DNA of 64,000 bases from Leifsonia soli (GTDB taxonomy: Bacteria > Actinomycetota > Actinomycetes > Actinomycetales > Microbacteriaceae): the NCBI RefSeq assembly GCF_013408745.1, contig NZ_JACCBJ010000001.1, positions 930,001-994,000 of the forward strand, given 5' to 3'. Below, piece after piece: positions 1-64,000 of the stretch (its first letter is position 1; every line of letters begins with the position of its first letter). The translations under genes were made by a program, and so were the position numbers. The notes below the pieces were generated by a model. It searched no databases. It saw only the letters and a program-made list of their open reading frames with translations, and was not told the origin of the DNA.

Positions 1-1
1 C

Positions 2-1183
2 ATCCGGTACGCGCCGACGGCCGGTCCGTCGCGGTGGCTGCTCATCGCGGGCCGCCGGTTCGTCGCAGCAGTCGAGAGCACGGCCTCCGACGAGATCGTG
101 GATGCGGTGTACTGGCTGGCCGACTCGGAGTTCGCGACGATCGAATCCGTCGTCGGGGCGTTCCCGCTCGCCGGACCGGACAGCGTCCGATCGTTCGCCG
201 TGGCGGAGATCGCCGAGCCGAACGCCGCGGGCGAGGTCACCGTGACAGCGGTGGTCCGGGGCTCGGCGGCGGTCGATGTGTTCTCGGTCGGCGGTGCGCG
301 CCGGTTCTCGGCGGGAGGCGTGCAGCCGTGGGTGCTGGCCGAGTTCCGCACGGTGACCGGCCTCGTGCTTCAGGGCGACGACGCGCCGACCGGCCCGGTC
401 GCCCGCCTCTCCATCGGCTCGCTGCCGCTGCGCGTCGGCGTGACCGACGGCGAGCTGCTGACGTGGACGCTGCAGCCGATCGAGCGCGCGGAGCGCAGTC
501 GTGAGACCCCGGCTCCGGCCGCAGCCGTCTCCGGTCCTGCCGCGGAGGAGACCATCATCCGCGCCCGCAACCAGAGTTCGAGCCTGTTCGGGGGCGCGGA
601 CGCCCCGGCGGAGGTTGCTGCGGCGTCCGAGATCGTGCCGCCGCACGCCCATCCCGCCCCGCACGAGCTCCCGGGCGCCGTCGACATCGACGAGTCCGTG
701 ACCCCGCCCGCCGCAGCCGTCGCTCCGGCGCCCGAGCACGACACGCCGATCGCGCCCGCCGGGCCGCTGACCGTCCGCACCGACGAGATGTTCCCGCCGA
801 CCGAGCCCGTCGTGCTTCCCCCGCCGCGCGCGACCTTCGCCGCCCGGATCCCGTCGGGGGACACGATCGCGCTCGACGTCCCCGTCCTGATCGGCCGGCG
901 GCCCGCTCCGCAGCGCGTCGATTCCGGCGCGGAGCCGCGGCTCGTCACGGTGCCGTCGCCCACCCAGGAGGTCTCGTCGACCCATGTCCGCATCGAGCAG
1001 TCGGGGGACGCGGTCGTCGTCACCGACCTCCGCTCCACCAACGGGACGCTGGTGACCGGTCCCGGCGGCGCCCGCCGGCTGCGTCCGGGGGAGTCGTCCG
1101 TGGTGCTCGCGGGGGCGAGGGTGGAGATCGGCGACGGTAATATCATCGAGATCACCGCCCGCAGAGACGAAGGACGCGAGTGA
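2..1183 (+). CDS. FHA domain protein, 5' end outside window
   Basis: The frame is open from the left edge, so the N-terminus is missing; 393 residues are visible. A GTG at 98 could serve as an internal start, but clear protein-like sequence lies upstream of it, so I treat the gene as truncated by the window. The N-terminal half (about residues 1-160) is of unknown type, followed by an Ala/Pro-rich linker, and the last 100 residues form a forkhead-associated domain: LIGRRPAP, SSTHVRI and LRSTNGT are the usual phosphothreonine-binding loops. FHA domains bind phosphothreonine peptides, so this is a likely adaptor for the kinase encoded downstream. It overlaps the phosphatase gene by 4 bp (GTGA), indicating translational coupling. 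Confidence 0.85.
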   Translation: MRYAPTAGPSRWLLIAGRRFVAAVESTASDEIVDAVYWLADSEFATIESVVGAFPLAGPDSVRSFAVAEIAEPNAAGEVTVTAVVRGSAAVDVFSVGGARRFSAGGVQPWVLAEFRTVTGLVLQGDDAPTGPVARLSIGSLPLRVGVTDGELLTWTLQPIERAERSRETPAPAAAVSGPAAEETIIRARNQSSSLFGGADAPAEVAAASEIVPPHAHPAPHELPGAVDIDESVTPPAAAVAPAPEHDTPIAPAGPLTVRTDEMFPPTEPVVLPPPRATFAARIPSGDTIALDVPVLIGRRPAPQRVDSGAEPRLVTVPSPTQEVSSTHVRIEQSGDAVVVTDLRSTNGTLVTGPGGARRLRPGESSVVLAGARVEIGDGNIIEITARRDEGRE

Positions 1184-2016
1184 CCCAGATCGGTCGCAGC
1201 AGCAGACGCCACACCGTGGCTGTCCCCGGCGATCCCGACGCACGCATCAGCCTCGCCTGGGCCGCTCTGAGCGACACCGGATACCGGCGGAGCGTGAACG
1301 AGGACAGCCTCCTCGCGCGTTCGCCGATCTTCGCGGTGGCCGACGGGATGGGCGGCCACACCGCAGGAGACTTCGCCAGCACGGCGGTGGTCACGCGCCT
1401 GGCCGAGAAGGTGAAGGCGGACTTCGTCGGAGAGATCGCCCTCACCGAGGCGCTGCGATCGGCGGTCGACGACATGACCCGCGGCGTCGGCCAGACCGAC
1501 CTCGGGACGGGCACCACGGTCACCGGGATCGCCCTCACCCTGGTCGACGGCAACCCGTACTGGCTCGTGTTCAACATCGGCGACTCGCGGGTGTACAGCT
1601 ACCGCGACGGGACGCTGGAGCAGCTGACCGTCGACCATTCGATCGTCCAGGAGCTGCTGGACGCCGGAGCCATCACCCCGGCGGAGGCCGAGGTGCACCC
1701 GCACAGCAACGTCATCACGCGCGCCGTCGGTTTCAACGAGGACCCGGTGCCCGACTACTTCCTCCTGCCGATCGTCGCAGGCTCCCGGCTGCTGGTGTGC
1801 TCGGACGGCCTGACGAAGGAGCTGACCGAGCACGGCATCCGCTACTTCCTCGGAGAGGGCTCCTCCCCGCTCGACGCCGCCCAGCAGCTGATGGATGCGG
1901 CGCTCGGCAACGGCGGGCGCGACAACGTGACCGTCGTGGTCGTCGACGTGCTGGCGACCCCGGAGTCCGGAGCACACCGCGAGGGCGTCTCCCGCCGGGC
2001 CGCTCGGCGCCACTGA
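1180..2016 (+). CDS. PP2C-family Ser/Thr protein phosphatase
   Basis: 278 residues, the usual length of a soluble bacterial PPM/PP2C catalytic domain with no membrane segment. Metal-binding and catalytic motifs are visible in order: SVNEDS, VADGMGGH, GDSRVY, CSDGL and GRDNVTV. It should dephosphorylate Ser/Thr residues modified by the kinase encoded next. The GTG start at 1180 overlaps the stop of the FHA gene. In actinobacteria this phosphatase is normally cytoplasmic or membrane-anchored (PstP); the absence of a transmembrane tail here means it differs from canonical PstP of the division cluster and belongs to the second, surface-protein type cluster. Confidence 0.93.
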   Translation: MTQIGRSSRRHTVAVPGDPDARISLAWAALSDTGYRRSVNEDSLLARSPIFAVADGMGGHTAGDFASTAVVTRLAEKVKADFVGEIALTEALRSAVDDMTRGVGQTDLGTGTTVTGIALTLVDGNPYWLVFNIGDSRVYSYRDGTLEQLTVDHSIVQELLDAGAITPAEAEVHPHSNVITRAVGFNEDPVPDYFLLPIVAGSRLLVCSDGLTKELTEHGIRYFLGEGSSPLDAAQQLMDAALGNGGRDNVTVVVVDVLATPESGAHREGVSRRAARRH

Positions 2017-2022
2017 TTCTGT

Positions 2023-2037
2023 CCCCCGACTTGGGGG
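2023..2037. promoter_or_regulatory. G/C-block inverted repeat upstream of kinase promoter
   Basis: CCCCC-GACTT-GGGGG lies in the gap after the phosphatase stop. Its centre (2030) is 64 bp upstream of a perfect-looking -10 box, TACAAT at 2094-2099. An almost identical repeat at 39251-39266 has the same spacing to another -10 box, which argues for a regulator site rather than a terminator; it also has no following T-run. Confidence 0.4.
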
Positions 2038-2093
2038 TGAGCGAGTTGTCCCCAGTGCGGGTCCCGGCCGGTCGGGGGCGGTATCCGGCTGCC

Positions 2094-2099
2094 TACAAT
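2094..2099 (+). promoter_or_regulatory. -10 box of kinase operon promoter
   Basis: TACAAT matches the actinobacterial SigA -10 consensus TANNNT well. A transcript would start near 2106, giving a leader of about 47 nt that ends in the GGGAGGAG ribosome binding site at 2142-2149 before the ATG at 2153. No convincing -35 was seen. This would let the kinase and downstream genes be transcribed apart from the FHA/phosphatase pair. Confidence 0.5.
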
Positions 2100-2152
2100 T
2101 GTCAGACGCTTCGCACCGGCGAACGCGTCTCATCGACGAACGGGAGGAGCCG

Positions 2153-3580
2153 ATGGCCCGGCGTTTGCCGTCCCAGCCGCCGAACCTCCCGGGTTTCTCC
2201 TACGTCCGGGTGCTGGGTTCCGGCGGCTTCGCCGACGTGTTCCTGTACGAGCAGAACATGCCGAGGCGCCAGGTCGCGGTCAAGGTGATGCTCGCCGAGG
2301 TGGTCACCAGCCAGGTCAAACAGATGTTCCAGGCCGAGGCGAACCTCATGGCGCAGCTGAGCACCCATCCGTCGATCCTCACCGTCTATCAGGCGAGCGT
2401 CTCCTCCGACGGCCGGCCGTACCTGGTGATGGAGCTCTGTTCCGCCGCGATCGGACAGCGTTACCGCACGGAACCGCTGTCGGTGCCGGAGGCGCTGAGC
2501 GTCGGCGTGCGCATCGCCAGCGCGGTCGAGACGGCCCACCGGGCCGGAGTGCTGCATCGCGACATCAAGCCGTCGAACATCCTGAGCACCGCCTACGGGC
2601 ATCCGGTGCTGAGCGACTTCGGGATCGCCGCAACGCTCAGCGAGGCCGACGTCACCGAGGCGATCGGCCTGTCCATCCCCTGGTCGGCGCCCGAGGTCCT
2701 GCTCGACGAGACCAGCGGCACGATCGCCAGCGAGATCTGGTCGCTCGGGGCCACGCTGTACTCGCTGCTCGCCGGGCGGTCGCCGTTCGAGGTGCCCGGC
2801 AAGGAGAACACGTCCGCCGAGCTCATCCAGCGCATCACCAAGAGCCGGCCGCTGCCGATCGGGCGGGCCGATGTGCCGCCGCGGCTGGAGCAGGTGCTGA
2901 TGCGGGCGATGTCGCGACGGCCCTCCCAGCGGCAGAGGAGCGTTCTGGAGTTCATCCGCGAGCTGCAGGCGGTGGAGACCGAGCTCGGCCTGCCGCAGAC
3001 GCCGATCGAGGTCGCGATGGACGACTGGGCGCTGGCGACCGCCGGCGATCCGGAGGACAGGACCCGGGTGAAGGGCGTCGTCGCGGTCGACCCGGGCGCC
3101 CGCCGGCGCCGGCGCCGCGCGGTTCCCGTGTCCACGACGGTGACCCGCGCACCGACACGCACCGTCGTGCGCGAGAGCGGGAGTGCGCAGACGCCGCAGC
3201 AGGCCGCGCCGGCGAAGACCTCCCGCGCGCTCGTGCTCTCCCTGGTCGCGTGCGCCGTGCTCGTCGTCGTTCTCGCCGTGACCGCATCGATCGTGCTGGT
3301 GCGAGCGGGGGCGAGCGACGACATCCCGACGGTCCGCGATCTCAGCGGCCGGGTGGCCGGCAGCACCATCGTGTTCACCTGGAGCGACCCGGGGCTGCAG
3401 GAGGGCGACACGTACCAGGTGACGGTCGACGACCAGCCGCCCAGCAGCCAGCACGCGACGGAGTTCCGCGTCGACGCGAAGTCGGGTGAGACCGTCTGCG
3501 TCACCGTTACGGTGAACCGCGACGGCAAGACGGGCACGCCGAGCGGCCAGAAGTGCGTCGAGGGGACGGGCGGGACGTGA
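2153..3580 (+). CDS. Membrane-anchored Ser/Thr protein kinase with extracellular Fn3-like domain
   Basis: 475 residues from the ATG at 2153, chosen because GGGAGGAG lies just upstream; a TTG at 2099 in the same frame sits in the promoter and is unlikely. Kinase domain residues about 10-280 has all key motifs: GSGGFADV loop, VAVKVM lysine, HRDIKPSN catalytic loop, SDFGIA and APEV, so it should be active. A basic, disordered juxtamembrane stretch is followed by one transmembrane helix (about residues 363-387) and an extracellular domain of about 85 residues that looks like a single fibronectin-III/Ig fold with a Cys pair. There are no PASTA repeats, unlike PknB. It overlaps the surface-protein gene by 4 bp (GTGA). 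Confidence 0.93.
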   Translation: MARRLPSQPPNLPGFSYVRVLGSGGFADVFLYEQNMPRRQVAVKVMLAEVVTSQVKQMFQAEANLMAQLSTHPSILTVYQASVSSDGRPYLVMELCSAAIGQRYRTEPLSVPEALSVGVRIASAVETAHRAGVLHRDIKPSNILSTAYGHPVLSDFGIAATLSEADVTEAIGLSIPWSAPEVLLDETSGTIASEIWSLGATLYSLLAGRSPFEVPGKENTSAELIQRITKSRPLPIGRADVPPRLEQVLMRAMSRRPSQRQRSVLEFIRELQAVETELGLPQTPIEVAMDDWALATAGDPEDRTRVKGVVAVDPGARRRRRRAVPVSTTVTRAPTRTVVRESGSAQTPQQAAPAKTSRALVLSLVACAVLVVVLAVTASIVLVRAGASDDIPTVRDLSGRVAGSTIVFTWSDPGLQEGDTYQVTVDDQPPSSQHATEFRVDAKSGETVCVTVTVNRDGKTGTPSGQKCVEGTGGT

Positions 3581-6500
3581 CCCGCCTCGGCGCCATCGGG
3601 TCGTGGCTCGCCGCGCACAAGTCCGTCGCGGCGACCGCCGTGAGCGGGACGGCGGTGGCCGCCCTGGTGACGACCCTCGCGGTCGTCTCGGGGGGCTACA
3701 GCGCGCAGCACCTCCGGCTCGACGACGCCTCGGTCTGGGTCGCGAGCGACGCCAAGAAGTCCCTCGGCCGGGCGAACACGGAGATCGACAAGCTCAACTC
3801 GGTGGTGGCCGGGACCGGCGAGGCCCTGGACGTCGTCCAGGACGGCAGGGACGTCCTCCTCCTCGACCGCGAGGCGAACACGATCGCGCTCGTCGATCCG
3901 GCGACGGCAGAGGCGGGCAAGTCGGTGGCGCTGCCGCCGCGTTCTCCGCAGGTGTCGCTCGCGGACGGTCACGTCGCCCTGCTGTCGCAGACCACCGGGC
4001 AGCTGTGGCTGACCGGGGTCGACCAGCTGAAGGACTTCAACTCCGGCTCCGCGGCGACGATCGACCTCGGTGGCCGCGCCGTGTCCGCTATGGACCCGTC
4101 CGGCGTGATGTTCGCGTACCAGCCGTCGACCAGGGCCCTGGTGCGCATCGGCCTCGACGCCGCCGAGCCCTCGACGATGACCGAGACGCTCCGCACCCGG
4201 GGCGACGGCGCCGACGTCTCCCTGACATCCGTGGGAGGCCACTGGGCGCTGCTCGACCCGTCGCAGCGCACGCTGACCCTCGAGGACCGCACGGTGAACC
4301 TCGCCGCCTTCCTCCCCGAGGGGGACGAACCGGTGCTGCAGCAGCCGTCGGAGCGCGGGGATGCCGTGTGGATCGCCTCCACCGCCGGGCTGATCCGCGT
4401 GCCGCTCGCCGGCGGGCCTGCCACGCGGGCGCTCGCTCGCGACTCCGGCGCCCCGGCCGCGCCCGTCACCGTCGACGGGTGCACCTACGCCGCCTGGAAC
4501 GACGGAACGGCCTGGCGCACATGCTCGGCGTCGGGCGCGGGGGATCGGTCGACGCTCGACGGCGTGCCGTCCGGTGCGGTGCTCGGCTTCCGCGTGAACG
4601 GGAACCGCGTCGTGCTCAACGACGGCCGCTCCGGTGTCTCCTGGGCGGTGCAGAGCGGCAACGCACGCATCGACAACTGGGACGAGCTGGTCTCCAAGAA
4701 GACGACGCAGGAGCTCGTCGACCAGACCAAGCAGGACGATGCCCCGCAGTTCGAGAAGCAGGAGCAGCCTCCCGTCGCCGTCGACGACTCGTTCGGCGCC
4801 CGGCCGGGACGCGTGACGCCGCTGCCCGTCCTGCTCAACGACTACGACCCGAACGGCGACGTGCTGACGATCGACTCGTTCACGGCGGTGCCCGCGAGTC
4901 AGGGCTCGATCGAACTCACGAATGCCGACCAGCAGCTCCAGCTGACGCTTCCGGACACGGCCACCGGCACGATCGCCTTCGACTACACGATCTCGGACGG
5001 CCGCGGCGGGACGGCGACGGCGCACGTGACCGTCGCGGTGCGGACGGCGTCCGAGAACAGCCCGCCGGTCTGCGTCCGCAACGCCAAGGCCGTCGTGCAG
5101 TCCGGCGGCCGCGTGTCCACACCGGTGCTCGGCGACTGCTACGACCCGGACGGCGACTCCTTCTACCTCGCCGGCGCGTCCGTTCCCGCTCCCGACGCCG
5201 TCACGTTCACCCCGCAGGGTCAGATCGCCTACTCCGACCACGGCGACGGCGAAGGCGTGAAGGATGTGGCCCTCACCCTCTCGGACGGACGGGCCGAGGC
5301 GGCCGGGCTGCTCGCGGTGACCGTGCGCGCGCCGGGACAGGTGCCGATCATCGCCGATCCGTTCGCCGTCGTGGCCTACCAGAGCCAGGAGGTGACGGTG
5401 TCGCCGCTCGACCACGTTCGCGGCGGCAACGGCACGGTGCGCCTCAGCACCGTCCCCACCAAGGCGGACGCGACGATCACCCCGGACTATCAAGGAGGCA
5501 CGTTCCGCTTCGAGTCCGACCAGGCCGGAACGCACAACATCGAGTACTCGGTGACCGACGGCCTCGTGACGGCGACCGGCGTCGTCCGGGTCGAGGTCAA
5601 GGCGCCCCCGGGGGCGAAGACCGCGCCGATCGCGGTGCCGCACACCGCGTTCATCCGCGAGCAGTCGACGCAGGACGTCGACGTCCTCTCGACCGACATC
5701 GACCCGTCGGGCGGCGTGCTGCTGGTCACGGGCGTGACCGAGCCGGAGGCGGCGACCGGTGTCCGGGTCCAGGTGCTGCAGCAGCGCACCCTCCGCGTCA
5801 CCCTGAGCCGGCCGCTCGAGGGTCCCGTCGACTTCCACTACCGGCTCAGCAACGGCCTGGCCGAGACGATCGGGACGGTCACCGTCGTCCAGCTCCCGCC
5901 GCTCACGGTCCATCAGCCGCCGATCGCCGCCCCCGACAGCGTCTCGGTCCGGGTGGGCGATGTGGTCGACATCCCGGTGCTGGCCAACGACGTGCAGCCC
6001 GACGGCGACAAGCTGACCCTCGACCCGACCCTGGCGACACCGCTCCCCAGCGGCGCCGGCCTCCTCTTCGCCAGCGGCGACCACCTCCGCTACCTCGCGC
6101 CGTCGAAGCCCGGCAACTACACCGCCGCATACAAGGTGTACGGGGCGGACGGCCAGTGGGCGACGGCCGAGGTCACGATCGCCGTGCGCGAGCGCGACGC
6201 CGCGACCAACAACCCGCCCGTTCCGAAGACCGTGACCGCGCGCGTCCTCGCGGGAGACACCGTCCGCATCACCATCCCGCTGTCCGGCATCGACCCCGAC
6301 GGCGACTCCGTGCAGTTCATCGGGCAGGAGACGAACCCGCAGAAGGGCGCCGTGATCGCCTCCGGTCCGGACTGGATGGACTTCCAGGCCGGCGACTACG
6401 CCGCAGGCACCGACACCTTCACCTATGCCGTGGTCGACGCGCTCGGCGCCCGCGCGACGGGCACGGTCCGGGTGGGCATCGCCGCCCGGGTCGAGGGCGC

Positions 6501-9489
6501 ACGGAACCCGGTCGCGGTCGAGGACGACGTGACGGCGCGTCCGGGGCGCACGCTGTCGGTGCAGGTCCTCGCCAACGACAGCGACCCCGACGGCAGCCCG
6601 CTCAGCGTGACCGCGGTCACGTCGCTCGACGGCAAGGCCAAGGCGAAGATCAGCGGCGACGTCGTCACCGTCACGGCGCCCCAGACCGAGGGAGCCTACG
6701 GCTTCCTCTACACGATCCAGAACGAGCGCGGAGGCACCAGCCAGGCGTTCCTACGGCTCACGGTCGACCCGAAGGCGCCGCCCGCGCGTCCGGTCGTCTC
6801 CGACACGACCCTCGGACTCTCCGACATCCTCGGCAAGGACCGTGTCGATGTGAACGTGCTGGCCAACGTGTTCTTCGCCGATGGCCCGGTCTCCAGCCTG
6901 AAGCTCTCGCTGGTGCCCGGATACACGAGCGATGCGCAGGTCACGTCCTCGAAGCGGTTGCGGATCGCGATCGGCGCGAAGAGCCAGGTGGTGCCCTTCC
7001 GTGTCGCGAACCCGGAGGACGAGAGCGTCGTCGCCTACGGCTTCGTACGGGTGCCCGGCTACGACGACGCCCTGCCCCAGCTGAAGCGGGGTGCGCCCAA
7101 GCTGACGGTGGTCAGCGAGAAGACCCTGACCATCCACCTCAACGACTACATCGTCGCGGTGGGCGACAGGAAGGTGCGGCTGACCGACGCGGCGACCGTG
7201 CGCGCCACCCACGCCAACGGCGACGACCTGGTGGCCGGGAGCGACACGCTCCAGTTCACGTCGTCGCCGCGCTACTTCGGGCCGGCCTCCATCTCGTTCC
7301 AGGTCACCGACGGAGCGAGCGCCAACGACCCGAACGCCAACGTCGCGACCATCGTGCTCCCGATCGAGGTCACGCCTCGCGAGAATCAGCCGCCCGTGTT
7401 CACCGGTGCGCTCATCGACTTCGAGCCCGGCCAGACGAAGACGATCGACCTCACCAAGGTGACCAGGTACCCGTACGCCAAAGACGTCGGCGAGCTGGTC
7501 TACTCCATCCAGGATCCCCGTCCCGACGGCGTGTCCGCCTCCCTGAGCGGGCAGAAGCTGACGGTGAGCGTCGCCGCCGACGCGGTCAAGGGCACGCGCC
7601 CATCGCTCTCGATCGGGGTGAAAGACGCCGTCAACGCCGGCCAGGCCGGTCGCATCGACATCTCGGTCGTGCCGTCGACGCGTCCGCTGGCCAGCCCCCA
7701 GCCGGACCGCGTGATCGCTCCGCGCGGGCAGACCTCGACAGTGGATGTGCTGGCCAACGACGGCGCGACCAACCCGTTCCCGGGCAAGCCTCTGCGGGTG
7801 GTCGCGGTCCGCGGTCTGGGGACCGGACTGCCGGACGGCGTCAGCATCACCCCGAGCGCCGACAACTCGGAGCTGCAGATCTCGGTCTCCCAGACGGCTG
7901 CCGCGGCCGATACGACCCTGCAGTACGAGGTCGCGGACGCCACCGGGGATCCGGACCGCTACGTCTGGGGCACCGTGACGGTGTCGGTGCAGGATCGCCC
8001 GGCCCCGGTGTCCAATGTCCAGGTCGGCACGATCGCCGACCGCAGCCTCACGCTCACGTGGATCCCCGGCGCCTTCAACAACTCGCCGATCACCGGCTTC
8101 GAGGTGACCATGGCGTCCGCAGCGAGCGGCGCCGTGCTCTCCACCACGCCGTGCGCCACCACGACGTGCGCGATCACGACGCCGGGCAACGGGTCCTCCA
8201 ACGCCGTCACCCTCAGCGTGCGCGCCAGGAATGCGCTCGGGCTCTCCGACCCGACGGCCTACGCCGAGGCGGTGTGGTCCGATGTGGTGCCGAACGCCCC
8301 GTCCGGCCTGTCGTCGACACCGCTCGACCAGGGGCTCCGCGTCACGTGGTCGAAGCCCGCGGACGCCGCGGGCGCGAGCCCGATCAGCTCCTACGTGGTG
8401 TCGGTGGGCGGCGTGACCAAGGCTCTGCAGGTCTCGGGGTCGGACCCGGTCGGCACCCGGTACGCGCTCAACGTCACCGATCCCGGCATCGCGAACGGAG
8501 CGTCGATCGGATACACGGTCGCCTCCCGCAACGACTTCTACCAGGGTCGGACGACGTGGAATCAGAGCCAGGGGAGCGGTATCCCCGCGGGAGCGCCGAC
8601 CACGACGGGCATCGCCCCGGTGGCCACTCCGAACACGACCGACGGCACCAGCGTGACGCTCAGCTGGTCCAACGTCTTCGGCGACAACGGTGCGGCCGTC
8701 TCCGCCTACTACGTCGCGGTGTTCCAGGGCGGCAACCCCACCTTCTGCCGGGTCGACGGCGTCGAGGACGGGCAACCGGCGCTGAGCACCGGAGGACTCG
8801 GCCGCGTTCAGGGCGGTAGCACCACCTTCGACGGGCTCAGCCCGAACCGCAGCTACAACTTCATCGTCTACGCCTACAACGGCCAGGGCTGCACCCCGGC
8901 CGCGATCGTGAGCGCGACGCCGCGCCAAGCTCCGGGAGCGGTGAGCCAGATCGCGGTGAACGGGCGGGTGCAGAGCGGTGACACCGTCGACTTCCGGGTC
9001 TCCGTGTCCTACCGCGCGGGCGGCGGGTCCAGCCCGGTCTTCGACTACCAGCTGCTGAGCGGGACCGCCGTCGTCGACTCCGGTCAGCTCGCCGGCACCA
9101 CCGGGATCCTCACCGGCTCCAACGGAAGCCACTACGGCGTACCGCTGACCGTGAAGATCACCCGCGTCTGCGAGAGCTACCCGGACAGCGCTCCGCTCTG
9201 CTCCGATCAGTCGGCCACGCAGGACCTGGGCGTCGCGGTGAGCCTCGCCATCGGCGGCGGCCGCTACGACCCCGCGAGTCACGTGTTCACCTGGACCAGC
9301 TGGCCGACCGGTCAGTACGAGGCCGTGACCTACAGCTGCGACGGGACCACTCAGCTGCCGATGCCGGCGACGGGACAGACCGCATCCTGCACCGCCCCGG
9401 CGAACGACCCGTCGCCGACGCTGGTCGTGCGGGTCGTCAGCGGTTCCGACACGTACAGCCAGCCGTACCCGGGATCGAGTCTGCAATGA
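3577..9489 (+). CDS. Giant Ig-like/cadherin-like and fibronectin type III surface protein
   Basis: 1970 residues from the GTG at 3577, which overlaps the kinase stop. A single N-terminal membrane anchor (about residues 12-40) is followed by a region of about 330 residues resembling a beta-propeller, then about eleven tandem Ig/cadherin-like modules (about residues 399-1470), many with the VLANDSDPDG-type calcium-binding-like signature, then three Fn3 modules (about 1474, 1573 and 1673) and a C-terminal beta-rich region. No LPXTG or GW anchor was seen, so it is probably held by the N-terminal helix and projects outward. Related Fn3 proteins sit in the same gene order in bifidobacteria (PFNA cluster) and have been linked to adhesion and cytokine binding; here the ligand is unknown. 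Confidence 0.85.
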   Translation: MTRLGAIGSWLAAHKSVAATAVSGTAVAALVTTLAVVSGGYSAQHLRLDDASVWVASDAKKSLGRANTEIDKLNSVVAGTGEALDVVQDGRDVLLLDREANTIALVDPATAEAGKSVALPPRSPQVSLADGHVALLSQTTGQLWLTGVDQLKDFNSGSAATIDLGGRAVSAMDPSGVMFAYQPSTRALVRIGLDAAEPSTMTETLRTRGDGADVSLTSVGGHWALLDPSQRTLTLEDRTVNLAAFLPEGDEPVLQQPSERGDAVWIASTAGLIRVPLAGGPATRALARDSGAPAAPVTVDGCTYAAWNDGTAWRTCSASGAGDRSTLDGVPSGAVLGFRVNGNRVVLNDGRSGVSWAVQSGNARIDNWDELVSKKTTQELVDQTKQDDAPQFEKQEQPPVAVDDSFGARPGRVTPLPVLLNDYDPNGDVLTIDSFTAVPASQGSIELTNADQQLQLTLPDTATGTIAFDYTISDGRGGTATAHVTVAVRTASENSPPVCVRNAKAVVQSGGRVSTPVLGDCYDPDGDSFYLAGASVPAPDAVTFTPQGQIAYSDHGDGEGVKDVALTLSDGRAEAAGLLAVTVRAPGQVPIIADPFAVVAYQSQEVTVSPLDHVRGGNGTVRLSTVPTKADATITPDYQGGTFRFESDQAGTHNIEYSVTDGLVTATGVVRVEVKAPPGAKTAPIAVPHTAFIREQSTQDVDVLSTDIDPSGGVLLVTGVTEPEAATGVRVQVLQQRTLRVTLSRPLEGPVDFHYRLSNGLAETIGTVTVVQLPPLTVHQPPIAAPDSVSVRVGDVVDIPVLANDVQPDGDKLTLDPTLATPLPSGAGLLFASGDHLRYLAPSKPGNYTAAYKVYGADGQWATAEVTIAVRERDAATNNPPVPKTVTARVLAGDTVRITIPLSGIDPDGDSVQFIGQETNPQKGAVIASGPDWMDFQAGDYAAGTDTFTYAVVDALGARATGTVRVGIAARVEGARNPVAVEDDVTARPGRTLSVQVLANDSDPDGSPLSVTAVTSLDGKAKAKISGDVVTVTAPQTEGAYGFLYTIQNERGGTSQAFLRLTVDPKAPPARPVVSDTTLGLSDILGKDRVDVNVLANVFFADGPVSSLKLSLVPGYTSDAQVTSSKRLRIAIGAKSQVVPFRVANPEDESVVAYGFVRVPGYDDALPQLKRGAPKLTVVSEKTLTIHLNDYIVAVGDRKVRLTDAATVRATHANGDDLVAGSDTLQFTSSPRYFGPASISFQVTDGASANDPNANVATIVLPIEVTPRENQPPVFTGALIDFEPGQTKTIDLTKVTRYPYAKDVGELVYSIQDPRPDGVSASLSGQKLTVSVAADAVKGTRPSLSIGVKDAVNAGQAGRIDISVVPSTRPLASPQPDRVIAPRGQTSTVDVLANDGATNPFPGKPLRVVAVRGLGTGLPDGVSITPSADNSELQISVSQTAAAADTTLQYEVADATGDPDRYVWGTVTVSVQDRPAPVSNVQVGTIADRSLTLTWIPGAFNNSPITGFEVTMASAASGAVLSTTPCATTTCAITTPGNGSSNAVTLSVRARNALGLSDPTAYAEAVWSDVVPNAPSGLSSTPLDQGLRVTWSKPADAAGASPISSYVVSVGGVTKALQVSGSDPVGTRYALNVTDPGIANGASIGYTVASRNDFYQGRTTWNQSQGSGIPAGAPTTTGIAPVATPNTTDGTSVTLSWSNVFGDNGAAVSAYYVAVFQGGNPTFCRVDGVEDGQPALSTGGLGRVQGGSTTFDGLSPNRSYNFIVYAYNGQGCTPAAIVSATPRQAPGAVSQIAVNGRVQSGDTVDFRVSVSYRAGGGSSPVFDYQLLSGTAVVDSGQLAGTTGILTGSNGSHYGVPLTVKITRVCESYPDSAPLCSDQSATQDLGVAVSLAIGGGRYDPASHVFTWTSWPTGQYEAVTYSCDGTTQLPMPATGQTASCTAPANDPSPTLVVRVVSGSDTYSQPYPGSSLQ

Positions 9490-9500
9490 GTTCGGGACGC

Positions 9501-9531
9501 CATACTGATGAGATGTGCCGCTCCGTGCGGC
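9501..9531 (+). promoter_or_regulatory. Possible internal promoter and leader hairpin before moxR
   Basis: The 100-bp gap before the MoxR gene holds CATACT (9501-9506), a fair -10 box, and a small hairpin GCCGC-TCCGT-GCGGC at 9517-9531 that would lie at the 5' end of the transcript. It may uncouple the three-gene MoxR-DUF58-TgpA block from the long surface-protein message. Weak evidence. Confidence 0.25.
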
Positions 9532-9589
9532 CCGCATCCCCTTCCCAGCGGCCCGACCGGCCGCGCCCCGAACCGAAAGAGGCCGGAGC

Positions 9590-10561
9590 ATGACGATGAC
9601 CCCCGAGCAGGCAAGCTGGTTCTCCGGAGTCTTCGATCGTCTCGTCGGGAACATCGACCGGGTCCTGCTGGGCAAGACCCACGTGATCCGGCTTGCCCTG
9701 ACCGCGCTGTTCAGCGAGGGCCACCTCCTCCTGGAGGACTTCCCGGGGACGGGCAAGACCTCGCTCGCGCGCGCGATCGCCGAGAGCGTGCGCGGGACGA
9801 CCAACCGCGTCCAGTTCACTCCCGACCTGCTGCCGGGCGACATCACCGGCGTCAACATCTACGACCAGCGGAGCGGCGCCTTCGAGTTCCACCGCGGCCC
9901 GGTCTTCGCCAACATCGTCCTCGCCGACGAGATCAACCGTGCGAGCCCCAAGACCCAGTCCGCTCTGCTCGAGGTCATGGAGGAGCAGCAGGTCACGGTC
10001 GACGGCGTGCGCCATTCGGTGGGTGCGCCGTTCATGGTGATCGCGACCCAGAACCCGATCGAGCAGGCGGGCACCTACCGGCTCCCGGAGGCGCAGCTCG
10101 ACCGCTTCCTGATGAAGGCGTCGATCGGCTACCCCGACCACGAGGCGACCCTGCGCATCCTGGAGGGGTCGGAGCGCCGCGCCCACGAGGTCGTCGTGCC
10201 GGAGGTGATCTCGGCCGCAACGGTGGTCGAGATGGCCACCATGGCCCGCGGCGTCCACGTCGACCCCACGATCAACGACTACGTGTCACGCCTGGTCGAG
10301 GCCAGCCGGACCGCCGACGAGATCAGGCTCGGCGTGAGCGTTCGCGGGGCGCTCGCCCTGCTGCGCGCCGCCAAGACCATGGCCGCCGCATCCGGTCGCT
10401 ACTACGTCACCCCGGACGACGTGAAAGCTCTTGCAGAGCCCGTGCTCGCCCACCGCCTCGTGCTCGACCCGGAGGCCGAGTTCGAGGGCGTCAGCGCCTC
10501 GAGCCTCATCGGGCAGCTGTTGATCGAGACCCCGCCGCCGAGCGATCGGGCCGCCGTGTGA
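9590..10561 (+). CDS. MoxR-family AAA+ ATPase
   Basis: 323 residues from the ATG at 9590, chosen because AAAGAGG lies 7 nt upstream and an upstream ATG at 9515 has no such site. Walker A FPGTGKTSLA, Walker B IVLADEINRA and the MoxR sensor region NPIEQAGTYRLPEAQLDRF are all present. MoxR ATPases are chaperones that work with von Willebrand or DUF58 partners to activate or assemble target complexes; the partner is encoded immediately downstream with a 4-bp overlap. Its role with the surface protein and transglutaminase-like protein is inferred from conserved linkage only. Confidence 0.95.
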   Translation: MTMTPEQASWFSGVFDRLVGNIDRVLLGKTHVIRLALTALFSEGHLLLEDFPGTGKTSLARAIAESVRGTTNRVQFTPDLLPGDITGVNIYDQRSGAFEFHRGPVFANIVLADEINRASPKTQSALLEVMEEQQVTVDGVRHSVGAPFMVIATQNPIEQAGTYRLPEAQLDRFLMKASIGYPDHEATLRILEGSERRAHEVVVPEVISAATVVEMATMARGVHVDPTINDYVSRLVEASRTADEIRLGVSVRGALALLRAAKTMAAASGRYYVTPDDVKALAEPVLAHRLVLDPEAEFEGVSASSLIGQLLIETPPPSDRAAV

Positions 10562-11898
10562 CCACCGTCACCCGTTCGCAGACCGAGCTCACCAACGCGC
10601 GCGCCCGCATCGTCGGCGAGCGCGATGGCGTCCTGGCCGACGCGATCGTGTGGGTCGTCCGCACCTCGGGGACGGCCGCGCGCGCGGTCGCGACCGTCGC
10701 CCGGCGCATCAGCGCCGTCGTCACCGCGCTCGGCTGGTCGATGCTGCTGCTGGCAGCTCTCGCGCTGACCGTGGGATACGTCTTCGGCTGGGTCGAGGCG
10801 GTGGTGGCCGGGTGGACCGCCCTCGTGCTCCTCGTGGTGGCGTCCGGCTATCTCATCGGCCGCACCGCCTACGATGTCGGCCTCTCGCTTCCGGCCAACC
10901 GGGTCGTCGTAGGGGACAGGGCCCCCGGCGAGGTGGCGGTGCGCAACACCCTCCGCCGCGGGCTTCCCGGCGTGCGGGTCGAGGTGCCCGTCGGTCAGGG
11001 GCTCGCCGAGTTCGCCGCGCCGCCGCTCGCTGCGGGCGAGGAGCACTCGGACGTGTTCGTCGTGCCGACCACCCGGCGCGGCATCGTGCCGATCGGACCG
11101 GTCCGGACGGTCCGCGCCGACCCGATCGGGCTGCTCCGCCGCGAGGTCGTCTGGGCGGACTCGCTCGACCTGTTCGTGCATCCCCGCACCATCGCCATCC
11201 CCAGCATGAGCACTGGGTTCGTCCGCGACCTCGAGGGATCTCCGACCCGCGACCTGACGGCCAGCGACATCGCCTTCCACGCGCTCCGCGAGTACGTCCC
11301 CGGCGACGAGCGGCGCTACATCCACTGGAAGTCGACCGCGAAGACCGGCAGCTACATGGTCCGCCAGTTCGAGGAGACCCGGAGGAGCCACCTGCTGGTG
11401 GCGCTCAGCCTGTCGGCGGCCGACTACGCCACCGAGGAGGAGTTCGAGCTGGCCGTGAGCGTCGCCGGGTCGCTCGGCGTCCGCGCCATGCAGGACTCCC
11501 GAACGGTCTCGGTCGTCGCCAGCGCGGAGACGCCCGACTTCGCCAAGCGTGTCGTGTTCAGCGCCCGACGCCTCAGCACGGTGAACCGAGGGCGGCTCCT
11601 CGACGATCTGGCGGGCGTCGAGACCGCGGTCTCGGCCCTGCGGCTTCCGGAGCTCGCGCAGGTGGCGTCCGACGGCGCGGCGGGCATCTCCATCGCGTTC
11701 CTCATCTGCGGTTCGACCCCGACGGCTGCGCAGCTGCGCGCCGCGGCCGGGCACTTCCCGCTCGGGGTGGACGTCGTCGCCATCGTCTGCGACGAGGGAG
11801 CCGTGCCGTCGATGCGCCGGGTCGCCGACCTCAGCGTGCTCACCATCGGCTACCTGGAGGACCTCCAGCGCAGCCTCGCCAAGAGACTGGCGCTCTGA
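10558..11898 (+). CDS. DUF58 membrane protein, MoxR partner
   Basis: 446 residues from a GTG at 10558 that overlaps the MoxR stop (GTGA). Two transmembrane helices lie at about residues 53-95. The conserved DUF58 signature around YVPGDERRYIHWKSTAKTG, with the following RQFEE, is intact at about residues 245-275. DUF58 proteins are usually co-transcribed with MoxR and with TgpA-type proteins and resemble a von Willebrand A fold. It overlaps the next gene by one base (TGATG arrangement), so the block moxR-DUF58-tgpA is a tight translational unit. Confidence 0.92.
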   Translation: MTTVTRSQTELTNARARIVGERDGVLADAIVWVVRTSGTAARAVATVARRISAVVTALGWSMLLLAALALTVGYVFGWVEAVVAGWTALVLLVVASGYLIGRTAYDVGLSLPANRVVVGDRAPGEVAVRNTLRRGLPGVRVEVPVGQGLAEFAAPPLAAGEEHSDVFVVPTTRRGIVPIGPVRTVRADPIGLLRREVVWADSLDLFVHPRTIAIPSMSTGFVRDLEGSPTRDLTASDIAFHALREYVPGDERRYIHWKSTAKTGSYMVRQFEETRRSHLLVALSLSAADYATEEEFELAVSVAGSLGVRAMQDSRTVSVVASAETPDFAKRVVFSARRLSTVNRGRLLDDLAGVETAVSALRLPELAQVASDGAAGISIAFLICGSTPTAAQLRAAAGHFPLGVDVVAIVCDEGAVPSMRRVADLSVLTIGYLEDLQRSLAKRLAL

Positions 11899-14207
11899 TG
11901 CCCGCCCGCCGCTCCGCCGCCTCGCTGATCGACGTCGCCTTCGCCGTCGTCGCCGTGGCGCTCGGCGCCTGGTCGTTCTGGCCGATCCACCAGTCGCCCG
12001 AGTTCGTCCTGATGCTGGTGGTGACCCTGCTGGCCGGCACGGCGGTGGCCGTGGCGGGATGGGCGTTCCGGCTGCCGAGCATCGCGGTCGCCGGGCTGAT
12101 CGCGCTGGTGTTCCTCGGGCTCGGGGTGCAGCTCGCGGTCCCGTCCGAATCGGCCGCGGGCGGGCTTCTGCCGGCGGGGCCGGGTTTCGTCGATCTGGTC
12201 CAGGGCACCTGGCTGAGCTGGAAGCAGCTGGTGACCATCAGCATCCCTGTCGGGTCGTACCAGGCGCTCCTGGTGCCGGCGTTCCTGCTGACACTGCTGG
12301 CCACCGTCCTGACGGTCACGATCGCGCTCCGGTCGTCGCGGCCGGAGCCGGCCGCCGTCCCGCCGGTGCTGCTGTTCGTCGCGGGCATCGTGCTGGGCTC
12401 TTCGACGTCATCCCTGCCGCTCCCGCTGCTGTTCGCCCTCTTCGTCGTGCTCCTCTCGTGGCTGATCCGCTTCCGGCTGCGGCGCAGGGCGGCATCCCTC
12501 CGCACGCTGCGGGAGCAGAGCGGCCTGCTCGTCGAGACGCGGCGTGAGCGGCGCTCGACAGCCCTGCTGACGACGGCGGGCGCGACGGTGATGCTGCTCA
12601 CGGCGGCCGCGGCGGGGATCGCAGCGGCCGCGCTGATCCCGCCGGCCGGCGCGCGGCAGGTCGCGCGCACCGCGGTCGAGCAACCGTTCGACCCGCGGGA
12701 GTACCCCAGCCCGCTGAGTGGATTCCGCTCCTACCTCGAGCCGGCGCGCGCCGACCGGGCCATGCTGACCGTCACGGGGCTCCCGGCCGACCGTCGGCTG
12801 CGGATCGCGACGCTCGACACCTACGACGGCGTCACCTACGCGGTGGGCAGCGGAGACGAGACCAGCGCATCCGGCTCGTTCACGCGCGTGCCGTACCGCA
12901 TCGACCAGAGTGCGACCACGGGCAAGCGGACGACGACGAGTGTGGTGGTCCGCGACTACCGCGGCCCGTGGCTTCCCGGGAGCGGACAGCTGGAGCAGGT
13001 GCGCTTCAGCGGGGTGGACGCCCAGCGGCTCGCCGGAGCGTTCTTCTACAACGACGTGACCGGCACGGGCGCCGTCACCACGGCCCTCCGCAGCGGCGAC
13101 ATGTACACCGAGGAGACGGTCGTCAAACCGCAGCTGAAGCCCGACCAGCTGGAGAAGGTGCAACCGGGGACGGACTCCGTGCCGCGCCCCCGCGTCATCC
13201 CGGACGAGCTGGCGTCCGTGCTGCAGAAGTACACCTCCGGTGTCAGCGGCGCCGGGCCGAAGCTCGCGGCGGCGCTGCGCGGCCTCGCCCAGGACGGCTA
13301 TATCAGCCACGGCATCGGCGCGGACGAGCCCGCCAGCCGGTCGGGGCACGGCGCCGACCGGATCACCGAGCTGCTGACCGACGTCCCCATGCTCGGCGAC
13401 CAGGAGCAGTACGCGGTCACCGCAGCGCTCATGGCCCGGCAGCTCGGCTTCCCCGCGCGAGTGGTCGTCGGATTCGTGGCGCCGGCGGACACCACCGGTC
13501 CGAACCTGACCTTCGTCGGCTCCGACATCTCCGCCTGGATCGAGGTGCAGACCACCTCCGGCTGGGTGACCGTCGATCCGACGCCTCCACTGCGTCCCGT
13601 CCCGCCGAAGCAGCCGGACCAGCCCACCCAGATCTCCCGGCCGCAGACCAACATCCAGCCCCCGGTCGACGAGAACCCGCAGCGCAACGACGAGCCCCCG
13701 CAGGCGCAGGTCGACCCCTCCGACCAGCCGCAGCCGAACCCCGTGCTCGAGACGCTGCTCGCCGTCCTGGCGGTCGTGGGATGGACGCTGCTTGTCCTCG
13801 CACTCGTCGCCTCGCCGTTCCTGGCCGTCCTCGCCGCGAAATGGCGTCGCCGCGCGCTGCGCCGATCGGCGCCGACCGCGCGGGAGCGCATCGTCGGCGG
13901 CTGGCGGGAGTTCGCCGATGCGGCCGTCGACCACGGCTACGAGCCGCAGCCCGCCGCGACGCGGGTGGAGTTCGCCGACACCATCGGCGGATCGCGCGCC
14001 GGCGCGCTCGCCAAGGTCGCTGACCGCGCCACGTTCAGCGGCGTCGCTCCGACCCCCGCGGAGGCAGAGACGGTCTGGAAGGCGGTCGACGAGCTCCGCT
14101 CGCAGCTCGCGAAGCGCGACACGCGCTGGAAGCGGCTGCTCGCTGCCGTCTCGCTGCGGTCGCTCGGCTACCGTGGGAGACGGAACCGGAAGGGGCGGGA
14201 ACGATGA
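11898..14207 (+). CDS. TgpA-like transglutaminase-fold membrane protein, catalytic Cys and His replaced
   Basis: 769 residues. About six N-terminal transmembrane helices are followed by an extracellular transglutaminase-like core, a Pro-rich linker, a final helix (about residues 615-645) and a cytoplasmic tail. The core aligns well with the family (ALMARQLGFPARVVVGF), but the residue expected to be the nucleophilic Cys in the G-x-C-x-Q-[FY]-A motif is Gln502 (GDQEQYA), and the His expected before AWxEV is Ser545 (DISAWIEV). Only the Asp (Asp560, VDPTP) remains. It is therefore probably not a Cys-protease or transglutaminase, but a binding or structural paralogue. Both the fold call and cluster context are strong; the loss of activity is inferred from the sequence. 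Confidence 0.9.
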   Translation: MPARRSAASLIDVAFAVVAVALGAWSFWPIHQSPEFVLMLVVTLLAGTAVAVAGWAFRLPSIAVAGLIALVFLGLGVQLAVPSESAAGGLLPAGPGFVDLVQGTWLSWKQLVTISIPVGSYQALLVPAFLLTLLATVLTVTIALRSSRPEPAAVPPVLLFVAGIVLGSSTSSLPLPLLFALFVVLLSWLIRFRLRRRAASLRTLREQSGLLVETRRERRSTALLTTAGATVMLLTAAAAGIAAAALIPPAGARQVARTAVEQPFDPREYPSPLSGFRSYLEPARADRAMLTVTGLPADRRLRIATLDTYDGVTYAVGSGDETSASGSFTRVPYRIDQSATTGKRTTTSVVVRDYRGPWLPGSGQLEQVRFSGVDAQRLAGAFFYNDVTGTGAVTTALRSGDMYTEETVVKPQLKPDQLEKVQPGTDSVPRPRVIPDELASVLQKYTSGVSGAGPKLAAALRGLAQDGYISHGIGADEPASRSGHGADRITELLTDVPMLGDQEQYAVTAALMARQLGFPARVVVGFVAPADTTGPNLTFVGSDISAWIEVQTTSGWVTVDPTPPLRPVPPKQPDQPTQISRPQTNIQPPVDENPQRNDEPPQAQVDPSDQPQPNPVLETLLAVLAVVGWTLLVLALVASPFLAVLAAKWRRRALRRSAPTARERIVGGWREFADAAVDHGYEPQPAATRVEFADTIGGSRAGALAKVADRATFSGVAPTPAEAETVWKAVDELRSQLAKRDTRWKRLLAAVSLRSLGYRGRRNRKGRER

Positions 14208-14812
14208 ACTGTCGGGTGTGCGGAGCAGAGCTGGCCGAAGGCACGCTGTTCTGTCCGCTGTGCGGCAGCTCGGTCACCTCGTCACGGCTGCGTGCTCCGG
14301 AAGTCGCGGACCCGCGGCCATCGGACACCTCGATCATCTCCGACCGCCTCGCCGAGCCGCGGCCCGCTCCCGCGGTCGCCGGACGGTTCCCGGAGGACGT
14401 CCTCCTCGATGAGGACGGCCTGCCGCCGACCCAGGCGATGACGATCGTGCCGGTCGAGGAGGCGCCGCCCGTCCACCCGCCGGCGCACCGGACGTATACG
14501 CTCAGCTTCTCCACCGGCGACGTCGTCGAGGTGTCCGGCTCCGGGCTCATCGGCCGGCGTCCGATCACGCAGCCGGGGGAGCACATCGACCAGCTCGTCG
14601 TCGTCTCGGACCCCGGCCGCAGCGTCTCCAAGACGCACCTCGAGTTCGGCCTCGAGGGCGACGAGCTGTGGATCTGCGATCGCTACTCCGGAAACGGCAC
14701 GGTCGCGCATCCGCTCGGCGGTGTGGCGCGCCAGTGCGAGGCCGGCCGTCGCTACCGCGTCACCCGCGGAACCCGCGTCGAGATCGGCGACCACTGGTTC
14801 GACGTCTCCTGA
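14204..14812 (+). CDS. Zinc-ribbon FHA domain protein
   Basis: 202 residues; the ATG at 14204 overlaps the previous stop by 4 bp. The N-terminus has a CxxC-x12-CxxC zinc ribbon (CRVCGAE and FCPLCGS), then a low-complexity linker with threonines, then an FHA domain at about residues 100-200 (LIGRRPIT, SVSKTHLEF, DRYSGNGT). In FHA domains the canonical SxxH and TNGT segments bind phosphothreonine; here the second is SGNGT, close to consensus. It ends the cluster and is likely a phospho-dependent partner of the kinase. The transcription unit ends at the palindrome at 14846. Confidence 0.88.
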   Translation: MNCRVCGAELAEGTLFCPLCGSSVTSSRLRAPEVADPRPSDTSIISDRLAEPRPAPAVAGRFPEDVLLDEDGLPPTQAMTIVPVEEAPPVHPPAHRTYTLSFSTGDVVEVSGSGLIGRRPITQPGEHIDQLVVVSDPGRSVSKTHLEFGLEGDELWICDRYSGNGTVAHPLGGVARQCEAGRRYRVTRGTRVEIGDHWFDVS

Positions 14813-14845
14813 CCTCGTCCGCCCCGCCCCGCCCCTCTCCGTCCA

Positions 14846-14911
14846 CCGTCGAGTACGCAAAAACTGCACGTCTCCCCATGGGAATCCGTGCAGTTTTTGC
14901 GTACTCGACGG
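14846..14911. terminator. Long palindrome, dispersed-repeat family, convergent junction 1
   Basis: Two perfect 25-nt arms (14846-14870 and 14887-14911) flank a 16-nt loop. The arms begin CCGTCGAGTACGCAAAAACT and contain A5/T5 runs, so either strand gives a strong hairpin. It sits between the convergent FHA and ald genes and is near-identical in its arms to the element at 20610-20683. Confidence 0.85.
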
Positions 14912-14917
14912 CGGGGG

Positions 14918-16033
14918 TCAGGCGAGGGCGTCCGCGATCGAGCTCGCGTCGAGGTCGTGCGCGGAGGCGACGCCCTCGTTCGTGACCTTCCCGGCGTGGA
15001 CGTTGAGGCCGAGCGCGAGGGACGCGTCCGCCCGCAGGGCCTCCTGCCAGCCGCGGTTCGCGATGGCGCGGGCGTAGGGGAGCGTCGCGTTGGTCAGCGC
15101 GTACGTGGAGGTGTGGGGGACCGCACCCGGCATGTTCGCAACGCAGTAGAACAGCGACTGGTGCACGGTGAAGGTGGGATCGGCGTGCGTGGTGGGGTGG
15201 GAGTCCTCGAAGCAGCCGCCCTGGTCGACGGCGATGTCCACGAGCACGCTGCCCGCCTTCATCCGCGACACCATCTCGTTGGTGACGAGCTTCGGCGCCT
15301 TCGCCCCGGGCACCAGCACGGAGCCGATCACGAGATCCGAGGCGACGACCGCCTTGTCGATCTCGAAGCTGTTCGAGGCGATGGTTTTGATCCGGCCGGC
15401 GTACAGGGCGTCGAGTTCGCGCAGGCGCTGGATGTTGGTGTCGAGCACCGTGACCTCCGCGCCGAGGCCGACGGCGACCGAGATGGCGTTCGTGCCGGCG
15501 ACGCCGCCGCCCAGGACGGTCACGACGGCCGGGTGCGTGCCGGGGACACCGGGGACGAGGAGGCCGGGGCCGCCGTTCGGCTTGAGCATCGTGTTCGCGC
15601 CGACGATGGGTGCGAGCCGGCCGGCGACCTCGCTCATCGGGGCGAGCAGGGGGAGCGCGCGGGTCGGCAGCTGCACCGTCTCGTACGCGATGGCGGTCAC
15701 GCCGCCGTCGATCAGCGCCCGGGTGAGCGCTTCGTCCGCCGCGAGGTGCAGGTAGGTGAAGAGCACGAGGCCCGGGCGGAAGTAGCCGTACTCGCTCTCG
15801 ATCGGCTCCTTGACCTTGAGGATGAGGTCGCCGGCCGCCCAAGTGGCCGCGGCATCCGGGACGATGGTCGCGCCGGCTCCGGCGTACAGCTCATCCGGGA
15901 TCGACGACCCGACGCCCGCGCCGGATTCGACGAAGACCTCGTGACCGGCGCCGACCAGGTCGTGCACACCGGCCGGCGTGATCGCCACCCGGAACTCGTT
16001 GTTCTTGATCTCGCGGGGGATCGCGACCTTCAT
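14918..16033 (-). CDS. ald: Alanine dehydrogenase
   Basis: 371 residues, the standard length. It catalyses NAD-dependent deamination of L-alanine to pyruvate and ammonia, or the reverse. The N-terminus MKVAIPREIKNNEFRVAITP is typical of alanine dehydrogenase, and the Rossmann glycine motif VLGGGVAGTNA is at about residue 172. The ATG at 16033 is preceded by GAAGGAG (plus-strand 16038-16044). A likely -10, TATGGT on the minus strand (16072-16077), gives a short leader. The gene stands alone between two transcription units and could feed pyruvate from alanine or balance NADH under low oxygen. Confidence 0.97.
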   Translation of the reverse strand: MKVAIPREIKNNEFRVAITPAGVHDLVGAGHEVFVESGAGVGSSIPDELYAGAGATIVPDAAATWAAGDLILKVKEPIESEYGYFRPGLVLFTYLHLAADEALTRALIDGGVTAIAYETVQLPTRALPLLAPMSEVAGRLAPIVGANTMLKPNGGPGLLVPGVPGTHPAVVTVLGGGVAGTNAISVAVGLGAEVTVLDTNIQRLRELDALYAGRIKTIASNSFEIDKAVVASDLVIGSVLVPGAKAPKLVTNEMVSRMKAGSVLVDIAVDQGGCFEDSHPTTHADPTFTVHQSLFYCVANMPGAVPHTSTYALTNATLPYARAIANRGWQEALRADASLALGLNVHAGKVTNEGVASAHDLDASSIADALA

Positions 16034-16419
16034 GGGGCTCCTTCGACACTTCGACGTGGTGGTTCGCTCTCACCATAGCGGGGTTCACGGAGGATTTCGA
16101 CTGAATTCTGGATGAAGGAGTGCTGATTTCGCGGACAGGAGCCGTCCTCGCAGACGGTTTCCGCAGCGGGCGCGCAGCGGCGGTGGTCGACGATGCCCGC
16201 TCGAGGCGGCAGACCGCCCCGTCTGCGGTTTCCCGGGCGATTCGACCGATCCGACACGGATTTCGTAAAGATTGTGTTTCCGAATGGATGATCCGGCCAC
16301 TTTCTGATGCGGATCGCAACGGTTGTGTGCCAGGATCGGGTCCACCGCGACGGCACATCGGTGTGCCGCCGAAACGCCGTCGCCCGTGGTCCGAGTTCGA
16401 TCCCCCAAGGAGCACTCCA
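16034..16419. promoter_or_regulatory. Divergent intergenic region between ald and potD
   Basis: 386 bp without a supported gene. It carries the ald promoter side (minus-strand TATGGT at 16072-16077 and the ald ribosome site) and the potD leader (AAGGAG at 16407-16412). Base composition is locally lower in GC around 16090-16130 and 16255-16310, as expected of promoter DNA. No clear tandem operator was found. The open frame running through it in phase with potD has no start context and looks like the usual GC-driven open frame. Confidence 0.5.
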
Positions 16420-17634
16420 GTGAAACCGAGCAACCTTCCGCAAGACCCGAAGATCCGCCAGCTCGTGCAATCGGCCCGTGCGTCGCAGCTCACGCGGCGC
16501 GGCCTCCTCGCCGGTGCGGGAGCCGGCGCGACGGCCCTCGCCCTCGCCGCCTGCTCCACGGGCGGAGGGAAGAGCAAGCCGACCCCGGCCAAGGACCAGT
16601 CGGCGACCGACAAGTCGCTCACCTGGGCGAACTGGCAGGCCTACCTCGACCAGGACGACGCGGGCAAATACCCGACGCTTGAGGCGTTCGAGAAGCAGAG
16701 CGGCCTCAAGGTCAAGTACGACGTGGCCGTCGACGACAACAACACCTACTACGCGAAGGTGAAGGACCAGCTCGCCCTCGGCAAGGACATCGGCGCCGAC
16801 ACCGTCTGTCTCACCGACTGGATGATCGCGCGGTGGATCCGCCTCGGCTACGTCCAGACGTTCGACGAGTCCGCGATCCCCAACAAGAAGAACCTGGTGT
16901 CGAACCTCCAGAATGTCGACTTCGACCCGGGACGCAAGAAGTCGCTCCCGTGGCAGAGCGGGTTCGCCGGCATCTGCTGGAACAAGGAGAAGCTCCCGGG
17001 CGGTCTGAAGTCGGTCGACGACCTCTGGAAGCCCGAGCTCAAGGGCAAGGTCGGCGTGCTCAGCGAGATGCGCGACACGATGGGCCTCATCCTCATGCAG
17101 CAGGGCGTCGACATCTCCAAGGACTTCAGCGACGCGGAGTTCGAGAAGGGCATCGAGAAGATCACCAAGGAGGTCAGCGACGGCCAGATCCGCAACATCA
17201 AGGGCAACTCGTACCTCAACGACCTCAAGTCGGGCGACACGCTCGCCGCGATCTGCTGGTCGGGCGACATCACCCAGCTGAACGCCGAGGCGGGCGACAA
17301 CTGGGAGTTCGCCATCCCCGAGGCCGGCGGCACCCTGTGGAGCGACAACTTCGTCATCCCGATCGGCTCGTCGCAGAAGGCCAACGCCGAGAAGCTGATC
17401 GACTACTACTACCAGCCCGAGGTCGCCGCCGAGGTCGCCGCCTGGGTGAACTACATCACCCCGGTCGAGGGCGCAAAGGCGGAGGCCGCCAAGATCGACC
17501 CGAAGCTCGCGGAGAACCAGCTGATCTTCCCCGACGAGCAGACCCTGTCGAAGGTGAAGATCTTCCGGTCGCTGACCCCGGCCGAGGAGCAGAAGTACCA
17601 GGCGGCGTTCCAGAAAGTGATCCTGGGGGCCTGA
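16420..17634 (+). CDS. PotD-type polyamine-binding lipoprotein
   Basis: 404 residues from the GTG at 16420, 7 nt after AAGGAG. The N-terminus has a twin-arginine motif (TRRGLLAG), a hydrophobic core and a lipobox LAAC, indicating a Tat-exported lipoprotein. The mature part is a type-2 periplasmic binding protein fold of the spermidine/putrescine family (NWQAYLD near the N-terminus, then DNNTYYAKVKDQL). It captures polyamines outside the cell and passes them to the PotB/PotC permeases encoded downstream. One-base overlap (TGATG) with the ATPase gene. Substrate is inferred from family; other cations or amines are possible. Confidence 0.9.
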   Translation: MKPSNLPQDPKIRQLVQSARASQLTRRGLLAGAGAGATALALAACSTGGGKSKPTPAKDQSATDKSLTWANWQAYLDQDDAGKYPTLEAFEKQSGLKVKYDVAVDDNNTYYAKVKDQLALGKDIGADTVCLTDWMIARWIRLGYVQTFDESAIPNKKNLVSNLQNVDFDPGRKKSLPWQSGFAGICWNKEKLPGGLKSVDDLWKPELKGKVGVLSEMRDTMGLILMQQGVDISKDFSDAEFEKGIEKITKEVSDGQIRNIKGNSYLNDLKSGDTLAAICWSGDITQLNAEAGDNWEFAIPEAGGTLWSDNFVIPIGSSQKANAEKLIDYYYQPEVAAEVAAWVNYITPVEGAKAEAAKIDPKLAENQLIFPDEQTLSKVKIFRSLTPAEEQKYQAAFQKVILGA

Positions 17635-18833
17635 TGCCGAAGGGAGTGTTCGCCGAGTCCGGCGCCGACCTGCGCCTGGAGGGCATCAAGAAGAGGTTCC
17701 CCGGCTTCACCGCGATCGAGGAGCTCGACCTCACCATCCCGGCCGGTTCGTTCTTCGCTCTGCTCGGCCCGAGTGGATGCGGCAAGACGACGACCCTGCG
17801 CCTGGTCGCCGGCCTGGAGGAGCCGACCGAGGGGCGCATCCTCATCGGCGGTCAGGATGTGACGCGCACCAAGCCGTTCCAGCGGCCGGTGAACACCGTG
17901 TTCCAGAGCTACGCGCTGTTCCCGCACATGACCATCCTGGAGAACGTCGCGTTCGGGCTCCGGCGCCGTCGTATCGGCGACCCGGTGGCCAAGGCCCACG
18001 AGGCGCTCCGGCTGGTGGAGCTCGACCACCTGGCGGCCCGCCGCCCCGCACAGCTGTCCGGCGGTCAGCAGCAGCGGGTCGCGCTCGCCCGCGCCGTGGT
18101 GAACCGGCCGGCGCTGCTGCTGCTCGACGAACCGCTCGGCGCGCTCGACCTCAAGCTCCGCAGGCAGATGCAGCTGGAGCTGAAGTCCATCCAGACCGAG
18201 GTCGGCCTGACCTTCGTCCACGTCACGCACGACCAGGAGGAGGCCATGACGATGGCCGACACGGTCGCCGTGATGAACAAGGGCAGGATCGAGCAGATGG
18301 GGTCTCCCGAGATCCTCTACGAGCTGCCCGCGACGGTGTTCGTCGCCAACTTCCTCGGGCAGTCGAACCTGTTCGCCGGCCCCGTGCAGGAGTCGAGCGG
18401 CGAGACCATCGGCGTCGACGTCGGCGGGGAGCGCATCCAGGTGCCGACGTCGCGCGCCCAGCGCACCAGCGGCTACGTCACAGTCGGCGTGCGTCCCGAG
18501 AAGCTGACCCTGCACGAGACGCCGGAGACGATCCCGTCCGGCGCCAACCGCCTCGGCCCCGGCCGCGTCACCGACGTCTCGTTCAGCGGAGTGAGCACGC
18601 AGTACCTGGTGGAGGTGCCCGGCCTCGGGACGATCGTGGTGTTCGCGCAGAACACCACGAGCGGACCCGTCGCCTCGCTCGGCGCCGAGGTCTGGGTTGC
18701 GTGGGACGCCGGACACACCTTCGTGCTCGCCGACGAACCGCCTGCGGACGGCCGGTTCTCCGACGACGCCGACACCCAGGCGATCGCCGCGCAGGCGCGC
18801 GAGCGGATGCTGACGGAGCTGGAGGAGGCGTAG
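17634..18833 (+). CDS. potA: PotA-type ABC transporter ATP-binding protein
   Basis: 399 residues, longer than a minimal ATPase because of the C-terminal TOBE regulatory domain (about residues 265-365). Walker A GPSGCGKTTT, signature LSGGQQQRVAL and Walker B LLLLDEPLGALD are intact. The ATG overlaps the potD stop by one base. It energises polyamine uptake through PotB and PotC. The stop is followed directly by the potB ATG (TAGATG), so all four genes form one operon. Confidence 0.93.
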   Translation: MPKGVFAESGADLRLEGIKKRFPGFTAIEELDLTIPAGSFFALLGPSGCGKTTTLRLVAGLEEPTEGRILIGGQDVTRTKPFQRPVNTVFQSYALFPHMTILENVAFGLRRRRIGDPVAKAHEALRLVELDHLAARRPAQLSGGQQQRVALARAVVNRPALLLLDEPLGALDLKLRRQMQLELKSIQTEVGLTFVHVTHDQEEAMTMADTVAVMNKGRIEQMGSPEILYELPATVFVANFLGQSNLFAGPVQESSGETIGVDVGGERIQVPTSRAQRTSGYVTVGVRPEKLTLHETPETIPSGANRLGPGRVTDVSFSGVSTQYLVEVPGLGTIVVFAQNTTSGPVASLGAEVWVAWDAGHTFVLADEPPADGRFSDDADTQAIAAQARERMLTELEEA

Positions 18834-19754
18834 ATGGCCCTCGCCGCGTTCACGGGGGCGCCGCCGACGCAGGATCAGGAGCCCGCGGTCCGCCGCAAGA
18901 GCGGCATCGCGCTCGTCCTGCTGCTCCCCGGTGTCCTCTACCTCGTCCTGTTTTTCCTCACGCCGCTCATCTCGCTGATCATCACGTCCTTCCAGGCGCC
19001 GGTGGTCGACGGCGACATCGGGCAGTACCAGACCGCGTTCCAGTGGTCCAACTACACCGACTCGCTCGCCGAGTACTGGCCGCAGGTGCTGCGCTCGTTC
19101 GTGTACGCGCTGATCGCCACGGCGGCGGCGCTGCTGATCAGCTACCCGCTCGCCTACTTCATCGGCGTGAAGATGCGCGGCCGTCCCGTCCTGCAGAACC
19201 TGCTGATGACCCTGGTGATCGCGCCGTTCTTCATCAGCTTCCTGCTGCGGACGCTCGCCTGGAAGGCCATTCTGAGCGACGACGGCTGGATCGCGAGCTC
19301 GCTCAAGGCGGTCTCCATCCTCCCGCCGGACGCGCACATCACCGGGACGCCGTTCTCGGTGATCTTCGGTCTGACGTACAACTTCATCCCGTTCATGTGC
19401 CTCCCGCTGTACTCGACGCTGGAACGGCTCGACATCCGGCTCCTCGAAGCCGGACAGGACCTGTACGCCAGCCCGTGGACGACGTTCCGCAAGGTCACGG
19501 TGCCGCTGTCGATGCCGGGCATCGTCTCGGGGACGCTGCTCACCTTCATCCCCGCGGCCGGCGACTACATCAACGCGTCGCAGGACTTCCTCGGCGCCGC
19601 GGACACGTCGATGATCGGAAACGTCATCGAGAGCAACTTCCTCGTGCTGCAGAACTATCCGACGGCGGCGGCGATGTCGGTCGTGCTGATGGCCGTCATC
19701 CTGGTGATCGTCGGCGTCTACGTGCGGCGGAGTGGAACGGAGGAGCTGCTGTGA
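18834..19754 (+). CDS. potB: PotB-type ABC permease
   Basis: 306 residues, six predicted membrane helices, with the binding-protein-dependent transport motif in the EAGQDLYASPWTTFRKV stretch (EAA loop) that contacts the ATPase. The family position, upstream of a second permease with a shorter N-terminus, fits PotB. It starts at the base after the potA stop and overlaps potC by 4 bp (GTGA). Confidence 0.9.
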   Translation: MALAAFTGAPPTQDQEPAVRRKSGIALVLLLPGVLYLVLFFLTPLISLIITSFQAPVVDGDIGQYQTAFQWSNYTDSLAEYWPQVLRSFVYALIATAAALLISYPLAYFIGVKMRGRPVLQNLLMTLVIAPFFISFLLRTLAWKAILSDDGWIASSLKAVSILPPDAHITGTPFSVIFGLTYNFIPFMCLPLYSTLERLDIRLLEAGQDLYASPWTTFRKVTVPLSMPGIVSGTLLTFIPAAGDYINASQDFLGAADTSMIGNVIESNFLVLQNYPTAAAMSVVLMAVILVIVGVYVRRSGTEELL

Positions 19755-20602
19755 CCACGATGGCGACGCCCACCGACACCAGCACGCCGCCGACCGCGGC
19801 GAAGGGCCGGCGGCGGTACAAGGGGATCGGGCTCGGCGTCTACGCGTTCCTCGCCCTGGCGTTCCTGCTCATCCCGATCGTCTACACGTTCGTGTTCTCG
19901 TTCAACGACGCGATCAAGAACAACATCGCCTGGCGCGGGTTCACCCTCCGCAACTGGACGAACGTCTGCGACGCGGCCGGCATCTGCGACGCGTTCATGG
20001 CCAGCATCATCATCGGCATCATCTCGACCGTGGTCGCGACCGTGCTCGGCACGATGATCGCGATCGCGCTGATGCGCTACCGGTTCCGCTTCCGGTCGCA
20101 GACCAGCCTCCTGCTGTTCCTGCCCATGGCGAGCCCCGAGGTCGTGCTCGGCGCCGGCCTTGCCGCCCAGTTCCTGAGCCTCGGCGTCAACAAGGGCTTC
20201 ATGACGATCATCATCGCCCACGTGATGTTCTGCATCAGCTTCGTCGTGGTGACGGTGAAGGCGCGCGTCGCGTCGCTCGACCCGGCGCTCGAGGAGGCCG
20301 GACGCGACCTGTACGGGTCGCCGAACGCCGTGTTCTGGCGCATCACCTTCCCGTTGCTGCTCCCGGGCATCGCGTCCGCGGCGCTGCTGTCGTTCTCGTT
20401 GAGCTTCGACGACTTCATCATCACGAACTTCAACGCGGGGGCGGTGACGACGTTCCCGATGTACATCTACATCGCGGCGTCCCGCGGCATCCCGGCGCAG
20501 GCGAACGTGATCGCGAGCGCGGTCTTCATCCTGACGATCCTCGTGGTGCTGATCTCGCAGCTCACGGCCGCCGCCCGAGCGAAGCGTCTCGCCCGCCAAT
20601 AG
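19751..20602 (+). CDS. potC: PotC-type ABC permease
   Basis: 283 residues from the GTG at 19751, overlapping the potB stop. About six transmembrane helices; the EAA loop is EEAGRDLYGSPNAVFWRI. It forms the heterodimeric channel with PotB. The C-terminal segment SFDDFIITNF is typical of PotC. The operon ends in the 32-bp palindrome at 20610-20683. Confidence 0.9.
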   Translation: MTTMATPTDTSTPPTAAKGRRRYKGIGLGVYAFLALAFLLIPIVYTFVFSFNDAIKNNIAWRGFTLRNWTNVCDAAGICDAFMASIIIGIISTVVATVLGTMIAIALMRYRFRFRSQTSLLLFLPMASPEVVLGAGLAAQFLSLGVNKGFMTIIIAHVMFCISFVVVTVKARVASLDPALEEAGRDLYGSPNAVFWRITFPLLLPGIASAALLSFSLSFDDFIITNFNAGAVTTFPMYIYIAASRGIPAQANVIASAVFILTILVVLISQLTAAARAKRLARQ

Positions 20603-20609
20603 CCCGCTC

Positions 20610-20683
20610 CCCACCGTCGAGTACGCAAAAACTGCACGCTTGTTCCCTCCAAAGCGTGCAGTTTTTGCGTACTCGACGGTGGG
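20610..20683. terminator. Long palindrome, dispersed-repeat family, convergent junction 2
   Basis: Perfect 32-nt arms (20610-20641 and 20652-20683) with a 10-nt loop. It starts 8 bp after the potC stop and ends 5 bp before the asparaginase stop, so it can end transcripts from both sides. Its outer 25 nt match the element at 14846-14911, while the loop differs. Confidence 0.88.
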
Positions 20684-20687
20684 TGTC

Positions 20688-21713
20688 TCAGGCGTAGGAG
20701 GCGCGGATTGCGCCCACGGGCTCGCCGCGGCCGAGCACGGCGAGGTCGAGCTTCGGTGCGACCCGGTCGACGTCGTCGTGCGTGAGCGCGCCGGCGTCCG
20801 CCAGCAGTCGCAGCGCGACGATGGAGGCGGCACGCAGGCTGCCGTCGAGCACCTTCAGCGTCACGGTCGTCCCGTCGGGAGCGGCCATGACCATCACGCC
20901 CTCCGCTCCGCCCTTGGCGAAGACCCCGAGCTCGTCGATGACGACCGTGTTCGCGCGTCCCGGTCCGTCGATCGCCCAGCCGTCCGCGAGCACCGCGTTC
21001 TTGAGCAGCGCGGCGTTGCGGAACAGCGCGAACGGCGATCCCTCCGACGCGGTCGCGATGCGCTGGATGCCGCGGGCCAGGGCGATCAGCGACATCGCGT
21101 GCACCGGGGCACCGCATCCGTCGATCCCGGTCGCGACGACCTTCTCGCCCGTGAAGCGCTCGACCGTGTCGCGGATGTGCTGCTGGATGGGATGCTGCGG
21201 GTCGAGGTAGCTCTCGGTCGGCCAGCCGTTCACCCGGCAGGCGAGCAGCATCGCGGCGTGCTTGCCCGAGCAGTTCATGTACAGGGGATGCCTGTGCTCG
21301 CCCGCGCGGACCAGGTCGTCGCGCGCGGCGGCATCGAGCGGCCAGTCGGCCGGGCAGCGGAGTGCGTCCTCCGTCAGCTGCGCCTGCGCGAGCAGCTTGC
21401 GCACCACCGAGAGATGGGCCGGGGTGCCCGCGTGACTAGCGGTCGCGAGCACGGCGCTCGCACCCTCCAGCGGCACGCCGGCGCCCATCACGGCCACCGC
21501 TTGGAACGGCTTCATGCTCGACCGGGGGAACACCGGCTTGTCCGGCGCTCCGAGGGTGCGGACGACGTCGCCCTCCGGCCCGAGCACGACCGCCGAGCCG
21601 GCGTGGCGCGACTCGACGAATCCGCTGCGCTCGACGACCGCCAGCTCGACGGCCTCCGCCGTGCTGAACACCGCCGGCGACGCCGTTCCGGGAGTCTGCG
21701 GTTCGGCGCTCAC
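20688..21713 (-). CDS. L-asparaginase, Rhizobium etli AnsA-like type
   Basis: 341 residues. It belongs to the asparaginase family distinct from E. coli AnsA/AnsB: the S-x-x-K pair of the serine-lysine active site appears in PRSSMKPFQA, and further conserved parts are ATASHAGTPAH, MNCSGKHAAM and GCGAPVHAMSL. It hydrolyses asparagine to aspartate and ammonia. Its start overlaps the stop of the upstream aminotransferase gene by 4 bp, so the two are co-translated and together point to amino-acid nitrogen catabolism. Cytoplasmic; no signal peptide. Confidence 0.9.
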   Translation of the reverse strand: MSAEPQTPGTASPAVFSTAEAVELAVVERSGFVESRHAGSAVVLGPEGDVVRTLGAPDKPVFPRSSMKPFQAVAVMGAGVPLEGASAVLATASHAGTPAHLSVVRKLLAQAQLTEDALRCPADWPLDAAARDDLVRAGEHRHPLYMNCSGKHAAMLLACRVNGWPTESYLDPQHPIQQHIRDTVERFTGEKVVATGIDGCGAPVHAMSLIALARGIQRIATASEGSPFALFRNAALLKNAVLADGWAIDGPGRANTVVIDELGVFAKGGAEGVMVMAAPDGTTVTLKVLDGSLRAASIVALRLLADAGALTHDDVDRVAPKLDLAVLGRGEPVGAIRASYA

Positions 21714-23077
21714 AGTGCGGCGATGGCGTCGTCGATCACCGACACGGCGTCGGCGATGAGCTCGTCGGAGACGGCGAGGCTCGGGAGAAAGCGCAGCACG
21801 TTGCCCCAGGTGCCCGCGTTCAGGAAGAGGATGCCCTGCTGGGCCGCCGCCTGGATGATCGCATTGACGGCGTCGGGGTTGGGCTCCTTGGTCGTCTGCG
21901 CGGTGCCGGGCTTGACGAGCTCGACGGCGATCATCGCGCCGATGCCGCGGACGTCGCCGATGATGTCGTACTTCTGCTGCAGCTTCTCAAGCGCCGGCTT
22001 GAGGGCGTTCTCGATGCGCTTGCCCTCGGCGAGGAGGTCGTTGCGCTCGATGGTCTCGAAGACGGCGACGGCGGCCGCCGCGGCGACCGGGTTGCCGCCG
22101 AAGGTCCCGCCGAGACCGCCGGGCTGCGCGGAGTCCATGATCTCGGCGCGGCCGGTGACGGCGGCAAGCGGCAGGCCGCCGGCGATGCCCTTTGCGCTGA
22201 GGACGAGGTCGGGGACGACCCCGAAGTGCTCGCTGGCGTAGAACGCGCCGGTGCGCGCCATCCCGCTCTGGATCTCATCCGCGATGAAGACGACTCCGTT
22301 GGCCGTGCACCACTCCTGCAGGGCGGCGAGGTAGCCGTCGGCGGGGACGATGAAGCCGCCCTCGCCCTGGATCGGCTCGGCGACGAGGCAGGCGAGGTCG
22401 GAGGCTCCGACGACCTTCTCGAGGTACGCGATGGTGCGCGCTGCCGCCTCGGCGCCGCTCAGTCCGTCACGGTAGGGGTACGAGTTCGGCGCGTGGTAGA
22501 CGTCGCCGGCGAACGGGCCGAAGCCGGTCGCGTACGGCATGGCCTTGTAGTTCATGGCCATGGTGAGGTTGGTGCGGCCGTGGTACGCGTGGTCCAGGAC
22601 GGCGACGGCACGGCGGCCCGTGTGCTTGCGGGCGATCTTGACGCCGTTCTCGACGGCCTCCGCGCCGGAGTTGACCAGAACGGTCTTCTTCGCGTGGTCG
22701 CCGGGGGTGTGCTCGGCGAGGAGCTCGGCCACCCGCACGTACTCCTCGTACGGAGTGATCGTGAAGAGCGTGTGGATGACGTCCTGCAGCTGCCCAGCGG
22801 CGGCCTCCACGACGGCGGTCTCGGTGTGGCCGACGGTCGTGACCCCGATGCCCGCGCCGAAGTCGACGAACTGATTGCCGTCGACATCCACGAGGATGGC
22901 GCCGTTGGCGCGCGCGATGTACACCGGCAGGGCGGAGGAGACGCCGGTCGGCACGACGGCCAGGCGTCGCTGGTGCAGCTCCTGCGATTTGGGGCCGGGT
23001 ACGGCCGTGACGATGCGGCGTTCTTGTGGAACGGAGTAGACGGGCGCGGGGGTGCTCACGGTGTCAGTCATGGTCAT
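21710..23077 (-). CDS. gabT: 4-aminobutyrate aminotransferase
   Basis: 455 residues if translated from the ATG at 23077, or 453 from the ATG at 23071. A -10 box TAGACT (minus strand, 23081-23086) lies very close, so the message is leaderless or nearly so. Class III PLP aminotransferase motifs: GAEAVENGVKIARKHTGR, VEPIQGEGG, FIADEIQSGMARTG and the PLP lysine in SAKGIAGG. It converts GABA and 2-oxoglutarate to succinate semialdehyde and glutamate. With the polyamine transporter next door it would complete a putrescine-to-GABA route, although the intermediate enzymes are not in this window. A close paralogue lies at 27218. Confidence 0.93.
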   Translation of the reverse strand: MTMTDTVSTPAPVYSVPQERRIVTAVPGPKSQELHQRRLAVVPTGVSSALPVYIARANGAILVDVDGNQFVDFGAGIGVTTVGHTETAVVEAAAGQLQDVIHTLFTITPYEEYVRVAELLAEHTPGDHAKKTVLVNSGAEAVENGVKIARKHTGRRAVAVLDHAYHGRTNLTMAMNYKAMPYATGFGPFAGDVYHAPNSYPYRDGLSGAEAAARTIAYLEKVVGASDLACLVAEPIQGEGGFIVPADGYLAALQEWCTANGVVFIADEIQSGMARTGAFYASEHFGVVPDLVLSAKGIAGGLPLAAVTGRAEIMDSAQPGGLGGTFGGNPVAAAAAVAVFETIERNDLLAEGKRIENALKPALEKLQQKYDIIGDVRGIGAMIAVELVKPGTAQTTKEPNPDAVNAIIQAAAQQGILFLNAGTWGNVLRFLPSLAVSDELIADAVSVIDDAIAAL

Positions 23078-23108
23078 CCGAGTCTAGCCGCGGTGCGAGA
23101 ATCGGAGC

Positions 23109-23582
23109 ATGAAGCTCGAGCACGCGTACGCGATCGACCTGCAGTGGACCGGCAACCGCGGGACGGGCACCAGCGGCTACAAGGACTACGGGCGCGACCA
23201 CGTGGTGAGCGCCGAGGGCAAGCTGCCCATCGAGGGTTCGGCCGACCGCGTGTTCTTCGGCGACCGCGACCGCTGGAATCCGGAGGAGCTGCTGCTCGCC
23301 GCGCTCGCCCAGTGCCACATGCTGAGCTACCTCGCGGAGGCGGCGGGCGCCGGGGTGGTGGTCGTCGGATACACCGACGCCGCGACCGGCACCATGGAGC
23401 AGACCGGCAACGGGGGCGGCCACTTCACCGAGGTGACCCTGCGCCCGCGCGTGACGATCGCCGATCCCTCGCAGGCGGAGCTCGCCGCATCCCTCCACGC
23501 TCCTGCCTCGGAGAAGTGCTTCATCGCCGCGAGCGTGAACTTCCCCGTGCACCACCGCCCCGAGACCCTCACTCTCGTCTGA
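23109..23582 (+). CDS. OsmC/Ohr-family protein
   Basis: 157 residues. The two peroxidatic/resolving cysteines of the family are present (AQCHM near residue 66 and EKCFIA near residue 138). OsmC proteins reduce organic hydroperoxides with thiol cofactors. GAGAAT ends 6 nt before the ATG, fitting a leaderless start and a promoter divergent from gabT. The gene ends at the third long palindrome. Confidence 0.9.
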   Translation: MKLEHAYAIDLQWTGNRGTGTSGYKDYGRDHVVSAEGKLPIEGSADRVFFGDRDRWNPEELLLAALAQCHMLSYLAEAAGAGVVVVGYTDAATGTMEQTGNGGGHFTEVTLRPRVTIADPSQAELAASLHAPASEKCFIAASVNFPVHHRPETLTLV

Positions 23583-23590
23583 GCCTCCCG

Positions 23591-23666
23591 CCCCACCGTC
23601 GAGTCCGCGAATTTTGCACGCGACACGCCGCGGGTGCGTGCAAAGATCGCGGACTCGACGGTGGGG
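23591..23666. terminator. Long palindrome, dispersed-repeat family, convergent junction 3
   Basis: 31-nt arms (23591-23621 and 23636-23666) pair with only two mismatched positions. The outer part CCCCACCGTCGAGT is shared with the two other elements, whereas the inner part has diverged on both arms together, so pairing is kept. It lies between osmC and the small minus-strand gene. Confidence 0.82.
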
Positions 23667-23679
23667 GCGGGGACGAGGG

Positions 23680-23910
23680 TTAGGCGCAGCCGAGGCGCGG
23701 GGCGGGGGCGGGGGCGGGCACAGCGGGGGTGGCGGTCTGGGGCGGCTCTGCGGCCGCCCAGCGGCGGATCGCCGCGCGCCAGCGGTCGTCGCGCGTGAGC
23801 GGGGGCGGCTGCACGACGCCCGAGTCGCGCTGCGCCTGCAGCACAGCCTCCTCGCGCTGGCGCTCGGCGAGATCGGCGACGGAGATGGACCAGAAGAACA
23901 GCGGATGCAT
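23680..23910 (-). CDS. Small hypothetical protein, 76 residues
   Basis: I do not recognise this protein. The ATG at 23910 is preferred over the GTG at 23919 because AGGTGG (plus-strand 23916-23921) is well spaced before it. Features: a short hydrophobic start (HPLFFWSIS), a charged helical middle with Glu/Arg/Gln, the segment DDRWRAAIRRW, and an Ala/Pro-rich tail ending in Cys-Ala. It has a promoter-like pair TTGTAA/TAGCCT on the minus strand within the GGTTAC-repeat region, so it is probably expressed divergently from, and regulated with, the CGNR gene. Confidence 0.55.
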   Translation of the reverse strand: MHPLFFWSISVADLAERQREEAVLQAQRDSGVVQPPPLTRDDRWRAAIRRWAAAEPPQTATPAVPAPAPAPRLGCA

Positions 23911-23928
23911 GATAACCACCTATCTGTG

Positions 23929-23977
23929 TTGACAGGTTACAGGCTACCGTAACCCGCTATTCGGTTACAATGGTTAC
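23929..23977. promoter_or_regulatory. Divergent promoter with four GGTTAC/GTAACC hexamers
   Basis: GGTTAC occurs at 23935-23940, 23963-23968 and 23972-23977, and its complement GTAACC at 23949-23954. The plus-strand -10 TACAAT (23966-23971) is followed by exactly 6 nt and the ATG of the CGNR gene, so that transcript is leaderless. The minus-strand -10 TAGCCT (23941-23946) with TTGTAA (23965-23970) serves the small gene. The hexamers overlap both promoters, as expected for a repressor operator. Confidence 0.5.
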
Positions 23978-24451
23978 ATGCGTACGAATGCTCCCGAGCT
24001 CGGAGCCGAGCTGCTGGTCTCCTTCCTCAACACGCTCGACGTGGAGGACGACGTCGACCAGCTGGCCGACGACGCGGGTCACCGCCGCTGGGCGGCCGAG
24101 CACGGCCTGGAGCCGGGCGACCGGACGACCGCCCGGCACGCCCGGGATGCGCTCCGGGCCGTCGTGGACGGCGATGCCGCCGCCCTCCCGGCCCTCCGGC
24201 TCCCGGTCGTCGCCGCACCCGGCTCCGTCGACCTGAGCCCGCGGACCTCCGCGGACGCGGCCGTCGCGAGCGCCCTGGTCCTCAGCGTCCAGGGCAAGCT
24301 CGGCCGCGTGAAGCTCTGCGGGGGAGAGGACTGCCGCTGGGCGTTCTACGACGCCTCGCGGAACGGCTCGCGGCAGTGGTGCAGCATGGAGGTGTGCGGC
24401 AACCGGCAGAAGGCGCGCACCTACCGCTCGAAGGATCGCGACGGATCCTGA
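23978..24451 (+). CDS. CGNR zinc finger protein, putative regulator
   Basis: 157 residues. The N-terminal part is the ABATE-like alpha/beta domain common to this family; the C-terminal 45 residues hold the CGNR zinc finger with four cysteines (LCGGEDC and WCSMEVCGNR) and a basic tail. Members are thought to be stress-responsive transcription regulators; DNA binding by the finger is inferred. The gene starts directly after a TACAAT -10 box and its promoter is full of GGTTAC hexamers, suggesting autoregulation. It ends 7 bp before the stop of the convergent acyltransferase gene. Confidence 0.88.
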   Translation: MRTNAPELGAELLVSFLNTLDVEDDVDQLADDAGHRRWAAEHGLEPGDRTTARHARDALRAVVDGDAAALPALRLPVVAAPGSVDLSPRTSADAAVASALVLSVQGKLGRVKLCGGEDCRWAFYDASRNGSRQWCSMEVCGNRQKARTYRSKDRDGS

Positions 24452-24458
24452 CCCGACG

Positions 24459-25217
24459 CTAGAGGCGCTCGGGCCGCAGCGCGCGCTTGACCCGCTCGAC
24501 GGTGTTCGCGGGAGGCGCCTCGTTGTACGCGTTGGCCAGCTCCTGCCCCGTGAGGTCGTGGATGGCCGCCATGATCGCATCCGTCGCCTGGCGCCGGGCG
24601 CGCCCCGACTCGGCCGGACCGAAGTGCGACAGGTCGATGGGCGTGCCGAACGTGACCGTGATGCGGTGCGGCTTCGGGAAGCGCGCCCCGACCGGCTGCA
24701 TCTGGTCGGTGCCGATCAGCCCGACCGGGACGACGACGGCGCCGGTGGTCAGCGCCAGCCAGCCGATCCCGGTGCGGCCGCGATAGAGCCGGCCGTCGAG
24801 CGACCGGGTGCCCTCCGGGTACAGCGCGAACGCGGCACCCGTCTCGATGATCTTGCGGGACTGGTCCAGGGCCTCCTGGGCGGCGGCGCCGGCGCCGCGC
24901 TTCACGCCGACGGCGCCGATCGCGGTGAAGAAGGCGCGGGAGACCCGTCCCTTCAGACCGGTGCCCTCGAAGTAGCTGGACTTCGCGAGGAACTGCACCC
25001 GCCGAGGCGCCGTCATCGGGATCACGACCGAGTCGATGAACGACAGATGGTTGCTGGCGAGGATCACCGCTCCGTGCTTGGGGACGTTGCGCTTGCCGAT
25101 CACCCGCGGCCGGTACACCAGCTTCAGGAAGGGTGCCATCAGGACGCGGCCGAGGAAGTACAGCGCGCCGGGCCTCTTCACCTCGGCGGCACCGTCGTCC
25201 GGATCGTCGATGCTCAC
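24459..25217 (-). CDS. plsC: 1-acyl-sn-glycerol-3-phosphate acyltransferase
   Basis: 252 residues. The acyltransferase motifs are SNHLSFIDS (HX4D catalytic pair, about residue 56) and YPEGTRSLDG (about residue 138). It transfers an acyl chain to lysophosphatidic acid to make phosphatidic acid, at the inner face of the membrane. TAACCT (minus strand, 25224-25229) followed by 6 nt and the GTG start indicates a leaderless message. Members of this family in actinobacteria also include other lysolipid acyltransferases, so the exact substrate is open. Confidence 0.88.
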   Translation of the reverse strand: MSIDDPDDGAAEVKRPGALYFLGRVLMAPFLKLVYRPRVIGKRNVPKHGAVILASNHLSFIDSVVIPMTAPRRVQFLAKSSYFEGTGLKGRVSRAFFTAIGAVGVKRGAGAAAQEALDQSRKIIETGAAFALYPEGTRSLDGRLYRGRTGIGWLALTTGAVVVPVGLIGTDQMQPVGARFPKPHRITVTFGTPIDLSHFGPAESGRARRQATDAIMAAIHDLTGQELANAYNEAPPANTVERVKRALRPERL

Positions 25218-25287
25218 CTCTCGAGGTTAAGTGCGGCCGCATGCCGGCGCAGGCATGTATCGGCCGTCCTCGCCGACCGCGTCCCGG

Positions 25288-26145
25288 TCACGGCATGATC
25301 GGGTTCTTCTCGGGGCAGCCGAAACCCGCGGTGTAGATCAGGCAGCCCTCGACGAACCCCGTGTACCGCACGGCCAGCGGGGTGCCGAACCACGAGGTGT
25401 AGATGCGCGAGAAGTTGAGGTTGCCATAGGCCGCGCACGCTCCGCCGTCGCCGCCGAACGAGGTCTTCAGCGTCTGCGCATTCGGCTGGTACGGCGTGTA
25501 GTTGTACAGGTTGGCCGTGGCCTGGTTGAGGATGCTGACGCTGCCGGCGCCGCACGTCGCGTCCGGGTGGTACTGGATGCGGTTTCCGCCCACCTTGTAA
25601 CGCCAGTCGCCCGGATGCACGGTGTACTCGCGGAACTGCCAGGCGGCCCGGTAGACCTGGTTGAAGAATCCGAAGTAGCGCGCGTCGCAGTCGGCGGTGT
25701 CGGGGCAGCCGTACCCGGTGGCCTTCTGGTAGCCGGACGCGCTGGGCGCGGTGAGCAGGGACTGCTCCTTCTGCAGCAGCACGAGCAGCACCCGCGGGCT
25801 GATCGTGCACGCTTTCGCCACCCGCGCGATGATGCTGCTCGCCCGCTCGTTCGCGCGCGCCGGCATGGCCGTGCACCGGTCCTCCGAGGCCTTCTGCGCG
25901 GGCGCGTCCATCCGGAAGTCCGACAGGCAGGGCGAGTCGTCCTTCGGGCGGCAGGTGCGGTCTTCGAGGAACGTCTGGATCTGCCCGGCCGTCATCGCAT
26001 CCGGGTTGTAGAAGCTGTCGTCGCTGATGATGTAGCCCGGATAGAACGGCGTCGGCGGCTCGGCGACCGCGACAGCGGGCACCAGCGCGAGCGCCACCGC
26101 GGCGGCGGAGGCCGCGGCGATCACACGCAGGCGGGGGAGCCGCAT
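25288..26145 (-). CDS. Secreted Cys-rich protein, possible wall-active domain
   Basis: 285 residues with a clear Sec signal peptide (RLPRLRV then a long Ala-rich core, cleavage near AVAEP). The mature part has about ten cysteines, suggesting disulfides. The middle reads LLVLLQKEQSLL, followed by TGYGCPD and YFGFFNQVYRAAWQF, a pattern found in actinobacterial secreted proteins often labelled hemagglutinin-like; the Glu in KEQS and the helical context recall lysozyme-like transglycosylases, but this is inference. The gene starts 7 bp after the FKBP stop, so the two exported proteins are co-transcribed. Confidence 0.7.
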   Translation of the reverse strand: MRLPRLRVIAAASAAAVALALVPAVAVAEPPTPFYPGYIISDDSFYNPDAMTAGQIQTFLEDRTCRPKDDSPCLSDFRMDAPAQKASEDRCTAMPARANERASSIIARVAKACTISPRVLLVLLQKEQSLLTAPSASGYQKATGYGCPDTADCDARYFGFFNQVYRAAWQFREYTVHPGDWRYKVGGNRIQYHPDATCGAGSVSILNQATANLYNYTPYQPNAQTLKTSFGGDGGACAAYGNLNFSRIYTSWFGTPLAVRYTGFVEGCLIYTAGFGCPEKNPIMP

Positions 26146-26152
26146 GGTCGTC

Positions 26153-27133
26153 CTAGCGGGTGGTCTTCAGGATGTCGACGACGAACACCATGGTGTCGGT
26201 CGCGGTGATCTCGCCGGATCCCTGCGCGCCGTACCCGTCGGCCGGCGGGACGATCGCGATGACCTGCGAGCCGACCTTCTGGCCTTCGAGCGCCTTCTTG
26301 AAGCCCGCGACGACGCCGGTCGTCTGGAAGGTGGCGGGTGCGCCGCGGCTCCAGCTGGAGTCGAACATCTTGCCGTTCTTCCACAGCACGCCCTTGTACT
26401 GCACGGTGACCGTGTCGCCCGGCTGCACCGTCTCACCGTCGCCCTGCTTGAGCACTGCGACCTTGGTCTCCGTCGGCGGGTCCGCCTTCGGGATGGTGAT
26501 GTCCGGCTCGCCGGTCTTGGCGTTCAGCTTGACGGTCGGGAAGCCCTCGGTCGGTGCGACGGCTTTGCCGTTCGCGCGCGTCGGCGGCAGGTCGACGACG
26601 TCCGCCACGAACACGACGCTGTCCTTGTCGGTGAGGCTGAGCTTGGAGAGGTCGGTGTTGCCGAAGGCGGCCTTCGCCGGGGAGGTCAGGACGACCCGCG
26701 ATCCGACATGGAGGCACTCGACCGCGCGAACGAGGCCGGGGACGTATGCCTTGTCGTCGACCTGGATCGTCGCGGGGGCGGTCCCGTCGAAGCCCTGCGC
26801 GGCGGTGAGCTCCTTGCCGGTGGTGCCGTTGTAGGCGGCGAGCGCGATGTCGACGCTCGACCCTCCCTTCGCCTCGGCGCCCTTGCCGGTGATCACGACG
26901 GTGCGTTCCATGTCGGTCGCCTTGAGCGGCGAGGGGATGGTCACGTTCGGCGTCGCGCGGAAGTCGCCCGTCACCTTCACAGACTTCGACGCGTCGCCGG
27001 ACTTCAGGTTCTGGCAGGCGTTGGCGGCGGGCGTCGATGTCGGCGCCGGTGAACCGGAGCTGCACGCGGCGAGCCCGGAGACGAGCAGGGCCGCCGTCGC
27101 GGTGGCGGTCAGGGCCTTGAGAGAGGTACGCAC
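26153..27133 (-). CDS. FKBP-type peptidyl-prolyl isomerase lipoprotein
   Basis: 326 residues from the GTG at 27133. Signal peptide with lipobox LAAC about 20 residues in, so it is a membrane-anchored exported lipoprotein. Two FKBP-like domains: a degenerate first one (about residues 80-200) and an intact second one (about residues 225-326) with VTVQYKGVLW, FDSSW, VVAGFKKALEGQKVGSQV and IPPADGYG-like VPPADGYG. It assists folding of secreted proteins; the gene is followed by the secreted Cys-rich protein, a possible client. The promoter is divergent from the second aminotransferase. Confidence 0.9.
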   Translation of the reverse strand: MRTSLKALTATATAALLVSGLAACSSGSPAPTSTPAANACQNLKSGDASKSVKVTGDFRATPNVTIPSPLKATDMERTVVITGKGAEAKGGSSVDIALAAYNGTTGKELTAAQGFDGTAPATIQVDDKAYVPGLVRAVECLHVGSRVVLTSPAKAAFGNTDLSKLSLTDKDSVVFVADVVDLPPTRANGKAVAPTEGFPTVKLNAKTGEPDITIPKADPPTETKVAVLKQGDGETVQPGDTVTVQYKGVLWKNGKMFDSSWSRGAPATFQTTGVVAGFKKALEGQKVGSQVIAIVPPADGYGAQGSGEITATDTMVFVVDILKTTR

Positions 27134-27217
27134 GGTCGTCCATCCTGCCCTATCCGCCTCCGTCGAAGCTGACAGCCGGTCATGGGAGTGCTGGATGCGC
27201 CACCTACGATGGAGGAC

Positions 27218-28555
27218 ATGACCCGCGAATTCTCCGTGCCCCAGTCCCGTCATCTCGTCACCGAGCTGCCCGGCCCGCGCTCGGTCGAACTGCAGCAGCG
27301 CCGGGTCGCCGCGGTCAGCCGCGGCGCCGGAACGCTGGCGAACATCTACATGGAGTCCGGGTCCGGCGCGATCCTGGTGGACGTCGACGGCAACCGGCTC
27401 ATCGACCTCGGGTGCGGGATCGGCGTGACCACGATCGGCCACGCGCATCCCGCCGTCGCCGCGGCCGCCGCAGAGCAGGCCGCCAAGCTGACCCACACGC
27501 TCTTCACGGTCACGCCCTACGAGAACTACGTCGCCGTCGCCGAGAAGCTGGCCGAGATCACGCCGGGCGACTTCGAGAAGCACAGCATCCTCGTCAACTC
27601 GGGTGCGGAGGCGGTCGAGAACGCCGTCAAGATCGCGCGCAAGTACACGGGCCGTCGCGCCATCGCGACGCTCGACCACGCCTTCCACGGCCGCACCAAC
27701 CTGACCATGGCGATGACGTACCGACCCTGGCCGGAGCGCGCGGGCATGGGGCCGTTCCCCGGCGAGATCTACAGCCTCCCGATCAGCTACCCGTTCCGCG
27801 ACCCCGAGGGGATGACGGGCGAGGAGGCCGCGGAGCGCACGATCGACTACATCCGCACCCACATCGGTGCGACGGAGCTGGCCGCCCTGTTCGTCGAGCC
27901 CATCCAGGGCGACGGCGGCATCATCATCCCGGCGCCCGGCTACTTCGCGCGCCTGGCCGAGTTCTGCGCCGAGAACGGCATCGTTTTCGTCGCCGACGAG
28001 ATCCAGGCAGGGATCGGCCGCACCGGCACGTGGTACTCGATCGAGCACCACGGCGTCGTGCCGGACCTCGTGACCAGCGCGAAGGGCATCGCCGGCGGTT
28101 TCCCGCTGGCAGCGGTGACCGGCCGTGCCGAGATCATGGATGCCGTCCAGCCCGGCGGGATCGGCGGCACCTTCGGCGGCAACCCGGTGTCGACCGCTGC
28201 CGCCCTCGCGGTGTTCCAGGCGTTCGAGGACGAGGACCTCCTCGCCGAGGCGCGGCGTGTCGAGAAGGCCCTGTGGTCGCGGATCGGGGACTGGGCCGAC
28301 CGCTTCCCGGTCGTCGGCGAGGTGCGCGGCAAGGGCGCCATGTTCGGCATCGAGCTGGTGGTGCCGGGGACGAAGAAGCCCAACCCGGAAGCCCTCGCCG
28401 CGGTGCTCGGCCACGCGACCCGCAACGGCGTCATCCCGCTCGACGCGGGCAGCTGGGACAGCGTGCTCCGCCTGCTCCCGTCGGTCGTGATCAGCGAGGA
28501 GCTCATCGACGACGCCGCGACGGTGCTCGAGGAGGCGCTCGGCCGGCTCGGCTGA
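27218..28555 (+). CDS. 4-aminobutyrate aminotransferase paralogue
   Basis: 445 residues from the ATG at 27218; TACGAT (27205-27210) ends 7 nt upstream, so the message is leaderless and the longer ATG at 27182 is rejected. Class III aminotransferase: GAEAVENAVKIARKYTGR, VEPIQGDGG, DEIQAGIGRTG and the PLP lysine in SAKGIAGG. It is strikingly similar to the gabT at 21710 (for example the PDL.. SAKGIAGG.PLAAVTGRAEIMD block), consistent with a duplication. It may act on GABA or another omega-amino acid such as 5-aminovalerate. A hairpin GCGTCC-GGC-GGACGC at 28564-28578 follows the stop. Confidence 0.88.
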   Translation: MTREFSVPQSRHLVTELPGPRSVELQQRRVAAVSRGAGTLANIYMESGSGAILVDVDGNRLIDLGCGIGVTTIGHAHPAVAAAAAEQAAKLTHTLFTVTPYENYVAVAEKLAEITPGDFEKHSILVNSGAEAVENAVKIARKYTGRRAIATLDHAFHGRTNLTMAMTYRPWPERAGMGPFPGEIYSLPISYPFRDPEGMTGEEAAERTIDYIRTHIGATELAALFVEPIQGDGGIIIPAPGYFARLAEFCAENGIVFVADEIQAGIGRTGTWYSIEHHGVVPDLVTSAKGIAGGFPLAAVTGRAEIMDAVQPGGIGGTFGGNPVSTAAALAVFQAFEDEDLLAEARRVEKALWSRIGDWADRFPVVGEVRGKGAMFGIELVVPGTKKPNPEALAAVLGHATRNGVIPLDAGSWDSVLRLLPSVVISEELIDDAATVLEEALGRLG

Positions 28556-28563
28556 GTCCGGCG

Positions 28564-28578
28564 GCGTCCGGCGGACGC
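28564..28578 (+). terminator. Short GC-rich hairpin after second aminotransferase gene
   Basis: GCGTCC and GGACGC pair around a 3-nt loop, 9 bp after the stop. No T-run follows, so termination efficiency is uncertain. The rest of the 216-bp gap to dxr shows nothing else besides the dxr -10 box. Confidence 0.35.
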
Positions 28579-28771
28579 TGCGGAACGGGGGAGGCGTATC
28601 CGTTCTCCCCGAGGCTGCAAAGGGAGGCGGATCGAGCCGACACGCCGGTCGCGGGCGGCGAATGGAGGAGCCTCGGGCCGTGCCCGTGGCGTGCGTCCTC
28701 CGTTCTCGCACGGAGGCGGCTGACCGGGACGCGCGCAGCCCGCCGGCCGCACCGTGCGTACGATGTCCCTC

Positions 28772-29857
28772 GTGCGCAGAGTCATCATCCTCGGGTCCAC
28801 GGGCTCCATCGGAACGCAGGCGCTCGACGTCGTCGCGGCGAACCCGGACCGGTTCCGCGTCGTCGGGCTGAGCGCCGGGCGCAATGCGGACGAGCTGGCT
28901 GCGCAGGCGGAGCGCTTCGGCGTGGTCGACACCGCCCTGGGCGCCGACGACTCCGAGCTGCTGGTGCGCTCGGTGGAGGCGGATGTGGTCCTGAACGGCA
29001 TCACCGGGTCCGTCGGACTGGGACCCACCCTGGCGGCGCTCGAGGTTGGCGCGACGCTGGCCCTGGCGAACAAGGAGTCGCTGATCGTCGGCGGGGGACT
29101 GGTCAAGCGCGCGGCCGCGCCCGGCCAGATCGTCCCGGTGGACTCCGAGCACTCCGCGATCGCGCAGGCGCTCCGCTCCGGCACCCGCGACGAAGTGCGG
29201 CGGCTCGTGCTCACGGCGTCCGGCGGCCCGTTCCGCGGTCGCTCGCGGGAGTCCTTGCGCGATGTGACCCCGCAGCAGGCGCTCGCGCATCCCACCTGGG
29301 ACATGGGGCTCGTCGTGACGACCAACTCATCCACCCTCGTCAACAAGGGCCTGGAGGTGATCGAGGCGCACCTGCTGTTCGACGTGCCCTACGACCGGAT
29401 CGACGTGACGGTGCACCCGCAGTCCGTCATCCACTCGATGGTCGAGTTCGTCGACGGGTCGACGATCGCGCAGGCGTCGCCGCCCGACATGCGGCTTCCG
29501 ATCTCGCTCGGTCTCGGCTGGCCCGACCGTGTTCCCGACGTGGGAGCCCCGCTCGACTGGACCTCGGCGCACACCTGGACGTTCGAGCCGCTCGACGACG
29601 AGGCGTTCCCCGCCGTGTCGCTGGCGAAGCGGGTCGGGCTGCAGGGCGGGACCTATCCCGCCGTCTTCAACGCCGCCAACGAGCAGGCGGTCGCCGCGTT
29701 CCACGCCGGCGCGATCGGCTATCTCGACATCGTGGGCACCGTGGAGCGCGTCGTCGATGCGCACGTGCCGTCGGGGGAGCTCACCCGCGAGTCGCTGGTC
29801 GAGACGGAGCGCTGGGCGCGGACCAAGGCCGACGCGCTGATCGCCGCGCGGTCATAG
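28772..29857 (+). CDS. dxr: 1-deoxy-D-xylulose 5-phosphate reductoisomerase
   Basis: 361 residues from the GTG at 28772, chosen because TACGAT (28759-28764) ends 7 nt upstream and the protein then begins [17 protein letters not shown], the standard Dxr N-terminus; ATG 28763 overlaps the -10. NADPH loop [18 protein letters not shown] and the active-site region [10 protein letters not shown] are intact. It converts DXP to methylerythritol 4-phosphate, the committed step of the MEP isoprenoid pathway. It precedes rseP and ispG, the common actinobacterial order. Confidence 0.97.
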
Positions 29858-29913
29858 CCGTCACCGAGGCGGCTCGCGGCCTGTTCCAAGGCGGCCGCCG
29901 CTAGCCTGAGGTC

Positions 29914-31245
29914 GTGGATTCCGTGCTCCTCTTCGTCCTGGGCGTCGTCATCATTCTGATCGGCGTCGCTCTGTCGATCGCGCTGCACGAGATCGGGCAC
30001 CTGGTTCCGGCCAAGCTCTTCGGCGTCAAGGTGACGCAGTACATGATCGGATTCGGCAAGACGCTCTTCTCGTTCCGCCGCGGCGAGACGGAATACGGCG
30101 TGAAGGCCATCCCGCTCGGCGGCTACATCTCGATGATCGGGATGTTCCCTCCGGGGAAGGAGGGCGGCCGCGGGCGCAATGCCACCACCGGATTCATGCA
30201 GCAGATGGTTCAGGACGCCCGTGTCGCCAGCTCCGAGACGGTCGCCGTGGGCGAGGAGGAGCGCACCTTCTACCGGCTGCCGGTGTGGAAGCGCATCGTC
30301 ATCATGTTCGGCGGCCCGTTCATGAACCTCCTCATCGGCGTGGTCTTGTTCGGTGTGCTCCTGATGGGCTTCGGCGCGCCGCAGAGCTCGACGACGGTCG
30401 CGACGGTGAGCCAGTGCGTGCTGCCGGCGTCGAGCACCGCCAAGACCTGCCCGGACGGCGCGCCGCAGGGTCCGGCGGCGGCTGCCGGTCTGAAGCCCGG
30501 CGACACGATCGTCAGCATCGACGGTCGGAAGATCAGCAGTTGGGACCAGTCCACGGCGATCATCCGCACGTCCGCCGGCCGCACCCTCACCGTCGTGCTC
30601 AGCCGCGACGGCGAGGAGCGCACGGTGCAGATCACACCGGTCGTGAACACGGTGGCCAAGACGGATGCGAATGGCGCCGTCGTGAAGGATGCGGCGGGCG
30701 GCATCGAGACGCTGAAGGTCGGGTTCGTCGGCATCGGACCCGTGGCGAAGCTCGTGCCGCAGCCGATCACGGCCGTGCTCCCGGCGGTCGGAGCCCAGAC
30801 CGGCGCCGTGTTCAACGTCTTCCTCCACCTCCCGCAGCGCATGGTCGACGTCTGGAACGCCGCCTTCGGCTCTGCGGAGCGCGACCCGAACGGTCCCATC
30901 AGCGTCGTCGGCATCGGCCGTGCGGCGGGGGAGCTGACGGCGCTCGACGGCGTCCCGGTGGTCGACAAGGTCTACACGATGATCGGGATGCTGGCCTCCC
31001 TCAACATCGCCCTGTTCGTCTTCAACCTCGTGCCGCTGCTTCCGCTCGACGGCGGTCACATCGCGGGAGCCCTCTGGGAGGGTCTGCGGCGCACCGTCGC
31101 GAAGCTGTTCCGTCGCCGCGACCCCGGTCCGGTCGACATGGCCAAGCTCATGCCGCTCACCTTCGCGGTCGTCATCGTGCTCGGCGGGATGAGTGTGCTG
31201 CTGATGTACGCGGACATCGTCAAGCCCGTCAACCTCTTCGGCTGA
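29914..31245 (+). CDS. rseP: Site-2 RIP metalloprotease
   Basis: 443 residues from the GTG at 29914; TAGCCT (29902-29907) ends 6 nt upstream, so the gene has its own leaderless promoter although dxr stops only 56 bp before. Zinc motif [10 protein letters not shown] in the first helix, a PDZ domain at about residues 180-260, and the second motif [12 protein letters not shown] in the C-terminal membrane region. RseP/Rip1 cleaves membrane-bound anti-sigma factors and other single-pass proteins within the bilayer. Confidence 0.95.
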
Positions 31246-31285
31246 CGTCCAGCCGGCTCTCACCCTGCCGCGTAGGATTGAGCGC

Positions 31286-32440
31286 GTGGCAGCAATCAAT
31301 CTGGGGATGCCCAAGGTCCCCGAAACCCTCGCACCCCGTCGCAAGTCCCGTCAGATCCGTGTCGGCAAAGTGCTGGTCGGCGGCGACGCCCCGATCAGCG
31401 TCCAGTCGATGACGACGACGCCGACGACCAACATCAACGCCACCCTGCAGCAGATCGCCGAGCTCACGGCGTCCGGCTGCGACATCGTCCGTGTCGCCGT
31501 CCCGAGCCGCGACGACGCCGAGGCACTGCCGATCATCGCCAAGAAGAGCCAGATCCCGGTCATCGCCGACATCCACTTCCAGCCGAACTACGTCTATGCG
31601 GCCATCGACGCCGGGTGCGCGGCCGTCCGCGTGAACCCCGGCAACATCCGCAAGTTCGACGACCAGGTGGGCGAGATCGCCCGCCGCGCGAAGGCCGCGG
31701 GCGTCTCGTTGCGCATCGGCGTCAACGCCGGCTCGCTCGACCGCCGCCTGCTCGAGAAGTACGGGAAGGCGACCCCGGAGGCTCTCGTCGAGTCGGCCGT
31801 CTGGGAGGCGAGTCTCTTCGAAGAGCACGACTTCCACGACTTCAAGATCTCGGTCAAGCACAACGACCCCATCGTGATGGTGAAGGCGTACCGGATGCTC
31901 GCCGAGCGCGGTGACTGGCCGCTCCACCTCGGCGTGACCGAGGCCGGCCCGGCGTTCCAGGGCACCATCAAGTCGGCGACCGCGTTCGGCATCCTGCTCG
32001 GCGAGGGCATCGGCGACACGATCCGCGTCTCGCTGTCCGCTCCTCCGGCCGAAGAGGTCAAGGTGGGCCTGCAGATCCTGCAGTCGCTGAACCTGCGCGA
32101 GCGCAAGCTCGAGATCGTCTCCTGCCCGAGCTGCGGCCGCGCCCAGGTCGACGTGTACTCGCTCGCCGACAGCGTCACCGAGGGTCTGCAGGGCATGAGC
32201 GTTCCGCTCCGCGTGGCGGTCATGGGCTGCGTCGTGAACGGCCCGGGCGAGGCCCGAGAGGCCGACCTCGGCGTCGCCAGCGGCAACGGCAAGGGCCAGA
32301 TCTTCGTCAAGGGCGAGGTCATCAAGACCGTCCCCGAGTCGGAGATCGTCGCGACGCTCATCGAGGAGGCGAACCGCCTCGCCGAGGAGATGGAGGACCG
32401 CCCCTCGGGCGAGCCGACGGTCAGCGTCGGCGCGCACTGA
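31286..32440 (+). CDS. ispG: 4-hydroxy-3-methylbut-2-enyl-diphosphate synthase
   Basis: 384 residues from the GTG at 31286, 7 nt after TAGGAT (31273-31278), hence leaderless. N-terminal TIM barrel, and C-terminal 4Fe-4S cysteines in [11 protein letters not shown] and [11 protein letters not shown]. It reduces MEcPP to HMBPP in the MEP pathway, the same pathway as dxr 2.5 kb upstream. Its last 20 bp overlap the 3' end of the convergent RNB ribonuclease gene. Confidence 0.97.
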
Positions 32441-33896
32441 GCGGCGGAGCCGCGGAGGACGGCGTCGCGTCCGCCGGCTCGAAGCCGACCTTCCCGGTGG
32501 GGATGTCGGCGGCCGTGACGCGCAGCCGCACGCGGTCACCCGGGGTCACGCCGTCCCAGCGGGGGACGGAAGCGGTGACGGCCGGGTCGTCGAGCTGAAC
32601 GAGGACGGTTCCGTTGCGCACGGCGAGCACCGTCGCGTCGAGGACGGCGCCGATGCGCGAGCTGAGGAGCGCCGCCTCGACGCGGTCGACGGCCCCGGAG
32701 TCCAGCTGTGCGGCGAGCCGGTTCGACGCCCCCATGATCGACGGCAGCTCGCCGAGTGACGACCGCGCCCACTCCGGCACCGGCAGCCCGGCGCAGAGTG
32801 CCTCGCAGATGACGAGCCCCCAGCGGTCGACGAGCCGGCGGAGGGGAGCCGTGACGTGGGCGTATGGGGCGGCTATGGCGGACTGCTGCGGGTCGGCGGG
32901 CGGTTCGCCGTCGAGGACGACGTAGCCCGCCCCGCGGAACAGCGCCGTCGCGGCCTGCAGCACCGCGGCCGCGCGAGGCTCGGCACGATTGAGGGAATGG
33001 AGGTACTCGCCGTACGGCACCCCCTCCGCCCACGGCAGGCCGAGCGCGGCGGTCTGCGTCCGGAACGCGGCGAACGCGTCCGGCGATGGCGCGGGCATCG
33101 TGCGCAGGATGCCGACCCCGGCCTCAAGCATCAGGGAGCCCGCCGCCATGCCGGTGAGCAGCGAGAGCTGCGCGTTCCACTCCTCGACCGGCAGCGTGGC
33201 ACGGCGCTGCAGCGTGTAGGCCCCGTCGCGGAAGACGATCTCCTCGTCCGGAGTGTTGAGACTCGCGCCTCCGCGCTCTCGTTCGCAGGCGATCCGGAGG
33301 GGGCCGACCTCGCTTAGCAGGGCGAGCTCCTGCGGCGCGGAACCGTCGTCGATCGCGGCCTGCGCCTCCTCGTAGCTCCACTGACGACGCGACCGGATGC
33401 GGGCGCGCGACACCTGCGCCGCTGTCGCGTGTCCGCGCCCGTCGAGCGCGATGTCCCAGACGAACGCGCCGCGCACGACGTCGGGGAGCAGCGACCCCGC
33501 GTCCTCGCCGATCGCCGCCGGGTGCAGCGGGACGCGGCCGTCCGGCGCGTACAGGGTCTGCCCGCGGTGCCGCGCCTCCGTGTCCACTGCGCCGTCCGGA
33601 CGGACGAGGGAGGGGACGTCGGCGATCGCGTAGAGCACCCGGAAGCCGCCGGGGGTGCGTGCGAGATGCAGGGCCTGGTCGAGGTCGGTGGACCCGGCGG
33701 GATCGATGGTGAGGAACGGCACATCGGTCAGATCCGCGTCCGGCAGGGGATGCGCGGCGGCGGCGGAACGCGCCTCGGCTTCGACCGGCTCGGGGAAGGC
33801 GTCCGGCAGGCCGAGCTCGTGCCGGAACGCCGCGAGCGAGGCGGCGAGGGGAGCGGCGGAAGCGGAATCGACGACGCGGGTCCGGCGGTCGGGCAT
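32421..33896 (-). CDS. RNB-domain ribonuclease
   Basis: 491 residues. The RNB catalytic centre is [16 protein letters not shown] (about residue 56) with its aspartates, and [16 protein letters not shown] near residue 340 matches the conserved C-terminal part of RNase II/R. It lacks cold-shock domains at the N-terminus and shows only a weak S1-like fold at the end, so it is a compact actinobacterial RNB exonuclease (3'-5'), not full-length RNase R. TAGGGT (minus strand, 33903-33908) lies 6 nt before the ATG: leaderless. The 3' end overlaps ispG by 20 bp. Confidence 0.88.
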
Positions 33897-34018
33897 GCCG
33901 CCACCCTAGCCTCCGCGCCCGACGGGACGGATCCGTCCACAGCTGCACACCTGAGCGGACTCTCCCCAGGCGCCGGCCACCGGCGTGCGCCCCGTCGCCC
34001 GCCCTCTAACATGGAACG

Positions 34019-35785
34019 GTGCCTACACGCTTGAGCAACTACTTCCTCCGCACCCTCCGTGAAGACCCCTCCGACGCCGAGGTCACCAGCCACCGCCTGC
34101 TGGTCCGCGCCGGATACATCCGCCGTCAGGCGCCGGGGATCTTCGCGTGGCTGCCGCTGGGGCTGCGCGTGAAGGAGAAGATCGAGCGCATCATCCGCGA
34201 GGAGATGGCGGCCGCCGGGGCGCACGAGGTGCACTTCCCCGCGCTGCTGCCCCGCGAGCCCTACGAGGCGACGGGCCGGTGGGAGGAGTACGGCGACGGC
34301 ATCTTCCGGCTCAAAGACCGCAAGGACGCCGACTATCTGCTCGCTCCGACGCACGAAGAGGTCTTCACGCTGCTCGTGAAAGACCTGTACTCGTCGTACA
34401 AAGACCTCCCGCTGACGATCTTCCAGATCCAGGACAAGTACCGCGACGAGGCACGTCCGCGGGCCGGCCTGCTGCGCGGGCGCGAGTTCACGATGAAGGA
34501 CGCCTACTCGTTCGACTACACCGACGCGGGCCTCGACACGAGCTACATGGCGCAGCGCGACGCCTACGAGCGCATCTTCACGCGGCTCGGGCTGTCGTAT
34601 GTGATCGTCCAGGCCGACGCCGGCGCCATGGGCGGCTCGCGGTCGGAGGAGTTCCTGCACCCGACGGTGGTCGGCGAAGACACGTTCGTGCGCTCGCCCG
34701 GCGGCTACGCGGCCAACGTCGAGGCGTTCACCACGCTGGCGCCTCCCACCCGCTCCTACGAGAAGCTGACGCCCCAGGAGGTGCTCGACACCCCGGGCAC
34801 GCCCACCATCCAGTCGCTCGTCGAGCTGGCCAACGAGAAGCACCCCCGGCCGGACGGCCGCTCGTGGACGGCCGCCGACACGCTCAAGAACGTCGTGCTC
34901 GCCCTGACGCACCTCGACGGAACGCGCGACCTGGTGGTCGTCGGGCTGCCCGGCGACCGCGAGGTCGACATGAAGCGTGCGGAGGTCGCCTTCGCGCCCG
35001 CCGAGGTCGAGGCCGCGACGGACGAGGACTTCGCCAGGCACCCCGGCCTCGTCAAGGGCTACATCGGCCCCTGGTCGCCCGAGGGCGCCGTTCTGGGCGA
35101 GGAGTCCGCGACCGGCATCCGCTACGTCGTCGACCCGCGCGTGGTGGACGGCTCCGGCTGGATCACCGGTGCGAACATCGACGGAAAGCACGTCTTCGGG
35201 CTCGTCGCGGGCCGCGACTTCGGCTGGGACGGCGTCGTCGAGGCCGCCGAGGTCAAGGCGGGCGATCCCGCGCCGGACGGCTCCGGCCCCGTCGAGCTCG
35301 CCCGCGGCATGGAGATCGGCCACGTCTTCCAGCTCGGCCGCAAGTACGCGGAGGCGCTCGGCCTCAAGGTGCTCGACGAGAACGGCAAGCTCGTCACGGT
35401 CACCATGGGCTCGTACGGCATCGGCGTGACGCGCATCCTCGCGATCATCGCGGAGGAGAACAACGACGAGCGCGGCCTGGTGTGGCCGGAGTCGGTCTCG
35501 CCGTTCGATGTGCACGTGGTCGCCACCGGCCGTGACCAGGTCGCCTACGACCTGGCGGAGGAGGTCATCGCGCAGCTGGAGGACGCCCGTCTCGACGTGC
35601 TCTACGACGACCGGCCGAAGGTGTCGCCGGGCGTGAAGTTCGGCGATGCCGAGCTGATCGGCGTCCCGCGGGTGCTGGTCGTCGGCCGCGGGGCCGCTGA
35701 CGGCGAGGTCGAGCTGTGGAACCGCCGCACCGGCGACCGCCGCACGCTGCCCGTCGCGGAGGCCGTGGCCGAGCTCACGGCGTAG
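34019..35785 (+). CDS. proS: Prolyl-tRNA synthetase
   Basis: 588 residues, the bacterial form with an editing insertion. It charges tRNA-Pro. Class II motif 2 lies in [21 protein letters not shown] (about residues 141-160), motif 3 in [12 protein letters not shown], and the anticodon domain is at the C-terminus ([12 protein letters not shown]). Starts with the GTG at 34019, 6 nt after TAACAT (34007-34012), so probably leaderless. Only about 120 bp separate it from the divergent RNB gene. Confidence 0.97.
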
Positions 35786-35853
35786 CGCGCTGCGTCGCGG
35801 CTCCCGCCGGGTCCCTCGGCTCCCGACGCCGAACCGCGCCGCGTCGCATCGGG

Positions 35854-36948
35854 TCAGCCGGTCGACGCGTCGTCGCCGGCGATCTCGACGTGGATGCGGC
35901 GGAGGTCCTCCACGAGCGAGCCGATCAGCACCCAGTGCCGGGGGTCCGGCGTCGCGACCGTCAGCGGCGCCGTGAGCACGGGGATGCCCGCCGTCTCGGT
36001 CCCCGGCTCGACGATCGGCTCGTCCGGGTCGCGCGCCAGCAACCGGAGGTCGTGGGCGGCCCTGTGCAGCTCCTCGGCGATCGCGTGGATGGTCGGCTCG
36101 CCCGCCAGGCTGTCGTCGTAGTGGTCGTGGTAGGCGCGCGTCATCCCGAGCGTGCGGTTGATCAGCGGTCGCAGCCGATCGAAGAGCTCCTGGTCGTGCT
36201 GCAGGAACACCCGGTGCTTGCGCTGTCGCGGGTTCAGCGACAGGCTCTCGTCGGCCGCGATCAGCGCCGCCTGCGCCTTGGTCTCCATCGGGCGCAGCAG
36301 GCGCGCTTCGATGAGGAGCGCATCCAGCTCGGCGCGCGTCTGCTCCGTGGTCAGCGCGGTGGCGAGCCGGTCCAGGGTGGATGCGATCTCACGGCCGAGC
36401 GCGATGACCGCCTGGCGTGCCGGTGCCGTCAGCACCGGCGGGACGACGGCGACGTTGACGACGACGCCGATCACCGCGCCGATCACCGTCTCCACGATCC
36501 GGGCGAGCGCGTACTGCGGGTCGGAAGCGCCGATCGCGAGCACCAGCATCGCGGTGATGGGCACCTGGTTGGCCGTACCCGGCGTCAGGCGGAGCGCCCA
36601 GGCGAGGAGCACGGAGACGACGACCGCGAGCAGCACGATCCAGCTGTTCGTCCCGAACGCCAGACCGATGAGGTAGGCGATCACGACCCCGACGATCACA
36701 CCGATCGAGCGCTCGATCGCGCGCCCGACGGACTGGTTGACGCTCGGCTGGACGACGAGCAGCGCGGCGATGGTCGCGAAGACCGGCAGCTCGCCGTGCA
36801 CGAAGATGCTCGCGACCGTCCAGGCCAGGATCATCGCGACAGCCGTCTTCACCACCTGCAGGAAGGGCGCGCGCGTCGAGGTGCGGATGGTGGCGGGGAG
36901 GGCGATCCCCGCCGGGAGCCGGCGTCCGGACGATCTGGTGCGTGCCAC
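35854..36948 (-). CDS. FUSC-family membrane protein
   Basis: 364 residues. Around six N-terminal transmembrane helices (about residues 28-185) with the FUSC signature near VVQPSVNQSVGRAIERSIGVIVG, then a cytoplasmic helical domain rich in Arg and Leu. FUSC proteins resemble aromatic-acid exporters (AaeB) and fusaric-acid resistance pumps; substrate unknown. The -10 TAGCGT (minus strand, 36955-36960), 6 nt before the GTG start, overlaps the stop codon of the upstream glycosylase gene, giving a separate leaderless message inside an apparent operon. Confidence 0.85.
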   Translation of the reverse strand: MARTRSSGRRLPAGIALPATIRTSTRAPFLQVVKTAVAMILAWTVASIFVHGELPVFATIAALLVVQPSVNQSVGRAIERSIGVIVGVVIAYLIGLAFGTNSWIVLLAVVVSVLLAWALRLTPGTANQVPITAMLVLAIGASDPQYALARIVETVIGAVIGVVVNVAVVPPVLTAPARQAVIALGREIASTLDRLATALTTEQTRAELDALLIEARLLRPMETKAQAALIAADESLSLNPRQRKHRVFLQHDQELFDRLRPLINRTLGMTRAYHDHYDDSLAGEPTIHAIAEELHRAAHDLRLLARDPDEPIVEPGTETAGIPVLTAPLTVATPDPRHWVLIGSLVEDLRRIHVEIAGDDASTG

Positions 36949-36957
36949 CCCTCAACG

Positions 36958-38049
36958 CTACCCGGCGGCGTACGTCGCGTACGCCCGCGCGGACCGCTGC
37001 AGCTGCGTCTCGCGGGCGGCGCTCAGCGACGAGAACGGCTGGGGCGTCACCCGGCCGCCCTCGCGTCGCCAGGTTCCGACGACCCGGCCGGCGGCCACGA
37101 TGATCGGCTGGAAGATGCCGTTGTTGCCGGGAACGATCAGCTCCCAGTGCTCGTCGTCGAGGATGGGCGTGCGGTCCTGGTAGCCGAGCAGGTATTCGTC
37201 GAAGGCGGGCAGGAGGTGCACGGCGTCCTTCTCGGAGCGTGTCGGCGGTGCGGAGACGGCGCGGTCGGCCAGCTCCGCCGTCAGCAGGTACTCCACACCG
37301 TCGACCTCGAGTGTGGTCAGCGCGTCCCCGAGCACGGAACGCGCCGTCTTCGCGAGCGCGACCGTCCCCTTCGTCCACCACACGAAGTCCTTGACGGTGG
37401 CCGGACCGTGGCCCTCCAGGTACCGGAGGAGGAAGCGCGCAGCCGCCTCGTCCGGTTCGAGGGCGGGAGGCGGGGGAGCCCACTCGTCGAGCAGCACCAG
37501 CGCCTGCGTCGGATTGCCGTTGGCGGAGCGGACGACGGGACCCCAGCAGAGCAGGCCGGTCTGGGCGAGGAAGTAGATCAGGTGGTAGCCGCGCTGCCCT
37601 GTCGTCGTCAGCCCTGCGCCCTCCCACAATTGCATCAGCTCGGCGCGGCCGATGCTTCCTCCGCCGGTGAGCGCTGCCGTGACGACGTCGGCGGCGCGGG
37701 CGAAGTCCGCGGCGGTGAGCTCGAGCTGCTGCTGGCGCCGCGCGAGACCGGCCACGATGCGGTCGGTGGTCACCGAGAGCATCCAGCGCAGGTCCTCCGG
37801 CGGGACGAAGTGCAGGGTGCCGCGCATGGGCCAGGAGCGGATCACGAGTCCGGCGTCGAGCGCGGCGAGGACGTCGCTCTGGGTGGCGCCGGTCGTCCGC
37901 AGCGCGAGCGCCCAGCAGCCGGCGGCGAAGTCCTGGCCCTGGAGCGCGAGCAGCCGCCGGGCCACGGAAGCGGGGTCGGGTTCGCGCGGCCCGTCGATCG
38001 CCTGGGCGAGCCGGCGGAGGCGGAGCAGGTCGGAGCGGCGGGCGGGCAT
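36958..38049 (-). CDS. AlkZ-like winged-helix DNA glycosylase family protein
   Basis: 363 residues from the ATG at 38049, 7 nt after CATGCT on the minus strand; an ATG at 38061 is the alternative. It belongs to the HTH_42 (YcaQ/AlkZ) family: the Q-x-Q catalytic pair is present in LALQGQDFAAG (about residue 36), followed by RSWPMRGTLHFV and three winged-helix modules. AlkZ enzymes excise bulky alkyl lesions or unhook interstrand crosslinks, often to resist a natural product. No biosynthetic genes lie nearby, so it is probably a general repair homologue (YcaQ or AlkX-like). Confidence 0.85.
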   Translation of the reverse strand: MPARRSDLLRLRRLAQAIDGPREPDPASVARRLLALQGQDFAAGCWALALRTTGATQSDVLAALDAGLVIRSWPMRGTLHFVPPEDLRWMLSVTTDRIVAGLARRQQQLELTAADFARAADVVTAALTGGGSIGRAELMQLWEGAGLTTTGQRGYHLIYFLAQTGLLCWGPVVRSANGNPTQALVLLDEWAPPPPALEPDEAAARFLLRYLEGHGPATVKDFVWWTKGTVALAKTARSVLGDALTTLEVDGVEYLLTAELADRAVSAPPTRSEKDAVHLLPAFDEYLLGYQDRTPILDDEHWELIVPGNNGIFQPIIVAAGRVVGTWRREGGRVTPQPFSSLSAARETQLQRSARAYATYAAG

Positions 38050-38107
38050 GGCAGCCAGCATGCCAGGGACCGCCGACGCGCGCGAATGGCCGCAGGCCCG
38101 GGAGCGC

Positions 38108-39208
38108 CTAGCGCAGGAGGCCGAGCTCGGTCAGCTGCTCGCTGAGACCGGCGCCGTCGGGCGAGTACACCCACGGCGTGCCGGACAGCTCCGCGTGCTT
38201 GTCCGCCTTGGACCGGCCGCCGGCGAGCACCGCCTCGCCGCTCGACAGCTGGCGGATGGCAACGGCGGCGACGTTCTCCGGGTGCTCGGTGGTGAATTCG
38301 CCGTAGAGATCTTCGTCGTGCTGACCGTCGTCGCCGATGAGCAGCCACCGGAGGCCGGGGAACTCCTCGGCCAGGCGGGCGAGGCTGGTGCGCTTGTGCT
38401 CCCGCCCGCTGCGGAACCAGCGGTCGTGGGTGGGGCCCCAGTCCGTCAGAAGCAGTGGGCCGGCGGGGAACAGGTTGCGGTTCAGGAAGCGCGTGAGCGT
38501 CGGCGCGACGTTCCAGGCCCCCGTGGAGAGGTAGATCACGGGCGCACCGGGGTGAGAGGACGCCAGCCGCTCGAGCAGGACCGCCATGCCCGGCGTCGGC
38601 ACGCGCGCGTGCTCGTCCAGCACGAAGGTGTTCCAGGCGGCGAGCAGCGGGCGGGGGAGCGCGGTGACCATCACCGTGTCGTCGACGTCGGAGATGATGC
38701 CGAAGGTCGCCTTCGGATCGACGATGAACACCGGCGCCTCGAAGACGCGGGCCGACTCCGCGGTCGACAGCGTGACGGTGTGCCAGCCGGGAGTGAGGTG
38801 GACGGGGATGACCGTGTCGATGACGCCGCCGCGGTCGGTGACGACCTCGTGCCGGTCGCCCTCGACCTCGACGGTCACCGTCGTCTGTGCGAGCGGGACG
38901 CTGACGAACGAGCGCCAGCCGCGGACCGACTCCTCGCGCTTGCGGTGCAGGCGTTCGGCACGGCTCCCCGGTCGCGGGTCCTTCGCGAGCACGACCCGGC
39001 CGAGGATGCGCACCCAGGTCGGCGCGCCGTAGCCGGTGTACGGCACGACGGTCGCCAGGAATCCGCGCTTGCGAGCCCGGCGGGCGCGGAACTCGTGGAA
39101 GGCATCCTCGATGCGGGCGGCGCGGTGCATGATCGGCTCGACCGCTGCGCCGCGACGGACGACGGAGTCGCCGGAGACGTGCTCGGGGCGCGATTCGGGG
39201 GAGGGCAT
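38108..39208 (-). CDS. App1-like phosphatase (DUF2183)
   Basis: 366 residues from the ATG at 39208, 7 nt after GAAAAT on the minus strand; an upstream ATG at 39250 is possible but lies beside the palindrome. A N-terminal beta-rich region is followed by the HAD-like DUF2183 domain with the D-x-D-x-T motif in GIISDVDDTVMVT (about residue 180) and LIGDDGQHDEDLYGEF near residue 310. Fungal App1 of this family is a phosphatidate phosphatase; bacterial substrates are not known. Cytoplasmic by sequence. Confidence 0.82.
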   Translation of the reverse strand: MPSPESRPEHVSGDSVVRRGAAVEPIMHRAARIEDAFHEFRARRARKRGFLATVVPYTGYGAPTWVRILGRVVLAKDPRPGSRAERLHRKREESVRGWRSFVSVPLAQTTVTVEVEGDRHEVVTDRGGVIDTVIPVHLTPGWHTVTLSTAESARVFEAPVFIVDPKATFGIISDVDDTVMVTALPRPLLAAWNTFVLDEHARVPTPGMAVLLERLASSHPGAPVIYLSTGAWNVAPTLTRFLNRNLFPAGPLLLTDWGPTHDRWFRSGREHKRTSLARLAEEFPGLRWLLIGDDGQHDEDLYGEFTTEHPENVAAVAIRQLSSGEAVLAGGRSKADKHAELSGTPWVYSPDGAGLSEQLTELGLLR

Positions 39209-39250
39209 CTGAGCTATTTTCTCATGGAGTGAACGTGCACACGAATGCAT

Positions 39251-39266
39251 CCCCCAGATCTGGGGG
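39251..39266. promoter_or_regulatory. Perfect 16-bp palindrome in divergent promoter region
   Basis: CCCCCAGATCTGGGGG is a perfect palindrome between the divergent App1-like and tetR genes. A -10 box TATGAT lies at 39322-39327, 63.5 bp from the palindrome centre, matching the arrangement at 2023-2099. Being between two divergent starts, it cannot be a terminator of either gene, so an operator or activator site is likely. Confidence 0.5.
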
Positions 39267-39409
39267 ACTTTTCTGCGGCGCGTCGAAGGGTAATGCCCAG
39301 CGGAAGTGAGGTTTCCACGAATATGATCCCGTTAGTGCGACGGTGATAGCGTCGCCGGGCTGGGGACCCGCACCACCACCTTGTTCGAGAGAAAGAAGGA
39401 GCCGCCCTC

Positions 39410-40066
39410 GTGCCCATCAACGATCTGGTCGCCGGCCAGAACACCGTCGGAGCGCCGCTCGTGCGCACGGAGCCGATCCAGGAGCGCAGCGCCGCGCGCA
39501 TCGACGCCCTCCTGGACGCCGCCGCCGAAGTGGTCGACGAGATCGGCTTCGATCGACTCACCACCGCCATGGTGGCCGAACGGGCCGGCGCGTCCATCGG
39601 GACCGTCTACCGCTATTTCCCCGACCGCATCGTGCTGCTGCAGGCGCTGCGCGACCGGGCTCTTCTCCGCTACCGCCGCTCCGTGGTCGAGGCGATCGAC
39701 GCTCAGTCGCCCGAACACTGGTGGAACGCCGTCGAGTGCGCCATCGACGCGTTCGTCGAGATGTTCCGCACCGAGCGCGGCTTCCGCATCATCCGCTTCT
39801 CGGGCGCCGAGCGTTCCGGTGCAGGCGACGACGAAGTCGTCCAGGACACCGGTTTCGCCCACCAGTTCGCCCAGATCCTCGCCGACGAGTACGGCCTGCC
39901 GGCCGGCGACGACCTGTCCTTCCGGCTCCAGGTCGTCGTCGAGATCATGGACTCCCTGATCACGCGGGCTTTCGTGGAGGACCCGAACGGCGACGAGCGG
40001 TACATCGCCGAGGCCAGGACCGTTGCCCGCGAGTACCTGGAGCGGCGCTTCGGCCCCGAGTCCTGA
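39410..40066 (+). CDS. TetR-family transcriptional regulator
   Basis: 218 residues from the GTG at 39410, 8 nt after AAGGAG (39396-39401). The N-terminal helix-turn-helix is clear: FDRLTTAMVAERAGASIGTVYRYFPDR (about residues 41-67 in two parts, with the recognition helix ASIGTVYRYF). The C-terminal ligand domain is not assignable. Possible targets are its own promoter with the palindrome at 39251, the App1-like gene, or the osmoprotectant operon 293 bp downstream. Confidence 0.93.
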   Translation: MPINDLVAGQNTVGAPLVRTEPIQERSAARIDALLDAAAEVVDEIGFDRLTTAMVAERAGASIGTVYRYFPDRIVLLQALRDRALLRYRRSVVEAIDAQSPEHWWNAVECAIDAFVEMFRTERGFRIIRFSGAERSGAGDDEVVQDTGFAHQFAQILADEYGLPAGDDLSFRLQVVVEIMDSLITRAFVEDPNGDERYIAEARTVAREYLERRFGPES

Positions 40067-40359
40067 CGCGGGGAACGCCCGCAGACACGGATCCGGTGAT
40101 CCGCTCCCGCGGGAATGTCGGTGGTCGGTGGCAGGTTGCCATCCACACGGACGAGTGCTCCGAACAAGGAGCGCGCGAGCCGAACGGCCGTGACACCGAC
40201 AGAAGGGGGGCCGGCAGTGCGACCGACCCTGAATGCCACAATTCGACGCATTCCATTGCGCAAACGGCCGGACGCTGTTTGGCTGGTTGAGATGGCAGCA
40301 TCAGCCCCCGCATCCCGCGACTCCGACTTCGCAGCGACCCCGGCGACGGGAGCGCGCTC

Positions 40360-41259
40360 GTGATCGAGTTCGGCGACGTGACGAAGCGCTTCCCGGACGG
40401 GACGCTCGCCGTCGACCATTTCTCCCTGGTCATCCCGTCCCGCAAGATCACCGTGCTCGTCGGCTCCTCCGGGAGCGGCAAGACCACGATCCTCCGGATG
40501 ATCAACCGGATGGTCGACCCGACCTCCGGGCAGGTCGAGATCGACGGCGAGGACGTGCTGTCCCTGAAGCCCGTCGCCCTGCGCCGGTCGATCGGCTACG
40601 TGATGCAGAACTCCGGCCTCCTGCCGCACCGCAAGGTCGTCGACAACATCGCCACCGTCCCGCTGCTCAAGGGCGTGAAGAAGAAGGATGCGCGCGAGCG
40701 CGCCCTCGAGCTGATGGACACCGTCGGTCTCGAGCGCTCACTCGCCGACCGGTATCCCAGCCAGCTCTCCGGCGGCCAGCAGCAGCGCGTCGGCGTCGCC
40801 CGCGGGCTCGCGGTCGACCCGAACATCCTGCTGATGGACGAGCCGTTCGGCGCGGTCGACCCGATCGTGCGCGACGATCTGCAGAACGAGCTGCTCCGCC
40901 TGCAGCGCGACCTGGACAAGACCGTGGTGTTCGTGACGCACGACATCGACGAGGCGTTCAAGCTCGGCGACCAGGTCGTCATCTTCCGGAAGGGCGGCAT
41001 CGTCGCCCAGAAGGGCACCCCGGCCGAGATCCTGGCCGACCCGGCCGACGAGTTCGTCGCGTCGTTCGTCGGGGCCGACCGCGGTCGCCGGGCGCTGCAC
41101 GTCGAGGAGACGCCGACCGGTTCGGTGCTCGTCGACAGCGACGGCCGCGCAGCGGGCGTCCTCTCCGGTTCGCCACGTGGCGGTGCCGGCACCTTCGAGG
41201 CAAAGGCCGCGACCGTTCCGGTCGCGGGTGCTCCGGCGCAGGGTGAGGACGCGTCGTGA
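40360..41259 (+). CDS. OpuC-type osmoprotectant ABC transporter ATP-binding protein
   Basis: 299 residues from the GTG at 40360 after GGGAG. Walker A GSSGSGKTT, signature LSGGQQQRVGVARGLA and Walker B ILLMDEPFGAVDP are present; the sequence DDLQNELLRLQ and the MQNSGLLPH Q-loop match the glycine-betaine/carnitine/choline (ProV/OpuCA) family. No pair of CBS domains follows; the C-terminal tail is short. First gene of a four-gene uptake operon. The 293-bp upstream gap shows no convincing promoter match that I can single out. Confidence 0.92.
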   Translation: MIEFGDVTKRFPDGTLAVDHFSLVIPSRKITVLVGSSGSGKTTILRMINRMVDPTSGQVEIDGEDVLSLKPVALRRSIGYVMQNSGLLPHRKVVDNIATVPLLKGVKKKDARERALELMDTVGLERSLADRYPSQLSGGQQQRVGVARGLAVDPNILLMDEPFGAVDPIVRDDLQNELLRLQRDLDKTVVFVTHDIDEAFKLGDQVVIFRKGGIVAQKGTPAEILADPADEFVASFVGADRGRRALHVEETPTGSVLVDSDGRAAGVLSGSPRGGAGTFEAKAATVPVAGAPAQGEDAS

Positions 41260-41945
41260 GCTTCTTGTGGTCGAACTTCGGCCAGGTCTGGAATCTCACG
41301 GTCTCCCACGTGTGGCTGAGCGCAATCCCGATCGTCGTCGGTCTGGTCGTGTCGCTGCCGATCGGCTGGGTCGCCAACCGCTACCGGCTGAGCCGTGGCG
41401 TGCTGCTGACGATCGGCGGCATCCTCTACGCCATCCCGTCGCTTCCGCTGTTCTTCGCCATGCCCGCGCTGATCGGCACGCAGATCCTGTCGCCGCTCAA
41501 CGTGGTGGTGGCGCTGAGCATCTACGCGCTGGCGCTCATGGTCCGGACGACGGCGGATGCGCTCGGGTCCGTCCCGGGTGACGTTCTGCAGTCCGCGACC
41601 GCGGTCGGATTCTCGGGCTGGCGCCGGTTCTGGTCGGTGGAGCTCCCGCTCGCCGGTCCGGTGCTCCTGGCCGGGCTCCGGGTGGTGTCGGTCAGCACGG
41701 TCAGTCTGGTGAGCGTCGGCGCCCTGCTCGGCGTGCCGAACCTGGGCTTCCTGTTCACCGACAGCCTCAACCGCTACTACCCGGAAGAGGCGGTCGTCGG
41801 CATCGTCGCGATCATGATCCTCGCGCTGGTGTTCGACCTGATCCTGGTCGGTCTCGGCCGCCTGCTGCTGCCCTGGACGCGCGCCGACCGCCGCGCGGCC
41901 CGCCTCAGCCGTCGCGCGGCGATGAAGGCGGTGACCGGCGCATGA
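41256..41945 (+). CDS. OpuCB-type ABC permease
   Basis: 229 residues with five to six transmembrane helices. The GTG at 41256 overlaps the ATPase stop by 4 bp. The EAA-type loop GWRRFWSVELPLAGPVLLAGLR contacts the ATPase. Forms the channel with the second permease, which begins with a further 4-bp overlap (ATGA). Confidence 0.9.
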   Translation: MSFLWSNFGQVWNLTVSHVWLSAIPIVVGLVVSLPIGWVANRYRLSRGVLLTIGGILYAIPSLPLFFAMPALIGTQILSPLNVVVALSIYALALMVRTTADALGSVPGDVLQSATAVGFSGWRRFWSVELPLAGPVLLAGLRVVSVSTVSLVSVGALLGVPNLGFLFTDSLNRYYPEEAVVGIVAIMILALVFDLILVGLGRLLLPWTRADRRAARLSRRAAMKAVTGA

Positions 41946-42682
41946 CCGATATCGTCGCCGCCTTCGGGTGGATCTTCGACCCGGCGAACTGGGCCGGTGC
42001 CAGCGGCATCCCCGCCCGCCTCGGCGAGCACATCCTGTACTCCCTCCTGACGCTGCTGCTCGCCGCGGCGATCGCCCTGCCCATCGGCTTCGCGATCGGG
42101 CACACCGGGCGGTTCCGCGGCCTGGCGGTCGGCGTCTCGGGAGCACTGCGCGCCCTCCCGACGCTCGGACTCGTCATCTACCTGGCGCTGATCACCACGA
42201 ACCTGACGATCGTTCCGCCGCTGATCGCGTTGACGATCCTCGCCATCCCGCCGATCCTGGCGGGGGCGTACTCCGGACTCGAATCGGTCGACCGCGCGCC
42301 GATCGACGCCGCCCGCGCCATCGGGATGACCGGCTGGCAGGTGTTCACCAAGGTGGAGCTGCCGCTGGCGCTCCCTCTGGTGATCGGCGGCATCCGATCC
42401 GGAGCGCTGCAGGTGATCGCGACGTGGACGGTCGCGGCCATCCTGCCGGTGGGCGGTCTCGGCCGGTTCCTGTTCGACGGCATCGCCGTGCAGAACTATC
42501 CCGAGATGCTCGGCGGCTCGATCATCGTCGTGGCGCTCGCCCTGGTGTCCGACGGCCTGTTCGCCCTCACCCAGCGGCTCGTCGTGCCGCGCGGCGTCCT
42601 GGCCGGCCGGGTCCGCGACTCGGCGGAGGGCGACACGCGACACACCGCCCGCGTCGCTCCGGAGAGCGCCTCGGCCGCCTGA
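41942..42682 (+). CDS. OpuCD-type ABC permease
   Basis: 246 residues, about six helices. The segment YSGLESVDRAPIDAARAIGMTG followed by FTKVELPLALPL is the conserved cytoplasmic loop of glycine-betaine permeases. Overlaps the preceding gene by 4 bp. The C-terminal tail after the last helix is hydrophilic. 53 bp separate it from the binding-protein gene. Confidence 0.9.
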   Translation: MTDIVAAFGWIFDPANWAGASGIPARLGEHILYSLLTLLLAAAIALPIGFAIGHTGRFRGLAVGVSGALRALPTLGLVIYLALITTNLTIVPPLIALTILAIPPILAGAYSGLESVDRAPIDAARAIGMTGWQVFTKVELPLALPLVIGGIRSGALQVIATWTVAAILPVGGLGRFLFDGIAVQNYPEMLGGSIIVVALALVSDGLFALTQRLVVPRGVLAGRVRDSAEGDTRHTARVAPESASAA

Positions 42683-42735
42683 CCAAGACTTTTCATCCCG
42701 CACACGAAGAGAAACACACCGAGAGAAGAGAGATC

Positions 42736-43662
42736 ATGTTCGCATCGAAGAAGAGCCGCCTCGCAGCCGGCGTGCTCGCCGCCGGGGCGCTCCTTGCGCT
42801 CAGCGCGTGCTCGTCCGGTGGCGGCGCGTTCAGCAGCGACTCCGCCTCGTCCTCCAGCGACACCGTCACGGTCGGCTCGGCCGCGTTCGGCGAGTCCGAG
42901 ATCCTCATGCAGATCTACGGCCAGGCGCTCGAGGCCAACGGCGTGAAGGTCGCATACAAGCCGAGCATCGGCCAGCGCGACGTCTACCTGAAGGCGCTGC
43001 AGGACGGCTCCATCGACCTCATCCCCGAGTACAGCGGCAACCTGCTCCAGTTCTACGACAAGAACAGCACCGCGACCTCGAGCGACGACGTCTACGCCGG
43101 GCTCAACGACGCCCTGCCGAAGGGCTTCGAGGTGCTCGACCAGTCCGAGGCGCAGGACGCCGACTCGTACAACGTCACCAAGGAGTTCTCCGAGAAGTGG
43201 GGCGTCACCAGCCTCGATGACCTCAAGAAGGTCACCGACCCGCTGACCGTCGGCGCGAACCCGGAGTTCGCGACCCGCCCGTACGGCATCCCCGGCCTGA
43301 AGTCGGCGTACGGCGTCACCGCGACGCTCAAGCCGATCAGCGACTCCGGCGGACCGCTGACCGTCGCCGCCCTCAAGAACGGCGATGTCCAACTGGCCGA
43401 CATCTACACGACGACCCCGGCCATCAAGGACAACGGCTTCGTCACCCTCAAGGACCCGAAGAGCCTGATCGCCGCGCAGAACATCGTGCCGCTGATCAAC
43501 AGCTCCAAGGCGTCGGACAAGGTGAAGGAGGTCCTGAACAAGGTGTCGAAGGAACTCACCACCGCCGACCTCATCGACATGAACGGCGAGAACCAGGGGT
43601 CGAGCAAGACCCAGCCGGATGCGGTCGCCAAGAAGTGGCTGCAGGACCACCCGATCAAGTAG
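42736..43662 (+). CDS. Osmoprotectant-binding lipoprotein (OpuCC/ProX type)
   Basis: 308 residues. Signal peptide with lipobox LSAC and a Ser-rich linker. The mature part begins VTVGSAAFGESEILMQIYGQ and includes SGNLLQFYDK, the OpuAC domain that binds quaternary amines in an aromatic cage. With the two permeases and the ATPase it would import glycine betaine, carnitine, choline or similar osmolytes. The ATG at 42736 follows GAGAGAAGAGAG. Its last 8 bp overlap the convergent dedA gene, and its terminator hairpin lies inside dedA. Confidence 0.92.
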   Translation: MFASKKSRLAAGVLAAGALLALSACSSGGGAFSSDSASSSSDTVTVGSAAFGESEILMQIYGQALEANGVKVAYKPSIGQRDVYLKALQDGSIDLIPEYSGNLLQFYDKNSTATSSDDVYAGLNDALPKGFEVLDQSEAQDADSYNVTKEFSEKWGVTSLDDLKKVTDPLTVGANPEFATRPYGIPGLKSAYGVTATLKPISDSGGPLTVAALKNGDVQLADIYTTTPAIKDNGFVTLKDPKSLIAAQNIVPLINSSKASDKVKEVLNKVSKELTTADLIDMNGENQGSSKTQPDAVAKKWLQDHPIK

Positions 43663-44344
43663 CGGATCGGTCAGCACCATCAAGCGGCGGCTCGGGTTCC
43701 CGGGCCGCCGCTTCCATGTGCCGGCCCTCGCGCCGGCCGAGCACTTTCTTGACGACGAAGACCGCCACGACGAAGAGGGCGATGACAGCGACGAACGCGT
43801 ATCCGGCCCAGTGGAGCTCCCGCGACAGTTCGCGGTAGCCGCCGGCCGCCGCCGATCCGACGCTCACGTATGCGAAGGCCCAGAGCACGCACGCCGGGAT
43901 CGTCCAGGCCATGAAGGTGCGGTACCGCATCGGGCTCATGCCCACCGTGAGCGGGATGAGCGAGTGCAGCACTGGCAGGAACCGCGACAGGAAGACGGCG
44001 ATCCCGCCGCGACGCGCCAGGTACGCCTCCGCCCGGTCGAAGTTGCGTGTGCCGATGCGGCGGCCGAGGCCGCTGCTGCGGATGCGGGGGCCGAACCAGC
44101 GCCCGAGCGCGAAGCCCAGGGATTCGCCGCACAGCGCCCCGACGACCACCACGACGACCAGGGCGATGTACTCGACCGGATTGGCGACGCCCGTGCTGGC
44201 GACGAGCACGATCGTGTCGCCCGGGACGATGAGCCCGATGAGGATCGAGGTCTCGAGCAGGATGCCGAGGCCGGCCAGCAGCGTCCGGAGGACCGGGTCG
44301 ACGCTCTGCACGAGGTCGAGCACCCAGGTCAGTGCGTCGTTCAT
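43655..44344 (-). CDS. DedA-family membrane protein
   Basis: 229 residues from the ATG at 44344; the open frame further upstream is unrelated noise. About five membrane helices with DedA features: GLIVPGDTIVLVAS, the GxxG-E region GALCGESLGFALGRWFG, and the conserved arginine segment FLSRFLPVLHSLIPLTVGMS-like stretch. DedA proteins flip or recycle lipid carriers and help maintain membrane potential. Convergent overlap of 8 bp with the binding-protein gene. Confidence 0.92.
   Translation of the reverse strand: MNDALTWVLDLVQSVDPVLRTLLAGLGILLETSILIGLIVPGDTIVLVASTGVANPVEYIALVVVVVVGALCGESLGFALGRWFGPRIRSSGLGRRIGTRNFDRAEAYLARRGGIAVFLSRFLPVLHSLIPLTVGMSPMRYRTFMAWTIPACVLWAFAYVSVGSAAAGGYRELSRELHWAGYAFVAVIALFVVAVFVVKKVLGRREGRHMEAAAREPEPPLDGADRSAT
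43682..43713. terminator. Hairpin inside dedA 3' end, terminator for osmoprotectant operon
   Basis: AAGCGGCGGC (43682-43691) pairs with GCCGCCGCTT (43704-43713); the inside also pairs partly. It starts 20 bp after the stop of the binding-protein gene and lies within dedA coding sequence, so the end of the operon message is antisense to dedA. Confidence 0.6.
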
Positions 44345-44433
44345 GTCGTCCCTCCGGGCTGCGGCATAGCGGAAGCGTAGCGGCGCGGCCTGGCTCCTCC
44401 CTGGATCGTCGCTGCACCCTCCCCGCACGAGCC

Positions 44434-44456
44434 CCGAGATTTGGCGCAAATCTCGG
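44434..44456. terminator. Hairpin downstream of the M56/BlaI unit
   Basis: CCGAGATTT and AAATCTCGG pair perfectly over 9 bp around GGCGC. It lies between the stop of the M56 protease gene (44479, minus strand) and the start of dedA (44344), so it most likely ends the blaI-M56 transcript. Confidence 0.6.
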
Positions 44457-44478
44457 CCAGGGTGGGCCGGGCGGGCGG

Positions 44479-45435
44479 TCAGGTGGTGAGGATGACGACC
44501 GGGGGGACGATCACCAGGAGCGCCGTCGTGAGGATGACGGCGGCGCGCAGCACGGGGCCGACGGTCCGCCGGCCGTCCGTCAGGCGGTTCTCGCGGGCGA
44601 TCAGAGCGGCCCGTCGCTGTTCCGGGGTGCGGCGATCCTTCGGTGCGCCGAGAACGGCGCCCGCCTGTCCCGTCTCGTCGACGAGGCGGATCGCCCCGGC
44701 GAGCACACGGTCTCCCGCCTCGTGGCGAGCGGTGTCGTCGGCGAGCATCTCCAGGAGCAGTGCGACCGCGTCCTGCGCCCGGGTGGCGATCGGGAACCAG
44801 GGGAGGGCGCGCTTCCACGAACGGAACGCATCGAGCAGCAGGTGGTGCTTCTGGCGCAGGTGGGCGCGCTCGTGGGCGACCACCGCATCCAGCTGGTCGG
44901 GGGAGAGCAGCGCGATCATGCCCTCGGAGAGCACGGTGACGCTGCGCGCTCCCGGCAGGCAGTAGGCGGCGGGGGCCGGGTGGTCGATCACGCGCGTCGT
45001 CGGAGCGTCGGGCAGCGGGGAGGACAGCAGGCGCAGCAGCTCCATGTGCCGGTGCCGCTGATTGCGGCTGCGCACGGACGTGAGCGCGAGGTTCAGGAGG
45101 AGGTGCGCCGTCAGCAGGACGGCCGCGCTCAGCAGGAACGCGTTCAGGAGACTGGCATCGGCGGGAAGCGGCCCGTGGAAGAGCGACCCGGCGGCTCCCT
45201 GGATGCGCGACCAGAGGTCGTCTCCGAACGGCTGCAGGCCAGCGAGGAGCAACGACCCGATCATCGAGATGCCGCCCGCGAGCGCAATCGACTGCCAGAG
45301 TGCGACGGCGAGCACGGGCGCGGCCGACGGCCATTTGGCACGCGCGAGCAGCAGCGGGACCGGCCACGCGAGCGCGATGGCCAGAGCGCCCAGGAAGATC
45401 GCGCCGGCGAGCCCGGCAGCGGGGTCGCTGCTCAC
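44479..45435 (-). CDS. BlaR1-like M56 zinc metalloprotease
   Basis: 318 residues with N-terminal membrane helices, a central HERAH zinc motif (VVAHERAHLRQKHH, about residue 185) and a C-terminal helix near residues 295-315. BlaR1/MecR1 proteases cleave their partner repressor BlaI, but this one is much shorter than BlaR1 and has no penicillin-binding sensor domain, so it must be triggered another way. Its GTG start overlaps the BlaI gene by 4 bp. The pair is divergent from cydA. Confidence 0.9.
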   Translation of the reverse strand: MSSDPAAGLAGAIFLGALAIALAWPVPLLLARAKWPSAAPVLAVALWQSIALAGGISMIGSLLLAGLQPFGDDLWSRIQGAAGSLFHGPLPADASLLNAFLLSAAVLLTAHLLLNLALTSVRSRNQRHRHMELLRLLSSPLPDAPTTRVIDHPAPAAYCLPGARSVTVLSEGMIALLSPDQLDAVVAHERAHLRQKHHLLLDAFRSWKRALPWFPIATRAQDAVALLLEMLADDTARHEAGDRVLAGAIRLVDETGQAGAVLGAPKDRRTPEQRRAALIARENRLTDGRRTVGPVLRAAVILTTALLVIVPPVVILTT

Positions 45436-45800
45436 ACGCTGCGGGCGTCGAGCAGGCGGCGCAGCACCTCGGCTTCCGACTCGTCGACGGATCCGACGAA
45501 GTAGGCGAGCGCCTGGGTGCGGTCGGAGGACGACTCGAGCACTTCGCGCATCAGGTCGGCCACGTGACCGGCGCGGGACAGGGCCGCGTGGTACACGTGC
45601 GGACGCGCGTCGCGGTCGCGGCTGACGAAGCCCTTGGCCTCGAGCCGGGAGAGCACCGTCAGGATCGTCGTGAGCGCAGGAGCCTTGCCCGTGTCGCGGG
45701 TGGCCGCTAGCTTGTCGCGTAGCTCACCCGCCGTGACGGGCGCGTCGCCGTCCCACAGGGCGTCCATGACGGCCCGTTCGAGTTCTCCGAGATTGGCCAC
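45432..45800 (-). CDS. blaI: BlaI/MecI-family repressor
   Basis: 122 residues, family-typical. N-terminal winged helix (MANLGELERAVMDALWDGDAPVT start, then VLSRLEAKGFVSR recognition wing) and a short dimerising C-terminus. It binds TACA/TGTA-type dyads as a dimer and is inactivated by cleavage. TACTCT (minus strand, 45807-45812) lies 6 nt before the GTG, so the message is leaderless, and the first TTCTAC dyad (45833-45849) covers the -35 position of this promoter, giving autorepression. The second dyad is at the cydA promoter. Confidence 0.93.
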   Translation of the reverse strand: MANLGELERAVMDALWDGDAPVTAGELRDKLAATRDTGKAPALTTILTVLSRLEAKGFVSRDRDARPHVYHAALSRAGHVADLMREVLESSSDRTQALAYFVGSVDESEAEVLRRLLDARSV

Positions 45801-45832
45801 GCATCCAGAGTAGCGCGAACAGGCTGAGAATG

Positions 45833-45872
45833 TTCTACACTTCGTAGAAGTTCAGTTCTACACTGTGTAGAA
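45833..45872. promoter_or_regulatory. Twin BlaI-type operators between blaI and cydA
   Basis: Two dyads: TTCTAC-ACTTC-GTAGAA at 45833-45849 and TTCTACACTGTGTAGAA at 45856-45872, the second perfect around a single central base. Their centres are 23 bp apart. The core CTACA..TGTAG matches the known BlaI/MecI half-site TACA/TGTA. They lie upstream of both the leaderless blaI start (45800) and the cydA start (45891); TACACT at 45859-45864 could be the cydA -10. Confidence 0.8.
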
Positions 45873-45890
45873 GAGGCGAAGGGAACTCAC

Positions 45891-47303
45891 GTGAACGAAC
45901 TGCTGGACCCGCTCCTACTGGCACGCTGGCAGTTCGGGCTCACCACGATCTACCACTTCCTGTTCGTGCCGCTGACGATCGGCCTGGTCACCTGCACCGC
46001 GATCTTCCAGACGGCCTGGTACCGCACCGGCAAGCCGCACTACCTGCAGCTCACCCACTTCTTCGGCAAGATCTTCCTCATCAACTTCGCGATGGGCGTG
46101 GTGACCGGCATCGTGCAGGAGTTCCAGTTCGGCATGAACTGGTCGGACTACTCCCGGTTCGTCGGCGACATCTTCGGCGCTCCGCTCGCCCTGGAGGGTC
46201 TGCTCGCGTTCTTCCTGGAGGCGACGTTCATCGGGCTGTGGATCTTCGGCTGGGACCGCCTCCCGAAGGGGCTGCACCTGGCGACGATCTGGATCGTGTC
46301 GGTGGGCAGCATCCTCTCGGCGTACTTCATCCTCGCGGCGAATGCGTTCATGCAGAACCCGGTCGGCTACCACATCAACGCGGCGAAGGGCCGGGCCGAG
46401 CTCACCGACCTGTGGGCCGTGCTGACGAACAAGGTCGCCCTGGCCGCCTTCCCGCACACGATCTTCGGCTGCTTCATGGTGTCCGCCGGCCTCATCATCG
46501 CCGTCGCCGCGTGGCACCTGTCGCGGAACAACCACCTGGAGACGATGCGGCCCGCGCTGAAGTTCGGCCTGTGGCTGATGATCGGCGCCGGGATCGGAAC
46601 GGTCCTCAGCGGCGACCAGCTCGGCCTCGCGATGGTCGAGACGCAGCCGATGAAGATGGCGGCCGCGGAGGCGTTGTACAAGACCTCGACGGGGGCTGAC
46701 GCCTCGTTCTCGATCTTCACCCTCGGCACTCCGGACGGCGTGCACGAGCTGTTTTCCATCCGCGTGCCCTACCTGCTGTCGTTCCTGTCGACCCACAGTC
46801 TGAACGGCACCGTCGAGGGCATCAACGACCTGCAGGCGCAGTACACGCAGCTCTACGGCCCCGGCGACTACACGCCCACCATCTGGATCACCTACTGGGC
46901 CTTCCGCTGGATGATCGGCCTCGGGATGCTGCACGTCGCCATCGCGGTCGTCGGCCTCTGGCTCACCCGCAAGGGACGCATGCCGAACCGCGCCTGGCAG
47001 TGGCGGATCGCGATCTGGGCCATGCCGCTGTCGCTGCTGGCGATGATCGTCGGCTGGATCTTCACCGAGATGGGCCGCCAGCCCTGGATCGTGTTCAGCC
47101 TCATGAAGACGGCCGACGGCGTCTCGCCCGGGACGACGGGACTCGAGGTGCTGATCTCGCTCGTCGCCTTCACCGCCATCTACGGCACCCTCGCGGTGGT
47201 CGAGTTCAAGCTGATCAAGCGCGCCGCCCAGAAGGGCCCTGAGCCGATCGAGAAGCATCTCGACGACGCCGGCGAGCCCATCCCCGTCGCAACGGTCTAC
47301 TAG
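45891..47303 (+). CDS. cydA: Cytochrome bd ubiquinol oxidase subunit I
   Basis: 470 residues, nine or so helices. It oxidises quinol and reduces oxygen to water without proton pumping, with high oxygen affinity. Haem ligands are recognisable: TTIYHFLFVPL (His of b595), GLLAFFLEATF (Glu pair for haem d) and AFPHTIFGC (His of b558). The Q-loop is of the short type, with ETQPMKMAAAEAL supplying the conserved Lys and Glu. AAGGGA (45879-45884) precedes the GTG. First gene of cydABDC. Confidence 0.97.
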   Translation: MNELLDPLLLARWQFGLTTIYHFLFVPLTIGLVTCTAIFQTAWYRTGKPHYLQLTHFFGKIFLINFAMGVVTGIVQEFQFGMNWSDYSRFVGDIFGAPLALEGLLAFFLEATFIGLWIFGWDRLPKGLHLATIWIVSVGSILSAYFILAANAFMQNPVGYHINAAKGRAELTDLWAVLTNKVALAAFPHTIFGCFMVSAGLIIAVAAWHLSRNNHLETMRPALKFGLWLMIGAGIGTVLSGDQLGLAMVETQPMKMAAAEALYKTSTGADASFSIFTLGTPDGVHELFSIRVPYLLSFLSTHSLNGTVEGINDLQAQYTQLYGPGDYTPTIWITYWAFRWMIGLGMLHVAIAVVGLWLTRKGRMPNRAWQWRIAIWAMPLSLLAMIVGWIFTEMGRQPWIVFSLMKTADGVSPGTTGLEVLISLVAFTAIYGTLAVVEFKLIKRAAQKGPEPIEKHLDDAGEPIPVATVY

Positions 47304-47316
47304 GAGGAGCACGACA

Positions 47317-48345
47317 ATGGATCTCGCAGTTCTCTGGTTCGGCATCGTCGCCTTCTTCTTCGTCGGCTACTTCGTGCTCGACGGCTTCGACTTCGGGGTG
47401 GGGATGGCGCTGCCGTTCCTCGGCCGCGACGACGTCGACCGCCGCGTGATGATCAACACGATCGGTCCGGTCTGGGACCTCAACGAGACGTGGGTCATCG
47501 TGGGCGGCGCCGCGCTCTTCGCCGCGTTCCCCGAGTGGTACGCCACCCTGTTCAGCGGCTTCTACCTGGCGCTGCTGCTCATCCTGCTCGCGCTGATCGT
47601 CCGCGGTGTGTCGTTCGAGTACCGGCACCAGCGGGCGGGCGCGCGGTGGAAGAAGTGGTTCGACGGGATGATCATCGTCGGCTCCGCCGTCCCGGCGTTC
47701 CTCTGGGGGGTCGCCTTCGCCAACATCGTGCAGGGCGTCGCGCTGAACGCGAACCACGACTACACCGGGACGCTGTTCGACCTCCTCAACGGTTACGCGA
47801 TCGTCGGCGGTCTGACCACCCTCCTGCTGTTCTTCACCCACGGGGTCGTGTTCATCTCGCTGAAGACGGACGGCGACCTGCGGGCCAGGGCGCGCCGCCT
47901 CGCCACACGCTCGGGCGCCGTCGCGATCGTCGTCGCAGCGGTCTTCCTCGGCTGGACGGCGGTCTCTCACTTCTCGCCGGTGTTCCTCGCGCTCGCGATC
48001 TTCGCGGCCGTCGCGCTCGTCGCCTCGTGGATCGCCAACCTGCGCGGGGCGGAGGGGTGGTCGTTCGGCTTCATGGCCGCGACCATCGCTCTGGCCGTCG
48101 TTTCGCTGTTCGCCGCGCTGTTCCCGGATGTGATGCCCTCGTCGCCCAACCCGGAGAACAGCCTGACCATCGCGAACGCGTCCAGCTCGCAGACCACGCT
48201 CACGATCATGACCTGGGTCGCGGCGATCTTCCTCCCGCTGATCCTGGTGTATCAGGGCTGGACCTACTGGATCTTCCGCAAGCGCGTGACGCGCGACCAC
48301 ATCCCGCAGGAGGCCGCGGACGACCAGCGAACCGTGACGGCCTGA
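47317..48345 (+). CDS. cydB: Cytochrome bd ubiquinol oxidase subunit II
   Basis: 342 residues, about eight helices, N-terminus LAVLWFGIVAFFFVGYFVLDGFDFGVGM-like as in all CydB. Partner of CydA in the oxidase. AGGAGGAG (47302-47309) precedes the ATG, a strong ribosome site. It ends two bases before the cydD GTG. Confidence 0.97.
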   Translation: MDLAVLWFGIVAFFFVGYFVLDGFDFGVGMALPFLGRDDVDRRVMINTIGPVWDLNETWVIVGGAALFAAFPEWYATLFSGFYLALLLILLALIVRGVSFEYRHQRAGARWKKWFDGMIIVGSAVPAFLWGVAFANIVQGVALNANHDYTGTLFDLLNGYAIVGGLTTLLLFFTHGVVFISLKTDGDLRARARRLATRSGAVAIVVAAVFLGWTAVSHFSPVFLALAIFAAVALVASWIANLRGAEGWSFGFMAATIALAVVSLFAALFPDVMPSSPNPENSLTIANASSSQTTLTIMTWVAAIFLPLILVYQGWTYWIFRKRVTRDHIPQEAADDQRTVTA

Positions 48346-48346
48346 C

Positions 48347-50041
48347 GTGCGCCCGCTCGACCCCCGCCTCCTGCGGTACGCGCAGGCGACCCGCGGCACG
48401 CTCGTCGCGGGCGCCGGGCTCGCCGTGCTGCAGACCGCGTGCGTCATCGCGTTCGCCTGGCTGGTGACCCAGCTGGTGGTGCGGTCGATCGCGGGCGAGT
48501 CGCTGGCCGCGCTCGCCCCGACGATCGGCCTGCTCGGCCTCGTCGTGGTCGTGCGCGCTGCGGTGCTGTGGGCGGTCGAGTCGGTGTCGTCCCGTGGGGG
48601 CGCCCGCGCGGTGGGTCAACTGCGGGAGCGCCTGGTCGCCGCCGTCGGACGGCTAGGCCCCGGCTGGGTCGCACGCCGCAGCACGGCCGAGGTCACCCTC
48701 GTCGCCGGCCACGGCATGGATGCGCTCGACGGGTATTTTGCGAAATACCTGCCGCAGCTCATCGGCACCGCCATCGCGACGCCGCTGCTCGTGCTCACCA
48801 TCGGCTGGCGGGATCTCACCAGCGGGATCATTCTCGTGATCACCCTGCCGCTCATCCCCGTGTTCATGGTGCTCGTCGGCTGGGCGACGCAGGCTGCGCA
48901 GAAGCGGCAGTGGCGTGCGCTGTCGACGCTTTCCAGCGGATTCCTCGATGTCGTCGCCGGGCTCTCCACGCTGAAGCTGTTCGGGCGGCAGCATCGCCAG
49001 GAGGCGCGCATCCGCCAGGTGAGCGAGCAGTACCGCGTGCACACCATGCGGGTGCTGCGGATGTCGTTCCTCTCCGGCTTCGTGCTGGAGCTGGCCGCCA
49101 GCCTGTCCGTCGCGGTGATCGCGGTCACCATCGGCCTGCGTCTGCTGGGCGGCTCGATGGACCTCTCGGTCGGGTTGTTCGTGCTGCTGCTCGCTCCGGA
49201 GGCGTTCCTGCCCCTGCGCAACGTGGGCGCGAGCTACCACGCGGCGGCGGAGGGGATCGAGGCGGCGTCGAACGCGTTCGCCGTCATCGAGGCGGCGGAG
49301 GCCGTGCCGGAGGCCGCTCCGGGCGCGGACCCGGCCGCCGGTACCGGTCTGGTGCTCCAGGATGTGCGGATCGCCTACGACGGACGCACGGTCGTCGACC
49401 GCTTCGGTGCCGAGATTCCCCCTGGCACCTTCGCCGTGCTGCGCGCGCCGAGCGGAGCGGGCAAGTCGAGCCTGATCTCCGGGGTGCTGGGGTTCACGGA
49501 CGCCGAAGGACGCATCCTCGCGGGAGGAAGGACCGATGCCGCCGGGCGGCGCGAAGCGATCGCCTGGGCCGGACAGCGGCCCGGTCTGCTGGCCGGGAGC
49601 ATCGCGGAGAACGTCGCGCTGGGCGACGCGCGCGCCGAACAGGCAGCCGCCGAGGACGCGCGCGTGGCGGAGGCGCTGCGGGATGCGGCCGCCGACGAGC
49701 TGGACCCGTCGTTCGTGCTCGGCCCGGGCGGCTCCGGTCTCTCCGGCGGGCAGGCGCAGCGGGTCGCGGTGGCGCGGGCGCTCTATCGCCTCCGCGCCCG
49801 CGGCTGCCCTGTGCTGATCCTGGACGAGCCGACCTCGGCGCTCGACGCAGAGACGGAGGCGCGCGTGCTGCGGTCGTTGCGGCGCGCGGCCGACGAGGGG
49901 GCGGCCGTCCTGGTCGTCAGCCACCGGCCCGCGGTGGCGGAGGCGGCGGATGTCGTCCTCACACTGCCGGCGAGGGATGCGGACGAGGTCCCAGGGGCCG
50001 GCGTCCCGGCCGAGACGAGCGAGGTGTCGCGTGTCCGCTGA
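48347..50041 (+). CDS. cydD: CydD, ABC exporter subunit for cytochrome bd assembly
   Basis: 564 residues: six-helix exporter domain and an ATPase with Walker A APSGAGKSSL, signature LSGGQAQRVAVARAL and Walker B VLILDEPTSALD. With CydC it exports reduced glutathione or cysteine (or handles haem) and is required for mature cytochrome bd. Starts right after cydB and overlaps cydC by 11 bp. Confidence 0.95.
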   Translation: MRPLDPRLLRYAQATRGTLVAGAGLAVLQTACVIAFAWLVTQLVVRSIAGESLAALAPTIGLLGLVVVVRAAVLWAVESVSSRGGARAVGQLRERLVAAVGRLGPGWVARRSTAEVTLVAGHGMDALDGYFAKYLPQLIGTAIATPLLVLTIGWRDLTSGIILVITLPLIPVFMVLVGWATQAAQKRQWRALSTLSSGFLDVVAGLSTLKLFGRQHRQEARIRQVSEQYRVHTMRVLRMSFLSGFVLELAASLSVAVIAVTIGLRLLGGSMDLSVGLFVLLLAPEAFLPLRNVGASYHAAAEGIEAASNAFAVIEAAEAVPEAAPGADPAAGTGLVLQDVRIAYDGRTVVDRFGAEIPPGTFAVLRAPSGAGKSSLISGVLGFTDAEGRILAGGRTDAAGRREAIAWAGQRPGLLAGSIAENVALGDARAEQAAAEDARVAEALRDAAADELDPSFVLGPGGSGLSGGQAQRVAVARALYRLRARGCPVLILDEPTSALDAETEARVLRSLRRAADEGAAVLVVSHRPAVAEAADVVLTLPARDADEVPGAGVPAETSEVSRVR

Positions 50042-51782
50042 GTCGTCGCAGAGCCCGATGTCCGGACCGGGCGCCCGGGGCGCCGCGGACCCGGCCGAGG
50101 TGCGCCGCATCCTCCGGCTGGCGCTCCCGTCCCCGGGCCGGCTATGGACGGCCATCGGGTTCGGTGTGCTGAGCGGCGGGAGCGCCGTCGCCCTGCTCGG
50201 CGTCTCGGCCTGGCTGATCACGCGCGCGTCGGAGCAGCCCGCGCTGATGTACCTGTCGGCGGCGATCGTCGGCGTCCGGGCGTTTGCGCTCGGCCGCGCC
50301 TTCTTCCGGTACTTGGAGCGGCTGGCCGGCCACGATGCGGCGTTCCGGCAGCTCGGGACGGTGCGGTCGCGTCTCTACGCCCGGCTCGAACCGCTGGCGC
50401 CCGACGGACTCCGCGGTGTGCGGTCGGGCGACCTCCTCGCCCGGTTGGCGGACGACGTGGACGAGCTCCAGAATCTGGCGCTGCGGGTCATCCAGCCCCT
50501 GGTCAGCGCCGGTCTCGTCGCTGCGGGAAGCGTCGTCGCGGCGTTCCTGATCCTGCCGGCGGCGGGCGTCGCGCTGCTGGTCACCCTCGCGGTGGCCCTG
50601 GTCGCCGGCCTGCTGGTGAACCGGTGGGTCGCCGGCGCCGCGGAGCGTCGCATCGCGCCCCTCCGGGCCGAGCTCAACGACGCCCTGCACGACCTGGTCG
50701 CCAACCTCGACGTGCTGACCGCTTTCGACGCGCTCCCCGCCGCGCAGGAGCGCGTCCGCGTGGCCGGCGAGCGGCTGACGACCGCGTCGCGCACCCGCGC
50801 CGTGGGGCTCGGCGCCACCGCGGGCGCGGTGTCCCTGCTCGCGGGCGCGGCGACCCTCTTCGGGCTCGCGGGAGGCATCCCCGCTCTGGCGGGCGGCTCG
50901 CTCAGCGCGCCGGGGCTGGCCGTGGTCGCGCTGCTCCCGCTCGCCGTGTTCGAGGTCTTCGGCACCGTCCCTCTGGCGTTCGGCGCCTGGCGGCGCGTGC
51001 GGGCGAGCGCCGAGCGGATCGCATCCGCGGCTCCGGTCGCGGTGCCGGACGGCGTACCCGTGGATGCGGCGGGCGCGCTCGACGCGGTCGCGATCGTCGG
51101 GGCGGACGCATCCGGCGGCGTCCCCGACGTCCGGCTCGACGCCGTGTCGGCGCACTGGCCGGACGACGGCCGGGAGGTGCTGCGCGACCTCACGCTGCGG
51201 CTGAAGCCGGGGGAGCGCGTGCTGCTGACCGGCCCGACCGGCGCGGGCAAGACGGCGCTCGCCCACGTGCTGACGCGGCTGATCGACCACACCGGCGAGT
51301 ACTCGATCGACGGCGTCCCGACGCGCGACCTGCGACAGGACGACGTGCGGCGCATCGTCGGCCTGGTGGAGCAGCGTCCCTACCTGTTCCACTCCGATCT
51401 CCGCCAGAACCTCCTGTTCGCCCGCGAGACGGCGACCGATGACGACCTGCTCGCCGTGCTCGCCCGAGTCGGCCTGCGCGATTGGGCGCTCGCCCGGGGC
51501 GGGCTCTCGGAACCCGTCGGCGAGCGCGGCGCCCTGGTCTCGGGCGGCCAGGCGCAGCGCATCGCGCTCGCCCGCGCGCTGCTGGCCGACTTCCCGGTGC
51601 TGGTGGTCGACGAGCCGACGGCCAATGTCGACAGCGCCGTGGCGGACGCGATCGTGCGGGATGTCCTCCGGACGGCGGCGGAGGACGGCCGAACGGTGCT
51701 CCTGATCTCGCACACGGAGGTGCCGACGGATCTCGTAGATCGGGTGGTGCGGCTGGAGGACGGGGCCCTGGTCGGGGCGTGA
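50031..51782 (+). CDS. cydC: CydC, ABC exporter subunit for cytochrome bd assembly
   Basis: 583 residues from the GTG at 50031, within the cydD 3' end; the longer upstream frame in cydD is rejected. Exporter-type membrane domain with LLGVSAWLITRASEQPALM typical of CydC, then an ATPase with Walker A GPTGAGKTAL, VSGGQAQRIALARALL and VLVVDEPTANVD. Forms the heterodimer with CydD. It ends 17 bp from the stop of the convergent pabC; a small hairpin (GGCGG-CAGG-CCGCC, 51783-51796) lies between. Confidence 0.95.
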   Translation: MSAESSQSPMSGPGARGAADPAEVRRILRLALPSPGRLWTAIGFGVLSGGSAVALLGVSAWLITRASEQPALMYLSAAIVGVRAFALGRAFFRYLERLAGHDAAFRQLGTVRSRLYARLEPLAPDGLRGVRSGDLLARLADDVDELQNLALRVIQPLVSAGLVAAGSVVAAFLILPAAGVALLVTLAVALVAGLLVNRWVAGAAERRIAPLRAELNDALHDLVANLDVLTAFDALPAAQERVRVAGERLTTASRTRAVGLGATAGAVSLLAGAATLFGLAGGIPALAGGSLSAPGLAVVALLPLAVFEVFGTVPLAFGAWRRVRASAERIASAAPVAVPDGVPVDAAGALDAVAIVGADASGGVPDVRLDAVSAHWPDDGREVLRDLTLRLKPGERVLLTGPTGAGKTALAHVLTRLIDHTGEYSIDGVPTRDLRQDDVRRIVGLVEQRPYLFHSDLRQNLLFARETATDDDLLAVLARVGLRDWALARGGLSEPVGERGALVSGGQAQRIALARALLADFPVLVVDEPTANVDSAVADAIVRDVLRTAAEDGRTVLLISHTEVPTDLVDRVVRLEDGALVGA

Positions 51783-51799
51783 GGCGGCAGGCCGCCCGC

Positions 51800-52600
51800 T
51801 CAGGGCAGCGGCCGCGCCAGCGCCGCGAACCGGGCGCGCCAGGCTTCGGTCCGCGCGGGGTCCTGGACGAGCGGAGGCCCGCCCACCCACGCGGTGACGG
51901 CCCGGATGCCGTGCAGGGCGTTCACGGCCCACAGCACCGCGCCCTCCAGCTCGGACGGCCGCACGGCCACATCCTCGACGGGGGCGCCGAGCGCAGCGGC
52001 GATACCCCGCACCGTGCGCGCGGCGACGCTGTCGACCCGGGGCAACGAGAACGGCGGGGCGAACAGCGCATCCCCGCGCCACCAGAGCAGAGCGGTCGTC
52101 GTGCCGTCGGACACCCGGCCGTCGTCGAGGATCACCGCCTCCTGGGCGCCCCGCCGCTGCGCCCGCTGGCGGAGCGCGCTGAGCCGGTCGAGGTCCGGTC
52201 CCTTCAGGTGCGGGACGGTACGCGGGTCGGTGTCCGCGGTCACGACGACGAGCTCGGAGGTGAGCGGCGGCGCCGTGCGGAGCCGGAAGCGTAGCCGGAG
52301 GGCGTCGCGCGCCGTGACGAGCTCGAACCGGGGGAACCAGGCGCCGTCGCGCGGCAGGGAGCCGATGGCGGCATCCCAGAACGCATCCAGCTCCGCGCGG
52401 TCGGCGAATCCCTGCTCTCGTGCCGTCTCGGCGAACCGGGTGCGATGCAGCCCGAGCGCAAGCACCCGGCCGTCGCGCACCAGGAAGGAGTCGGCGGCCA
52501 GCAGCCCGGTCTCCGTCAGCTCGCAGTCGTCGCGCGGCCGGAGCTCACCGTCGGCCCAATCGGAGAGGGAGCTGACCGGTCCGGTGCTGCGCGCGTCCAC
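51800..52600 (-). CDS. pabC: Aminotransferase class IV, likely aminodeoxychorismate lyase
   Basis: 266 residues. PLP fold type IV with the candidate lysine in PHLKGPDLDRLSALRQRA (about residue 134) and VSDGTTTALLWWRGD in place of the usual SEGTTSN, a mild change. Its divergent neighbour is the PabB-like synthase, so it probably turns aminodeoxychorismate into p-aminobenzoate plus pyruvate for folate synthesis. GTG start at 52600, 6 nt after TAGCCT (minus strand, plus positions 52607-52612): leaderless, from the shared bidirectional promoter. Confidence 0.82.
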   Translation of the reverse strand: MDARSTGPVSSLSDWADGELRPRDDCELTETGLLAADSFLVRDGRVLALGLHRTRFAETAREQGFADRAELDAFWDAAIGSLPRDGAWFPRFELVTARDALRLRFRLRTAPPLTSELVVVTADTDPRTVPHLKGPDLDRLSALRQRAQRRGAQEAVILDDGRVSDGTTTALLWWRGDALFAPPFSLPRVDSVAARTVRGIAAALGAPVEDVAVRPSELEGAVLWAVNALHGIRAVTAWVGGPPLVQDPARTEAWRARFAALARPLP

Positions 52601-52605
52601 TCGCC

Positions 52606-52612
52606 TAGGCTA
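52606..52612. promoter_or_regulatory. Overlapping bidirectional -10 boxes of pabC and pabB
   Basis: TAGGCT (52606-52611) on the plus strand ends 6 nt before the pabB GTG at 52618. On the minus strand TAGCCT (52607-52612) ends 6 nt before the pabC GTG at 52600. The two -10 boxes overlap by five bases inside the palindrome GCCTAGGC, so the whole intergenic region is 17 bp. Confidence 0.65.
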
Positions 52613-52617
52613 GTCCG

Positions 52618-54021
52618 GTGCTCACCCCGCTCCGCGTGCAGCCGCTCGACACCTGGGTCGATCCGGCCGATGCCTTCGCGACGCTCTTCGGCGGGCCGGG
52701 CGGTGCGGATGCGGTCTGGCTCGACAGCGGACCGGACGCGATCGCCGGCAGCTCTTTCATGGGCACCGGCCGGGTGCGGATGTCCGCATCCGTCGCCGAC
52801 GGAACGGTGACCATCGACGGCGTGACCCGGCCCGGGGAGGTGCTGGATGCGCTGCACGCCGACCTCGCCGCGCGTCGCGGTGCCGTCCCGGTGTCCACGT
52901 CCGTGCCGATCGGCTGGTGGGGGCGGATCGGCTACGAGGCCGGTGCGGCGCAGGCCGGCGCCCCGATCGCCGAGCGGCGGGACGGGTCGCCCGCCGACGC
53001 ATCCCTGCTGTTCGTCGACCGCGCGCTCGCATTCGACCACGCCGCTCGCACCGTCACGGTCGTCGCGCCGGACGACGCCGACGGGACGGCCTGGATCGAC
53101 GCAGCGGTCCGGGCGCTGGCCCGCGCCGGTGGTGCCGCGGATGTCTACGCGGCCGCGCATCCCGTCCCTTCCGCCGCAGCGCACTGGCGTCACGACGACG
53201 AGGCGTACCTGGCGGCGATCCGGGCGTGCCAGGACGCGATCCGCGCGGGGGACGCCTACCAGTTGTGCCTCACCAACAGCGCGACCGCGCGCAGCTCCGC
53301 CGACCCGCTCGCCGTGCACCTGCGGCTGCGGCGCGCGAGCCCCGCGCCGTTCGGCGGCTTCGTCCGGATCGGCGGTGAGACGCTGGTGAGCTCGTCGCCG
53401 GAGGAGTTCCTGCGCGTCCACCCGGACGGCCGGGTGCGTACCCGGCCGATCAAGGGGACGCGGCCGCGCGGCGCCACGGTCGCCGCCGACCTGGAGCTGC
53501 GCGGGGAGCTGGAGGCGAGCGAGAAGGAGCGCGCCGAGAACGTGATGATCGTCGACCTGATGCGCAACGACCTCGGGCGGGTGTGCCAGGTCGGTTCCGT
53601 GGCGGTCAGCCACCTGCTCGCGGTGGAGAGCTACGCGCAGGTGCACCAGCTGGTCTCGACCGTCGAGGGGCGGCTGCGGCCGGGGCTCGGCGCGGTGGAT
53701 GCGGTGGCCGCGTGCTTCCCGGCCGGCTCGATGACCGGCGCCCCCAAGCTGAGCGCCATGCGCATCCTCCACCGGCTGGAGGAGGGTCCGCGCGGCGCGT
53801 TCGCCGGCTGCTTCGGCTTCTTCGGGGTCGACGGGGATGCGCACCTGGCGATGGTGATCCGCAGCATCCACCTCGCCGGGGGCGGGGTCGCGATCGGCGC
53901 GGGAGGCGGCATCACCGCGCTCTCCGTCCCGGAGGAGGAGCTCGCCGAAGTGCAGGTGAAGGCGGCTGCTCTGCTGGCGGCGGCTGGGCTGACCGCGGAG
54001 CGCACGCCCTCGGCGAACTGA
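52618..54021 (+). CDS. pabB: Aminodeoxychorismate synthase component I
   Basis: 467 residues, chorismate-binding enzyme. Conserved: GDAYQLCLTNSA, the catalytic block RTRPIKGTRPRG, SEKERAENVMIVDLMRNDLG, VHQLVSTVEG and PAGSMTGAPK. It aminates chorismate with ammonia from a glutaminase (PabA/TrpG, not in this window). PabB is favoured over TrpE because of the adjacent pabC and the PIKGT lysine that marks PabB. Starts at the GTG 52618 of the bidirectional promoter. Confidence 0.88.
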   Translation: MLTPLRVQPLDTWVDPADAFATLFGGPGGADAVWLDSGPDAIAGSSFMGTGRVRMSASVADGTVTIDGVTRPGEVLDALHADLAARRGAVPVSTSVPIGWWGRIGYEAGAAQAGAPIAERRDGSPADASLLFVDRALAFDHAARTVTVVAPDDADGTAWIDAAVRALARAGGAADVYAAAHPVPSAAAHWRHDDEAYLAAIRACQDAIRAGDAYQLCLTNSATARSSADPLAVHLRLRRASPAPFGGFVRIGGETLVSSSPEEFLRVHPDGRVRTRPIKGTRPRGATVAADLELRGELEASEKERAENVMIVDLMRNDLGRVCQVGSVAVSHLLAVESYAQVHQLVSTVEGRLRPGLGAVDAVAACFPAGSMTGAPKLSAMRILHRLEEGPRGAFAGCFGFFGVDGDAHLAMVIRSIHLAGGGVAIGAGGGITALSVPEEELAEVQVKAAALLAAAGLTAERTPSAN

Positions 54022-54060
54022 GGGCGCGCTGGGAACGGACTGGACGCCTCCGACGTTTAG

Positions 54061-54066
54061 TAGTCT
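54061..54066 (+). promoter_or_regulatory. -10 box of leuS
   Basis: TAGTCT, 40 bp after the pabB stop. A start near 54073 gives a leader of about 78 nt to the GTG at 54151. This is too short for a T-box riboswitch, and no other conserved leader structure was recognised. Confidence 0.45.
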
Positions 54067-54150
54067 GGAGTACCGGGCGCGCGCCGCCCGTCCTCTTCCG
54101 TGCCGCCAGAAATCCCGACGCGGCACGACGGAACCGAGATTGAGAGTCAC

Positions 54151-56775
<2,625 letters not shown>

Positions 56776-56780
56776 GGGCG

Positions 56781-56846
56781 GCGCCCGCCTGAGCGGGCGC
56801 GACGACGGAAGCGCCGGGTTGTTCACAGCCCGGCGCTTCCGTCGTC
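56781..56846 (+). terminator. Tandem hairpins after leuS
   Basis: GCGCCCGC-CTGA-GCGGGCGC (56781-56800) is followed at once by an 18-bp perfect stem (56801-56818 with 56829-56846, loop of 10 nt). The second stem starts GACGACGGAAGC. The long stems should stop leuS transcripts before comEA. Confidence 0.75.
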
Positions 56847-56904
56847 TCTCCACGGAGTCGACGCGGGGCGACCCTCCGGCCGCGCTGCTTCCTAGCGTGG
56901 AGGC

Positions 56905-57594
56905 ATGCGACACCGCGCCGACCCCTCCGCCGTCGGTCCTGCCGCGCCCGAGAGCGGCGACGACCGTCGCTCTGTGCGCGTTCGCGTCGGGGTGGGGGCG
57001 GCGGTCGCGCTGGCGATCGTCGCGGCGGTGGTCGCCGTTCTGGTGTCGGCGACCGCCCAGCAGGGGAGCTCCGTCGACCTCGGAACGCCGGTGCCGTCGT
57101 CGGCGGGGGCGACAAATGCGGCGGCGACCGCGACGGCCGCCGGGCGTCTGCTCCTCCACGTCACCGGCGCGGTCCGCGATCCGGGCATCGTCGACCTCCC
57201 CGCCGGGTCCCGCGTGCTGGATGCGGTGGCCGCCGCCGGGGGAGCCGCCGACGGCGCCGACATCGCCGCCCTGAACCTCGCTCGGCCTGTCGCGGACGGC
57301 GAGCAGCTGGTGGTTCCCCGGGTCGGCGACCCTCCGCCGGCTGGTGGTGCTGGTGCGGGTGGTGTGGCATCGGGGTCGGGGTCGGCCGGTTCCGCATCCG
57401 GAGCGCCGCTGAATCTCAACACGGCCACACCGGCCGAGCTGGAGACGCTTCCCCGGATCGGTCCGGCGCTCGCCCAGCGGATCGTCGATTGGCGTGCCGC
57501 GAACGGGCGGTTCGGTGCGGTCTCCGACCTCATGAAGGTCTCGGGGATCGGTCAGAAGCTGTTCGACGGCCTCAAGGATCGCGTGGTGGTGTGA
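56905..57594 (+). CDS. comEA: ComEA-like DNA-binding protein
   Basis: 229 residues. One N-terminal membrane helix (about residues 30-52), a SLBB-like domain (about 80-140, RLLLHVTGAVRDPGIV), a Gly/Ser linker, and two helix-hairpin-helix motifs at the end (LNLNTATPAELETLPRIGP, then VSGIGQKLFDGL). ComEA binds DNA at the outer membrane face in natural transformation. TAGCGT (56893-56898) ends 6 nt before the ATG. It overlaps comEC by one base. Confidence 0.92.
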   Translation: MRHRADPSAVGPAAPESGDDRRSVRVRVGVGAAVALAIVAAVVAVLVSATAQQGSSVDLGTPVPSSAGATNAAATATAAGRLLLHVTGAVRDPGIVDLPAGSRVLDAVAAAGGAADGADIAALNLARPVADGEQLVVPRVGDPPPAGGAGAGGVASGSGSAGSASGAPLNLNTATPAELETLPRIGPALAQRIVDWRAANGRFGAVSDLMKVSGIGQKLFDGLKDRVVV

Positions 57595-60284
57595 TGCCCG
57601 ATCTGCGACTCGCCCTGCCCGCGTGCGCGCTGTGGACCGCCGTGGCCGTGCTGGTCGGCGTGGCGGACGCGGCCGTAGGCGTCGCGCTGGCGTGTGCCGG
57701 GGGCGTCGTCGGTGTCGTGGCGGGGAGCGTCGGCGCGTCCGTCGTGCGCCGTCGGTGTGCTGCTGGTCCGCTTCGTCGCTCCCTTCCGCTCGTGGCCCTG
57801 GTGCTCGCAGCGGTCGCCGTCGGCTCGGTGGCGGTCGCGGCTCAGTCGCCGTCACGGGCGTCCGCCGGGCTGGATGCGGCCGTGGACGCATCGGAGACGG
57901 TCACACTGCTGGTGCGGGTCGACCGGACTCCGCAGCGGGTCGCTGCGGGCTTCGACGGCGGCGCGCGCTGGAGCCTTCGGGGAAGGACGGACGGCGGTAC
58001 GACGTCGCGGCCTGACGCAGTGCCCGTCACCGTGCTCTTCGGAGGCACCGAACGGGAGGCGCGCGCGTGCGCCTTCGGAGCGGTCGTGCGCGTGACCGGG
58101 GCGGTCACGAGCGCCGAGCCCGGTGAGCCGACGACCTATACGGTCAGCGTCCGTGACGATGTGGCCGTCGTCGCGCCGCCACCGCCCTGGCTGAGGTGGG
58201 CCGCGGTCGCCCGTGAGACGTTCGCCCTGGCCGCCGCGGCGACTCCCGGCGACGGCGGCGCCCTGCTGCCCGGGCTCGCGATCGGCGACGAGACCGCCGT
58301 GTCCGTCGACCTCGACGAGGCGATGAAAGCGGCATCGCTCAGCCATCTCACCGCGGTGTCCGGGGCGAACTGCGCCCTTGTCATCGCCCTGGTGTTCGGG
58401 CTGGCCCGGCTCGCCGGTCTGGGGAGGCGCTCCCGGGTCATGGTGGCCGCTGTCGCGCTGGCGGGGTTCGTCGTGCTCGTCGGACCCGGAGCAAGCGTCA
58501 TCCGTGCGGCCGTCATGGCGGCCGTTCTGCTGATCGGGCTGGCGCGCGGCCGGGAGGCGGACGGGGTGCCCGCTCTGGCGCTTGCGATGATCGTGCTGCT
58601 GGTGCACGATCCCTGGATCGCGCGCGACTACGGCTTCGCGCTCTCGGTGCTCGCGACGGGCGGGTTGCTCGTCCTCGCCGGGCCGCTGAGCCGCGTCCTC
58701 GCACGGTGGATGCCACGGGCGGCCGCCGTCGCCGTCGCGGTTCCTACCGCGGCGCAGCTCGCCTGCCAGCCTGTGCTCCTCCTGCTAGCCCCGACGCTGC
58801 CGCTCTACGGCGTGCCCGCGAACCTGCTCGCCGAGCCCGCAGCGCCGGTGGCCACGATCCTCGGATGCATCGCGTGCGCCGTGCTCCCGTGGGCGCCCGG
58901 GCTCGGCCAGGTGGTCGTCTGGCTGGCATGGCTGCCCTCCGCGTGGATCGCGCAGGTCGCGGTGTTCACGAGCCGTCTCCCCGGCGTCGCAGCACCGTGG
59001 GCCCCCGGGCTTGCCGGGGTGCTGTTGAGTGCCGCGGTCGTCGTGGCGGTCGCCATCGTCGTCCTGGGGAGGAGGTCGTCGCGGGCAGCGTCGATCGCCT
59101 CGGTCGTCGCGGTCGTGGCCCTGTGCGTCGGTGCGGTGGCCTACGTCGGCGCTCTGGGAGGTGGTCTGGTCGGTCGTGCTCTGGCCCTCCCCTCGGACTG
59201 GCAGCTCGCCGCGTGCGATGTCGGGCAGGGGGACGCGCTGCTGATCCGGGACGGCGACGCCGTCGCCATGATCGATGTGGGGCGCGAACCGGAGCCTGCG
59301 GGCGCCTGCCTCGACCGCCTCGGAATCGCCCGGGTGGATCTCCTCGTGCTGACCCACTTCGACGCCGACCACGTCGGCGGGCTGTCGGGCGTGGCCGACC
59401 GGGTCGGGCGGGCGATCGTCCAGCGGCCCGTGCGCGAGGCCGACGAGCGCACGCTCGCCACCCTCCGGGGGGCAGGCGTGCCGACCGAGCAGGGTCGCGC
59501 CGGACTGTCCGGTCGCCTGGGTGAGCTCACCTGGCGCGTGCTGTGGCCGCCCGCTGCCGCGAGCGGCGAAGCCGACATCGGGAACGCGGGCAGCATCACG
59601 GTGGAGACCGACGGCAAGGGGCTGCGCGCGCTCTTCCCCGGCGATCTGGGCGAAGAGGCGCAGAATGCGCTGGTCGCGAGCGGCGCCGTGCGCGCAGTGG
59701 ACGTCGTCAAGGTCGCGCACCACGGTTCTGCCGATCAGAGCGCCGACCTCTACCGGCGACTGCAGGCGAGGCTGGGGCTGCTCTCGGTAGGCGCCCGAAA
59801 CGGATACGGACATCCCACAGCGACCGCGCTCCGCCTGCTGGCCGAGAACGGGTCCGCCGTCGCCCGCACTGACGACCAGGGGATGCTCCTGGTGTCGGCC
59901 GGATCCTCCTCGGGATCGGGTCGATCGGTCATTCGGCTGTGGAGCGAGCGCACCCCGGACGGCACTGACAGTGGCCGCCCCTATCCTGGATACGGACGAG
60001 GAGGAACGTGGCCACACGAAGCAGCAGCAGAACCGGCGCAGGCAAGACCCGCGCCGCCGCGAGCGCGATCCCGCAGCTTCCGTGGAACCAGGTGCGGGCG
60101 GCGCCCGTCGTCCTCGTCACGGGGGCCGAGGGGTTCCTCGCCGACCGTGCGGTGCGCACCCTCCGGGATGCGCTCAAGGCCGAAGACCCCAGCCTCGAGG
60201 TCAGCGACCTCCATGCGGGCGACTACGCGCCCGGCGAGCTCCTCACGCTCGCGAGCCCCTCCCTGTTCGGCGAGCCGCGCATGA
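57594..60284 (+). CDS. comEC: ComEC/Rec2 DNA-uptake channel protein with overlong 3' end
   Basis: 896 codons without a stop, from the ATG at 57594 that overlaps the comEA stop. N-terminal helices, the competence domain (SHLTAVSGANCAL) with about ten helices, and a C-terminal metallo-beta-lactamase fold with LTHFDADHVGG. Homology-like sequence ends near VIRLWSER (about nucleotide 59955); the last 98 codons after 60000 run through holA in another frame and read as Arg/Ser/Pro-rich noise. So the expected stop is missing, by a frameshift, a sequencing error or genuine stop loss. The protein itself forms the channel for single-stranded DNA import. Confidence 0.8.
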   Translation: MPDLRLALPACALWTAVAVLVGVADAAVGVALACAGGVVGVVAGSVGASVVRRRCAAGPLRRSLPLVALVLAAVAVGSVAVAAQSPSRASAGLDAAVDASETVTLLVRVDRTPQRVAAGFDGGARWSLRGRTDGGTTSRPDAVPVTVLFGGTEREARACAFGAVVRVTGAVTSAEPGEPTTYTVSVRDDVAVVAPPPPWLRWAAVARETFALAAAATPGDGGALLPGLAIGDETAVSVDLDEAMKAASLSHLTAVSGANCALVIALVFGLARLAGLGRRSRVMVAAVALAGFVVLVGPGASVIRAAVMAAVLLIGLARGREADGVPALALAMIVLLVHDPWIARDYGFALSVLATGGLLVLAGPLSRVLARWMPRAAAVAVAVPTAAQLACQPVLLLLAPTLPLYGVPANLLAEPAAPVATILGCIACAVLPWAPGLGQVVVWLAWLPSAWIAQVAVFTSRLPGVAAPWAPGLAGVLLSAAVVVAVAIVVLGRRSSRAASIASVVAVVALCVGAVAYVGALGGGLVGRALALPSDWQLAACDVGQGDALLIRDGDAVAMIDVGREPEPAGACLDRLGIARVDLLVLTHFDADHVGGLSGVADRVGRAIVQRPVREADERTLATLRGAGVPTEQGRAGLSGRLGELTWRVLWPPAAASGEADIGNAGSITVETDGKGLRALFPGDLGEEAQNALVASGAVRAVDVVKVAHHGSADQSADLYRRLQARLGLLSVGARNGYGHPTATALRLLAENGSAVARTDDQGMLLVSAGSSSGSGRSVIRLWSERTPDGTDSGRPYPGYGRGGTWPHEAAAEPAQARPAPPRARSRSFRGTRCGRRPSSSSRGPRGSSPTVRCAPSGMRSRPKTPASRSATSMRATTRPASSSRSRAPPCSASRA

Positions 60285-61048
60285 TCCGCGTCGAGGCCGT
60301 CGAGAAGCTCAACGACGCCTTCCTCTCGGACATGCTGGCCTACCTCGAAGCGCCGGCCGACGGCACGGTCGTGACGTTGCGTCACGGCGGAGGTGTCCGC
60401 GGCAAGAAGCTGCTCGACGCGATCCGTTCCGGCACCGGCGGCGGCATCGAAGTGGTGTGCACCGAGTTGAAGAAGGACGCGGAGAAGTACGACTTCGCCC
60501 AGGCCGAGTTCGCGGCGGCGGGCCGGAAGGTGACCCCGGGCGCGCTTCGGGCGATCACCTCGGCGTTCTCCGACGACCTCGCCGAGCTCGCCGCCGCCTG
60601 TCAGCAGCTGCTCTCGGACTCGTCGGAGCAGATCACCGAGGCCACCGTCGACAAGTACTACGGCGGCCGGGTCGAGACGAATGCGTTCCAGGTCGCCGAT
60701 GCCGCGATCGCCGGCCGCCATGGCGAGGCGCTCGTCACCATGCGGCACGCTCTCGCGTCGGGCGCGGACCCGGTGCCGATGGTGGCCGCGTTCGCGAGCA
60801 AGATCCGCACCATGGCCAAGATCTCCGGCGCCCGGGGCGGATCCGGCCAGCTGGCTCAGCAGTTCGGGCTCGCACCGTGGCAGGTCGACCGCGCCCGCCG
60901 CGACCTGCAGGGGTGGACGGAGGACGGGCTCGGGCGCTGCATCGAGCTCCTCGCCGAGACCGATGCCAACGTCAAGGGCGGCGGACGCGACCCGGTGTTC
61001 GCCCTCGAGCGGATGATCCGCATCGTGAGCGCGCGCGGGCGCGGCTGA
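60008..61048 (+). CDS. holA: DNA polymerase III subunit delta
   Basis: 346 residues from the GTG at 60008, with GAGGAGG (59998-60004) upstream and TATCCT (59982-59987) as likely -10. N-terminal Walker-like region LVTGAEGFLADRAVRTL and the delta domains I-III follow. It opens the sliding clamp in the clamp loader. It overlaps the extended comEC frame by 277 bp. Confidence 0.93.
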   Translation: MATRSSSRTGAGKTRAAASAIPQLPWNQVRAAPVVLVTGAEGFLADRAVRTLRDALKAEDPSLEVSDLHAGDYAPGELLTLASPSLFGEPRMIRVEAVEKLNDAFLSDMLAYLEAPADGTVVTLRHGGGVRGKKLLDAIRSGTGGGIEVVCTELKKDAEKYDFAQAEFAAAGRKVTPGALRAITSAFSDDLAELAAACQQLLSDSSEQITEATVDKYYGGRVETNAFQVADAAIAGRHGEALVTMRHALASGADPVPMVAAFASKIRTMAKISGARGGSGQLAQQFGLAPWQVDRARRDLQGWTEDGLGRCIELLAETDANVKGGGRDPVFALERMIRIVSARGRG

Positions 61049-61065
61049 CCGCACCCCGCACACGC

Positions 61066-61107
61066 AGAGAGCCCCCGCCCGGACCGAAGTCCAGGAGGGG
61101 GCTCTCT
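61066..61107. terminator. Bidirectional terminator between holA and rpsT
   Basis: AGAGAGCCCCC (61066-61076) pairs with GGGGGCTCTCT (61097-61107); the loop holds an inner GGAC/GTCC hairpin. It lies between two convergent genes. Confidence 0.75.
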
Positions 61108-61142
61108 CGCGGCGCGGGACAGGTCCCGCTGGCGGTCGTCGC

Positions 61143-61403
61143 TTAGAGCGCGGCGACCTGCTTGGCGATGGCCGACTTGCGGTTCGCCGCCTGGTTCTTG
61201 TGGATGACGCCCTTGCTGGCCGCCTTGTCGATCTTCTTCGCGGCGACACGCAGCGCCGCGGTCGCCTTGTCCTTGTCGCCCGCCGTGACGGCCTCACGGG
61301 TGGCACGGATGGCGGTCTTGAGCTCGCTCTTGACGGCCTTGTTGCGCTCCTGCGCCTTCTTGTTGGTGCGGTTGCGCTTGATCTGCGACTTGATGTTTGC
61401 CAC
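61143..61403 (-). CDS. rpsT: 30S ribosomal protein S20
   Basis: 86 residues, typical. N-terminus [21 protein letters not shown] is diagnostic of bS20. Assembly protein of the small ribosomal subunit that binds 16S rRNA. Convergent with holA, the usual actinobacterial arrangement. The 150-bp upstream gap would carry its promoter; no single site could be fixed. Confidence 0.97.
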
Positions 61404-61553
61404 GAATGGTCACTTTCGTTCTGAATGAGTTAGGGATGTGCCGCTCAGCGGAGAGGGCGCCTTGCGGCGTTTCGTGCGGACACATCCACACGCAAGCCAA
61501 CAAACAACATTACCAGCGCGGACCGCCCTGCGGCAAAACGGTGCGGATCGCGG

Positions 61554-62435
61554 TCACACGCGCGCGGGTGCGTACGACCCGACGAGCAGCTCCTCGAGCA
61601 ATGTCGGGCCGTTCGGCTCCCAGCCCAGGTCGATCCGCGGGCGCGTCCCGCGCGCCTGCTGGTCGAGCAGCAGGGCGTCCGCGAGCGCCTCCCCGAGCCG
61701 GCTGCGCGACTCCTCGACGGACTCGGCGGCGACCCCTCCCGCGATTCCCGCGGCTTGTGCCGCCGCCTCGCCGAGCTCGCGCACGGTCGGGTTCTGCCCG
61801 CCTGCGCCGATGTAGGTCGCTCCCGCGGCGCCCTGCTCGAGCGCGAGGACGTACAGGGCGGCCAGATCGTCGACGTGCACGGTCGCCCAGTGCTGCGAGC
61901 CGTTGCCGATGAGCCGCAGAGCGGGCACGGCGCCGGAGCCGCGCGGCGCATCCACGATCACGTTGGCCAGGCCCTTGCCGTGACCGTAGACGATCGACGG
62001 GACGACCAGCGTGCCGCGCACGCCCTCGGCCTCGCGGACGAGCTGCTCGGCCGTTGCGCGCCACGCCGTGAGAGCCGGCGGCTGCGCGGGGGAGTCCTCG
62101 GTGATGTCGTCGTTGTCGCCGTACGTCCAGATGCCGCCGGTGTGGACGAAGGGCTTCCCGGTGCCGGCGAGCCCCGCGAGCACGGCGGGCACGAGCACCG
62201 CGTCGACGTCCTTCGAGGAGGCCAGGTGGATGACGCCGTCGCTCTCGCGCGCCGCACGCTCCACGAGGCCGCTGTCGGCGGCGTCGCCGACGAGCGGGGT
62301 GGCGCCGGCAGCGCGCACGGTCTCCGCCTTCTCGTCGTCGCGGACGAGAGCGGTGACGCTGTGACCCTCGTCGAGGAGACGGGGGAGGACAGAGGATCCG
62401 ATGAAGCCGGTCGCGCCGGTGAGCAGGATGTTCAT
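61554..62435 (-). CDS. NAD-dependent epimerase/dehydratase (extended SDR)
   Basis: 293 residues from the ATG at 62435. Rossmann motif LLTGATGFIGSSV, then HLAS after the second strand. The usual Y-x-x-x-K is not obvious: the segment near TGGIWTYGDNDD is in its place, so it belongs to the divergent, atypical SDR group. Substrate unknown. Convergent or divergent to its neighbours; starts 87 bp from the amidohydrolase. Confidence 0.85.
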   Translation of the reverse strand: MNILLTGATGFIGSSVLPRLLDEGHSVTALVRDDEKAETVRAAGATPLVGDAADSGLVERAARESDGVIHLASSKDVDAVLVPAVLAGLAGTGKPFVHTGGIWTYGDNDDITEDSPAQPPALTAWRATAEQLVREAEGVRGTLVVPSIVYGHGKGLANVIVDAPRGSGAVPALRLIGNGSQHWATVHVDDLAALYVLALEQGAAGATYIGAGGQNPTVRELGEAAAQAAGIAGGVAAESVEESRSRLGEALADALLLDQQARGTRPRIDLGWEPNGPTLLEELLVGSYAPARV

Positions 62436-62522
62436 ATCGTCCACAACACGACCGTCGCGCGAACATTCCCCAGGTCGGTCGTCCCGGCGGACCGCCCCGA
62501 GCGGCGCGCGTAGGCTCGTCGT

Positions 62523-63743
62523 ATGACCACTTCCCGCATCGCCATCGTCAACGGTTACGTCGTCCCCGTCTCCCAGGAGCCGATCGAGAACGGCGTCGTC
62601 CTCGTGACGGACGGCGTGATCGAAGCGGTCGGAGCCGCGGCGGACGTCGCCGTGCCGGAGGGCGCGACCGTGGTCGATGCCGCAGGCAAATGGGTGCTTC
62701 CCGGGTTCATCGAATCCCACGGGCACGTCGGGATCCACGAAGAGGCCAACGGTCCCGCCGGCGACGACACCAACGAGATGACGACGCCCAACACGGCGGC
62801 CGTCCGCGCCATCGACGCCATCAACATCGATGACGAGGGCTTCCGCGACGCTCTCTCGGGAGGGGTGACCTCGGTCGTCGTCAAGCCGGGATCGGGCAAC
62901 CCGATCGGCGGCCAGACGGTCGCGATCAAGACGTGGGGCGGCCGGATCATCGACGAGCAGGTCATCCACGAGGCGGTGAGCGTCAAGTCGGCCCTCGGCG
63001 AGAACCCGAAGCGGGTCTACGGCGCGAAGAACGCGACGCCGAGCACACGGCTCGGGGTCGCCATGATCATCCGCGAGGCGTTCGTCGCCGCGCAGAACTA
63101 CCGGGTGCAGCGCGAGAACGCCGACCTCGAGGGCAAGCCGTTCGAGCGCGACCTCGCGAAGGAGACGCTGGTGCGCGTGCTCGACGGCGAACTCGCCTGG
63201 GATCAGCACACGCACCGCCATGACGACATCGCGACGGCCCTCCGCCTCGCCGACGAGTTCGGCTACCGGCTGGTGGTCAACCACGGCACGGAGGCGCACA
63301 AGATCGCCGACGTGCTGGCCGAGCGCGACATCCCGGTCATCTTCGGCCCGATGTTCACCTCCCGCTCCAAGGTCGAGCTGCGCGACCGCGCCATCGCCAA
63401 CCTGGCGACGCTGGCGCAGGCCGGCGTCCGGGTGGCGATCACCACCGATCACCCCGTGGTCCCGATCAACTTCCTCGTCTACCAGGCGGCACTCGCGGTG
63501 AAGGACGGCCTGCCGCGGCAGACCGCCCTGGAGGCGCTCACGGTCAACCCGGCGGCGTTCCTCCGCCTCGACGACCGCGTCGGCTCGCTCACGCCGGGCC
63601 TCGACGGCGACGTGGTGGTGTGGTCGGGCGATCCGCTCGACGTGAACTCGCGCGCCGAGCGCGTGTTCATCGGCGGTGCCGAGGTGTACCGGTTCGAAGA
63701 CGGGCGCGGGCACGTGGTGGAGCGCTCCGAGCGCTTCGCCTGA
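62523..63743 (+). CDS. Amidohydrolase (imidazolonepropionase-like)
   Basis: 406 residues from the ATG at 62523, 6 nt after TAGGCT (62511-62516). Metal-dependent amidohydrolase fold: N-terminal beta-sandwich, [12 protein letters not shown] (metal HxH), further histidines in DQHTHRHDD and NHGTEAHK, and the final aspartate in ITTDHPVV. Related proteins are found in many actinobacteria and act on unknown cyclic amides. A hairpin CCCACCG-GTGCGT-CGGTGGG at 63752-63771 follows the stop. Confidence 0.88.
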
Positions 63744-63751
63744 CCGGACCA

Positions 63752-63771
63752 CCCACCGGTGCGTCGGTGGG
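63752..63771 (+). terminator. Hairpin between amidohydrolase and lepA
   Basis: A 7-bp perfect stem (CCCACCG with CGGTGGG) around a 6-nt loop, 9 bp after the amidohydrolase stop and 29 bp before lepA. Confidence 0.55.
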
Positions 63772-63799
63772 CGGGGGTTCGTGGAAGAATGGCCGGACG

Positions 63800-64000
63800 A
63801 TGTCACCACGAGCTCTCCAGGCCCTCGAGCCCGCCGCGACCGACCCGGCCTCCATCCGCAACTTCTGCATCATCGCGCACATCGACCACGGCAAGTCGAC
63901 CCTGGCCGACCGGATGCTGCAGATCACCGGCGTCGTCGCCGAGCGGGACATGCGCGCCCAGTACCTCGACCGCATGGACATCGAGCGCGAGCGCGGGATC
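63800..64000 (+). CDS. lepA: Elongation factor 4 (LepA), 3' end outside window
   Basis: 67 residues are visible, from the ATG at 63800 to the window edge. G1 motif [15 protein letters not shown] and the start of switch 1 (ERERGI) are those of LepA. It is a ribosome-associated GTPase that back-translocates stalled ribosomes. AAGAAT (63785-63790) is the nearest -10-like element, 9 nt from the ATG. Confidence 0.95.

Follow-up and report, generated by a model that had tools for sequence, protein, structure and literature searches.

How cytochrome bd is switched on in actinobacteria is only partly understood, although this oxidase gives them, mycobacteria included, tolerance to respiratory inhibitors. 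In Leifsonia soli a gene pair of the BlaI/BlaR kind lies back to back with the cytochrome bd genes, which raises the question of whether a family named for antibiotic resistance here controls respiration, and in answer to which signal. A preliminary description of this locus had proposed such control through two operators. The window analysed is a 64,000-nucleotide stretch of the L. soli genome (C1:930001-994000), and all positions below refer to it unless a contig is named.

The regulatory pair and its divergent neighbours

The blaI-type repressor gene occupies positions 45432..45800 of the minus strand and encodes a winged-helix protein of 122 aa that matches Pfam PF03965 (Penicillinase_R, E 1.1e-21) with 77.8 bits, against a gathering score of 22.6. 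The sole PDB sequence match to this protein at E <= 0.001 is 2g9w, which we take to be M. tuberculosis BlaI. The blaR-type gene (44479..45435, minus strand) overlaps blaI by 4 bp and encodes a membrane zinc protease of 318 aa that displays, like BlaR1, a membrane protease domain with an HExxH motif. In Pfam the protein matches M48 alone (41.2 bits) and gives no match to M56, a family that three relatives match below the cut-off. The extracellular penicillin-binding sensor domain that characterizes BlaR1 is absent from the 318-aa protein; its fold alignment to BlaR1 stops at BlaR1 residue 291, and the K[ST]G motif is absent beyond residue 300 in 109 complete relatives. Residue C159 of BlaR is invariant and is a conceivable candidate for the sensing residue. 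On the plus strand, cydA (cytochrome bd subunit I, 45891..47303; PF01654, E 1.2e-163) is followed by cydB (subunit II, 47317..48345; TIGR00203), cydD (48347..50041; TIGR02857) and cydC (listed open reading frame 49950..51782; TIGR02868), the last three above their NCBIfam cut-offs and the true start of cydC probably lying later than that of the listed frame. These assignments bear out both the BlaI/BlaR-like pair and the respiratory target, cydABDC, of the preliminary description.

Operators and probable promoters in the blaI-cydA gap

A sequence pattern scan places two exact 17-bp dyads, TTCTAC-N5-GTAGAA, in the gap separating the divergent blaI and cydA. Operator 1 (45833..45849; TTCTACACTTCGTAGAA) and operator 2 (45856..45872; TTCTACACTGTGTAGAA), both without strand and both assigned from the exact dyad and its conservation in congeners, are spaced 23 bp start-to-start, as first described, and the window contains no other exact match. 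Across the 3.92-Mb genome there are three, the third at C1:12692-12708, while the reversed-pattern control gives 0 matches in L. soli and 0 or 1 per genome in 27 congeners. TACA/TGTA is the half-site known for BlaI, and this is also the definition used in the preliminary description, which had assigned it to both dyads. The palindromic layout typical of BlaI/MecI operators, with half-sites of this type beside the family's own promoter, is indeed found here, complete in dyad 2 and with one half in dyad 1, which reads TACA/CGTA.

A consensus promoter scan of the blaI-cydA region gave no match on either strand, and the promoter positions are thus read from conservation. The gap of about 90 bp shows little conservation beyond the dyads, apart from a TAnnnT element six bases 5' of blaI. 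The blaI-side dyad is asymmetric (TTCTACACT...) in the 26 Leifsonia genomes with two exact dyads, C being kept at position 8 in 25/26 and T at position 9 in 26/26. The distance from the blaI start to operator 1 is 31-32 bp in 27/28 Leifsonia genomes, and the centre of operator 2 varies across them. The retention of the asymmetric TACACT, together with the distance between operator 1 and blaI, points to a cydA -10 (TACACT, 45836..45841, plus strand) inside operator 1 and to a blaI -35 beneath it. The probable blaI -10 (TACTCT, 45807..45812, minus strand), suggested by the sequence and its congeners, lies 6 nt ahead of the blaI start codon, and the blaI mRNA is probably leaderless. Judged from this layout, dyad 1 probably serves the cydA and blaI promoters both, and dyad 2 probably lies just 3' of the cydA transcription start. 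The preliminary description gave the blaI promoter one dyad and the cydA -10 the other, an allocation that looks either reversed or shared.

Conservation of the dyads at cydA

Comparison of 28 Leifsonia genomes, L. soli included, revealed a BlaI orthologue, a divergent cydA and BlaR in 28/28. At least one exact dyad is present between blaI and cydA in all 28 and both are exact in 26, spaced 22, 23 or 24 bp in 2, 11 and 13 of these, respectively; the other two genomes (G017 and G022) each combine one exact dyad with one single-mismatch copy. Gene order and dyad being kept throughout the 28 genomes, the dyads are not a product of chance. The survey of relatives suggested in the preliminary description thus finds no loss of the dyads where the gene order is kept.

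Beyond the genus, named species genomes were scanned, blind to gene content, with the tandem pattern CTACN5GTAGWA-N3..10-TWCTACN5GTAGWA. At least 119 stretches match, and cydA is present in 81 of those listed, the dyad centre lying 29-160 bp upstream of it in 81/81 (median 59). Both BlaI and cydA are found in 75 listed stretches, with the dyads between divergent blaI and cydA in 75/75. The genera among the matches listed include Arthrobacter, Pseudarthrobacter, Paenarthrobacter, Cryobacterium, Agromyces, Agreia and Herbiconiux, and further Microbacterium, Sinomonas, Nesterenkonia, Blastococcus, Geodermatophilus and Modestobacter. The 38 listed stretches (of the at least 119) without cydA belong mostly to Clostridia, Paenibacillus, Planctomycetes and other phyla, and include two actinobacteria (L208 and L236). 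One listed match is labelled Bacillus and carries actinobacterial-looking genes.

The listed pieces without BlaI (six of the 81) bear on the reading that the dyads are purely autoregulatory for blaI-blaR, with the divergent cydA a bystander. BlaI-family genes are usually autoregulated, a habit that this reading fits, and in L. soli the dyads do lie within reach of blaI. In L210, one of the six pieces, BlaI is simply cut off where the piece stops; in the other five (L147, L167, L173, L218 and L226) BlaI is encoded elsewhere in the genome, and at a further locus (L241) it lies 3.8 kb from cydA. In these five and L241 the dyads remain at cydA even though blaI is non-adjacent, and a BlaI with 50-62% identity to that of L. 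soli is present in 6/6. Since 13 of 23 dyad-bearing loci in the survey described next are likewise without BlaI in the fetched stretch, and since the identical dyad precedes many other respiration genes, we judge pure autoregulation improbable and retain control of cydA by BlaI.

That survey covered the class in 108 genomes, 80 of them with cydA, from which the 80 stronger cydA loci of 71 genomes were taken; L. soli and G041, both already seen, and weaker or partial cydA matches were left out, and some stretches are clipped by contig ends. BlaI is present in the stretch at 20/80 loci and missing at 60/80, a dyad is present at 23/80, and both occur at 10/80. All 35 dyads lie at most 300 bp upstream of cydA, with 0 in the remaining 400,150 bp, and the reversed pattern occurs 5 times overall. 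Counted by genome, 23 have a BlaI homologue and a dyad, 31 BlaI without the dyad, 0 the dyad without BlaI and 17 neither, an association with a Fisher p of 6.6e-4 when kinship is ignored. The cydA dyads are found in 8/24 families. In 31/54 BlaI-bearing genomes cydA is without an exact dyad, and ten BlaI-linked loci of this kind were read: seven carry GTCGTAG and CTACGAC, two (L311 and L342) carry TACTAC and GTCGTAG, and L351 has neither variant repeat. Many other cydA loci may use other control. In seven whole genomes, chosen for having one such site at cydA, TACTAC-N5-GTAGTA occurs at 8 sites, 7 of them at cydA, where it accompanies a more divergent BlaI. A different protein could in principle bind the dyads, for instance one of the HTH_20 or SufR-like proteins, and HTH genes do adjoin some of them. 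At the cyd locus, however, the adjacent gene is blaI, the form of the dyad changes along with the divergence of BlaI, and a BlaI homologue is present in 23/23 survey genomes with a cydA dyad, so that a regulator other than BlaI is very unlikely.

The wider set of dyad-bearing genes

The third dyad is conserved in Leifsonia and lies 5' of a DUF1254/DUF1214 gene in 24/28 genomes (18 and six more), with pta behind this gene in 24/24. In 14 of the 18 the dyad lies 29-60 bp before the predicted DUF1254 start, and in 4/18 the longest open reading frame starts upstream of the dyad. In G022 the dyad is positioned 270 bp before pta, with no DUF1254 gene found in between, and in the L. soli genome ackA lies directly 3' of pta. 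Among congeners, a dyad is also present at the ctaD start (four genomes), as a tandem immediately 5' of ppk2 (two) and by the gene of an uncharacterised membrane protein (three).

In 13 named genomes of other genera 55 exact dyads were identified, 32 at cydA/blaI and 23 elsewhere; in six of the 13, every exact dyad belongs to the cyd locus. All 23 were read: they lie at hemQ (4), at a His-phosphatase with ResA-like and ResB genes of cytochrome c maturation (4), at hmp (3), at atpB (2) and singly at ctaC, pta, ppa and a CopC-PCuAC-Dyp operon (17/23 up to this point), the remaining six being at a small membrane protein gene (4), a PNPOx gene (1) and an HTH gene (1). All four Arthrobacter-group genera sampled (Arthrobacter, Pseudarthrobacter, Paenarthrobacter and Sinomonas) share the dyads at hemQ, at the cytochrome c locus and at the small membrane protein, and three of the four share the one at hmp. 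Six further genomes contain 47 exact dyads, 14 of them at cydA or blaI. Of the 47, 23 belong to Nesterenkonia alba, against 0 in the control; in this species dyads precede hemQ, ctaC, the heme O synthase gene ctaB, SURF1 and sdhC, as well as a ResA-like gene and a unit of two genes that includes CopC. In Arthrobacter echini dyads are found before qcrC and hmp, and two others of the six have a dyad at hmp, one of them at CopC as well. Of the 33 sites away from cyd and blaI in these six genomes, 31 were read; 12/31 precede clear respiration, heme or copper genes, and 19/31 precede stress, transport, other or unknown genes without a clear respiratory role, among them genes for universal stress proteins, for PNPOx and for a P-type ATPase, and a SufR-like gene. 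CopC genes stand under a dyad in three genera, with PCuAC too in one of them. Taken together, the dyads at cydA, at DUF1254-pta and at respiration genes of other genera make the pair look like a respiration regulator.

The same gene set bears on the envelope side of the preliminary description, which had suggested a switch answering respiration or envelope stress. The family names, and the repression of blaC by M. tuberculosis BlaI given in the accessible part of PMC5473688, would suit a classical beta-lactam or envelope-stress circuit extended to cytochrome bd. In contrast, no dyad with <=2 mismatches lies at the locus of the genome's one PF13354 beta-lactamase, the family searched for, and no beta-lactamase occurs among the identified dyad-flanking genes. 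These results and the sensor-less BlaR, whose fold match and relatives are described above, leave a beta-lactam input unsupported, and such a circuit has very little probability. The respiratory half of the suggestion is retained, and the conserved dyads suggest for the pair, in many relatives, a role in respiration and not in antibiotic resistance.

Proposed mechanism and signal

We regard it as highly probable that BlaI represses cydABDC and its own blaI-blaR through the dyads, and that the sensor-less protease with a BlaR1 fold relieves this repression upon respiratory trouble. The BlaI winged-helix repressor, a dimer by family, would occupy both TTCTAC-N5-GTAGAA operators and so block cydABDC, operator 1 lying over the probable cydA -10 and operator 2 just past the start, while BlaI at operator 1 would also block blaI-blaR. 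Repression is the simplest reading of operators that lie over a promoter, and relief by BlaR follows family precedent. BlaR would sense trouble in the respiratory chain and inactivate BlaI, probably by cleavage, whereupon cydABDC, blaI-blaR and, outside the window, DUF1254-pta-ackA, the single further operon with an exact dyad in L. soli, would be switched on, the expected outcome being an alternative oxidase together with an ATP-yielding acetate route.

A respiratory signal is favoured by the targets, which comprise a copper-free oxidase, heme and cytochrome assembly, NO defence, the acetate route and ATP synthase. Copper or oxidase insufficiency is our guess for this signal. The CopC/PCuAC dyads, PetR/PetP and the M. 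tuberculosis sigC mutant (both below) favour copper as input; PetP is activated by copper, yet cyd should rise at low copper, and oxidase insufficiency is therefore ranked first, with copper as one cause. A broader idea is offered tentatively, as a possibility we would not bet on: Actinomycetes BlaI/BlaR may be an ancestral proteolytic master switch for aerobic respiration, responding when the heme-copper oxidase branch falls short (through low copper, an inhibitor or low oxygen). It would then derepress the copper-free cytochrome bd together with genes for heme, for cytochrome c and for copper delivery, by which the aa3 branch is rebuilt, control of beta-lactamase being a later, secondary use.

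Comparison with known systems

In Staphylococcus and Bacillus, BlaI/MecI operators have the form TACA-N2-TGTA, and the L. soli form is TACA-N3-TGTA. The L. soli pair thus differs from BlaI/BlaR1 and MecI/MecR1 in its longer operator centre, and also in its other targets and in having no penicillin sensor. Membership of CopY/TcrY is not supported, the match of BlaI to NCBIfam TIGR02698 reaching 30.2 bits against a cut-off of 121.95.

The M. tuberculosis pair BlaI/BlaR (Rv1846c/Rv1845c) is close in kind, and mycobacterial BlaR is also sensor-less according to the accessible part of PMC5473688. The same text, citing Sala 2009, names the promoters of cytochrome bd and ATP synthase as binding targets of M. 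tuberculosis BlaI, which lends second-hand backing to the earlier remark that mycobacterial BlaI affects respiration genes. The available text of PMC7924339 lists rv1305 and atpE as predicted members of the BlaI regulon and, in its study of copper nutrition, reports cyd and atp genes up in a sigC mutant; sigC is itself named a BlaI-regulon gene in the available part of PMC8265638. M. tuberculosis BlaI differs in repressing blaC, as noted above. In L. soli no operator was found at the PF13354 beta-lactamase, and blaI-blaR and cydABDC diverge from a gap that holds two.

In cyanobacteria PetR/PetP is likewise a BlaI/BlaR1-type pair, which directs a swap of electron-transport proteins by proteolysis and has no beta-lactam role in the available portions of PMC7896320 and PMC13421787. 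The gene order and dyads similarly link a pair of this family to an electron-transport target in L. soli. In contrast, as far as these portions go, PetR targets petE, petJ and two unknown proteins and also activates, and PetP is activated by copper, while the L. soli pair would act on a quinol oxidase and on a broader set of respiration genes, and its copper link is a guess.

The family, a BlaI/BlaR pair without beta-lactam function and a link between BlaI and cyd in M. tuberculosis are thus already in print. A literature search that most subscription journals lay outside brought up no paper recognised as describing the blaI-blaR/cydABDC arrangement, the two operators within it or the broad respiratory regulon. 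With its readable operator code, this protease-repressor pair would make the induction of cytochrome bd open to test in harmless soil genera, would help to explain why mycobacterial BlaI touches respiration, and would recast a family known from antibiotic resistance as largely a respiration regulator in a group of Actinomycetes. In kind, the L. soli pair looks closest to PetR/PetP and M. tuberculosis BlaI.

Genes linked to the dyad beyond cydA

The 2.6 Mb genome of Nesterenkonia alba (G065, the record of locus L226) displays 23 exact copies of the 17-bp putative BlaI operator TTCTAC-N5-GTAGAA, while the reversed control pattern gives 0. The genes linked to these dyads include, among others, hemQ, ctaB, ctaC, SURF1 and sdhC, together with those of universal stress proteins, a P-type ATPase and an aldolase. 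Judged from sequence, this set is an expanded putative regulon. In the Leifsonia soli genome the third exact dyad is located outside the window (G000:C1:12692-12708, equivalent to L054:4693), upstream of a DUF1254/DUF1214 gene, pta and ackA. This dyad is kept across the genus Leifsonia, thus tying the uncharacterised DUF1254 protein to the putative regulon.

An uncharacterised small membrane protein bears the dyad in five genera (L268, L360, L363, L366 and L389), and the L366 protein has no Pfam or NCBIfam matches; it is perhaps a new respiration-related protein. Two Leifsonia genomes carry an abutting dyad pair, 17 bp start to start (L099:2989-3022 and L107:3039-3072). In both, a gene for a polyphosphate kinase of the PPK2 type begins shortly after the pair; the L107 gene gives matches in two frames.

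Tandem dyads of similar spacing also occur outside actinobacteria among the matches listed in the tandem-dyad scan, on stretches without cydA from Clostridia MAGs (L127, L138, L145, L150, L197, L216, L240 and others) and Paenibacillus (L125, L172 and L227). Among these matches, a distant BlaI adjoins the dyads in a few stretches.

Conservation and drift in the BlaI-BlaR system

Cys-159 of the window BlaR (44479-45435, minus strand) lies in the motif AYCLPG, within the strand preceding the HExxH helix, and an alignment of 28 BlaR proteins shows this cysteine in every one. At nine BlaI-linked cydA promoters (L309, L311, L313-L315, L319, L321, L323 and L342) the putative operators are variant, with GTCGTAG paired either with CTACGAC or with TACTAC. 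These drifted putative operators provide a natural series for studying repressor-operator co-evolution.
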